This document shows positions 1 through 33,598 of a stretch of 33,598 bases of DNA, piece after piece; within the stretch, counting starts at the first letter, position 1; every line of letters begins with the position of its first letter. Source of the DNA: a virus. The notes under the pieces were generated by a model. The model ran no database searches. It saw nothing but the letters and a program-made list of their open reading frames with translations, and was not told the DNA's origin. The stretch lies in IMG/VR virus record IMGVR_UViG_3300032296_001470, positions 1 through 33,598 of that record; one strand, given 5' to 3'. Made by a program: the position numbers and the translations under genes.

Positions 1-319
1 TCTTATAAACAGGCTCTTTTACCGTCTTAATTTGCGTTTGAATTACCGTCTTAATTGAATCGTTTGAAATGAGCGAATCAATCAAATAATAAAGATTTGA
101 AAACTCCCTTTCGTATTGTGCAATCAAATTAGAATCTACTGCAATAACCGTATCGGTTGAAAGTAGAACCGGGAACTTTTCATCACATATTTTCGCTAAT
201 GCCGTTGGGTTTTTAGCATAAAACTTTGCAGCCTTGCGCTCCGTCTGGCAACTGATTAGTGACAAAATTATAGCGAAATATGCCGCAATAAGCGAAATGC
301 GAAAAATAAGTTTATTCAT
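1..319 (-). CDS. Lipoprotein, spanin-like, cut by window edge
   Basis: The gene starts at ATG 319 and stays open to base 1, so only the first 106 residues are seen. The N-terminus is a lipoprotein signal: Lys and Arg near the start, a hydrophobic stretch (residues 8-22), then the lipobox LISC with Cys24. The mature part begins with charged residues and continues with DTV and IKTV motifs. The IKTV motif is repeated because 'ttaccgtcttaat' occurs twice in the DNA (positions 19-31 and 44-56). A small secreted lipoprotein beside holin-like membrane genes suits an outer-membrane spanin subunit, but this rests on context only. It starts 10 bp after the stop of the small membrane gene at 330-572 and is probably cotranscribed with it. 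The C-terminus and any endolysin lie beyond the window. Confidence 0.75.
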   Translation of the reverse strand, partial: MNKLIFRISLIAAYFAIILSLISCQTERKAAKFYAKNPTALAKICDEKFPVLLSTDTVIAVDSNLIAQYEREFSNLYYLIDSLISNDSIKTVIQTQIKTVKEPVYK

Positions 320-329
320 ATCTGTAAAT

Positions 330-572
330 TTAAACAAAACTTACCAAAAAACCAACAAGCCCACCTGCAAGGGTATGTATCCAATCTTTCCAATCCCATT
401 TCACCCCTTGCATTTCACGATACGAAGCCGCCGCCGCCGTTACTATAAACACCCATAAAGGAATCAAAGGGATATTCAAATAAACATCCACGATATTTAG
501 CAAAATTGCAGCCGCAAAGGATACCGCCACCCCCGCAAAAAAATGAAGTTCTTTATCCGTTACTTGTGCCAT
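330..572 (-). CDS. Small membrane protein of the lysis region
   Basis: An 80-residue protein with two or three membrane segments (about residues 10-28, 33-48 and 66-80). It opens with a polar DKELHFFAG stretch and has a WDWKDWIHTLAGG motif before the last segment. The DK..HF..G start and WKD..  ..AGG pattern recalls small YfiM/DUF2279-type inner-membrane proteins, which I know only by pattern. Its start overlaps the upstream 57-codon gene by 20 bp and it is followed closely by the lipoprotein gene. This suggests a translationally coupled lysis or envelope operon. A holin or inner-membrane spanin partner is possible; there is no catalytic motif. Confidence 0.7.
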   Translation of the reverse strand: MAQVTDKELHFFAGVAVSFAAAILLNIVDVYLNIPLIPLWVFIVTAAAASYREMQGVKWDWKDWIHTLAGGLVGFLVSFV

Positions 573-726
573 TGTTATTCTTTAATTGAATTAATTTATT
601 TTTAACCATCGTTTTTATTTCATCAACCCATTCAGAGCGTACCCGAAATGCAATAGTTTGGGTTTGGTAAGGGGCAGGTTTGCGGCCCGCCCCTTTTCTT
701 TTGCCGCCTTTAGTTTTGGCCAACAT
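553..726 (-). CDS. 57-residue basic protein
   Basis: A short gene of 57 codons plus stop. The protein begins MLAKTKGGKRKGAGRKPAP, a Lys/Arg/Gly-rich tail of the kind found on small phage DNA-binding proteins. A segment with alternating hydrophobic residues follows (TIAFRVRSEW), then a helix-like VDEIKTMVKNKLIQL. This strand-helix order would fit half of a ribbon-helix-helix fold; that is inference. Reality is supported by tight packing: it overlaps the upstream gene (710-895) by 17 bp and the downstream membrane gene by 20 bp. It may regulate the lysis operon or bind DNA otherwise. No specific function can be named. Confidence 0.65.
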   Translation of the reverse strand: MLAKTKGGKRKGAGRKPAPYQTQTIAFRVRSEWVDEIKTMVKNKLIQLKNNNGTSNG

Positions 727-895
727 ATCTTATTATTTGTATCTGGTTAAAATTTTTGTCAAATGATTTGTAAACATTTGCCACTGTTAAGCCGTCAATT
801 TTAGCAGTATAAAGTAAATTAACGCCATCACTTGACTTAAAAAATTGAACTGATTTACCAAGTTTCTTTTCGATTGTTGTTTGTAAATTTGTCAT
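710..895 (-). CDS. 61-residue hypothetical protein
   Basis: Encodes 61 residues with the outline of a small alpha/beta protein: a helix at 3-14, then beta-like stretches SVQFFKS, VNLLYTAKI and LTVANVYKSF, ending with IQIIRYVGQN. It has no signal peptide or membrane segment and no motif I recognise. It is the first gene behind the good promoter at 916-946 and overlaps the next gene by 17 bp, so it appears to lead the last operon at the left end. Function unknown. Confidence 0.65.
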   Translation of the reverse strand: MTNLQTTIEKKLGKSVQFFKSSDGVNLLYTAKIDGLTVANVYKSFDKNFNQIQIIRYVGQN

Positions 896-915
896 TGTTT
901 TTTTGTTTTGTTAAA

Positions 916-946
916 CAAATATACAACCTATTGTGAAACCTGCAAA
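916..946 (-). promoter_or_regulatory. Bacteroidota-type promoter, TTTG-N19-TATATTTG
   Basis: Read on the minus strand, TTTG (946-943) is followed by 19 bp and then TATATTTG (923-916). This is an exact fit to the -33 TTTG / -7 TAnnTTTG consensus of Bacteroidota housekeeping promoters. Transcription would start near 910, about 15 nt before the ATG at 895. It would give the lysis-side genes (61 aa, 57 aa, membrane protein, lipoprotein) their own start, separate from the long late transcript. Confidence 0.65.
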
Positions 947-963
947 CTTTTTTCAAGATATTT

Positions 964-1230
964 TTATTTAGGCTTTTTAGCATCAACAAATGAAAAGAAT
1001 ACAGAATTCCCGATGTAACCCAAAACCAATGCTCCAAACGGGGTTATAACGTATAAGTCCGAAATGTCGTCTTTCAGATACACTAAAACCATTGTCGTAA
1101 CCGTAGATAGTAACGCCATCGGTACGGCTTTCTGCCATCCGTATTTTACGCCCTTATCTGTGTGAATAACCCAGTCTTTAAGGTAGTGAATTGCAACCCC
1201 TGCAAGTCCTAAAAAATAAAGTTCGTTCAT
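964..1230 (-). CDS. Three-segment membrane protein, candidate holin
   Basis: An 88-residue hydrophobic protein with predicted membrane segments near residues 3-18, 35-50 and 60-80, separated by charged turns (KDWVIHTDKGVKYG and KDDISD) and ending in a charged DAKKPK tail. Size and layout suit a class I holin. The overlap with the upstream coiled-coil/membrane gene (stop and start share bases 1227-1230) points to coupled expression. Membrane proteins of this shape are common beside lysis genes in Bacteroidota phages, but no holin family has a diagnostic motif, so the role comes from size, topology and place. Confidence 0.65.
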   Translation of the reverse strand: MNELYFLGLAGVAIHYLKDWVIHTDKGVKYGWQKAVPMALLSTVTTMVLVYLKDDISDLYVITPFGALVLGYIGNSVFFSFVDAKKPK

Positions 1231-1505
1231 ATTTTGAAAATTGTTTTGATTAAAATAGTAATGATTGACCCGGCAATAGACCCCACGAAAAGACTTCCTG
1301 CAACGTATCCTTTCGTTTTAATTATCAACTTATCCATTTCTTCCAATTTATTTTCAACTTGCTCTAATCTGGTTAAAATGCCCTCTTGCTGTAATTCCTT
1401 ATCGCCTACAATTACACTATAAAGTTTATCAACCTTAATAGAGGCTTTCTCCATTTTGTCGGCAACCGCCCAAATGCTTTGTATTTGCTCTGTCGTAAGT
1501 TCCAT
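1227..1505 (-). CDS. Coiled coil plus C-terminal membrane anchor (XhlA-like)
   Basis: A 92-residue protein starting MELTTEQ. A long helix rich in Glu, Lys and Leu (about residues 5-62, with a heptad-like ILTRLEQVENKLEEMDKL) leads to a single membrane helix (about 68-88) and a short basic end. This is the architecture of haemolysin XhlA-type phage proteins, which sit in the membrane and assist holins. I chose the ATG at 1505, which begins one base after the stop of the upstream gene. A longer in-frame start at 1514 would be a GTG inside that gene. The 4-bp overlap with the holin candidate at 1230 supports a joint role. Confidence 0.65.
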   Translation of the reverse strand: MELTTEQIQSIWAVADKMEKASIKVDKLYSVIVGDKELQQEGILTRLEQVENKLEEMDKLIIKTKGYVAGSLFVGSIAGSIITILIKTIFKI

Positions 1506-1506
1506 T

Positions 1507-1848
1507 TTATTCACCCGATTTTACTGCGTTTAAAGTATGTTCTTTGTCTATTAAATCCAATAACCAATCCAATGCTTTGCCTGTATCCGTTAGCGTGTTC
1601 ATCAACTTATTACGCCCTAATGCGTAACTGATTGTACGGTCAACCTCTCCAAAACTATACCCGTTGGGCTTCCGTAACGTAAGGTCAAATAACTTACCAC
1701 AAATTACGTTTCCCGTTTGGTCGATCGACAATGCAACCCTCCAAAAATAATCTTTTCTACCTTTAAAAAACAACGCTACAAACCAACCGATCGGAGCGAA
1801 GATGATGAATAACACACAAGCCAAAACAACAAGTAAATAAAATTTCAT
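1507..1848 (-). CDS. Conserved-looking phage protein with N-terminal membrane helix
   Basis: A 113-residue protein. Residues 3-30 form one strong membrane helix, and the remainder is soluble with motifs WRVALSIDQTGNVICGKLF and NGYSFGEVDRTISYALG, ending in a helix containing KALDWLLDLI. I recall proteins with this SIDQ.GN..CG.LF pattern in phages and prophages of Bacteroidota, always without a known function. A one-base stop/start overlap (TAATG) links it to the upstream 131-residue gene, and the coiled-coil gene follows at once. It lies between tail-fibre and lysis genes. A role at the membrane during lysis is a guess from position. Confidence 0.65.
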   Translation of the reverse strand: MKFYLLVVLACVLFIIFAPIGWFVALFFKGRKDYFWRVALSIDQTGNVICGKLFDLTLRKPNGYSFGEVDRTISYALGRNKLMNTLTDTGKALDWLLDLIDKEHTLNAVKSGE

Positions 1849-2243
1849 TAAGCATCGATTTGATCCGCTTGAATAAATATTTGGTCAAGTTGTTCATCTG
1901 TTAATTGCAGAATTGCCTTTAACCCTTCAACCGTTGGCGAAAACCTCCTGATATTATTCGCATACTCCCAAGCTTTCCACGCCGCTTTTTTTTCGGGACC
2001 GTCAGGCATACCTTGTATAACCGCCGTTACGGTTGATTCCAAACCCATAACATCTAAGACGGTTCTAATTTGCCATAACGTTACTTGTTCGGGGACAACG
2101 GGCGCAACGGGTTCGGGTTCTTCCGTATATACAACCGCTTCAATATTTGCCCAATCGGGATTGGCTGATTTGAATTGCGCCACCGCTTCCATTGAAGGGA
2201 AGTCGATTGAAGTTTGCCCGTTTGTTAATTTATATTTTGTCAT
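1848..2243 (-). CDS. Tail-fibre-associated small protein
   Basis: 131 residues in two parts joined by a Pro/Glu/Val linker (EPEPVAPVVPEQ, about residues 42-53). The C-terminal part, QVTLWQIRTVLDVMGL to LDQIFIQADQID, is helical with a central WKAWEYANNIRRFSP motif. A very similar layout (Q-V-T-L-W-Q, then W-E-Y-A and R.SP, then LT..QLD..F.QA) recurs in small proteins encoded just after tail fibres in many phages. They are thought to help fibre assembly or attach to it. The 4-bp overlap with the fibre gene (ATGA at 2243-2240) fits that. The chaperone role is inferred from family pattern and place. Confidence 0.6.
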   Translation of the reverse strand: MTKYKLTNGQTSIDFPSMEAVAQFKSANPDWANIEAVVYTEEPEPVAPVVPEQVTLWQIRTVLDVMGLESTVTAVIQGMPDGPEKKAAWKAWEYANNIRRFSPTVEGLKAILQLTDEQLDQIFIQADQIDA

Positions 2244-4207
2244 CGTGGAGTGGAATATTTAATGTCGGTAGTTATGTAATCAACCTCGAAAGTCCGTGCC
2301 GTAGAACCTGCCGTTTTCCTGAGATCGAAATAAGGTAATAAAAAACCTGAAGTCGGTAAATTTGTTGTATGAGTTGCAACTAAACTTCCGTTAACCAAAA
2401 AAAACACATTTGAACTCGATGCAATTATTTGTAAAGTAGTCCATGTGTTTGCAGATACAGATACGCCTGTATAATTTTGGTTGTATGTTCTATTATTTGC
2501 CGATGCCGTTAATGTCTGCCAATTAGCAGATGCACTCGACCCTGTTTGCGTTCCCGCCAAATCGTAAGTGAAAACGCACCCCCCTGTTAACGGTGAGGCT
2601 GTTGTAACTACGAATCCAATACGCAAATGATAAGTATTTGTACCATCAGATAAGTCGGGAACTCTTACACGAGCCGTAAGTATTAAATAATCCGAAGATA
2701 ACTGTGCAAAATTAGCAACAAATGAACTATGCCCATAAAAAACTAAAGGCGTTGCCGTTGTACTTGTCAATGTACCTAATCTTATCCCGTTCACCCCGTT
2801 ATCCCAAAATCCAATGTAATTTCCGCTATTTGCATTAAATGAATACTTTGTGCCAAACATAGGGATAGCGCTTGATGTTTGGCTTGTCGTATAAACTGTA
2901 TTGAAATTTTCTAATTCATGATTGCCAGTACTCGATTGCAAGTAAGCAAATGAACTATCAACTCCCTGCCATTGAACGCCCTTTTGCATTGCATCAATTC
3001 GATTGCTTAACGATAACGTGTCTACTTTGCGCAAGTAAGGGCTAAGCATTGCCGTTGTATCCGTAACATTCAAAGGGGTGTAACCTAATGTAGTCACAAT
3101 GCTTTTATTTTCCCAATATCCTAATGCTGAATTGTATCGTATAATTTCGTTATTCGCTAAACTTGTGATTCTTACGTCATGCAGTTCGTCTAATTCCACT
3201 CCGTTTTGTGGCTTTACGTAAATCAATCCGTTACCTACGTTTGCCCTTTCCACAACGCCCAAAAATACTGCATGGTACGGGGCTTGTGGCTTTGTAGTTG
3301 TAAACCCGCCCGGAATACTATCAAGCCATAAAATATCACCGGGAGTATATGCACCTAAGTTTATTCCGCTAACCTGCCCTTGCGTGGTTATCCATCCCGC
3401 TTGACCTGCTGCGATATCTTCACGTACAATTCCCAATGTCTTTGAACTGAAAGTATCAGATGTGTTCTTTGCTAATTTTACACTTGCTCTATCCCCACTT
3501 GCGCCGAAAATATAAACAACCTGCCCTTTTGTAATGGTAACCGATTCAGCATTTGTTACATACGCTTTTACAACGGTTGCAGTATCTGAATTAATCGTTC
3601 CTAAATCAACCGTTCCATTACTTGCGGGTGCATAAGTAGTATTGTTTAACTTAACCCGCAAAGGTAAAGTTCCTGAACTGTCGGGATATAAAATATTATT
3701 ATTCTGAGAAGGTGCATTTGTACTAATGCCCGTTGTAAAATTTGAACCCGTTATATTCCAATATAAGTGCCTGTTGTTAATCTTTATTGAATCCCCGTTA
3801 TAAGTCGATTTTACAACGATATTTCCAATTGAATTACCCGGTCCTGCCGCTGACTTAAACAATGAAATACCCGTTAAAAATATGTCGTTGGTTGTTGTGT
3901 TTCCTTGCGTTGTTACTTGTTGCAAAGTAGGTGTTGAACCGCCGCTTCCATCTATTTTCCTCCATTGCGTCCCCGTGTAAACATACAAAGAACTGTCTGA
4001 TCCGTTGTAACGCAAAGCCCCACCACGAAGCCCCGCCGTTCCCGTTAGGTTAGGAAGCAGCAAAACAGAATCAAAAGCACCACCGCGCCACTTGTAATAG
4101 TTGTTAAATTGTGTGTATAAACGCCCGTTAATCGTTTGAGAGTTGCCCGATAAAACAACAAACAAAAGTAAAACACTACAAATATATTTGAACATTTTCC
4201 CCTTCAT
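2240..4207 (-). CDS. Tail fibre / receptor-binding protein with a Sec-type signal
   Basis: The largest protein of the left end, 655 residues. The start looks like a secretion signal: Lys-rich MKGKMFK, a hydrophobic run at about 8-20, then a GNSQT cleavage-like site. The body is Gly/Thr/Ser/Asn-rich and beta-structured, with fibre-like pieces such as LQQVTTQGNTTTNDIFLTG (about 95-113). A coherent block at about 220-340 contains VTKGQVVYIFGASGD-type and GDILWLD motifs. The last ~200 residues (from about 460) read like a jelly-roll, lectin-type domain: TYHLRIGFV, then WTTLQIIASSSNVFFLVNG. It overlaps the preceding gene by 32 bp; an internal ATG at 4195 would shorten the start by four residues and keep most of the signal. 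Host recognition is the likely job; the signal peptide is unusual for a virion protein. Confidence 0.75.
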   Translation of the reverse strand: MKGKMFKYICSVLLLFVVLSGNSQTINGRLYTQFNNYYKWRGGAFDSVLLLPNLTGTAGLRGGALRYNGSDSSLYVYTGTQWRKIDGSGGSTPTLQQVTTQGNTTTNDIFLTGISLFKSAAGPGNSIGNIVVKSTYNGDSIKINNRHLYWNITGSNFTTGISTNAPSQNNNILYPDSSGTLPLRVKLNNTTYAPASNGTVDLGTINSDTATVVKAYVTNAESVTITKGQVVYIFGASGDRASVKLAKNTSDTFSSKTLGIVREDIAAGQAGWITTQGQVSGINLGAYTPGDILWLDSIPGGFTTTKPQAPYHAVFLGVVERANVGNGLIYVKPQNGVELDELHDVRITSLANNEIIRYNSALGYWENKSIVTTLGYTPLNVTDTTAMLSPYLRKVDTLSLSNRIDAMQKGVQWQGVDSSFAYLQSSTGNHELENFNTVYTTSQTSSAIPMFGTKYSFNANSGNYIGFWDNGVNGIRLGTLTSTTATPLVFYGHSSFVANFAQLSSDYLILTARVRVPDLSDGTNTYHLRIGFVVTTASPLTGGCVFTYDLAGTQTGSSASANWQTLTASANNRTYNQNYTGVSVSANTWTTLQIIASSSNVFFLVNGSLVATHTTNLPTSGFLLPYFDLRKTAGSTARTFEVDYITTDIKYSTPR

Positions 4208-4877
4208 TTACGCCTCCGTTAATTGTGATTGTTTTCGTTGTTGCATTGTGTGAAATATAACGCCTATCTGAACGTACTTGGTACGTTAATATCAAACCGT
4301 CAATAAATACCAACGGCGGCACAACTAAGCCGTTATTTTGATATTCGGTTTCTCCATTCTCCATTGCAGCACCCGTGCCGACAATGAAGTCAATTATTTT
4401 GCTCATTCTGTTAGTGTTTACATAAATTCCGTTGTTATCTGGTAACTCATAATTTGAAGGCAAGTCACAAGCATCATACACAAAAGGCACTTCCAGATCA
4501 ATAGTAAAAGTAACCCCTGCAATTATGTCCTCAAACTTATCTTCAAAAAATTCAAAAGTCGTATTCCGTGTGAATCTCCACGGTTGCTTTTCCCATCCAA
4601 TTTGCCCTAACAAATCGTTACCTATTTGCTCCATGTCTGATTGAACCTCTAATTCAGTAGTGTGCAAAACAATATCTCCAATCGTTACGAGTACCGAATG
4701 TGTTTTGATTTTACCAGCCGTTTGACTGCTTCCCATCGTAAACCAAACCGCAGGGTACTGAACATCTTTCAATTCATTATGAAGGAAATAATCAGCGTTT
4801 ACCACCCTTGATGTCCTTACCTGCCTGTGGTTTTGGGCTATTGTTTTTAGGCTTTTCGCTATTTGATTTCGGGTCAT
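4176..4877 (-). CDS. Neck/tail-terminator-like protein with C-terminal beta add-on
   Basis: 233 residues from ATG 4877; a longer in-frame start at 4886 would be a TTG. The first ~145 residues alternate helices and strands, with YPAVWFTM, VLVTIGDIVLHTT, EVQSDMEQIGNDLLGQI and an IAGVTFTIDLEVPF strand ending in DACDLP. That outline (short alpha/beta protein with an E..SD..QI..DLL helix) fits a tail terminator or head-tail completion protein. After residue ~160 there is a separate beta-rich tail, ending YISHNATTKTITINGG and GENVQIYL, like a fibre-type adhesion module. It lies between the connector-like gene and the tail fibre. The terminator assignment is inference. Confidence 0.55.
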   Translation of the reverse strand: MTRNQIAKSLKTIAQNHRQVRTSRVVNADYFLHNELKDVQYPAVWFTMGSSQTAGKIKTHSVLVTIGDIVLHTTELEVQSDMEQIGNDLLGQIGWEKQPWRFTRNTTFEFFEDKFEDIIAGVTFTIDLEVPFVYDACDLPSNYELPDNNGIYVNTNRMSKIIDFIVGTGAAMENGETEYQNNGLVVPPLVFIDGLILTYQVRSDRRYISHNATTKTITINGGVNEGENVQIYL

Positions 4878-4918
4878 GCTTTGCAAAGTACTTTTTTAAT
4901 TTTTTCTGAATTTCGTGA

Positions 4919-5491
4919 CTATACATTATTTGGAGGTTTTGGACAATCTTCACAGTTTTTAAAGTCATCATACGGCATACCTAAATAGATGCCGGTATTG
5001 TATGCATTTCTTTTTGGAACTATTGTATCTGCTCTGTTTCCCGGATTGATATAAAGCGGAAACTTAGCGTTATTACTTTCCTCAACTAAATACTTAACAA
5101 GTCTTTGCCCGTAATATTCAGCACGGTTTTTATACTTGTTTTTCAAGTCAATCAGTTCGCTCATTGAAGGGGTTTCGCTTCCTTCGTTGGTTTTCTTTAA
5201 TACGCCTTTGTTCCAATATTGATGCGTTAAAGTATCGGTCAATTCACTTACCACATAATATACTAAACAATCACGAACATAAGACTTCAAAAGTGTTTCT
5301 TCATCTGCCGTCAAATTATTATCTTCAATTCCCGTTTGTAACCTCTCATAAAGCGCACTTCCCAACAATGGCAAAATGTACATATCCTGACACACTTTAA
5401 TTTCAGGAACGATCATTTTTGAATCAATGTTCGAATGAATCTGAGTACGATCGTAGATATTATTCGGACTTATAAATAAAGTATCTTTCAT
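4919..5491 (-). CDS. Head-tail connector-like protein (DUF6712-type)
   Basis: 190 residues, mostly helical, directly after the portal gene (3 bp gap). It shows the pattern of Bacteroidota connector-like proteins: N-terminal DTLFISPNNIYDRTQIHSN, then DMYILPLLGSALYERL, a DNNLTADEETLLKSYVRDCL helix pair, and a hydrophobic YYVVSELTDTL. The I..I...GS.LY..L arrangement recalls the gp6-like connector fold, where helices form a ring under the portal. I associate this layout with the family named DUF6712, from memory. The end NCEDCPKPPNNV is Cys/Pro-rich. Connector function comes from fold pattern and position next to the portal. Confidence 0.6.
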   Translation of the reverse strand: MKDTLFISPNNIYDRTQIHSNIDSKMIVPEIKVCQDMYILPLLGSALYERLQTGIEDNNLTADEETLLKSYVRDCLVYYVVSELTDTLTHQYWNKGVLKKTNEGSETPSMSELIDLKNKYKNRAEYYGQRLVKYLVEESNNAKFPLYINPGNRADTIVPKRNAYNTGIYLGMPYDDFKNCEDCPKPPNNV

Positions 5492-5494
5492 GTT

Positions 5495-7417
5495 TTACTT
5501 TTTGCGAATTACGAAATTTTGAACCCATTTGTGACGGCATGAAGGGGAGTGTGTTCCGTTTGGCTTAGTCCACCAACCGCCCCGCCTATCCCATACTGAA
5601 TAACCTAATCTACGGCTCATAGTTTCAATATCTGCACGTGAAAAGAATTTATTCAAATCCAATAACTGACGGCAAAAATCCCTATTCTTTGAATCCTTCG
5701 GGCCTTCGTAAGAATACATAATTTTGTATTCCAATGTACGGGGTTTCTGTTCTGTAATTTCACTTAAAGGCTTTGCAAGTGTTCGTTCAGTTACAATATC
5801 GTTACCGTGTTTGATCTGTTTAGCTTCGATTAAGCCGTTATCCGTAAGCCGTTGAATGATTGTACTTGCTTCCTCGATTTTGATCTTTAAAGCCTTCGCA
5901 ATGACTTCAGGAGTGATCCTCTTATCTTTCTTCACTAAGTCCAAAACATTCGTTTCCATTTGCGTTGGTTCTTCAGCAAAGTTGAAATACTCTTTTACCT
6001 TAATTACGTGATAATCGTCTTTGGGTTCGCCGTGTTTAGAAAACTCAAAAATCAAAAGTTGATCTTGTTCCTGACTTGAAAACTCTTGCGAATTATCAAT
6101 CGAAAGCATGATGTTTATTTCTTCATCTGTAAGCCCTAATGAAGATTTGAGTAGTAACTTAGCTTGTTCCTGACTTATTTTTCCGTTCTCGAAATTTCTG
6201 ATAATTCGATTAACGCCCTGCCATTGTCTGCCCGTCAAGTTCTTCAAATTCTCATTAACTTGTACAGAATTTTGTACACCATTCTGTACAGGTGCTTCGC
6301 CGTACTTTAAAGGATCGATGCCTAACTTCTCCAAAATCCATTCTTTCGGTGCAACATCTTTGATTGTGGCTTCCGAAAACTCAAACCCAATAGGCTCAAC
6401 AGGCACGATCTTCATTTCGTAATTCAATCCAAACAACCCCGCTAATTCAGTAAACAACTGCTCAAGCGCACGTTGCTTATCATTTATGTAAGTATTTTTA
6501 AAGATTTCATAAGCGTCACGCATTTCACTACGGCCGCCCAACTGACCTTCAACCCTGTTACCGAATAGCATAGGCGAAGTGACTTGATGCCCTGTGAAAA
6601 TCTCTTGCTGAATTGTTTTGCTTAATAAATCAAAATGTTTGTCTAAATCGGTATTAGACAAATCCAAAACAGTCGGAGCCTTCGCAGGATCGTCATTGAA
6701 AGTAATAACTATACCCCCCGCATTTTCAGAACCCGTAAATTTCTTTTTGAATTTCGTTTCAACTACTTGTTGCTCTTCGGGAGTCGGTACGCCTTGATTG
6801 AAATTGATTAACTTCGAACTGAACATACCGTTCTTAACCGTACTCAAATGATATTTAGAAACTTCGATATCCGTTTCGATCCAATTCAAAGCACCTATGT
6901 AACCCGGATAAGTGTAAACCTCTAAACCCGGTCTGTATTCTTTGTAGTAAATAATCTGCTTCCCGTCTTTTACATTAGGGTTGTATGCTGAAATGATCTC
7001 AGGCTGACTCCGTGAACTTGTTGTCCAATCTTTTACAAAGTATTGAGTGTTGTCTTTTGAACTCCTTACCTTTTGATAAGGTACGTGATACGCCGCCCCT
7101 ACTTCACCTAATTTGTTATACTGAATCTCGATGTAACAACCTCCAAATACTTCAATATCGATCGAACACTTTTTAAGCAAGTCATTTAAACTTTCTTTTT
7201 TATTCGGCTCAAATGTTTGCTCAAATCCGTTGCCTGTGATGTAGTTTACTTTGCCTAATACAATAGCATTGTGCTTTGAACTCTTGTTAAACTTTTGCAG
7301 CAACTGATTAGGGTACAAATTATCTTCGCCAAAAAGTACGTACCCTTTATTCGGTACTTCGACTAATTCGGGAAGTTTAACATCTGCAAATTTTATGAAA
7401 CTAATATTAGGATGCAT
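5495..7417 (-). CDS. Portal protein with winged-helix and CRHxW C-terminal domains
   Basis: A 640-residue portal. Residues ~1-400 follow the PBSX/HK97 portal plan: GEDNLYPNQLLQKF and HNAIVLGKVNYITGNG early on, a GGCYIEI strand, the long-stem helix region near TKFKKKFTGSENAG, and the QEIFTGHQVTSPMLFG signature. About 400-455 is a helical segment with RQWQGVNRIIRNFENGKI. Two further parts follow. Residues ~490-558 look like a winged helix (ITPEVIAKALKIKIEEAST, then RLTDNGLIEA). Residues ~559-640 hold RDFCRQLLDL, a YSVWDRRGGWWTKP turn and SCRHKWV, a Cys/His pattern I know from minor head (head-morphogenesis) proteins. It forms the DNA-packaging ring at one capsid vertex. The start overlaps the preceding gene by 11 bp. 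Portal call firm; the added domains are read by pattern. Confidence 0.85.
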   Translation of the reverse strand: MHPNISFIKFADVKLPELVEVPNKGYVLFGEDNLYPNQLLQKFNKSSKHNAIVLGKVNYITGNGFEQTFEPNKKESLNDLLKKCSIDIEVFGGCYIEIQYNKLGEVGAAYHVPYQKVRSSKDNTQYFVKDWTTSSRSQPEIISAYNPNVKDGKQIIYYKEYRPGLEVYTYPGYIGALNWIETDIEVSKYHLSTVKNGMFSSKLINFNQGVPTPEEQQVVETKFKKKFTGSENAGGIVITFNDDPAKAPTVLDLSNTDLDKHFDLLSKTIQQEIFTGHQVTSPMLFGNRVEGQLGGRSEMRDAYEIFKNTYINDKQRALEQLFTELAGLFGLNYEMKIVPVEPIGFEFSEATIKDVAPKEWILEKLGIDPLKYGEAPVQNGVQNSVQVNENLKNLTGRQWQGVNRIIRNFENGKISQEQAKLLLKSSLGLTDEEINIMLSIDNSQEFSSQEQDQLLIFEFSKHGEPKDDYHVIKVKEYFNFAEEPTQMETNVLDLVKKDKRITPEVIAKALKIKIEEASTIIQRLTDNGLIEAKQIKHGNDIVTERTLAKPLSEITEQKPRTLEYKIMYSYEGPKDSKNRDFCRQLLDLNKFFSRADIETMSRRLGYSVWDRRGGWWTKPNGTHSPSCRHKWVQNFVIRKK

Positions 7418-7790
7418 CGTACATTTTGAAATTTACATTTTGAGAATATTGCGTATAACTCACGCTTGTATTGTCATCTAAAAACATCAACCCGCTTTCG
7501 ATTTTATTCAAGCCCGTTGTATTGGTATTCGTTGTGCTTTCCTGTTCGTAAACATCGTAAGAATACCACCCTTCATTTTCATTTTCAAAGTAGTCATTCA
7601 CTACCACTTCAAACTCGTTCCAACGATCCCGGTTGGTTGATATGTCAGCACCGTTCACAAGTACAAAAGAAACAACATCATTCGTGCTTCGATTCTTAAA
7701 CACAAACAAATAATTTGCATCAAGAATCGTTTGCTTTTCGGTCAACGTGCAAATGATTGTACTTGTTTGTCCTTTGATAAGTTTAAGCAT
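7407..7790 (-). CDS. 127-residue virion-region protein
   Basis: A beta-rich 127-residue protein. It begins with GQTSTIICTLTEKQTI and continues with a LFVFKNRSTNDVVSFVLV strand pair, a WNEFEVVVNDYF block and EGWYSYDVYEQES. It has an acidic, Asn/Thr-rich centre and no signal or membrane segment. Genes with this GQ....ctLtE start and GWY.Y.VYEQ motif occur next to portals in Bacteroidota phages, by my recollection; they may be head decoration or joining proteins. It overlaps the portal start by 11 bp. It lies behind a terminator, so read-through or an unseen promoter must feed it. Confidence 0.6.
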   Translation of the reverse strand: MLKLIKGQTSTIICTLTEKQTILDANYLFVFKNRSTNDVVSFVLVNGADISTNRDRWNEFEVVVNDYFENENEGWYSYDVYEQESTTNTNTTGLNKIESGLMFLDDNTSVSYTQYSQNVNFKMYDAS

Positions 7791-7810
7791 CGTGTATAAA
7801 TACTAAAATT

Positions 7811-7838
7811 TAAAAACCCCGCCCAAAACGGGCAGGGC
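7811..7838 (-). terminator. Intrinsic terminator after the tail-tube gene
   Basis: On the minus strand CCCTGCCC pairs with GGGCGGGG around a five-base loop (one G-U pair), followed by five T (7816-7812). It separates the capsid/tail-tube genes from the portal group and may reduce portal expression relative to capsid, which is needed in far more copies. Confidence 0.8.
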
Positions 7839-7864
7839 TGAAAATAAAAACTAAACACAACAAG

Positions 7865-8383
7865 TTATCCGGCAGTCTCCAATGCAGCGGCAACGGTTGA
7901 TTCTACTTCAAACATAGGCTCAGGTTCTGAACCTCCGAAGGTTAAATCAAATCCTGAACGGTCACCAAATGCAGTCCCAGTTCCGGCAGTACCGCCTGTA
8001 AGGTCAACACCTCTTGATTTACCGATCATCCAATACTTACCGTTATTATCTTTTGCAACTGCAACAAGTGTATTCTGTGCAAGTAATTTCATTTCGTTGC
8101 GAACCGCAACGGATAACTTATTTACGACAATCTTTAATTCAGAAGCGTAAAATACAGTACCATTCTGAACGGATGCCGTAATAGTTTCAACAAGTGATCC
8201 AGTTTCTTTTGGTAATTCATATTTCCAAAAACGCTTACCACTTGCTTTTGTGATCCCTGTAACAACTCCCGAAGCCGTTGCAATAGTTGTAAGGTTACCT
8301 TTTTCAATAAAGTAAACTTCAACGATGCCACCGCTTGAATCCTTACAATCTAATGTATATCCTGATGTTAATGCGCAAGGCAT
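7865..8383 (-). CDS. Probable major tail (tube) protein
   Basis: 172 residues beginning MPCALTSGYTLDCKDSSGGI, followed by strands VEVYFIEKGN and FWKYELPKETGSLVETI, a helix-containing VAVRNEMKLLAQN and the end segment FDLTFGGSEPEPMFEVE. The GYTL.C.DS.GGI...Y start and the T..G.EPEP.FEV end are a pair I associate with tail-tube-like proteins of Bacteroidota siphophages. It has the expected size and is expressed between capsid and portal genes, each side carrying a terminator-like hairpin. This suits a highly produced structural protein. The tube role is likely but not proven by a catalytic or diagnostic motif; a head decoration protein is the alternative. Confidence 0.6.
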   Translation of the reverse strand: MPCALTSGYTLDCKDSSGGIVEVYFIEKGNLTTIATASGVVTGITKASGKRFWKYELPKETGSLVETITASVQNGTVFYASELKIVVNKLSVAVRNEMKLLAQNTLVAVAKDNNGKYWMIGKSRGVDLTGGTAGTGTAFGDRSGFDLTFGGSEPEPMFEVESTVAAALETAG

Positions 8384-8400
8384 ACTAAATTAATTTAAGA

Positions 8401-8425
8401 GTGAAAGGGGGTTTTTACACCCCCC
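8401..8425 (-). terminator. GC hairpin between capsid and tail-tube genes
   Basis: A GGGGG / CCCCC hairpin with an eight- or nine-base A/T-rich loop lies in the 48-bp gap between the capsid and tail-tube genes. Only three T follow it on the minus strand, so it is a weak terminator or a 3'-end stabiliser for the capsid message. Confidence 0.5.
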
Positions 8426-8431
8426 TAAAAA

Positions 8432-9403
8432 TTATGCTTCGAACTTCACGATTTCATCAACAAAAGCGAACTGAACACCGATTTTCATACGGGCAGTAAA
8501 CTTGATGTTCTCATCATCTTCTGACCAACGAATCCAAAACTTGTTTTCTTCGTCCATCAAATCAGTTCCCAAAAAGATGTTACTCATTCGGAAAGCGTAA
8601 ATATCATCAAGACCGTCCAAACCGTGAACTGGGATTACTTTGTAAGGCGTACCAGGAACTGTGAACACCGCACTGTTATCGTCAATCTTTGCATCGGGTG
8701 CAAAGTGATACAGATTAGCGTCCACGTAAGCATCAATCAAGTAATTGAAAACATCCCATCCAACAAAGATGCGAACATCGTCTTTACCTTTGATTTTAGC
8801 AGGTAACGCTTTGATAACGGCTTTTACAGCATTCTTAGCAATGGTTGCAGAAGTGATGCCAGTTGCAGGGGTTCCGTAGTAACCTGTAGTGTTTGCGTTA
8901 ACTACTGATCCACCACCCGCAGCGATCAATGTTTTGATACCGTCGAACTTATTCAGCAAACCGTTTGTTCCGGCACTTCCTGTACTGTTTGCAGTCCACA
9001 AAGCTACTTCCAACGCTTCGGCAATTTTCTTAGATTTTTGATCTGAGTAATCAGCCGCAAATGCTAAGGTATCGTATTGGCCACCCGCTTTAAGTGCTTG
9101 TTGAGTGTAATATGGTTCAAGGTCTTTTTCGCAAAGGATTTCATTTACTTTCACTTTCCCTACTGTCAAAGTACGTTGTGTAAAGGAAGTAGTTCCAGAT
9201 GCGTTAAAACCGCAATTTGAATCGTCTTGAAAGAATACATCTGTATCCATTCTTCCGATTGCTTCGCTTGATTTAACACCTACACGAACATTACCGAGTG
9301 CAAGAATTTCTTTTTGAGTTCTGGCTTCGAACACGGAGTTCTTAACCAACAAATCTACATTTTGCTTAGTATAAGCGGCTAAGCCCGTTACGTTATACGC
9401 CAT
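8432..9403 (-). CDS. Major capsid protein, HK97 fold
   Basis: 323 residues without membrane segments. The features fit an HK97-fold capsid subunit made without a cleaved delta domain: an N-arm region (residues 1-60), a GKVKVNEILCEKDLEPYY stretch (P-domain start), a spine-helix-like DYSDQKSKKIAEALEVALW (about 119-137), a Gly-rich loop GTNGLLNKFDG, A-domain pieces DDVRIFVGWDVFNYLIDAY and the late MSNIFLGTDLMDEEN plus a WIRWSEDDENIKFTARMKIG strand near the end. The gene follows a scaffold-like gene by 6 bp and is closed by a hairpin. It self-assembles into the icosahedral shell. The delta/scaffold job is probably done by the upstream gene product. Confidence 0.85.
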   Translation of the reverse strand: MAYNVTGLAAYTKQNVDLLVKNSVFEARTQKEILALGNVRVGVKSSEAIGRMDTDVFFQDDSNCGFNASGTTSFTQRTLTVGKVKVNEILCEKDLEPYYTQQALKAGGQYDTLAFAADYSDQKSKKIAEALEVALWTANSTGSAGTNGLLNKFDGIKTLIAAGGGSVVNANTTGYYGTPATGITSATIAKNAVKAVIKALPAKIKGKDDVRIFVGWDVFNYLIDAYVDANLYHFAPDAKIDDNSAVFTVPGTPYKVIPVHGLDGLDDIYAFRMSNIFLGTDLMDEENKFWIRWSEDDENIKFTARMKIGVQFAFVDEIVKFEA

Positions 9404-9409
9404 TTTTCT

Positions 9410-9955
9410 TTATTGTTTAAAAAGGTTAATAATTGAATTGAGTTGATCTTCTTTGTTTGTTTCTTTTCCGAAACGGAAACCGCTTTTCACGGGTTCAGTA
9501 GGTTCCTGAGTTGGCTCTTTTACAAGTCTTTCTACAAGTCCTACAAGTCCTTTAATTGCTTCGTCTGCTTTTGCAAATGCAGCCTTTAAATTTTCGTTCT
9601 CAGTTTCTAATGCTGAAAATTTAGCATCATAAGCGGCAAACTTTTCATCGTACTTTTTGCCCATATCTTCCTGAGCAGGATCTTCAGGTGCAACGGCTAC
9701 GGGAGTAATTGCAGAAATAACCCCACCTTCGCCAACTTCCAAAACAGTTCCGTCGGCTAAAGTGTGTGATCCGGCAGGTGCAGGTACGCTTTGTTCTACG
9801 GTAACCATGCCACCAACTTCCAGCTTATCAATGTAAACTTTTGTTCCGTCTTGTAAAGAATACTCAAGCGGCTCAATGGTCGGTTGAGGTTCGGCGGGTG
9901 CTTGCTCTTCAAACACCAAAGCCTTAACTTTTTGTAATAATTCGAGTGGATTCAT
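9410..9955 (-). CDS. Scaffold-like protein preceding the capsid gene
   Basis: 181 residues, acidic and low in hydrophobic core residues. The N-terminal half holds small beta repeats (YSLQDGTKVYIDKLEVG and HTLADGTVLEVGEGG), each like a 'DGT..' unit seen in small phage head proteins. The C-terminal half is a coiled coil (about residues 95-145, with KYDEKFAAYDAKFSALE and ENENLKAAFAKADEAI), ending in Pro/Glu linkers and a short helix. A coiled-coil protein encoded just before the capsid gene is the classic position of an assembly scaffold. Copy number control and removal by the XkdF-like protease are inference. Confidence 0.6.
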   Translation of the reverse strand: MNPLELLQKVKALVFEEQAPAEPQPTIEPLEYSLQDGTKVYIDKLEVGGMVTVEQSVPAPAGSHTLADGTVLEVGEGGVISAITPVAVAPEDPAQEDMGKKYDEKFAAYDAKFSALETENENLKAAFAKADEAIKGLVGLVERLVKEPTQEPTEPVKSGFRFGKETNKEDQLNSIINLFKQ

Positions 9956-10014
9956 ACGTGCATAAATACCACTCCTTAAAAAGTTAACCCTAAAACCTTA
10001 TAAATAATTGAGAA

Positions 10015-11010
10015 TTAAGATATTAACCCTTTAAAAAGTTCCGTTCTTTTTTGGTTAATTTCATCGAAGTTGTAATGCTTTAAACAGTATTGATACAACG
10101 CTTCGCCTTGCTCTTTTCGTGCCTGTTCATCATGTACTAATTCACGTATATTTTGTTCCCAGTTCCCGTAGTTTACCACTTCTTTAGGAAAGCCTTTGTA
10201 GGGGTCGACATCCGAAACAATAACAGGTACTTTCTTCCCAGCGGCTTCAAGTATTTTCAGGTTTGATTTGAAAGCGTTAAATTGTGTTTTTCTTAACGGA
10301 ACTAAACAAATGTCTGCATTTTCGTACATAGTGTAATACTCAAAAACGGACATACCACGATAAGCAATGTTATTCAGCAACCCGCCACCCGTGAAAGATG
10401 CTGCCATGCTTTTCCATATCGTTTCTTCTGTAATATTTGAATCTGAATAACCCCCTAAAACCATTTTGATTTTATCAGCAAAATCAGAAACTAATAAATC
10501 CGCCGTAACGGGTTTAAGTATTTTCATGTCTTGCTCATGTGAAATACCGCCACACCAAAACAACCGTATCAAATCGGATTCATTTACAACATCTGTAAAT
10601 TGCATCTTCCCGTATGGAATAGCATTCGGAAGGATATGCACGTTGGCATTGTACGGCTTGATTCTTTCGGCTAATCTTTCGTGAGTGCAAGTAACTAAGT
10701 CCGCACCTTTGATGTGCTTTACAATCATTGAATCAACCCCGTGAGTGGAGTACATTTCATAGTCCAAATGATGATGATCTAAAATCCAATAATCATCTAA
10801 ATCCACGACTAATTTAAAACCGTGCTTTTCTCTTAATTTGAAAATGTCATCTTTCGCCCATAGTCGATTTATGAATACAATGTCGTAATCAAAGTTTTCC
10901 GGGATTGTATCGGTAATCGTTGCTTTCTCTTTTGCCATCTGTGAAACTGGCAACATTAGTCTGTGATAACCGCATCCGCTAAATTGTTGTGTTAAAGCTA
11001 ATATTTTCAT
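10015..11010 (-). CDS. GT-B type glycosyltransferase (group 1)
   Basis: 331 residues from ATG 11010; a longer frame reaches 11085 but runs through the terminator at 11049-11072. The N-terminal Rossmann half shows MKILALTQQFSGCGYHRLMLP, VVDLDDYWIL and ADLVTCTHERLAERI with ILPNAIP. The C-terminal half has LFWCGGISHEQDMK, ADICLVPLRKTQFNAFKSNLK and LEAAGKKVPVIVSD, the nucleotide-sugar-binding E-x7-E-like region being N-terminal to KILEAAG. This is the GT4-type plan. Its position between the capsid/scaffold genes and two small regulated genes suggests it glycosylates a virion protein or a host surface sugar. The acceptor and sugar are unknown. The gene sits behind a terminator, so it may have its own unseen promoter. 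Confidence 0.8.
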   Translation of the reverse strand: MKILALTQQFSGCGYHRLMLPVSQMAKEKATITDTIPENFDYDIVFINRLWAKDDIFKLREKHGFKLVVDLDDYWILDHHHLDYEMYSTHGVDSMIVKHIKGADLVTCTHERLAERIKPYNANVHILPNAIPYGKMQFTDVVNESDLIRLFWCGGISHEQDMKILKPVTADLLVSDFADKIKMVLGGYSDSNITEETIWKSMAASFTGGGLLNNIAYRGMSVFEYYTMYENADICLVPLRKTQFNAFKSNLKILEAAGKKVPVIVSDVDPYKGFPKEVVNYGNWEQNIRELVHDEQARKEQGEALYQYCLKHYNFDEINQKRTELFKGLIS

Positions 11011-11048
11011 GTAAATAAATACACGAAAAGAGGAAGGGTTGCAAAAAT

Positions 11049-11072
11049 AAAAACCCCGTTGATCAGACGGGG
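11049..11072 (-). terminator. Terminator of the 106-residue gene
   Basis: Minus-strand CCCCGT and ACGGGG form a six-base-pair stem with a seven-base loop, followed by five T (11053-11049). It lies 21 bp after the end of the 11093-11413 gene and before the glycosyltransferase start at 11010. Confidence 0.85.
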
Positions 11073-11092
11073 CTTTACCAAACAAAAACCTA

Positions 11093-11413
11093 TTATTTGC
11101 CGTAACAAAGCGGACTTTCTTCTTTCATGTCTAATGCCACTTTGTAGGCTTCCTCATAACTGTCGTACTCGTGTAATGAAATAACCAAATCATTTGAAAT
11201 CATTTCCTGAATATACCCTTCAATAAAACAACACATAGTACCGTAATTTTCTGTAACTATTAACTCCAAGTCATCCCCGTCGTCAAGTGCCAATAAAAAA
11301 ACCTTGTCGGCTAAACCGTAGCTGTTTAATTTATGAGTAATTACATTAATGTTTAATGTGTCGTAATTGACAACACCTTCAAACGTGCTTAAAAAGAAAT
11401 TGATTGTTACCAT
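11093..11413 (-). CDS. 106-residue hypothetical protein, own transcription unit
   Basis: A soluble alpha/beta protein of 106 residues: MVTINFFLSTFEG, a strand LNINVITHKLN, an acidic LLALDDGDDLELIVTEN, FIEGYIQEMI and a C-terminal DSYEEAYKVALDMKEES. The acidic DDGDD patch resembles nucleic-acid mimics, but this is only a surface impression. The gene has its own TATCTTTG promoter and terminator, which marks it as an independently expressed cassette rather than part of the virion operon. I do not recognise the family; a host-takeover or anti-defence role is possible but unsupported. Confidence 0.6.
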   Translation of the reverse strand: MVTINFFLSTFEGVVNYDTLNINVITHKLNSYGLADKVFLLALDDGDDLELIVTENYGTMCCFIEGYIQEMISNDLVISLHEYDSYEEAYKVALDMKEESPLCYGK

Positions 11414-11428
11414 AGTTTTACGTTTTTA

Positions 11429-11458
11429 CAAAGATACAAAAAGATTTGAATAAACAAA
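11429..11458 (-). promoter_or_regulatory. Promoter TTTG-N18-TATCTTTG for the 106-residue gene
   Basis: On the minus strand TTTG (11458-11455) and TATCTTTG (11436-11429) are 18 bp apart and match the Bacteroidota consensus. The ATG at 11413 lies about 16 nt past the -7 box. The -33 box overlaps the T-tract of the preceding terminator, so terminator and promoter are packed head-to-tail. Confidence 0.65.
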
Positions 11459-11478
11459 ACCCCCGCTTTTGGCAGGGG
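11456..11478 (-). terminator. Terminator of the 75-residue gene
   Basis: Minus-strand CCCCTGC pairs with GCGGGGG (one G-U pair) around a five-base loop and runs into TTTT (11459-11456). It lies just past the stop codon of the 11487-11714 gene. Confidence 0.85.
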
Positions 11479-11486
11479 TTAAATAT

Positions 11487-11714
11487 TTATTTGTTTATTT
11501 CAGATTTTATTTGTTCAAGTAATTGTTCAGATAGTTCGCTTTCTGGCATTAGTTGAAATGCTATATCCTTATAGTTTGCACTAAAAATACATAGTACGTT
11601 ATATTCATCAAACTTGCGTCCAAGAGAAGTTGTAACATCTTCTTTGTTCTCTACTTCTGGGATTCTACAAATTAAAACTGACTTAGGCTGTTTTTTTCTT
11701 TTAAAAAAATTCAT
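11487..11714 (-). CDS. 75-residue hypothetical protein, own transcription unit
   Basis: A 75-residue protein starting with a very basic MNFFKRKKQPK, then a strand SVLICRIPEVE, a helix-containing VTTSLGRKFDEYNVL and a strand IFSANYKDIAFQL, ending in an acidic helix SELSEQLLEQIKSEIN. The layout is a small alpha/beta fold with a basic N-terminus that could bind nucleic acid. It has a promoter-like TATCTTTG upstream and a terminator downstream, so it is a self-contained unit like its neighbour. No family recognised. Confidence 0.6.
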   Translation of the reverse strand: MNFFKRKKQPKSVLICRIPEVENKEDVTTSLGRKFDEYNVLCIFSANYKDIAFQLMPESELSEQLLEQIKSEINK

Positions 11715-11728
11715 AGTTTTTATTTTTA

Positions 11729-11757
11729 CAAAGATACAAAAACATTTGGAATAAAAA
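11729..11757 (-). promoter_or_regulatory. Promoter-like TATCTTTG for the 75-residue gene
   Basis: A -7 box TATCTTTG (11736-11729) lies 15 bp upstream of the ATG at 11714. The -33 position holds only TTTT (11757-11754), so the match is partial. The stretch from the box to the start closely repeats the one upstream of the neighbouring gene (11415-11452), pointing to a duplicated promoter module. Confidence 0.5.
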
Positions 11758-11782
11758 CCCCCGCCGTAAAAACAGCAGGGGG
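11753..11782 (-). terminator. Terminator after the prohead protease gene
   Basis: On the minus strand CCCCC and GGGGG close a stem that continues with four further pairs after a one-base bulge; the loop is T-rich and five T follow (11757-11753). It ends the long transcript running from the terminase/tail genes through the protease. Confidence 0.8.
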
Positions 11783-11805
11783 AAAAACCAATACAAACAA
11801 AACTA

Positions 11806-12414
11806 CTAAATACCTTTCAATAATTCTTTCAATTGCTCTAAAATATTCTCAGGAGTTGAACCCATTTTAACGGGAACCATATCAAACATACCCTCAACCG
11901 AAAAACCCCTAAACGTGCCGTCTTTGACCTTTTGCCATGCTTCATCTGAATTGACCTTTGCCCCCAAAAACCAAGTGCCATCCGGCAAAGATTCAAACTG
12001 TTTCATTTTCGGGACTCCTTTGCTTTCATCTGCAATCCATGATTGAAAATAAACCATGTCAACAGGTTTGTTAGGATCGTGCATTTCATTACCGTTATTC
12101 TGAAAGTTCTTTGCAAAAAACTTTTGAGCAATTTGCTGAATCGTTTTATGCCCGAAAGTCACGTTGTATTCCGCTATAATATTCCCGGCTGAATCTTTCT
12201 CATTTCTGTAAATTAACTTATCCGGAATCATGGCAGGGCCTACAACGATTCTTTCTTCTTCATTCACTACTGTGAAACTTTGTGATTCAGCTTTGAAAGC
12301 AAAAAACCCCTCACCGATTGCAGGTATGTCAACAAGAGCGACGGCGTTAACCTCTTGCTCTGAATTAATATCTTCTGATATTTCTAACTTGTAAACTGGT
12401 AACTTCTTTTCCAT
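11806..12414 (-). CDS. Prohead protease, XkdF-like
   Basis: 202 residues from ATG 12414, chosen because it falls 4 bp past the tape-measure stop; a longer frame would start inside the tape-measure gene. The sequence follows the PBSX XkdF-type putative protease pattern: YKLEISEDINSEQEVNAVAL, the AIGEGFFAFK strand, ERIVVGPAMIPDKLIYR, YNVTFGHKTIQQIAQKFF, then NKPVDMVYFQSW, LPDGTWFLGAKV and FRGFSVEGMFDM near the end. The GPA-IPDK and GFSVEGMF motifs are the strongest matches. It would cleave scaffold or capsid N-termini during head maturation. It stands between tail and head genes, an unusual place, and is followed by a terminator. Confidence 0.8.
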   Translation of the reverse strand: MEKKLPVYKLEISEDINSEQEVNAVALVDIPAIGEGFFAFKAESQSFTVVNEEERIVVGPAMIPDKLIYRNEKDSAGNIIAEYNVTFGHKTIQQIAQKFFAKNFQNNGNEMHDPNKPVDMVYFQSWIADESKGVPKMKQFESLPDGTWFLGAKVNSDEAWQKVKDGTFRGFSVEGMFDMVPVKMGSTPENILEQLKELLKGI

Positions 12415-12418
12415 ATTT

Positions 12419-14125
12419 TTAAATTGATGCATTTCGTTGTAAATACGCATTTCTTTGTTGTTCGTTCTGAATGTCGCTATTAAGCACGTAAGCCCTTGTA
12501 CTTTGACTTGACATTTGATTAATAGCCTGAGCGTTTTGAACATTGGTTTGAACCGTAGGCGAAAGCGTTGGCGTCATAGGTGCTTTTGTGTTTATAGCAC
12601 CGCCGGGGACATTTGCACCCCCTCCGTTCATAAACCTTCCTATACTTGTAGCGGCTATTGTTGCAATGCTTGTGGCTGCTCTTAATTTAGCCGCTGCAAT
12701 TGCAGGTATCTTAACAGAAGCACCCCCGTCAATGTTTAAACTCCATATAGGGTGAGCCGCATACCCTGCAATTTCTCTTTGAGTATCTACAATTACCTTA
12801 GCAATAGCAAAACCCTTCTCTACCGCAAACATGACATTTGCCAACGCTTTATTTTTACTTGCGAGTGTAGAAAGCAAATTAATACCAGCTTCGGCTAACC
12901 CCCATTTAGCCTGATTCAGTTGTTCCTCTGCATTTATTACCGCTGCATTGTAGTCTAATTGGTCTTGTATTCTTTTTTGTTGTCTTTCAAATGCTCTTTT
13001 GTCCGCTGCATCTACTTCGGCCTGATTTTCATCCCTTATTGCCTTTTCTTTATTGTTTTCATCTTCTAATGTCTTTGTAACATATTCATTCCACGCATCT
13101 TCATCTTTCTTTAACTGTTCCCGATGTTCCTTTTCTTGTTGTCTTATTTTATCGTTCTTTTCTTTGTTTTGTGCTGCAATTTTATCATTCTTTGCTTTGT
13201 TTTCCTTTGCTTCATCTTCAGCTACTTTCTTTTTACGATTAGTTTCTTCAATGTCTAAAATTTGACTTTGTAGTTTTAAATCCCTAAACTGTTTCTGTTC
13301 CTCTTCTGAAAGTTTGCCCTTAACCCTTAACGCTTCCCTAAGTACGTTTAATTCGTTTTCTACTCTTTGTTTTTTGAGTCTGTACACTTCCTCTTCTTTA
13401 TTGCCTAATGCTTCATAAACTGCAATTTGTTGGTCAAGTGTTTCATTCGCTCTTTTTGTTGTTTTTGTCATTGCATCCAATGCCCTTTCCGCTGCATTTG
13501 TGATGCCTACAAAATCAGTAATCTTTGTTACAAGTCCGCCAAAAAATGAAGCAAGTTTACCAAGTCCGGGAAACATTGAAAGGACTTTCTTTTTAACCTC
13601 TTCAAAGTTTGCTATCAGTAAACCCAAACCAACTGCCAACGCCCCCACCCCCGTTGCAATTATTGCACCTCGCAAAGTAGTAAAGGCAGATATAACCTGT
13701 GTTTTTATCGTACCCGCTAACAGTTTAAACGAATCAATCGAACCCGCTATACCTGATAATCCTTGCTGCAATGCCATTGCAGATTGAACCTTCAAAAGCA
13801 TTTTTTCAACCTCTTTGCTCTCATCTCCAAACAAACCCATTGCGCCCTGTAAGGCTGAAAATCCACTAACCGCACCCTGAACTGCCCCGCCTAAGGCTAC
13901 GAATTTCTTATCAGGGTTGAAAGTATCTGCCAACGCTTTTGCGTCACCGATTGCGTCTTTTAAATTCGCTACTCTCTTTGCGGCTTCCGTTGCCTCTTTA
14001 GAACTTGAACCAAACTTTTCATTCATTTGGATAAGTTCATTCGTGGCAGCACGAAGTTCTTTCTTCATGTTACCTACGCTCTGAAATTGCACGTCAACCT
14101 CTACACCTACCGTTTCTTTAGCCAT
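12419..14125 (-). CDS. Tape measure protein
   Basis: 568 residues. The N-terminus has a coiled-coil start (VGNMKKELRAATNELIQ) common in Bacteroidota tape measures. A hydrophobic centre follows at about 75-180, including GAIIATGVGALAVGLGLLIA, then a long, strongly charged helix (about 220-400) dominated by Lys, Glu and Gln. The C-terminus carries Gly/Ala-rich helices, a Thr/Pro/Asn linker and TRAYVLNSDIQNEQQ. This coiled coil plus membrane-like patch fixes tail length and may help DNA cross the host membrane. By the usual ~0.15 nm per residue, the tail would be roughly 85 nm. The start overlaps the upstream tail gene by 8 bp. It lies downstream of the tail-tip proteins, not upstream as usual. 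Confidence 0.85.
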   Translation of the reverse strand: MAKETVGVEVDVQFQSVGNMKKELRAATNELIQMNEKFGSSSKEATEAAKRVANLKDAIGDAKALADTFNPDKKFVALGGAVQGAVSGFSALQGAMGLFGDESKEVEKMLLKVQSAMALQQGLSGIAGSIDSFKLLAGTIKTQVISAFTTLRGAIIATGVGALAVGLGLLIANFEEVKKKVLSMFPGLGKLASFFGGLVTKITDFVGITNAAERALDAMTKTTKRANETLDQQIAVYEALGNKEEEVYRLKKQRVENELNVLREALRVKGKLSEEEQKQFRDLKLQSQILDIEETNRKKKVAEDEAKENKAKNDKIAAQNKEKNDKIRQQEKEHREQLKKDEDAWNEYVTKTLEDENNKEKAIRDENQAEVDAADKRAFERQQKRIQDQLDYNAAVINAEEQLNQAKWGLAEAGINLLSTLASKNKALANVMFAVEKGFAIAKVIVDTQREIAGYAAHPIWSLNIDGGASVKIPAIAAAKLRAATSIATIAATSIGRFMNGGGANVPGGAINTKAPMTPTLSPTVQTNVQNAQAINQMSSQSTRAYVLNSDIQNEQQRNAYLQRNASI

Positions 14126-16211
14126 TATTAATCACTTTTAAAAGTTCAACTTTTGTTAATTCGTTATTTGTTGCATCGTAATCAATTACCTTGTTTATTC
14201 TCCATAACACTCCATCAATAAATACGGGTTTGGCAAAATCCAAATTAGTCAAATCAAGTTCATTCAGGTAAACGTAACAAGTTAATAACTTAGAATCTTT
14301 GTCCGCTATTTCTGCAATGTATCCACTCCAATACACATTAAAAAGATTGTTTGAAGTGTAACTGTTTGGACTGAAATAAATCTCCGATGCTGCACCGAAA
14401 TTAATATCAACAGTTGGGTCTGCTGGATCGTCGAAATGTCCTGCATATCCGTAAACGGTCAAATCGTTTTCTAAGGGAGTCGGATTTGACCCGTCTAAAA
14501 TATCCCATGCCGTTACGCCTGTTATCTTTTTGGCTAATAAAATCCGAATGTTTGAATCCATTCTGTCCTCAGTATCTCCTGACTTTTTGTAAATAGCAGG
14601 AACTACCTTATCGGTTCCTTCATATTTAACTAAAACAGTTGGCGAAAATCCTATTTCAATCGTCTGTTTGTCCTTTGCGAATTGAAATCCCGTATCTTCC
14701 AAACGGTCACCGTAAGACTGATTGTATTTCTTTTTGTAACCTTCGTTGTAAAAATCGTTATCCTCTTTGAACTTGTATTCAAAGAATCTACCGTTTAACA
14801 TACCCATTGGTTTTATCTGCCATGCTTTATCCTGTGCAATTTTATAAGTCCAGTCCGTCCACGTTGTCAAATTGTAATAATCCTTATAAGGCTCAATCAA
14901 AAGTTTTTTATCGGTAAACTTATCCTCCGTTACATACAAATTGAACATTCTTAAAATCCATCCGAAGAAATCCTTTTGCTGAATGTTACGGGGTATAATG
15001 TCATTTACGTTCAAGTGTTCCCCTTCCTGAATATCCGTCAAAATAGGAAGCAAAGATTTAACCGTTATTGTGAGTTCGGTAATTTCAGCAAATACAAAGT
15101 ACGCCGTTGCATTAACAGAAAACAGGTCAAGCGTTGCAGCTTCGACATTCCACGTATTTTCTATTGTGAATGATTGTTCCGTAGTATCCCAAACATTTGG
15201 ATTAGGGAAACCGCCGCTAATCTTTGTTGGTTTTAACTCTTCGTTTATTAATTCATCATCTTGAAAACTTGAAGTTATCCACAATCTCGGCTGCTCTAAT
15301 CCGCTTGTGTTCTCTTGTGAAATGAACCGCCCTGAAATCTTTATTTTAACCTCTAAGGTTGCAGGATCGCCCGTGTATTGATAAGAGTTAGTGCCCGTGA
15401 AATCTACTTTGTAATTTTCAGCAAGTGTTAAATCCAAACTTTCAATATTGAACGGGTCGGGATCACGTGCATCACCACTAACAGGAGCAGCAAGGTAACT
15501 GCTTAAAAAGTTGTTTTCATAGCGTCTTAACTTAGCGACATTTGCCGGGATAACCAACTTTTGAAACAATGCCGAATCCAAAAAAGCACTTTCGTAAGTG
15601 TACCCTGCATTGTGAAAAATCTTATCTAAGTACTCTTTAACATAAAAAGCAGGTCGAAAAGTTTTAATATCGTAATCTACTTTGCCCGTTGAATATGTTC
15701 CGTGATCTATCAAAGGGTAATAATAACCGCTTCCATTAATAGCATCCCAACTGTTTTTGATATTAGTTGTATTGTACTCGTGATCGTACTCTGAAAAATC
15801 CAAATCCTCAAGTTTCTTATTACCGATGTTCGCAATGAACCCGCCCAACTCCCCAAAAATAGAACCTTCGTACTCAACTAAACTTTTATTCCTTACAATC
15901 CCAGTTAACCGAAATACCCCTTTACAGATTAACAAACCGTTCAATCTTAACTCAGCACGGCTAATTTGCGCCACGTTGAAATTAACGCCTATATTCGGGC
16001 TGCCTTGCACGTATGGATTAGAACTTCCTAACTCCGCAATGTTGCCGAAAATAGCGTTGTTTGCGTTCGTTCCGGGAAGTACAATAGTCTTAGAAAAGGA
16101 AGTATCCCGACTGCCATATTTATTAATGTCATCAATCGCTAAAGTTAATTGAACGCTTATCTGTTCGTTTATATCCGCTTCTTTTCCCTCTATGAATAAC
16201 TGATAGATCAT
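14118..16211 (-). CDS. Tail tip / baseplate hub-like protein
   Basis: 697 residues. The first ~150 residues form a beta-rich, Dit-like domain: MIYQLFIEGKEADIN, YGSRDTSFSKTIVLPGTN, FGNIAEL, AELRLNGLLICKGVF and EDLDFSEYDHEYN. The pattern 'SFSKTI.LPGT....iFG.I' is one I know from large tail proteins of Bacteroidota phages. The centre has aromatic-rich segments around the domain boundary YVKEYLDKIFHNAGYTYES and a FFGWILRMFNLYV helix. The rest is beta-rich and ends with a short strand set. It should sit at the tail end and hold the fibres or receptor machinery. Start and stop overlap the neighbours by 4 and 8 bp. Exact role inferred. Confidence 0.6.
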   Translation of the reverse strand: MIYQLFIEGKEADINEQISVQLTLAIDDINKYGSRDTSFSKTIVLPGTNANNAIFGNIAELGSSNPYVQGSPNIGVNFNVAQISRAELRLNGLLICKGVFRLTGIVRNKSLVEYEGSIFGELGGFIANIGNKKLEDLDFSEYDHEYNTTNIKNSWDAINGSGYYYPLIDHGTYSTGKVDYDIKTFRPAFYVKEYLDKIFHNAGYTYESAFLDSALFQKLVIPANVAKLRRYENNFLSSYLAAPVSGDARDPDPFNIESLDLTLAENYKVDFTGTNSYQYTGDPATLEVKIKISGRFISQENTSGLEQPRLWITSSFQDDELINEELKPTKISGGFPNPNVWDTTEQSFTIENTWNVEAATLDLFSVNATAYFVFAEITELTITVKSLLPILTDIQEGEHLNVNDIIPRNIQQKDFFGWILRMFNLYVTEDKFTDKKLLIEPYKDYYNLTTWTDWTYKIAQDKAWQIKPMGMLNGRFFEYKFKEDNDFYNEGYKKKYNQSYGDRLEDTGFQFAKDKQTIEIGFSPTVLVKYEGTDKVVPAIYKKSGDTEDRMDSNIRILLAKKITGVTAWDILDGSNPTPLENDLTVYGYAGHFDDPADPTVDINFGAASEIYFSPNSYTSNNLFNVYWSGYIAEIADKDSKLLTCYVYLNELDLTNLDFAKPVFIDGVLWRINKVIDYDATNNELTKVELLKVINNG

Positions 16212-17329
16212 CTGTACTGTGTGTTATTGTCGTAAACATCCAAATTGATTTCTAAAACTTCCGTCTTATTAATTAACGAATCTTTGAACTCGTAATTTGT
16301 GTTCGTAATTTGAACGGGGTAAAACCGTTCGTTATCTTTATCATAAATATAAACCAACGGCGAAGTAATTAATTCAGCTAACCATTTATATTCATCTGTA
16401 TTCAACAAATCAGATGTTAGCTTCATTTTGGTTTTAATGTTCGATGCGTAGGTTTTAAATCCTTCGTTGTAAACCAACCCTGCAAAGTCCGACATACTAC
16501 CCCCTGATAACTGCCATGCATTACGCTCAAACTTTTTCTTTTCGTTGTCCATAGTCAAAACTCCATGAACAAAAGTAAACGAATCCCATGCTCCATAAGC
16601 GTTCAGAAATACCAAAGTCCATGGCTTGTATTTAGTGCATTTCTTTTGGAAGTTCAAAGTACCTAAAACGCCCGAACTGTCTAAATCGTAAACCTCAAAT
16701 CGAAAGTCTTGTGTTTGATCGTTAATTGAAAAATACCCAAATGTATCAACCCCTTCGATTGAACTGGTATCTATTACCGTTCCGTTTACTTTTATTCGCT
16801 TTTGGATATTCGTTTCAAACGGTATAACGCTTAAAATTATCGGTTCACCTTCGTAAAAGTTATTATCAGTAGGTCGGTTTGTTAATAGCCTTATATTACC
16901 GTTAATTTGATCTTCCAAATCCCAAGTAACTGAATTAATCTTTGCCCTGTTGTATGTATTATAAGCCCTTACGCTTGCACTCGCATCGTTGTACGTTATC
17001 GTATTGCCGCTAACCTGACCAAATTCAACCCGACAGTCTGTAAACCAATAGTCCGCGCCTGAGTAGACATTTGCCGTCCAGTCGTTAACATCCGTTAACT
17101 GAAAAGGGTTATCTAAAAGAGTTGACCTCACTACATTACTCACATTGATAACCCCGTATTTGTTCGCCCCGTAAGGGGTGTTTTTAATTCTCGCTAATAA
17201 CTGAGAATCTTTGTACACATCAAAGATATATTGAAACCCCGCCGTATTCTTATCGGTTGAATCCACTACAAACCATAACGGCTCATGTGCTGACTTATAA
17301 TCGCCCGGCGTTCCTGAAATGTTTATCAT
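16208..17329 (-). CDS. Tail protein of the distal tail region
   Basis: 373 residues, beta-rich. It starts MINISGTPGDYKSAHEPLWF, continues with a QYIFDVYKDSQLLARIKNTP strand pair and YGVINVSNVVRSTLL, and has NRPTDNNFYEGEPIILSVIP in the centre. Toward the end are WQLSGGSMSDFAGL, a KTKMKLTSDLLNTDEYKWL helix and SPLVYIYDKDNERFYPVQI. The 'YSAH.P..FvV ... KYV.D.Y' start occurs in a phage tail-protein group of Bacteroidota that I remember only by pattern. It has 4-bp overlaps with both neighbours, so it is part of one translationally coupled tail operon. Likely a distal-tail/baseplate component; no enzyme motif. Confidence 0.55.
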   Translation of the reverse strand: MINISGTPGDYKSAHEPLWFVVDSTDKNTAGFQYIFDVYKDSQLLARIKNTPYGANKYGVINVSNVVRSTLLDNPFQLTDVNDWTANVYSGADYWFTDCRVEFGQVSGNTITYNDASASVRAYNTYNRAKINSVTWDLEDQINGNIRLLTNRPTDNNFYEGEPIILSVIPFETNIQKRIKVNGTVIDTSSIEGVDTFGYFSINDQTQDFRFEVYDLDSSGVLGTLNFQKKCTKYKPWTLVFLNAYGAWDSFTFVHGVLTMDNEKKKFERNAWQLSGGSMSDFAGLVYNEGFKTYASNIKTKMKLTSDLLNTDEYKWLAELITSPLVYIYDKDNERFYPVQITNTNYEFKDSLINKTEVLEINLDVYDNNTQYR

Positions 17330-17982
17330 TTTTTAACCTCTTTTATCATGTTTCGTAAATCTATCCTAATATCCGCCCCCATAGCTTCTGCCATTTTCGG
17401 CCCGAAGTCTTTAAAACTTTCATCAAAGGCGCGTGACCAAAAACCCGTCTTTTTAAACCCTTTCATCTGTATGGACTTTGCGAACATAAACGCAACTTTT
17501 CGTATCGAATCGGCTCTTTTTACCGTTTCTTTTAACCGCTTCCTTTTCTTTTGCAGTTTGCTTAGTTTAGTCTTTTGATCGTCAATAGCCGCTGCATTTA
17601 CATTTGTTCGCATCCATTTCATGATCTCAATAATAGGCGGCATTTTATCCCTGTACTTGTACGGCGAAGTCCTGTTCTTTGACTTAGGTCCAGCACCTTG
17701 CACCCCTTCATCTACAAACTTGTAATAATCATTCACGAATATTTTAAGGCTCAACCCTCCCGGCATTTCTGTAGACTCAAAGCGCATGGATTCACTCAAC
17801 CCGCCTGTGCTGATCTTATTCGCTTGTTTTAGGTTCTTTTGCGCCTTACTTATAAACTCCATAGCATACAAGCCCAACATAGCCTCTACGGTGTTTAATT
17901 GCACGGAATCGCCTTTCGCTTCGCCTAATCCTGCGAATACCCCCGCCCCTGCTTTCCTTTGCGCTTGTTGAATTGTAGGCAT
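17326..17982 (-). CDS. HK97 gp10-like tail-completion protein
   Basis: 218 residues from ATG 17982; a longer in-frame start at 18006 would be a TTG inside the terminator. The core (about 45-110) matches the gp10-like pattern: GLYAMEFISKAQKNLKQANK, STGGLSESMRFES, SLKIFVNDYYKFVDEGVQG, then PYKYRDKMPPIIEIMKWM. A Lys-rich helix (KLSKLQKKRKRLKE) interrupts the usual size before the closing FMFAKSIQMKGFKKTGFW block. Members occur between head and tail genes and finish tail attachment. It stands first after a terminator and has a 4-bp overlap with the next gene. Confidence 0.7.
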   Translation of the reverse strand: MPTIQQAQRKAGAGVFAGLGEAKGDSVQLNTVEAMLGLYAMEFISKAQKNLKQANKISTGGLSESMRFESTEMPGGLSLKIFVNDYYKFVDEGVQGAGPKSKNRTSPYKYRDKMPPIIEIMKWMRTNVNAAAIDDQKTKLSKLQKKRKRLKETVKRADSIRKVAFMFAKSIQMKGFKKTGFWSRAFDESFKDFGPKMAEAMGADIRIDLRNMIKEVKK

Positions 17983-18004
17983 ACGTTCATAAATACCGAA
18001 AAAC

Positions 18005-18033
18005 AAAAACCCCCGCCTAAGAATAAGCAGGGG
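18005..18033 (-). terminator. Terminator after the frameshifted chaperone gene
   Basis: A ten-base-pair stem on the minus strand: CCCCTGCTTA and TAGGCGGGGG (with G-U pairs), a TTCT loop and five T (18009-18005). It follows the T-domain stop at 18054 by about 20 bp and would limit transcription into the tail genes. Confidence 0.85.
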
Positions 18034-18053
18034 AACTTCTAAACCATGAACAA

Positions 18054-18326
18054 CTATTTTTTTAACTTTTCAATTTGCTTTTCTTCCTCTTTCTTTTCAG
18101 CTTTAATGTAAACTAAATCATTTAAATATTGTAAAATGTCTAATTCGTAAGCCTGTTCTAAACTGATTCCTTCAAATTTTGCGACTTGTTTAGTACTGTA
18201 TATCCATCCGTAATGCTCACTAAAAGATCCACTACCATTTGCGACTGTTCCGGGGTCATCACCGTTTGGAATTGGTTCTTCAAATAGTCCTGAGAACTGC
18301 TGATCCAACCGCTTAAGACAAGATAA
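18054..18326 (-). CDS. T-like extension read by a -1 frameshift
   Basis: This is the shifted part of the chaperone gene. In the -1 frame the protein continues after Phe161 for 90 more residues: LSCLKRLDQQFSGLFEEPIP, a Gly/Ser linker, SEHYGWIYSTKQVAKFEG, ISLEQAYELDILQYLNDLVY and a Lys/Glu-rich tail. The domain has no ATG of its own; the frame opens only with a TTG near 18341. This makes the 251-residue fusion from 18808 the natural product. A YGW..., EG..L..AY.L....L.., then charged helix is what T-type extensions look like. The overlap with the unshifted frame runs from 18158 to 18326, as in lambda G-T. It would be made at a low ratio. Confidence 0.65.
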   Translation of the reverse strand, partial: LSCLKRLDQQFSGLFEEPIPNGDDPGTVANGSGSFSEHYGWIYSTKQVAKFEGISLEQAYELDILQYLNDLVYIKAEKKEEEKQIEKLKK

Positions 18327-18808
18327 AAAAAAACCACGCAATTGTAAACCTCTACAAACTTCGCTTGTTTCAAGTCATTTGCGTACTCTGAATGCTTCCG
18401 TGCATCGTATTTGCCTAACTTCCACCCGAAAATACCTTTCTTCATAGGAAGCACACAAGATGCCATTAACGTGTGCAGATTCTCGATAAAATCGCCTTTC
18501 CCGAAATGCTTTACTTCGATGTACCTTGCTGCCGGAATCTTTTCAATTTGGTGTACAAAGTAGTATCTTTTACCGTTGGCGTCGATATAATTCTTTGCCG
18601 TCTTATCAAAGTTCAATGCCTCCAAAAAAGAATATTCCTTTTCTTTTTGGACTAACTTTTCAAAGGGCCACGAATCTATTTCATCTTCAGCAATACCCTC
18701 ACAAGTGCTTATAACCTCAACCAATACATCAAGGTTTGACCTCCCTTCGCTTGTGATTGTCTTATACAATCTTTGATACTGTTCAACCGTTAATTCGTTC
18801 CAGTTCAT
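18158..18808 (-). CDS. Tail assembly chaperone, G-like unshifted form
   Basis: 216 residues from ATG 18808. A helical N-terminus (MNWNELTVEQYQRLYKTI) leads to a stable middle with SFLEALNFDK and GKRYYFVHQIEKI, then ARYIEVKHFGKGDFIENLH, and a hydrophobic VYNCVVFFYLVLSGW stretch carrying the slippery T-run. The last ~55 residues read without the shift differ entirely from the shifted product. The start MNW.ELT..QY..L and the strand-helix order fit Bacteroidota tail assembly chaperones, which bind the tape measure during tail building, as lambda gpG does. It directly follows the large terminase gene (9 bp gap). Chaperone call rests on the overlapping frame plus its place among tail genes. Confidence 0.65.
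   Translation of the reverse strand: MNWNELTVEQYQRLYKTITSEGRSNLDVLVEVISTCEGIAEDEIDSWPFEKLVQKEKEYSFLEALNFDKTAKNYIDANGKRYYFVHQIEKIPAARYIEVKHFGKGDFIENLHTLMASCVLPMKKGIFGWKLGKYDARKHSEYANDLKQAKFVEVYNCVVFFYLVLSGWISSSQDYLKNQFQTVMTPEQSQMVVDLLVSITDGYTVLNKSQNLKESV
18324..18334 (-). promoter_or_regulatory. Slippery site for -1 frameshift (T9 run)
   Basis: On the minus strand the 0-frame codons are GTG GTT TTT TTT TAT, with nine T in a row (18333-18325). The heptamer T TTT TTT allows both tRNAs to re-pair one base back, after which the -1 frame reads TTA TCT TGT. I did not identify a downstream stem that would stimulate the slip. Confidence 0.65.
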
Positions 18809-18817
18809 ATTTAGAGT

Positions 18818-19978
18818 TTATACAAATACATACTTAAAATCGTGTGACCGTTCCTGATATTGCGCCCATGCTAATGCTAAGGCATTAACACAGTCATCGT
18901 GCATTCCTATTGGTGCATTATACCTAACGCCTGTTCTTGTGCTTTCATATTCAAAAGATTCAAGTTCATTCGTTATAATACCCTCCGGGAATCCGATCTT
19001 TCTTTGTTGAATAGCAACTTGCAACCCCTCCATTAACTGTTGCTTAGAATGAGAGGTATATTTAAACCCAAATACATTAGGTCTTAACCTTTGAACATCT
19101 TCAACAATAGGATCGCCAACGCCCGTAGAATCGACTTTAATAGGTGCTTTTGGTAACTGTAAGATTGTTTGCTTAGTAATGTTCCAATCTCTTTGAAACC
19201 TCTCAAAATAGCATACCTGAGCGAATTTATCTAATCCGATTATAACAGTCCAGTCAAAAGACTTCGCCAAGTCAACCCCAAAACAAACAGGAGGCTCCGT
19301 ACTTAACGGCATGGTGCATTGCTTTATAAACTGAAACCCGAAAGGATTTGCCACGTTGTCATTAAATTCAGCTAAGTATTCCTGACTGAATGCAAGTTCC
19401 GGCAAATCTTTTTGAGCGTCCCAAATTTCCGAAATATCAATAAAAGGATTTGAACTCGTTGGCATTTTCCACGCCGCCCAGTTAGGTTCTGCACCCCCTC
19501 TCATAAACAACTTGTAAAAATCGTTTTTCCCTTTCGGAGTGGATAAAAACCATGCATCCCCCTTTAAATCCGTTAAGGTAGGTCTAATTGATTGCGTCCA
19601 CGCCGTCCATAAGTCTTTGACAAATGCCGCCTCATCAATAATAGCCGTTTTATATTTCCGTGACCGCCCGGCATTAGGATTGTCTAAACTCCAAAACTCA
19701 ATAACACCTCCCGTCATGATCTCTATGAACTGATTATCATGTTTCCGCTTTACAACCTGTTCTAAAGCAGTTAAACACTCTTTGAATGTTCCCTCCAATA
19801 ATTTATACGTAGGCGCAAAATACCCCGCAGGAAGCCCCTGCAATGCCGTTTCACAAAGTAGGTTAATAGATAGCTTCGATTTACCCCAACGCCTCCCGCA
19901 GTTAAGCACGTTGAACCTTTGCCGTTCGGATATTACCTTAGCTTGGTTCTGATGAAGTTGTGGGAGCCTGACTAACAT
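18818..19978 (-). CDS. terL: Terminase large subunit
   Basis: 386 residues from ATG 19978; an in-frame TTG at 19984 would add two. The ATPase has a Walker A-like GRRWGKSK (28-35), Walker B AIIDEA (112-117) and the coupling motif STPKG (about 146-150). The nuclease half carries a RuvC-like metal site: FGVDLAKSFDWT with Asp236, KVDSTGVGDP (near 285) and the late MHDDCVNALALA. This enzyme cuts the concatemer and drives DNA into the prohead through the portal. It overlaps the small-subunit gene by 41 bp, a strong sign of coupled translation. Assigned with high confidence from the full motif set. Confidence 0.93.
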   Translation of the reverse strand: MLVRLPQLHQNQAKVISERQRFNVLNCGRRWGKSKLSINLLCETALQGLPAGYFAPTYKLLEGTFKECLTALEQVVKRKHDNQFIEIMTGGVIEFWSLDNPNAGRSRKYKTAIIDEAAFVKDLWTAWTQSIRPTLTDLKGDAWFLSTPKGKNDFYKLFMRGGAEPNWAAWKMPTSSNPFIDISEIWDAQKDLPELAFSQEYLAEFNDNVANPFGFQFIKQCTMPLSTEPPVCFGVDLAKSFDWTVIIGLDKFAQVCYFERFQRDWNITKQTILQLPKAPIKVDSTGVGDPIVEDVQRLRPNVFGFKYTSHSKQQLMEGLQVAIQQRKIGFPEGIITNELESFEYESTRTGVRYNAPIGMHDDCVNALALAWAQYQERSHDFKYVFV

Positions 19979-20375
19979 ATTCAACCGTGATTTTATTTGT
20001 GGTATCGTTTCGTGAATCTACTTTGTCGCTCATTCCTAAACGATTCTTTGCGTAGAATATCCCTTTGCCTTCATTCGCTACGATATCCTCCGCAAGTGCC
20101 TTAAATTGATCGTCTATACTTTTAATAGTGTAGAATAATGGATGTTCTTCGCTTCTCATTGCCTTATACCAATTATCCCGACAATAAAAATCAAAGTGCT
20201 GCCTTCTTAACCAATGAAGCAAAAAATAAGAAACAGTAGGCAAATGTCTTTCTTTAATTTGAACAGGGCCTTTAACCGTTGGTACTTCCTTTGTGGATTC
20301 AATACAATAGTCACAATAGGCATCTGCCATGTCTTGTAACTCATTAGGGTTAATATCTCGAAAGTTATTCGCCAT
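19938..20375 (-). CDS. terS: Terminase small subunit
   Basis: 145 residues from ATG 20375; the frame extends to a TTG at 20393 inside the glycosyltransferase gene. It has a helical N-terminus (NPNELQDMADAYCDYCIEST), the IKERHLPTVSYFLLHWLRRQ helix pair that would make the DNA-binding fold, and a KAMRSEEHPLFYTIKSIDDQ centre. The end is short and polar. It recognises the packaging site and activates the large subunit, whose gene overlaps it. The family is weakly conserved, so the call is based on size, helix pattern and place. Confidence 0.75.
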   Translation of the reverse strand: MANNFRDINPNELQDMADAYCDYCIESTKEVPTVKGPVQIKERHLPTVSYFLLHWLRRQHFDFYCRDNWYKAMRSEEHPLFYTIKSIDDQFKALAEDIVANEGKGIFYAKNRLGMSDKVDSRNDTTNKITVEYVSQAPTTSSEPS

Positions 20376-21018
20376 ACATTTGCTGATTATCAATTATATT
20401 TTTTGACTGTTCATAAGACAAATAGACAAATCCTTTGTCGTATATCTTTTGCCATTCGCTGAAGCCATCTATTGAACGCTTCAACCCTTCATCTTTCATT
20501 TTTCTATACTCAGTACCGTTCCCTACATCATGCCCTATGTGATCTGCCTTAAATCCTGAAATGTAGTAATTCGTAAACCCTGATTTTGTTAATCGGTAAC
20601 AGTAATCCGAATCCTGCATTCCGTAAGGGTCTTGATCTAAATTAAAATACCCCACCGTTTCAAATGCTTTCCGGGTTACTATGAAATTACCAAATACGCC
20701 CCACGAAGGATGAACTTTAATCCCGTTTAGTTCCGTTGGCTCTGGTAGTGATTCAACACAATAAACCGCCGCAATGCCTGTTTCGGGTATCGTCTTTGCA
20801 GCATGAAGCAAAGCATCTATACTTCCTTTTGGCATTACGATATCGTTGGCGCAAACAATAACAAAGTCAAGTTTCTTATCTTCAAAGTAGTATTTTAACC
20901 CTTCGTTAATAGCTGCTGAAATGCCATACTTTTCAACTATAAAAGTATCGTAACCTTCAATAGATTGTAAGGCTAACTGAGTATGTTCTTTTCGTTGGTA
21001 GTTAAGAAATACGATCAT
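20365..21018 (-). CDS. GT-A type glycosyltransferase
   Basis: 217 residues. The fold begins MIVFLNYQRKEHTQLALQSI, with a Rossmann-like VEKYGISAAINEGLKYYF. The metal/sugar site would be VIVCANDIVMPKGSIDAL (CAND in place of the usual D-x-D), followed by GNFIVTRKAFETVGYF and the acceptor-loop acid motif QDSDYCYRL. This order (start strand, AIN.GL, ND.., GxF..., DxDYC.RL) is that of family-2-like glycosyltransferases. It lies next to an LpxA-like acyltransferase (17 bp overlap) and 11 bp into the terminase start. That suggests a sugar transferred to host envelope or virion and perhaps N- or O-acylated by the neighbour; partners are inference. Confidence 0.75.
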   Translation of the reverse strand: MIVFLNYQRKEHTQLALQSIEGYDTFIVEKYGISAAINEGLKYYFEDKKLDFVIVCANDIVMPKGSIDALLHAAKTIPETGIAAVYCVESLPEPTELNGIKVHPSWGVFGNFIVTRKAFETVGYFNLDQDPYGMQDSDYCYRLTKSGFTNYYISGFKADHIGHDVGNGTEYRKMKDEGLKRSIDGFSEWQKIYDKGFVYLSYEQSKNIIDNQQMYGE

Positions 21019-21487
21019 TGCTGCCTATGAATTTAGCCGGAACTCCAGCGTATTTAGAATTAGGTTTCAATTCCGTTTTTTTAGTCACAACTGAACCCAT
21101 ACCGATCATGCAACCTTGTGGTACTTTAACTCTTTGATGAACACAAGCATTTAACCCTATATTTGTTCCTTCGCCTATTTCAGAATGACCTCCGATTTTT
21201 GCACCACATGAAAGAGTAACACCATTTCTTAAGGTTGCATCATGTCCTACGTGCGAGTGTTTCATAAGGTAACAATTAGAACCAATATACGTTACATTTT
21301 CGCCTCCACTATCAATAGATACAAGTCCTGTGATCTTCGTTCCTTTCCCAATGTACACCCCTTTGGCTTCAGTTTCTTTGCCTTTCCACTCCGGAGGCAT
21401 ACCGATAACGCAATAAGGCCCGATGTACACATCATCTTCAATGGTTACATTTTCGCCTATTATTGCCGTCGGGTGAATAAATTTCAT
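21002..21487 (-). CDS. LpxA-like hexapeptide acyltransferase
   Basis: 161 residues made of hexapeptide repeats that form a left-handed beta helix: the IHPTAIIGENVTIEDDV start, YIGPYCVIG, then after a loop KGVYIGKGTKITG and TYIGSNCYLMKHSHVGHDAT. The central part is strikingly LpxA-like: YLMKHSHVGHDA (His79 and His82 at the catalytic His122/His125 positions of LpxA), AKIGGHSEIGEG and ACVHQRVKVP. It then ends GSVVTKKTELKPN and YAGVPAKFI. The C-terminal helical domain of LpxA (normally ~260 residues total) is missing. It could add an acyl group to a lipid A precursor or a sugar nucleotide. A sugar acetyltransferase is the main alternative. It lies between a small Cys protein and the GT-A gene. 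Confidence 0.75.
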   Translation of the reverse strand: MKFIHPTAIIGENVTIEDDVYIGPYCVIGMPPEWKGKETEAKGVYIGKGTKITGLVSIDSGGENVTYIGSNCYLMKHSHVGHDATLRNGVTLSCGAKIGGHSEIGEGTNIGLNACVHQRVKVPQGCMIGMGSVVTKKTELKPNSKYAGVPAKFIGSNDRIS

Positions 21488-21690
21488 ACACCAAATTTAA
21501 TTATTAATCTTCTTATTGCATCAAAGTAACAAGCCTTGCACCATTTGTTAGGTAGCCAGTTCTGATCAATCTCCTCTTTATAAATACGCTCAATGTCATT
21601 TTTAGACTCTTGGGAAAGGTCACGAATAAATCCGATTCGGACCGTTCCCCATTCATGTTCCAAACTTAAGAACTTTTCTTTGTTGCCCAT
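21484..21690 (-). CDS. 68-residue hypothetical protein
   Basis: 68 residues from ATG 21690; a longer frame to 21717 would begin with TTG. It reads MGNKEKFLSLEHEW, GTVRIGFIRDLSQ, an acidic helix SKNDIERIYKEEIDQNWLPN and a WCKACYFDAIRRLI end whose two Cys (C..C) might bind metal. There is no signal or membrane segment. It overlaps the LpxA-like gene by 4 bp (ATGA) and the upstream membrane gene by 25 bp, so it is real in context. No known family recognised. Confidence 0.6.
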   Translation of the reverse strand: MGNKEKFLSLEHEWGTVRIGFIRDLSQESKNDIERIYKEEIDQNWLPNKWCKACYFDAIRRLIIKFGV

Positions 21691-21899
21691 ATTGATAGTA
21701 TTGAAGCGAATAAACAAGTAAACATTACTTTTGTTATGATTTCAGGAGTAACCCATAACAGTAAAGCAAACCAAAAAGACAAACAAAGATTGCAATTAAA
21801 AGGTTTTCGGTATAAGAATTTAACCCTTTCAGGAACTCTTAATACTTCAATAAAGTAAAAAGCAAACAAAGCCGCCGTAATTGGAATAAGTAGAATCAT
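21666..21899 (-). CDS. Small membrane protein with CNLC motif
   Basis: 77 residues with three hydrophobic segments (about 2-18, 38-52 and 56-70) and a central KPFNCNLCLSFWFALLLW motif. The pattern KPF.C..C.SFW recurs in small phage and chromosomal membrane proteins of Bacteroidota with no established function. A Cys pair at a membrane interface could bind metal or form a disulfide. It overlaps the sigma-like gene (4 bp) and the 68-residue gene (25 bp). Confidence 0.65.
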   Translation of the reverse strand: MILLIPITAALFAFYFIEVLRVPERVKFLYRKPFNCNLCLSFWFALLLWVTPEIITKVMFTCLFASILSIWATKKSS

Positions 21900-22612
21900 A
21901 CTATCCTTTTTAGTTTCATTGGTTTGATTTCTTTCACAAAGGTATCGTTCCCGTTTGAAGGTACTTTGTTACCGTTAATCCGGTAATTGATATACTCCCA
22001 TGCTTCTTCTAAAATATCGTTAATGTTTTCAGGGGTAACGGATTCACTTACGTCAAGTATTATATCCATCGAAGCCACTACATAACTTCCATTCAGCTTC
22101 CCGTTTATTGCGTTGTCGATTTTAGTCCTGGCAGTACTCATGATTTTTGCAACTTGTTTCAGGGGTATTTTGACCGCTTCGCTGATTTTGGTCATACTTC
22201 CCTTATCTAAATACAAAGAAATCATTGATCGTTCCACCCAGTGCAAATCATTTTCTAAGCTACCCTCAACCCGTTCAAGCAACTTATCTTTTTCAAAGTC
22301 GTATTCTTCGGATTCGGATTCATCGTTTTCGTTAAACTCAACTGAGTAGTTCCGATACATCCGGCTAAACTTTGAACGGTTCTGAAATATCATTCTTTGA
22401 ACTATTCCAGTACAAAAGAACATTAACTGATTTTTCTCATTCAGTTCAATTATTTTGCTCTCAGGTTGATTACAAAGAACTAAAAACAATTCACTTTTAA
22501 GGTCATCATTCCCTGCTCCAGCGTCAAACTTGCGAAGCATTTCATTTAACCTTTCCGATTTGAATAAATCAGTTAGTATTTGATTCTTCAAATGAGCAAG
22601 AGAATTGTTCAT
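21896..22612 (-). CDS. Sigma-70-like factor / late transcription regulator
   Basis: 238 residues from ATG 22612 (a TTG lies one codon upstream). The N-terminal region shows NQILTDLFKSERLNEMLRKF and DLKSELFLVLCNQPESKI, which read like a sigma region 2 helix set, with LMFFCTGIVQRMIF and SKFSRMYRNYSVEF after it. A long acidic linker (ESESEEYDFEKD) leads to a C-terminal helix-turn-helix-like SMTKISEAVKIPLKQVAKIM, corresponding to region 4. Phages of Bacteroidota often carry such a gene just before the terminase. The role as a late-gene activator is inferred from this fold and its place at the head of the late region. Confidence 0.65.
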   Translation of the reverse strand: MNNSLAHLKNQILTDLFKSERLNEMLRKFDAGAGNDDLKSELFLVLCNQPESKIIELNEKNQLMFFCTGIVQRMIFQNRSKFSRMYRNYSVEFNENDESESEEYDFEKDKLLERVEGSLENDLHWVERSMISLYLDKGSMTKISEAVKIPLKQVAKIMSTARTKIDNAINGKLNGSYVVASMDIILDVSESVTPENINDILEEAWEYINYRINGNKVPSNGNDTFVKEIKPMKLKRIV

Positions 22613-22790
22613 CAAATTCTACGTTGTTGTTTAGAATTATTATTTCGCCGTTATAAGTCGCTGAAAATACCATGTCGTTAACTATTGGATTCCTGCAAAT
22701 GCCTAACCGGGATTTTGTATGTACCCCTTCAGCTATTGAATTAACCTTTTCGGCCATCGCAATCCAGTATTTACAAGTCCCACACGGCAT
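22569..22790 (-). CDS. 73-residue Cys-cluster (zinc-binding-like) protein
   Basis: 73 residues from ATG 22790; a TTG lies two codons upstream. The motif is MPCGTCKYWIAMAEK, then GICRNPIVND, and FDEQFSCSFEE, giving C-x2-C plus two further Cys, as in small zinc-binding phage proteins. It overlaps the sigma-like gene by 44 bp and is the first gene after the 22791-23094 repeat region, so it starts the late transcript. A TATTTTTG box (22801-22794) with a TTTG 21 bp upstream could start transcription almost at the ATG, giving a leaderless message; that is speculative. Confidence 0.6.
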   Translation of the reverse strand: MPCGTCKYWIAMAEKVNSIAEGVHTKSRLGICRNPIVNDMVFSATYNGEIIILNNNVEFDEQFSCSFEESNTN

Positions 22791-22860
22791 AAGCAAAAAT
22801 AATAAGTTAAAATCAACTTGAACAAAAAAAATCTATTCCCAGTTTCCGACATATTTTCTC

Positions 22861-22968
22861 TACTCTATTATACATACGTATTACGTATGCATTATATTAC
22901 TATTATACTATTTCTTATAATATTACTAAATATAAGTAGGAAAGTAGGAATAGTAATATAATAGAGTA
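22861..22968. repeat. Large AT-rich inverted repeat with nested palindrome
   Basis: The 20-base arm at 22949-22968 (AATAGTAATATAATAGAGTA) pairs with two pieces on the left, TACTCTATTATA (22861-22872) and TTACTATT (22897-22904). The 24 bases between these left pieces contain their own perfect palindrome, CATACGTA-T-TACGTATG (22873-22889). Extruded, this makes a main stem with a side hairpin, in almost pure A/T DNA that melts easily. It is placed between the primase/helicase gene and the late region, within the array of 17-bp repeats. Confidence 0.7.
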
Positions 22969-23040
22969 TAAATCAATATTTTAACATTCCCAACTTACAG
23001 TTGTTAGTACTGATTCGTAAGTAGGAAAGTCGGAACGGGC

Positions 23041-23070
23041 AAAAAAAATGAGCAGCTACAAACTGCCCAT
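23041..23070 (-). terminator. Strong terminator of the primase-helicase operon
   Basis: On the minus strand ATGGGCAG and CTGCTCAT make an eight-base-pair stem (one G-U pair) with a seven-base loop, then eight T (23048-23041). It lies 25 bp after the primase stop and separates early replication transcripts from the late region. Confidence 0.9.
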
Positions 23071-23094
23071 TTTTCCCACTTTCCAACTTTATTT

Positions 23095-25569
23095 TTAGAA
23101 ATCCCAGGTTTCAGGATACCCATTTTCGCCCTCCTTTTCAACCTCCGGCCATGAAACAAACCTGTAAAACCTACCTTCAGTACCACCGGATTTATGCGAA
23201 AGGTTAACCGTTACCTTGCGTACTTCAGCCCATTTTTTAAGCCAACGGGTTAAAAGGGTTTGCGTTATTTTCTTATTGTTACAAACCGTATGCACCTTTT
23301 CAAGTAGTGTCGATTTAGTGACCATGATGTAATAATCGACGTTGTGCTGATTGGTTCTGAACGATGCGACGGAAACGGCATTTGTGATAAGTTTCCCGCC
23401 AATTTCTGCCCGTTCTGTTTTAAGGACTTGCGGCGCAAATTCAAAGAAATTTAACTCAAGTTGATCATCCATGTATTCAACAAAGGCTTTGTCTGTATCG
23501 TTCACAAGGTTACGATCTACTGAATTTGTAGTACGAACGGTAATCGTTCCACGGTCATTTAAAGACAGATACTTTTGACTGCATGAGATCATGTAATTAT
23601 CGAACTTCGCCCATTCTGAGGCATCCCAGTCAATAAAAAACGCCCTCCCAAATAGCTGAACGGGTTTGTAATTTGATGTAAAATGTTTAACTACTGGAAA
23701 CTCAAATTTTCGGTCGTATGTACTTTCGTCCATTTCACCAACGGCGTAATTTGATGTGATAATAATCTTTGGCGAAAGGTCGTAAGGTATAATTATCTTA
23801 TCCCGGTTCTTTGCATTTACTTCGATGCCTTCGGTAATTTGACTAAACAATTTTGTAAACTTAAATGACTTTTCAACATCATCAATAAAAATAATGTTGG
23901 TATCCATTTGAACCGACTGCCACAGGAAAGAGTCCGAAAAGTTCATTGTCTTTCCGTTGACATAGGAAGTCTTACGGAACTGCCCGATGAACTTAACAAG
24001 TACCCCCTTGCCAGACCGCCCTTGTGATTCACCTTCCGATTCAGCCGATACATCCTCCATTATAACCGTAGCCTTTGAAATTAACGGGTCTTTGTATCGG
24101 CTCAAATTATACCCTATAAGCTGCTCAAGCGCCGGAACCTCAGTACCGCCCAATATTTCCACGAAACGGGCAGCGTCGCAGCCTAATGCGCTCACAGGCT
24201 CATATCTACGTTGTATTATGTTCTGTTCCCAAACTAAGCCGTTTATTTCGTTGTAAAGAACAGGCTCTATTGTGGTGGGGGTTACCTTCACGGCGCAATT
24301 AAGAAAGAAAAACCACGTTTCATTTTTGGTATCAATTACAAAGGTTTTGTCAAGTTTCGGCAAAAGTCCTGTAAGCAAACCACCACTTTCGGAAAAAATA
24401 ACGGGTATTTTCTCAATCAGATCATCTACGGCATCCGGCTCCAGTTCATTTACAAAGGCTTTCACAAGGTCGGCTTGTTCCGCTATCCGTACTTTATTGT
24501 GAATGACTTGCACAAGTTGGTTATCGTAATAGTGGTAACCTATTGATTGCAGCCATGCAGCAAGTTCGGTGTATTTGATTTTGATGCGTTTGCCTTCTTT
24601 CTTCCAAAACTGCCCCTCGTCTGTTACGTTTATTCCAATGCCTTCGGATGCAAGTTGTTTTGAGGCATTGTAAATATTGCCGTCGTGATAAAAGTGAGCG
24701 TAAATGCCGAAGGGGGTATAACCTTTGCCGCCTTCAAGTTCGCTGCCAGTACTAAACAGATACAGTACATTTGATTCTTTGAAAAGGCTTCCTGAGTGTC
24801 GGGATGTGCTGCCCGGTCTTTTGAGGACAACCCTGTCGCCAAGTTCCATAACTACGGACCAATTACGTTGGGTTAATTCGTCGAGTATGTAACGCCAGTT
24901 ATTTTGACTATTAAAAACTTTCCACGGCGAATCTTCACGAGCGAGTTCCTTCTTTTTGACTTCGTAAACGGGTGTTTGATCGTAGGACTTCATAACTGCC
25001 ATAAGCCATCCACGTTCTTCAGTTGTGAGTGTTGGCAGGTCACATGGGTTGCCTTGCGTGTAATAGTAGCCTTCCGACGGGGCAGTCTTGATGTACCGCT
25101 TGTTGGTTTCATCTATTCGCTCAATAACTGTTAGGGGGTGTGGTGAGGATTGAACCCTTGCCAGTACCGGGTCGCCGCCGACAATTTCAGCAAAGTATTC
25201 AATGTGCGCACCGCCGGAGGGGGTTGTGCAAATTACAAGTTTCTCGTAAAGTTCGGGCCATCCCAGTTCTATTGTATTGAGGATTTTCTGAGTGATACCT
25301 TTGAGGTTTTTTTCGTCTATGTCGATAACCTCCATACCTCTTTGAAGCATGATAGCTATGTCGCAATCTTGCGAAAAAAAGAAATCATAGTTTTGGATGT
25401 TGATCGGGTTGCGAACAATATCGTCAAGTCTTTTGATACGGCTTGTTGGTTTCTTTTCTCCTTTGTCAAGCGGAACGACATGGTGCCCGGCTTCAATCAG
25501 TTCCTTTGCAGCAATCAAACAGGCTTTGTCTATAATTTCCCCTTGTTCTATGTAGTCGTAAATATTCAT
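23095..25569 (-). CDS. Primase-polymerase / SF3 helicase
   Basis: 824 residues with two catalytic halves. The AEP-like primase (residues ~1-200) has HHVVPLDKGEKKP, the metal motif VIDID (81-85) and TPSGGAHIEYF (116-126), matching the D-x-D and SG.H motifs. A middle region (200-480) links to the SF3 helicase: Walker A GESQGRSGKG (513-522), Walker B NIIFIDDVEK (558-567), sensor KIIITSNY (601-608) and the Arg-containing YDRKFEF (618-624). A winged-helix-like tail follows from ~760. The pair unwinds the origin and makes primers. The downstream repeats may be its recognition sites. It overlaps the upstream gene by 4 bp and ends at a strong terminator. Confidence 0.9.
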   Translation of the reverse strand: MNIYDYIEQGEIIDKACLIAAKELIEAGHHVVPLDKGEKKPTSRIKRLDDIVRNPINIQNYDFFFSQDCDIAIMLQRGMEVIDIDEKNLKGITQKILNTIELGWPELYEKLVICTTPSGGAHIEYFAEIVGGDPVLARVQSSPHPLTVIERIDETNKRYIKTAPSEGYYYTQGNPCDLPTLTTEERGWLMAVMKSYDQTPVYEVKKKELAREDSPWKVFNSQNNWRYILDELTQRNWSVVMELGDRVVLKRPGSTSRHSGSLFKESNVLYLFSTGSELEGGKGYTPFGIYAHFYHDGNIYNASKQLASEGIGINVTDEGQFWKKEGKRIKIKYTELAAWLQSIGYHYYDNQLVQVIHNKVRIAEQADLVKAFVNELEPDAVDDLIEKIPVIFSESGGLLTGLLPKLDKTFVIDTKNETWFFFLNCAVKVTPTTIEPVLYNEINGLVWEQNIIQRRYEPVSALGCDAARFVEILGGTEVPALEQLIGYNLSRYKDPLISKATVIMEDVSAESEGESQGRSGKGVLVKFIGQFRKTSYVNGKTMNFSDSFLWQSVQMDTNIIFIDDVEKSFKFTKLFSQITEGIEVNAKNRDKIIIPYDLSPKIIITSNYAVGEMDESTYDRKFEFPVVKHFTSNYKPVQLFGRAFFIDWDASEWAKFDNYMISCSQKYLSLNDRGTITVRTTNSVDRNLVNDTDKAFVEYMDDQLELNFFEFAPQVLKTERAEIGGKLITNAVSVASFRTNQHNVDYYIMVTKSTLLEKVHTVCNNKKITQTLLTRWLKKWAEVRKVTVNLSHKSGGTEGRFYRFVSWPEVEKEGENGYPETWDF

Positions 25570-25850
25570 AACTTAGTTATTTTGTCGTTAGTTAATTTAT
25601 AAAGCACCCCCGTTAGAAAAATATAATTTTTAATTTCGTTTGTCCTTGGCAGCGCATAAACTGAATTAAGATCGTATGCTTCTAATATTTCGCCTGTTAT
25701 TCTGTCGTAGTATTTAGCAATAACCATTGATTCAAAATAAAAGTAATCATCGTCTTTCCCTTTGTAGTATGCAGTTAATGAAGGGACAACTTTTTTAGAA
25801 AATCGGTCGCAGTAAATACCTGACCTAAACGGATGTTCATTTGTTACCAT
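25566..25850 (-). CDS. 94-residue hypothetical protein of the replication operon
   Basis: 94 residues if started at ATG 25850, which follows an A-rich AAAATAAAA tract; the frame also allows ATG 25874, overlapping the previous gene by 17 bp. The protein is Tyr/Asp/Phe-rich: GIYCDRFSKKVVPSLTAYYK, DDDYFYFESMVIAKYYD and EAYDLNSVYAL. It has no membrane segment or metal motif. The 4-bp overlap with the primase gene suggests the two are made together. No family recognised. Confidence 0.6.
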   Translation of the reverse strand: MVTNEHPFRSGIYCDRFSKKVVPSLTAYYKGKDDDYFYFESMVIAKYYDRITGEILEAYDLNSVYALPRTNEIKNYIFLTGVLYKLTNDKITKL

Positions 25851-25857
25851 TTTTATT

Positions 25858-26097
25858 TTATACACTAAGCTCATCGAGTAATTTTTGAAGGTTAATTAAT
25901 CTGTCTAAATAAGGAAGTGAAACTTTACTTTTGCCGTAATTATTAATGTAAGCAACATGAGATAGTACAAATTTCTTTACATCATGAACATACTCTCCTT
26001 TACTTAGTTGAATTTCTTTTGGTAACTTATTCAGTTCAAAAATAAGTTCGCCAGTTTTCCTATTGAAAACTAAGTCGTTTTCTATTTTAAAAATCAT
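25858..26097 (-). CDS. 79-residue hypothetical protein
   Basis: 79 residues. It starts with strand pairs MIFKIENDLVFNRKTGELIF and ELNKLPKEIQLSKGEYVHDV, then a FVLSHVAYI helix and a Leu-rich YLDRLINLQKLLDEL helix. Its ATG shares bases with the stop of the upstream basic gene (TAATG), which supports one coupled operon. Nothing points to a specific role. Confidence 0.55.
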   Translation of the reverse strand: MIFKIENDLVFNRKTGELIFELNKLPKEIQLSKGEYVHDVKKFVLSHVAYINNYGKSKVSLPYLDRLINLQKLLDELSV

Positions 26098-26231
26098 TAG
26101 CTTTCTTTTGATAGTTTAATGAATAAAATACGGAGTTCTTTAGCTTTGGCGGCGGGAACCATAATTGTAATAGGAATCCTCCTATCTTTGGCAGCCATTT
26201 TGGGTCGACCTCTTTTTCTTTTTTGTAACAT
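26097..26231 (-). CDS. 44-residue basic protein with AT-hook-like tail
   Basis: Starting at ATG 26231 the protein begins MLQKRKRGRPKMAAKDRRI, where RKRGRPK is an AT-hook core (RGRP). A strand PITIMVPAAKAKELRILFI and a short helix follow. The longer frame reaching 26330 runs through the divergent promoter and is not used. The basic tail plus strand-helix piece could be a small DNA-binding (ribbon-helix-helix) repressor at the divergent promoter it faces; this is inference. It leads the primase operon. Confidence 0.6.
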   Translation of the reverse strand: MLQKRKRGRPKMAAKDRRIPITIMVPAAKAKELRILFIKLSKES

Positions 26232-26248
26232 ACTAAAATTATTTTTTA

Positions 26249-26256
26249 CAAATATA
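26249..26256 (-). promoter_or_regulatory. -7 box TATATTTG of the leftward replication promoter
   Basis: TATATTTG (26256-26249) is an exact TAnnTTTG match. The ATG of the basic protein gene is 17 bp downstream. The AT-rich -33 position lacks a clean TTTG. Confidence 0.5.
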
Positions 26257-26287
26257 GGAATTATTTTTTTATTTAAAATAAATGTTT

Positions 26288-26295
26288 TACCTTTG
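26288..26295 (+). promoter_or_regulatory. -7 box TACCTTTG of the rightward recombination promoter
   Basis: TACCTTTG matches TAnnTTTG exactly, 15 bp before the nuclease ATG at 26311. It lies back-to-back with the leftward box at 26256-26249, in a 79-bp divergent control region. The -33 region is T-rich without TTTG. Confidence 0.5.
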
Positions 26296-26310
26296 ATAAA
26301 ATTTATTACC

Positions 26311-27033
26311 ATGTACACAATCAACAACAAACAGTTAACCTTTATTGATTCAAGGTTTTATGCAACGGAAACAAGTTTTGTGCCTTCCGTTACCACAATT
26401 TTGGAGGCTTACCCAAAGGGCGCAGCGTACTTCGAATGGTTAAAAACCAACGGTAAAGATTCGGATGAAATAAGAGACGAAGCCGGGCGGCGGGGTTCCA
26501 TCGTCCACGGGTTAACTGAATCGTTTGACAAAGGCGAAGAGGTCAATTTAGTTAACGAATTTGGCAAAATTGACTACAAACTAAATGAGTGGTCAATGTT
26601 TGAGCGTTATGTGGATTTCCGCAAACGATTTGAGTTTGATGTTAAAGCCATTGAGTTAAATGTAATTAGTGAGGAACTTGGCTTTGCTGGAACGATCGAC
26701 CGGGTTATTGAAATGCAAGGCCGCCGGATACTTTTAGACATCAAAACATCAAACGCAATATACCCGTCTTACTGGTTGCAGTTGGCGGCGTATGAGCAAC
26801 TCCTTCGTACTATGAACGTAGCGGTTGACCAAATTGCGATATTATGGCTCAATGCTAAAACACGGACGGAGGGCAAGAAAGACGCCATTCAGGGTATCGG
26901 TTGGCAAATGGTAACGAAAGACGAATGGAGTAAAGACTGGGAGTTATTTCAAGCTACAAAAAACCTCTGGACGGCAGAAAATGGAACGCAAAAACCAAAA
27001 CAATTAACGTATCAAATTTCGCATAAACTTTAA
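26311..27033 (+). CDS. PD-(D/E)XK exonuclease, RecB/Cas4-like
   Basis: 240 residues from ATG 26311. The nuclease core shows RRGSIVHGL with His66 (motif I), an E-rich AIELNVISEELGF, GTIDRVIEM with Asp130 (motif II), LLDIKTS with Asp143 and Lys145 (motif III) and the QLAAYEQLL helix (Gln157, Tyr161) typical of RecB-type PD-(D/E)XK enzymes. It is likely a DNA-end exonuclease that makes single strands for annealing. It starts the plus-strand cassette and the SSB-like gene follows 29 bp later. A Cas4- or lambda-exo-like role fits, although no annealing protein of the RecT type is visible. Confidence 0.82.
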   Translation: MYTINNKQLTFIDSRFYATETSFVPSVTTILEAYPKGAAYFEWLKTNGKDSDEIRDEAGRRGSIVHGLTESFDKGEEVNLVNEFGKIDYKLNEWSMFERYVDFRKRFEFDVKAIELNVISEELGFAGTIDRVIEMQGRRILLDIKTSNAIYPSYWLQLAAYEQLLRTMNVAVDQIAILWLNAKTRTEGKKDAIQGIGWQMVTKDEWSKDWELFQATKNLWTAENGTQKPKQLTYQISHKL

Positions 27034-27062
27034 CCGCACCGGGGGACGGTTACCCGGATTAT

Positions 27063-27611
27063 ATGGGCTTATCAAACAATGCAGGTAGTATTACCTACCT
27101 AAACATGAAAAGCGGCAAATTTGCCAAGAAGAACGCCGACGGCAACATTCAACTCTTTGATGCAGTTGACGGGGTTATTACGGGCGTAGAGTTTAAAGAT
27201 GATGAGTACAACGGCACGAAGTTCCGCAAGTTGCTTTTAACACTTGATGACAACGGCGAACGGTTCCTTGTGCAAGTCCGCACGGATTCTGGATATTTCC
27301 GGGGGTTAACCAACGCCGTTGCAAATGCTGACATTACGCAAAACGTGCGGCTTGTTGCAATTTCCAAAACAGGCGACAACGGCAAACCGCAGACGACTAT
27401 CTTTGTAAGCCAACATGGCAAGGCTTTAAAATGGAAATGGAACAAAGACAATCAAGGCGATCTGCCACCATTGGAAAAGGTAAAAATCAAAGGGCAAGAC
27501 GTGTACGATAACACGAAGCAACTTGAATACTTTGAACAATTTTGGAAGGCATTACCACTTGCAGCCGCTCCCGTTGCGGACTTGGCGAACGATGATGATG
27601 CGCCGTTTTAA
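27063..27611 (+). CDS. Single-stranded DNA-binding protein
   Basis: 182 residues. The start reads GLSNNAGSITYLNMKSGKFA, followed by beta strands suited to an OB-like barrel (VDGVITGVEFK, KFRKLLLTLDD, GERFLVQVRTD and NVRLVAISKTG). The protein ends in a Gly-containing basic region and the acidic tip ANDDDDAPF, like the D..DDxPF tail by which SSB proteins contact partner enzymes. It stands directly between a nuclease and a helicase, both users of single strands. Function as phage SSB is well supported by the tail and context, less by fold. Confidence 0.75.
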   Translation: MGLSNNAGSITYLNMKSGKFAKKNADGNIQLFDAVDGVITGVEFKDDEYNGTKFRKLLLTLDDNGERFLVQVRTDSGYFRGLTNAVANADITQNVRLVAISKTGDNGKPQTTIFVSQHGKALKWKWNKDNQGDLPPLEKVKIKGQDVYDNTKQLEYFEQFWKALPLAAAPVADLANDDDAPF

Positions 27612-27620
27612 TTAACCCAT

Positions 27621-27646
27621 GCAGCCGGGCGTAAATGTTCGGCTGC
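27621..27646 (+). terminator. Hairpin between SSB and helicase genes
   Basis: GCAGCCG and CGGCTGC form a perfect seven-base-pair stem with a 12-base loop, followed by TTAATTT. The T-tract is poor, so it may slow polymerase or stabilise the SSB message rather than end it. Confidence 0.45.
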
Positions 27647-27658
27647 TTAATTTCACAA

Positions 27659-28906
27659 ATGACCCTTCGCACATATCAAGATCAAATCGCCAACGATGCC
27701 GTCAAGCTTTTAAAGGCTTACGGCATTGCTTATTTGTCGATGCAAGTAAGAACGGGAAAGACCATTACAAGCCTTACGGCGGCGGTTCGCTACGGCGCAA
27801 AGGAAATACTATTCGTAACCAAAAAGAAAGCCATTAGCAGCATCCTAAGCGACCATGCGCACATTGAGGGCAAGAGCGTACTGGCGGTTGTCAATTACGA
27901 GCAGTTGCATAATTACGACAGTAACCCGGATATAATAATTTGCGACGAGGCGCATTGTTTGGGAGCCTTCCCGAAGCCATCGGTCCGCACCAAACGATTG
28001 AAAGAAATCTGCAAGAACAAACCTGTTATATTTTTAAGCGGTACACCTACGCCTGAAAGTTACAGTCAGATATACCATCAACTTTTTGTCAGTTCCTTTT
28101 CGCCTTTCAAAGAATATAAGAACTTTTACCAATGGGCCAACGCTGGGTATGTAAACATCCGAAAAAAGTATTTACACGGCATGGCAATTAACGATTACAA
28201 ACAAGCGAATAAAATCATGATAGACAAAGAAACAAAGCATCTGTTCATTAGCTATACACAAGAACAAGCGGGTTTTAAAACAGAGGTTCAAGATGAAATT
28301 ATACCCGTGAAGATGCAGCCTTCAACTTATTTTTTAGCGGACAAATTACGCAAAGACAGAGTTTTTACAGGTAAAAACGGCAACGTAATACTTGCGGATA
28401 CGGAGGTCAAGTTGATGAACAAATTGCATCAAATCTACTCAGGAACGGTAATTGATGAAAGCGGTGACGGTGTGGCATTTGACAATACGAAAATCAAACT
28501 CATTCAAGACCTGTTTAGAAACAAAAAGATTGCTATTTTCTACAAATTCAATGCGGAGGAAAGCCAGTTAATTTGGGCGTATGGGTATGACAAACTTACG
28601 ACCGATCCCGAAGTATTCAATCAGTCGACGGATAAGGTTTTCATTTCACAAATCCAATCCGGGAGGGAAGGCATTAACCTAAGCACGGCAGACGCTCTTG
28701 TGATGCTTAATATTGACTTCTCGGCGGTCAGTTATATTCAAGCCCGTAACCGATTAATGAGTAAAGAAAGAACAACCCCTGCGAAGGTGTACTGGATATT
28801 TGCGGACGGTGGTATTGAGCAGGAAATTTACAGTAAGGTTCAGGACAAACAAGATTTTACACTTTCATATTTCACAGAATGGAATCAAAAATCCAATCAA
28901 AAATAA
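27659..28906 (+). CDS. SF2 DNA helicase (SNF2-type)
   Basis: 415 residues from ATG 27659; the longer frame would start in the hairpin region. It has all main SF2 motifs: Q-like MTLRTYQDQI, Walker A MQVRTGKTIT (28-37), DEAH at 96-99 inside IIICDEAHCL, SGTP (127-130), a FYQWANAGYVN segment, and the C-terminal half QSGREGINLST, DALVMLNIDFSAVSYIQARN and RLMSKERT (motifs V-VI). This resembles small phage SNF2-like helicases rather than RecG or UvrB. It may remodel replication forks. It overlaps the VRR-NUC gene by 28 bp, so nuclease and helicase are probably made together. Confidence 0.85.
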   Translation: MTLRTYQDQIANDAVKLLKAYGIAYLSMQVRTGKTITSLTAAVRYGAKEILFVTKKKAISSILSDHAHIEGKSVLAVVNYEQLHNYDSNPDIIICDEAHCLGAFPKPSVRTKRLKEICKNKPVIFLSGTPTPESYSQIYHQLFVSSFSPFKEYKNFYQWANAGYVNIRKKYLHGMAINDYKQANKIMIDKETKHLFISYTQEQAGFKTEVQDEIIPVKMQPSTYFLADKLRKDRVFTGKNGNVILADTEVKLMNKLHQIYSGTVIDESGDGVAFDNTKIKLIQDLFRNKKIAIFYKFNAEESQLIWAYGYDKLTTDPEVFNQSTDKVFISQIQSGREGINLSTADALVMLNIDFSAVSYIQARNRLMSKERTTPAKVYWIFADGGIEQEIYSKVQDKQDFTLSYFTEWNQKSNQK

Positions 28907-29130
28907 AAGCGAAGTTTGAGCGTGCCGGGTGGCTCGTTGTCAAATTAATCAAAACCAATACAAATGGAATCCCCGATCTCATGTGTTTGAAATCGGGGAA
29001 AACTATATTTGTTGAGGTTAAGCAACCCGGTAAAGTACCAACTCCTTTGCAATTATACAGGCATGAAGAACTAAGGGCAAAAGGATTTGAGGTTTTGGTG
29101 TTGACGGATGCTGATAGTGTTATTCTTTAA
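28879..29130 (+). CDS. VRR-NUC nuclease
   Basis: 83 residues, the usual size of a free-standing VRR-NUC domain. It shows ESKIQSKIKAKFERAG, then a Lys/Asn-rich VKLIKTNTNGIPDLMCLKSG with the catalytic Asp of GIPDL, FVEVKQPG (Glu and Lys of E-x-K) and QLYRHEELRAKGFEV. In this family the enzyme trims replication or repair structures and often sits with helicases, as here. It is the last gene on the plus strand; 16 bp separate it from the converging minus-strand gene. Confidence 0.85.
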   Translation: MESKIQSKIKAKFERAGWLVVKLIKTNTNGIPDLMCLKSGKTIFVEVKQPGKVPTPLQLYRHEELRAKGFEVLVLTDADSVIL

Positions 29131-29146
29131 CCTCGTTTCAATTATT

Positions 29147-29374
29147 TTAACTATACGCAAAATCCAATCTTTTAGCCAGTTCCCAAGTGAATAAAGCCGT
29201 TGGTTGAATTTCTTTTACTACTTTCTTTCCCCTGAATTTGGTGTACTTATACCCGTTTCTTTTTAGGAAGTTGTACACGTTTTGGTAAGATAACCCGGTA
29301 AGGGCTTGTGCTTCCTGTATCGTCGGGTTCGTTGGTGCCAGTTTAGTTAGTTGTTGTCTTTGTTGCGGTGTCAT
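29147..29374 (-). CDS. HTH-like small protein
   Basis: 75 residues. A polar start MTPQQRQQLTKLAPTNPTIQ leads to EAQALTGLSYQNVYNFLKRN, which reads as a helix-turn-helix (ALTGLSYQNVYNFL), followed by a basic GYKYTKFRGKKV wing and an ALFTWELAKRLDF helix. It resembles small phage transcription factors. Its start overlaps the methyltransferase gene by 32 bp, and its end converges on the VRR-NUC gene. Role as regulator is inferred. Confidence 0.6.
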   Translation of the reverse strand: MTPQQRQQLTKLAPTNPTIQEAQALTGLSYQNVYNFLKRNGYKYTKFRGKKVVKEIQPTALFTWELAKRLDFAYS

Positions 29375-30359
29375 ACTGTTCTATTGATTTTAAAATTTGT
29401 AATACTACTTGTGGCACTATGGCGTTTCCGGCTGCTTTGATTGATTCGTTTCGCCATTTAGAAAAGGTAATTCCGTCCAGTCGGGAGGGAAGCCCATCAT
29501 TTCGAGAACAAATTGGGGATTGAGATGGGAACGTGTCCCAAGTACCTCGTTTATATGACTGCCCAAATCGTCCCCTTTCCAGTTCTCCGTTTTCCAATGC
29601 ATCCGTTCGTCCGATGTTCTCGGTGTCGGCAGCATCCCCATACTCATTGCCCGTGTCAGCGTTACTGAGTGCATACTCCCCTCCTTCACCTGGCTGCTCT
29701 TCATCGTTGCCGTTGCATTGGTCGAGTCCATTGCAGTTGGGGTGGGGAGTAGGCCGTTCATTTTTACTGATGTTGTTAAATCCGTTTGTTTTTTCTTCCC
29801 ATTTTGGTCTCTCCAATAATTTCCCTCCCAAGTCCATCCCTCTTTTGGTTCGTAATCCATTTGCATACAACTTGGCGTAGGCAACAAACCAAACTCTGTC
29901 CCTTCTGTGGGGAGCGTTAACGGCCGCAGCTGGAAGTACATACGGTTGGACTTCGTACCCTTCAGCTTCCAAGTCAGCTTGCACCTCTTCGAAAACCAAC
30001 CCTCCTGACCAATTAACAAGGCCGAGAACATTTTCGCCCACGATCCAACGTGGTTGAATTTCTCTAATTGCTCTAAGCATTTCGGGCCACAAGTGGCGTT
30101 CATCGTCTTTTCCTTTTCGCTTTCCTGCCATTGAGTAAGGCTGGCACGGGAACCCACCTGTGATGATGTCGATTTGTCCTCTGTGAATAGTAAAGTCTGT
30201 TTTTGTGATGTCATTGTAACTGATTGAATTAGGCCAATAATGTTTTAATACTTTTTGTCCGAAAGGATTCCATTCGCAATGGAAAATATTTTCCCATCCC
30301 ATCCATTCGGCTGCTAAATCAAAACCTCCAATTCTGGAAAATAAAGAACCGTGTTTCAT
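29343..30359 (-). CDS. C5 cytosine DNA methyltransferase
   Basis: 338 residues with the ordered motifs of C5 enzymes: I SLFSRIGGFDLAAEWMGW, IV GGFPCQPYS with catalytic Cys72, VI VGENVLGLV (109-115), VIII APHRRDRVWFVA (149-160), then a hydrophilic target-recognition region and the end motifs X as NESIKAAGNAIVPQVV (about 307-322). The N-terminal MKHGSLFS.IGGFDLA and the WNESIKA.GNAIVPQV end are typical of phage enzymes. It methylates phage DNA and may block host restriction. The 4-bp overlap with the DnaA-like gene and the 32-bp overlap with the HTH gene place it in an operon. A second open frame fills most of the gene. Confidence 0.9.
   Translation of the reverse strand: MKHGSLFSRIGGFDLAAEWMGWENIFHCEWNPFGQKVLKHYWPNSISYNDITKTDFTIHRGQIDIITGGFPCQPYSMAGKRKGKDDERHLWPEMLRAIREIQPRWIVGENVLGLVNWSGGLVFEEVQADLEAEGYEVQPYVLPAAAVNAPHRRDRVWFVAYAKLYANGLRTKRGMDLGGKLLERPKWEEKTNGFNNISKNERPTPHPNCNGLDQCNGNDEEQPGEGGEYALSNADTGNEYGDAADTENIGRTDALENGELERGRFGQSYKRGTWDTFPSQSPICSRNDGLPSRLDGITFSKWRNESIKAAGNAIVPQVVLQILKSIEQYDTATKTTTN
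29417..30214 (-). CDS. Nested overlapping ORF in the methyltransferase gene
   Basis: A 265-codon frame that begins at ATG 30214 and lies wholly inside the methyltransferase gene, +1 relative to it. Its protein is not random: LLPTP or MLPTP occurs three times in regular spacing (GLLPTPSCM, GLLPTPTAM and GMLPTPRTSD), there is a CGPKCLEQLEKFNHVGSWAK block and a RCKLTWKLKGTKSNRMYFQL stretch, and the end has LNPQFVLEMMGFPPDWTELP. LPTP repeats plus LNP.FV..MMGFP are features I associate with proteins or domains tied to phage C5 methyltransferases. Whether it is translated is unknown; no ribosome-site logic is apparent. If real, two proteins are read from the same 800 bp. Confidence 0.55.
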   Translation of the reverse strand: MTSQKQTLLFTEDKSTSSQVGSRASLTQWQESEKEKTMNATCGPKCLEQLEKFNHVGSWAKMFSALLIGQEGWFSKRCKLTWKLKGTKSNRMYFQLRPLTLPTEGTEFGLLPTPSCMQMDYEPKEGWTWEGNYWRDQNGKKKQTDLTTSVKMNGLLPTPTAMDSTNATATMKSSQVKEGSMHSVTLTRAMSMGMLPTPRTSDERMHWKTENWKGDDLGSHINEVLGTRSHLNPQFVLEMMGFPPDWTELPFLNGETNQSKQPETP

Positions 30360-30769
30360 TTCTTCTTAAATTTAAAATTAAACGGCGGGATCGGTACATC
30401 GACTTTCGACTGATCCCGGTAAAAAATAATTGTTGAATGATGCACGTTCAAGAACTTTGCCAGTTGCACCGTAGTCACAATGTAATTATTAAGGTACACG
30501 TGACGGACAAAATGAACCCTGCAACGCACATAGATCGGCTTTCCGCAATTCATTTTCCCCTCATCAGGCGTCAATCCGTAAATCTCACAAATGGCCTTAA
30601 ACTCCTCTTTAAGATCGAATGTCTTTTGAGGTGGGGTTTGCTTTATAATAATCTTTTTTTCAACCTTTGCGACGGATTTAATGATTCCACGCAATTCAGT
30701 CAAATGATGCCGGGAAAGTCTTAGATTGTATTTTGAGCAAATTAAATCTGCGGCTTGTAGATAGTTCAT
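30356..30769 (-). CDS. DnaA domain-IV-like DNA-binding protein
   Basis: 137 residues from ATG 30769, the first of which overlaps the previous stop by 4 bp. The first half is helical and Lys-rich (MNYLQAADLICSKYNL and SRHHLTELRGIIKSVAKVEK). The second half reads KEEFKAICEIYGLTP, the CRVHFVRHVYLN helix and VTTVQLAKFLNVHHSTIIFY, where HHSTIIFYRD is like the DnaA signature helix GRDHTTV. DnaA domain IV binds DnaA boxes, so this could steer host or phage origin firing or act as a repressor. It lacks any AAA+ module. The 4-bp overlap with the methyltransferase couples their translation. Confidence 0.65.
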   Translation of the reverse strand: MNYLQAADLICSKYNLRLSRHHLTELRGIIKSVAKVEKKIIIKQTPPQKTFDLKEEFKAICEIYGLTPDEGKMNCGKPIYVRCRVHFVRHVYLNNYIVTTVQLAKFLNVHHSTIIFYRDQSKVDVPIPPFNFKFKKK

Positions 30770-30918
30770 GATAAGTACCCCTCTTTTTGCGCTTGAATAT
30801 AGGCATAACAATCTGATATAGTTCCTGAAAAAACAACTTCATCGTAAACAAATTCATTTTCAAATAAATAACCGGAATAGACGTGCCAAATTCCGTTCGC
30901 TATTGATATTTTATACAT
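30766..30918 (-). CDS. 50-residue small protein
   Basis: A 50-codon gene. It reads MYKISIANGIWHVYSGYLFE, then NEFVYDEVVFSGTISDCYAY and IQAQKEGYLS. This is a plausible small beta-hairpin protein: a strand start with W-H-V-Y-S, then FSGT.SDC.AYI, which I recall in small Bacteroidota phage proteins of unknown role. Its stop and the next gene's start share TCATGA. It begins 22 bp after the T-tract of the structured RNA element upstream. Confidence 0.65.
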   Translation of the reverse strand: MYKISIANGIWHVYSGYLFENEFVYDEVVFSGTISDCYAYIQAQKEGYLS

Positions 30919-30939
30919 GGTATTAAATTTTAGTTAGTT

Positions 30940-31080
30940 AAAAAACCCCCGCAGGTGTAACCCGTTTTTTCCCTCACATCACGGTTATAAAACGTCCTAC
31001 GGGGGTTTAGCCTTCAGATTTACGACCTCTGGCTAATGGTCAAGGATGAACGATTGATTAGCTACTTCATGGTTACCTCC
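30940..31080 (-). ncRNA. Candidate structured RNA with H-type pseudoknot and terminator
   Basis: The 168-bp gap between two small genes has no gene but much structure. On the minus strand TGACC (31042-31038) pairs with GGTCG (31027-31023), while TTAGCC (31036-31031) in its loop pairs with GGCTAA (31012-31007). Spacings are one base, three bases and ten bases, which fits an H-type pseudoknot. It is followed by a ten-base-pair stem CCCCCGTAGG / CCTGCGGGGG (31005-30996 and 30955-30946) with an inner TAACC/GGTTA stem, and then six T (30945-30940). This could be a small RNA, a riboswitch-like leader for the small gene after it, or a highly structured terminator. Confidence 0.5.
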
Positions 31081-31086
31081 TGTTTT

Positions 31087-31344
31087 TTAAATGAATATAG
31101 GATGATTCGGATTTTTGCCGCCCAAATAAGTAAAAATATGATCCTTTACTTTATCATCAATTAGTTCTCTCGACGCCCATTTCGGGAAGTATTCAGCCTC
31201 GAAGTCGTGACTTATCAACTCCCAATCTTCAGGCTCTGATTTTGTTTCCGGAGAAATAAGGAAGGTTGCTGAATACTGAATTGTGACCGATTCATCGAGT
31301 ACCTTGTTGATTAACTCAAATGATGTGTTAAATGTTTTCTTCAT
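31087..31344 (-). CDS. 85-residue hypothetical protein
   Basis: 85 residues: MKKTFNTSFELINKVLDES, a strand VTIQYSATFLISPETKS, an acidic-aromatic stretch WELISHDFEAEYFPKWAS, an RELIDDKVKDHIFTYLGG helix and a short end. It is soluble, and no motif is recognised. Its start overlaps the upstream small membrane gene by 17 bp, linking it to a chain of tiny genes. Confidence 0.6.
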   Translation of the reverse strand: MKKTFNTSFELINKVLDESVTIQYSATFLISPETKSEPEDWELISHDFEAEYFPKWASRELIDDKVKDHIFTYLGGKNPNHPIFI

Positions 31345-31441
31345 GGTCTTTATCGTTTAAGTGCATTAAATAGCCGCAAATAACGGCTGATACTGTTACA
31401 ATGGCTGCCATGCCGATAAGTGAAATTAGGTAATTAGGCAT
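31328..31441 (-). CDS. 37-residue single-pass membrane protein
   Basis: Starting at ATG 31441 this short protein is one membrane helix (LISLIGMAAIVTVSAVICGYL) with a charged end DKDHEENI. The frame further upstream is mostly read through a neighbouring gene. It overlaps the next gene by 17 bp and the upstream gene by 8 bp, a chain that supports translation. Such single-pass peptides may act as holin-like, anti-superinfection or regulatory peptides; none can be chosen. Confidence 0.55.
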   Translation of the reverse strand: MPNYLISLIGMAAIVTVSAVICGYLMHLNDKDHEENI

Positions 31442-31562
31442 TGTACTTTTGTTTTTTGGTTTTATAATTGTGAATGTCTTTTGCGTATCTAACCTCTGAT
31501 CGGTAGATTTTGACAACCCAAATGATTAGCAGAATGGTTAGGAATGTAGGGATTAAAATCAT
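31434..31562 (-). CDS. 42-residue single-pass membrane protein
   Basis: A short gene encoding 42 residues: one membrane helix MILIPTFLTILLIIWVVKIY, then a very basic tail with RYAKDIHN and TKKQKYN. Positive charge after the helix suggests the tail stays in the cytoplasm. It is joined to the upstream gene by ATGA (4-bp overlap) and overlaps the next by 8 bp. A second tiny membrane peptide follows it. Confidence 0.6.
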   Translation of the reverse strand: MILIPTFLTILLIIWVVKIYRSEVRYAKDIHNYKTKKQKYNA

Positions 31563-31783
31563 AAATTTGGTTTTGCAAAGTTAAGTCCGGCATAAAACAA
31601 CCGAAATAAAACAAGTGATTCGAATTCAGACGGGTAAGTTATGGTTACCGCTATGCTTGAATTTAACCGTGAAGGTTCAATATGAAGCACTATTTCTTTA
31701 TTGATCGGGTGTAAGTTTGAAAATTCGTTTTCGATTGCTTCCTTTGCGCCCGGTGGCAGGAATACTGTGTTTGTCTTTTGCAT
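31559..31783 (-). CDS. 74-residue hypothetical protein
   Basis: 74 residues: MQKTNTVFLPPGAKEAIENE, then an HPINKEIVLHIEPSR strand, SSIAVTITYPSEFE and a hydrophobic LVLFRLFYAGLNFAKPN end. The end resembles that of the upstream 69-residue protein (LYAGIDAGRRY), so the two may be distant copies of one small family. The fold is likely alpha/beta. It leads into the tiny membrane genes by a 4-bp overlap. No function known. Confidence 0.55.
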   Translation of the reverse strand: MQKTNTVFLPPGAKEAIENEFSNLHPINKEIVLHIEPSRLNSSIAVTITYPSEFESLVLFRLFYAGLNFAKPNL

Positions 31784-31795
31784 GGTTTTTATTTT

Positions 31796-32005
31796 TTAAA
31801 TTGGTTGAAAGTATCTTCGCCCGGCATCAATTCCTGCATACAGGAAAGCCGCACACAACCTTGGTAATTCAACTTCATTACATTCGATTGTAAAAATGTA
31901 ACAATTGTGAACATTAATGGCTTCAGATTTCGTGAAAGTGAAATTTCTTAATTCTGATTCAACAAGGTCAGCTCTTGATGCTGCAATTCCGATTTTAATT
32001 GTCAT
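31796..32005 (-). CDS. 69-residue hypothetical protein
   Basis: 69 residues: MTIKIGIAASRADLVESELR, FTFTKSEAINVHNCYIFTIE, CNEVELPRLCAAFLYAGI and DAGRRYFQPI. The IGIAASRADLVE start looks like a small alpha/beta nucleotide-binding strand-loop-helix, but there is no proper P-loop. Its end shares F-YAG-[IL] with the protein after it. It lies 12 bp from the 74-residue gene. Confidence 0.55.
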   Translation of the reverse strand: MTIKIGIAASRADLVESELRNFTFTKSEAINVHNCYIFTIECNEVELPRLCAAFLYAGIDAGRRYFQPI

Positions 32006-32023
32006 GGTTTTAAATTTATTGGC

Positions 32024-32086
32024 TTAGAAATTATCTGCAAGGCACATAGCTAAGGCTATTAATAGCCAGATGATTGTTTGTTTCAT
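32024..32086 (-). CDS. 20-residue hydrophobic peptide
   Basis: A minimal open frame for MKQTIIWLLIALAMCLADNF. It has a Lys near the start and a 13-residue hydrophobic stretch, the pattern of a signal-anchor or small membrane peptide. It is placed between the terminator at 32098-32114 and the 69-residue gene, with a start context (AAATTTCAAACCATG) like that of neighbouring genes. At this length chance cannot be excluded. Confidence 0.3.
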   Translation of the reverse strand: MKQTIIWLLIALAMCLADNF

Positions 32087-32097
32087 GGTTTGAAATT

Positions 32098-32114
32098 TAA
32101 GGGGCCGAAGCCCC
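32098..32114 (-). terminator. UUCG tetraloop hairpin after the 66-residue gene
   Basis: On the minus strand GGGGC-TTCG-GCCCC is a perfect five-base-pair stem capped by the very stable C(UUCG)G loop, followed by TTAAATTT. It probably ends or stabilises the message of the gene at 32121-32321. Confidence 0.6.
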
Positions 32115-32120
32115 GTTGGT

Positions 32121-32321
32121 TTAATATTTGTTACAAACTTCTGAAAATAATTTATCCGCTATTTCAGTTGCTTTAAAATATGTATTGGCAAACTCTTCTA
32201 TAAATATGCCACCCTCTTCATCGTAAATTACTACTGAAAAGTTGCCCATAAAAGTTTCATCGATCTCGCAGGTTATGGTGTTGATTGAGTTTACTTTTTT
32301 TGATTTGTAAATTGGTGTCAT
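32121..32321 (-). CDS. 66-residue hypothetical protein
   Basis: 66 residues from ATG 32321, chosen since a good -7 box lies at 32350-32343, 22 bp upstream; the longer frame to 32345 overlaps that box. It reads MTPIYKSKKVNSINTITCEI, a GNFSVVIYDEEGGIFIEEFA beta stretch and a FKATEIADKLFSEVCNK helix. It is a likely small alpha/beta protein. Unknown function; own promoter and hairpin terminator make it a separate unit. Confidence 0.55.
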   Translation of the reverse strand: MTPIYKSKKVNSINTITCEIDETFMGNFSVVIYDEEGGIFIEEFANTYFKATEIADKLFSEVCNKY

Positions 32322-32342
32322 GGCTTTTTGTTTTTGATAAAT

Positions 32343-32350
32343 CAAAGATA
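32343..32350 (-). promoter_or_regulatory. -7 box TATCTTTG for the 66-residue gene
   Basis: TATCTTTG (32350-32343) is identical to the -7 boxes at 11429 and 11729. The transcript would start near 32337, about 16 nt before ATG 32321. No clear TTTG lies 18-21 bp upstream. Confidence 0.45.
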
Positions 32351-32409
32351 GAACAAAAAGATATAAACAGAACAGAAAATAAATTTTTTTCTTTCGTTTC
32401 TTTTTTGTA

Positions 32410-32613
32410 TTACCCCTCTTTTATCTGTTTGAGTAGTTTTCGCTGAGCAGCGTAGATGATTCTAGACGTGTTCTTTTTGACCGTGTTGATGTCGTCTGTT
32501 TCATCCGGATAGGTAGGTTCGCTCTTAATATCAAAGAGCGTTGCAAGTACGGAAAGGCTAGAATCAATTATTTGTAGTAAATCATTTTCGGGTATGATAG
32601 GTTCTTCGCTCAT
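32410..32613 (-). CDS. 67-residue hypothetical protein
   Basis: 67 residues, acidic: MSEEPIIPENDLLQIIDSSL, SVLATLFDIKSEPTYPDETD and a basic helix TVKKNTSRIIYAAQRKLLK at the end. It is probably helical, with no enzyme motif or membrane helix. The 4-bp overlap with the phosphoesterase gene implies coupled translation and maybe related jobs, which cannot be specified. Confidence 0.6.
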   Translation of the reverse strand: MSEEPIIPENDLLQIIDSSLSVLATLFDIKSEPTYPDETDDINTVKKNTSRIIYAAQRKLLKQIKEG

Positions 32614-33590
32614 ATCCTTTTACCTTTTCTGATTCTGAAATTATCAACATGAAAAGTAATGCCGTCGCTATCTAAATGTACAACCGCCGCCCCGTGATTC
32701 CATCTGTTTAAAGGCATATAAGCAGGGTGTAATTCAGATAAGCAACCCATACTCCATGTGGTAGTTATTTCGCCGTTCATGTCAGTTTCTGTGTGGGAAC
32801 TGCTCTGATGATTATGGCCTTGTATAGCGCACACTTTCGCCTTTGTATAAAGTCCTCTTGCAATGTTTACCGGACTGAAAACAGACGGGTATTCGTGGCC
32901 GTGAATGATGTTTAGCTTGTTGGCTTTGATGATCCGCTTATCCGCCACCACATCCATTTTACGATCATGCGCTTTTAGTAAATAGGAAAGTTGAAACTCC
33001 CGAACCCCTAAAAGTTCGGGTGCTTTGTGCATTAAAAAATGCTCGTATCGTTCATCGTGGTTCCCAAGTTTGAAAACTACCTTACCAAACATTTCACAAA
33101 TAATGTCAAGTAACTGATTAGCCGTTTCTAATTCATGAGCAAATGACTTTTTACGTGGATCTTTTAGGAATCTGCTTAATGTATGGAAGTCTAAAAAGTC
33201 ACCATTGATTAGAACAGTATCCACTCCCTGCCTTTTAAATTCATCAAGCGCAACCGTTAACGCTTCAATTGAATGATAAGGCACGTGAACATCTGAAAGA
33301 ATACCTAAAACCTTTGAGCCTTTAATGTAGTAAGGTTCGTATTTCGTTTCATCTGATTCAGGTAATTTGTAAGGGTTGTAAGGTCTGGGTTGTTCCATTA
33401 TCAAAGATTTATCTTTTAAGTATTTTTTATTCCTTGCGCCTGCCTTCCCCTCAATGTACCTTAGTGATGTTCGTGCATCGTCAACGTCTTTAAATGCTGC
33501 TACGTTTTCCTTATACACAACCCGTGCAAGGGTTAGCGTAGGCATATTTGGATACTTCAAACGATATTCCCGTGCAATTTGTGATTTCAT
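32610..33590 (-). CDS. Calcineurin-like metallophosphoesterase
   Basis: 326 residues. The N-terminal 90 residues are Lys/Tyr-rich, with MKSQIAREYRLKYPNMPTLT. The enzyme proper shows the five motifs in order: LGILSDVHVPYH (D-x-H, about residues 95-106), LINGDFLDFH (GDxxD), FKLGNHDERY (GNHD/E), IIHGHEYPSVF (GH) and IQGHNHQSSS (GHxH). These would bind two metals. Phage members of this family may act on phosphate esters in nucleic acids or nucleotides; the substrate is unknown here. The ATG at 33590 lies 8 bp from the window edge, so upstream signals are not visible. It is the first gene of the small-gene group. Confidence 0.85.
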   Translation of the reverse strand: MKSQIAREYRLKYPNMPTLTLARVVYKENVAAFKDVDDARTSLRYIEGKAGARNKKYLKDKSLIMEQPRPYNPYKLPESDETKYEPYYIKGSKVLGILSDVHVPYHSIEALTVALDEFKRQGVDTVLINGDFLDFHTLSRFLKDPRKKSFAHELETANQLLDIICEMFGKVVFKLGNHDERYEHFLMHKAPELLGVREFQLSYLLKAHDRKMDVVADKRIIKANKLNIIHGHEYPSVFSPVNIARGLYTKAKVCAIQGHNHQSSSHTETDMNGEITTTWSMGCLSELHPAYMPLNRWNHGAAVVHLDSDGITFHVDNFRIRKGKRI

Positions 33591-33598
33591 TATGTCAA

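Follow-up and report, generated by a model that had tools for sequence, protein, structure and literature searches.

Organization of the methyltransferase locus

The window analyzed here, 33,598 nt of the IMG/VR virus record IMGVR_UViG_3300032296_001470, carries a gene for a C5 cytosine DNA methyltransferase of 338 aa (29343–30359; this gene, the frame nested in it, and all features of either are on the minus strand). We refer to the product of this main frame as alpha. By profile it is an ordinary member of PF00145 (E 8.6e-45), and a PHROGs profile search placed it in phrog_363 (4.3e-70); PDB profile matches and an AF2 large domain resembling that of M.HhaI agree with this assignment. Motifs I, IV (PCQ), VI (ENV), VIII (PHRRxR), and X (GNA) are all present in the order I-IV-VI-VIII-X, as had been proposed from the sequence. 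Motif IV, PCQP with the catalytic Cys (residues 71–74; 30138–30149), is invariant in alignment A4 and was also read directly from the sequence. The same alignment has invariant P150, H151, R153, and R155 in motif VIII, PHRRDR (residues 150–155; 29895–29912), and invariant G311, N312, and A313 in motif X, RNESIKAAGNAIVPQV (29406–29453).

A second, ATG-initiated frame of 265 codons (beta; 29417–30214) lies wholly within the methyltransferase gene, +1 to the main frame, at exactly the coordinates given in the original prediction. The first ∼45 residues of its product are poorly conserved. They are followed by a conserved part (residues 52–99; 29918–30061) that overlies main-frame motifs VI–VIII and contains the near-invariant columns W59..W73..C78..LTWK..R91..FQL. 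Three (L/M)LPTP units come next: LLPTP at residues 110–114 (29873–29887), LLPTP at residues 155–159 (29738–29752), and MLPTP at residues 194–198 (29621–29635). Their number is as first described, but the regular spacing ascribed to them is only rough, at 45 and 39 residues. The protein has the expected C-terminal end, LNPQFVLEMMGFPPDWT. A motif IX-like element, LNPQFVLEMMGFPPDW, occupies residues 231–246 (29477–29524); L231, M239, M240, and F242 are invariant, and P233, G241, P243, and W246 are near-invariant. Among relatives the number of LPTP units ranges from one to five and varies with nested length, which suggests modular specificity.

The nested protein matches phrog_1008 (1.4e-24; residues 16–248 against 40–281 of 329), a family already labeled "DNA methyltransferase" in PHROGs, and sequence searches of Pfam, NCBIfam, and PDB with it returned nothing convincing. 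AF2 produced a weak model of the nested chain alone (pLDDT 60, pTM 0.26), and Foldseek found nothing with this weak model as the query.

The neighboring genes were read from sequence only. An SNF2-like helicase (27635–28906, plus strand) is overlapped by a small VRR-NUC-like nuclease (28879–29130, plus strand), and a small possible helix-turn-helix ORF (29147–29374, minus strand) overlaps the 3′ end of the methyltransferase gene. No restriction nuclease was recognized beside the methyltransferase gene in this reading of the ORFs.

The main chain between motifs VIII and X

In C5 methyltransferases, the target-recognition domain (TRD) and motif IX sit between motifs VIII and X and form the small DNA-reading domain (PMC3404938). 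We looked for both in the corresponding interval of the main chain (residues 166–296; 29472–29864) using the PDB profile, AF2, and conservation, and recognized neither. The PDB profile alignment of 95 main-frame relatives to M.HhaI and M.HaeIII extends no further than motif VIII. AF2 gives a confident large domain made of most of residues 1–165 plus residues 300–337, the latter being the motif X region, which is helical and confident; residues 186–291 have pLDDT <50 and are predicted to be disordered. Foldseek matched the AF2 main chain to ∼170 residues of M.HhaI, all in the large domain. Main-frame conservation drops to 0.23–0.42 per 20-aa block within the interval.

Open length of the nested frame

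An open frame this long had been thought unlikely to arise by chance, and we find this to hold. The +1 frame is open for 275 codons, a length reached by none of 5000 synonymous-codon shuffles that preserve the main protein and codon usage (mean 103 codons, maximum 257), and the longest run in the +2 frame of the gene is 46 codons. The accompanying remark about low GC is only mildly true, with the methyltransferase gene at 45% GC. The +1 run also exceeded that of all 200 synonymous shuffles in 114 of 119 related genes. Because choosing loci by their nested frame was to be avoided, we fetched 80 viral loci through the main protein alone. Among the 43 distinct and not previously found relatives in this set, the +1 run was at least 180 codons in 42 and 171 codons in the remaining one (median 278), with a +2 median of 36. 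Canonical C5 genes from the same genomes, taken as a negative control (n = 16), had +1 runs of 30–169 codons and gave no nested hit.

Stop codons within the nested frame of close relatives, an observation that the original prediction would have counted against it, are mostly absent: isolated nested stops occur in a few of the ∼119 genes (e.g., L008 and L111). We also noted two loci (L245 and L079) in which the main frame is broken by stop codons and the nested frame is largely open; these are probably decayed copies or sequencing errors.

Selection along the overlap

The fourfold-degenerate sites of the main frame are the middle positions of nested codons. Over 115 genes, divergence at these sites is free before main codon ∼49 and after ∼311 and suppressed between them, and these limits lie near the nested start and stop. 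For main codons 101–160 it amounts to 0.14–0.26, compared with 0.4–0.57 upstream. In 48 independent, non-overlapping pairs, main-frame fourfold divergence was 0.309 outside the overlap, 0.165 over motifs IV–VIII, and 0.083 over the VIII–X interval. The value outside the overlap was higher than that in the VIII–X interval in 45 of 48 pairs (p 1e-10) and higher than that in the motif part in 36 of 45 (p 7e-5). Within the VIII–X interval, nested codon position 3 varied more than position 2 in every one of the 48 pairs. Taken together, the fourfold and position-3 patterns indicate that the nested frame is constrained in just the stretch that holds the TRD and motif IX of C5 enzymes.

Both frames are therefore open, conserved, and under selection. 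The synonymous-site freedom expected of an idle second frame is not what we see, since main-frame fourfold divergence is strongly reduced across the overlap. The view that the two frames are both constrained stands, with the qualification that they are so unevenly: both keep some constraint across the overlap, and the main frame dominates in motifs I–VIII and the nested frame between VIII and X.

The nested frame could in principle be a by-product of main-protein composition and codon use, with no second protein made, and composition alone does yield fairly long +1 runs, as the shuffle mean illustrates. However, none of the shuffles attained the observed length, the canonical C5 genes contain no such run, and fourfold suppression is seen only in the overlap. 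We assign this explanation next to no probability; short of a systematic error in the alignments, the independent-pair tests refute it.

Homology to single-chain phage enzymes

We found relatives of the nested protein within one-frame enzymes. Mycobacteriophage Estave1 gp75 has, in a single frame, motifs I–VIII, then LLPTP-type units, then NPRLAAAFPEWMMGWPAGW, and then motif X. A profile of the nested protein aligns in frame with the VIII–X segment of 23 single-chain mycobacteriophage enzymes (hhalign probability 97.8%, E 7e-13), and hmmsearch of the nested profile against single-chain enzymes, a small set, gave values of up to E 2e-21. With the nested profile, no hits came from controls made of reversed, shuffled, or canonical sequences. 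These alignments thus make the C-terminal half of the nested protein a homolog of the TRD-IX segment in single-chain enzymes, which answers the concern that homologs might be confined to overlapping frames. The match begins at about profile column 131, and nothing in the matched part of the single-chain enzymes corresponds to the N-terminal ∼100 nested residues.

The nested profile showed no homology to canonical bacterial C5 enzymes (probability 0.9%), so the designation "motif IX" rests on position, on homology to single-chain phage enzymes, where the element aligns in frame with NPRLAAAFPEWMMGWPAGW, and on spacing. The L-to-FP spacing of LNPQFVLEMMGFPPDW equals that of canonical motif IX, e.g., LSVREAARLQSFP in L268.

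These data bear on whether the nested protein, although real, might have a role unconnected with methylation, overprinting the enzyme gene as, for instance, an anti-restriction or regulatory protein. Its unmatched N-terminal part and its lack of a Pfam or PDB relative would fit such a role. We nonetheless regard it as quite unlikely, given that its C-terminal half has a homolog in the stretch that single-chain C5 enzymes carry in frame from motif VIII to motif X, that the main chain has no recognizable TRD, and that no nested copy was found away from a methyltransferase. This last search covered the genome, phage, and plasmid loci examined, none of which held a stand-alone nested copy far from a methyltransferase.

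A probable dual-coded two-subunit enzyme

The original prediction had the phage making an enzyme and a partner from the same DNA. The evidence supports this reading and sharpens it, because homology to the TRD-IX segment makes it most likely that the partner serves this very enzyme as its recognition subunit. We consider it very probable that the locus encodes a dual-coded, two-subunit C5 methyltransferase for phage-DNA methylation, with alpha carrying motifs I–VIII and X and nested beta carrying the TRD and motif IX. Under this model, both chains would be translated. Alpha would provide the AdoMet-binding catalytic large domain (motifs I–VIII) together with motif X; beta, started at its own internal codon, would supply the TRD and the motif IX-like element, which together make up the small DNA-recognition domain apparently missing from alpha. 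The two chains would assemble into one enzyme, with beta setting its specificity, and this enzyme would methylate specific sites of the phage genome, with protection from host restriction as the simplest purpose.

Beta is probably made by internal initiation, since the nested constraint begins near its own start and since the nested ORF of Kagunavirus opens with an ATG that directly follows an in-frame stop and is preceded, 6 nt away, by GGAG. Nested start codons vary among relatives. No obvious ribosome-binding site precedes the nested ATG in the window, which would be usual if the host were of the Bacteroidota type.

Programmed ribosomal frameshifting could instead fuse main-frame motifs I–VIII to the nested TRD, possibly returning to motif X, to give one polypeptide. 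The resulting order, I–VIII (main), TRD/IX (nested), and X (main), would be that of a single-chain enzyme such as Estave1 gp75. Two shifts would be needed, +1 and back, and nested constraint is already present upstream of motif VIII, beginning near the nested start; the Kagunavirus ATG, behind its stop and its SD-like GGAG, likewise argues for a separate start. We judge frameshifting to be very unlikely and favor the two-subunit enzyme.

Relation to known split methyltransferases

M.EcoHK31I and M.EaeI are both naturally split C5 methyltransferases, and the smaller ORF of M.EcoHK31I is likewise nested in the larger, in a different frame. In M.EcoHK31I, motif IX is on the small chain (PMC3404938; PMC3439449), and the larger polypeptide has motifs I–VIII and X and also the predicted TRD (PMC3404938). 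Compared by its published description, M.EcoHK31I (YGGCCR) resembles the phage locus in having two polypeptides, the large one with I–VIII and X and the small one with motif IX, where motif IX of the phage beta chain is assigned by homology to single-chain phage enzymes and by spacing, and not through a match to canonical enzymes. It differs in that its predicted TRD is on the large chain, whereas selection, homology, and structure prediction place the phage TRD on the nested chain. If the TRD prediction for M.EcoHK31I were wrong, the phage locus would simply belong with the M.EcoHK31I kind.

M.AquI has catalytic motifs I–VIII on one chain; its small subunit holds the distal TRD, motif IX, and also motif X (PMC3404938). 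The phage pair shares with it the separation of catalytic motifs I–VIII from the TRD and motif IX, but its motif X is on the large chain, and the other chain is nested within the gene for that chain. Enzymes of the Estave1 gp75 type, whose TRD-IX segment is homologous to the nested C-terminal half, differ in having all motifs in one frame, such that no nested chain is needed.

The split C5 layout itself is thus known. In the literature searched, we found no description of the nested pair in phages, and we did not find its breadth or domain assignment described. For double-stranded DNA phages there are few documented cases of long gene pairs that are fully nested on one strand and conserved across phyla.

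Distribution and gene layouts

We found the nested pair again in phages, prophages, and plasmids spanning six or more bacterial phyla. It was present in all 11 distant phage and plasmid loci of our first set. All 80 bacterial-genome loci found with the nested profile also had the +1 nesting; these were mostly from Bacteroidota, plus a Burkholderiaceae, a Phycisphaerales, and a Bacillota MAG. The pair was seen in phages of Paenibacillus, Lacticaseibacillus, Bacteroides, Escherichia, Salmonella, Pseudomonas, Mycobacterium, and cyanobacteria and on plasmids of Leptospira, Leptolyngbya, and Rhodoplanes, and later examples (L293, L295, L296, and L298, and the short forms L294 and L302) had it too.

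Other layouts were also recovered. The Estave1 enzyme (L299, 1501–2604) is one chain, and that of Twister (L297) is encoded by two slightly overlapping genes, gp79 and gp78 (1483–2022 and 1973–2476), with motif X on the second, a layout shared with M.AquI. One-chain, split, and nested versions therefore coexist. The domain supplied by each frame can be named, and selection is seen switching frames along the gene; together with the coexisting versions, this makes the origin of the overlapping genes testable. On balance, we lean toward a widespread and ancient class of phage C5 enzymes in which the whole recognition domain moved into an alternative frame of its own catalytic gene; the one to five LPTP units would be specificity cassettes, and the same DNA would encode the alpha-chain linker.

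GenBank records list both frames for L004, L254, and L260; the main frame alone is annotated in L001, L002, and many phage records, including those of Bacteroides phages. The "Mte8-like" proteins of Kagunavirus and Paenibacillus phages (phrog_1008) are annotated only as methyltransferase or hypothetical, and we found no stated recognition-subunit role in the annotations of these proteins. Where a phage or prophage methyltransferase is annotated as one CDS, its record may in many cases lack an essential subunit, and the missing subunit would make expressed enzymes look dead and would mislead specificity prediction.

Two forms of the locus are very short, with a main chain of ∼241–254 aa: Bacteroides phage BX788P2 (L302, 1486–2208) and Stenotrophomonas phage S72 (L294, 900–1664). 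Nested-type sequence (LPTP or LNP...MGW/MSFP) is still found in their +1 frame. The C-terminal part of L329 has several repeated LPTP-type segments and four overlapping profile matches, resembling serial recognition modules.
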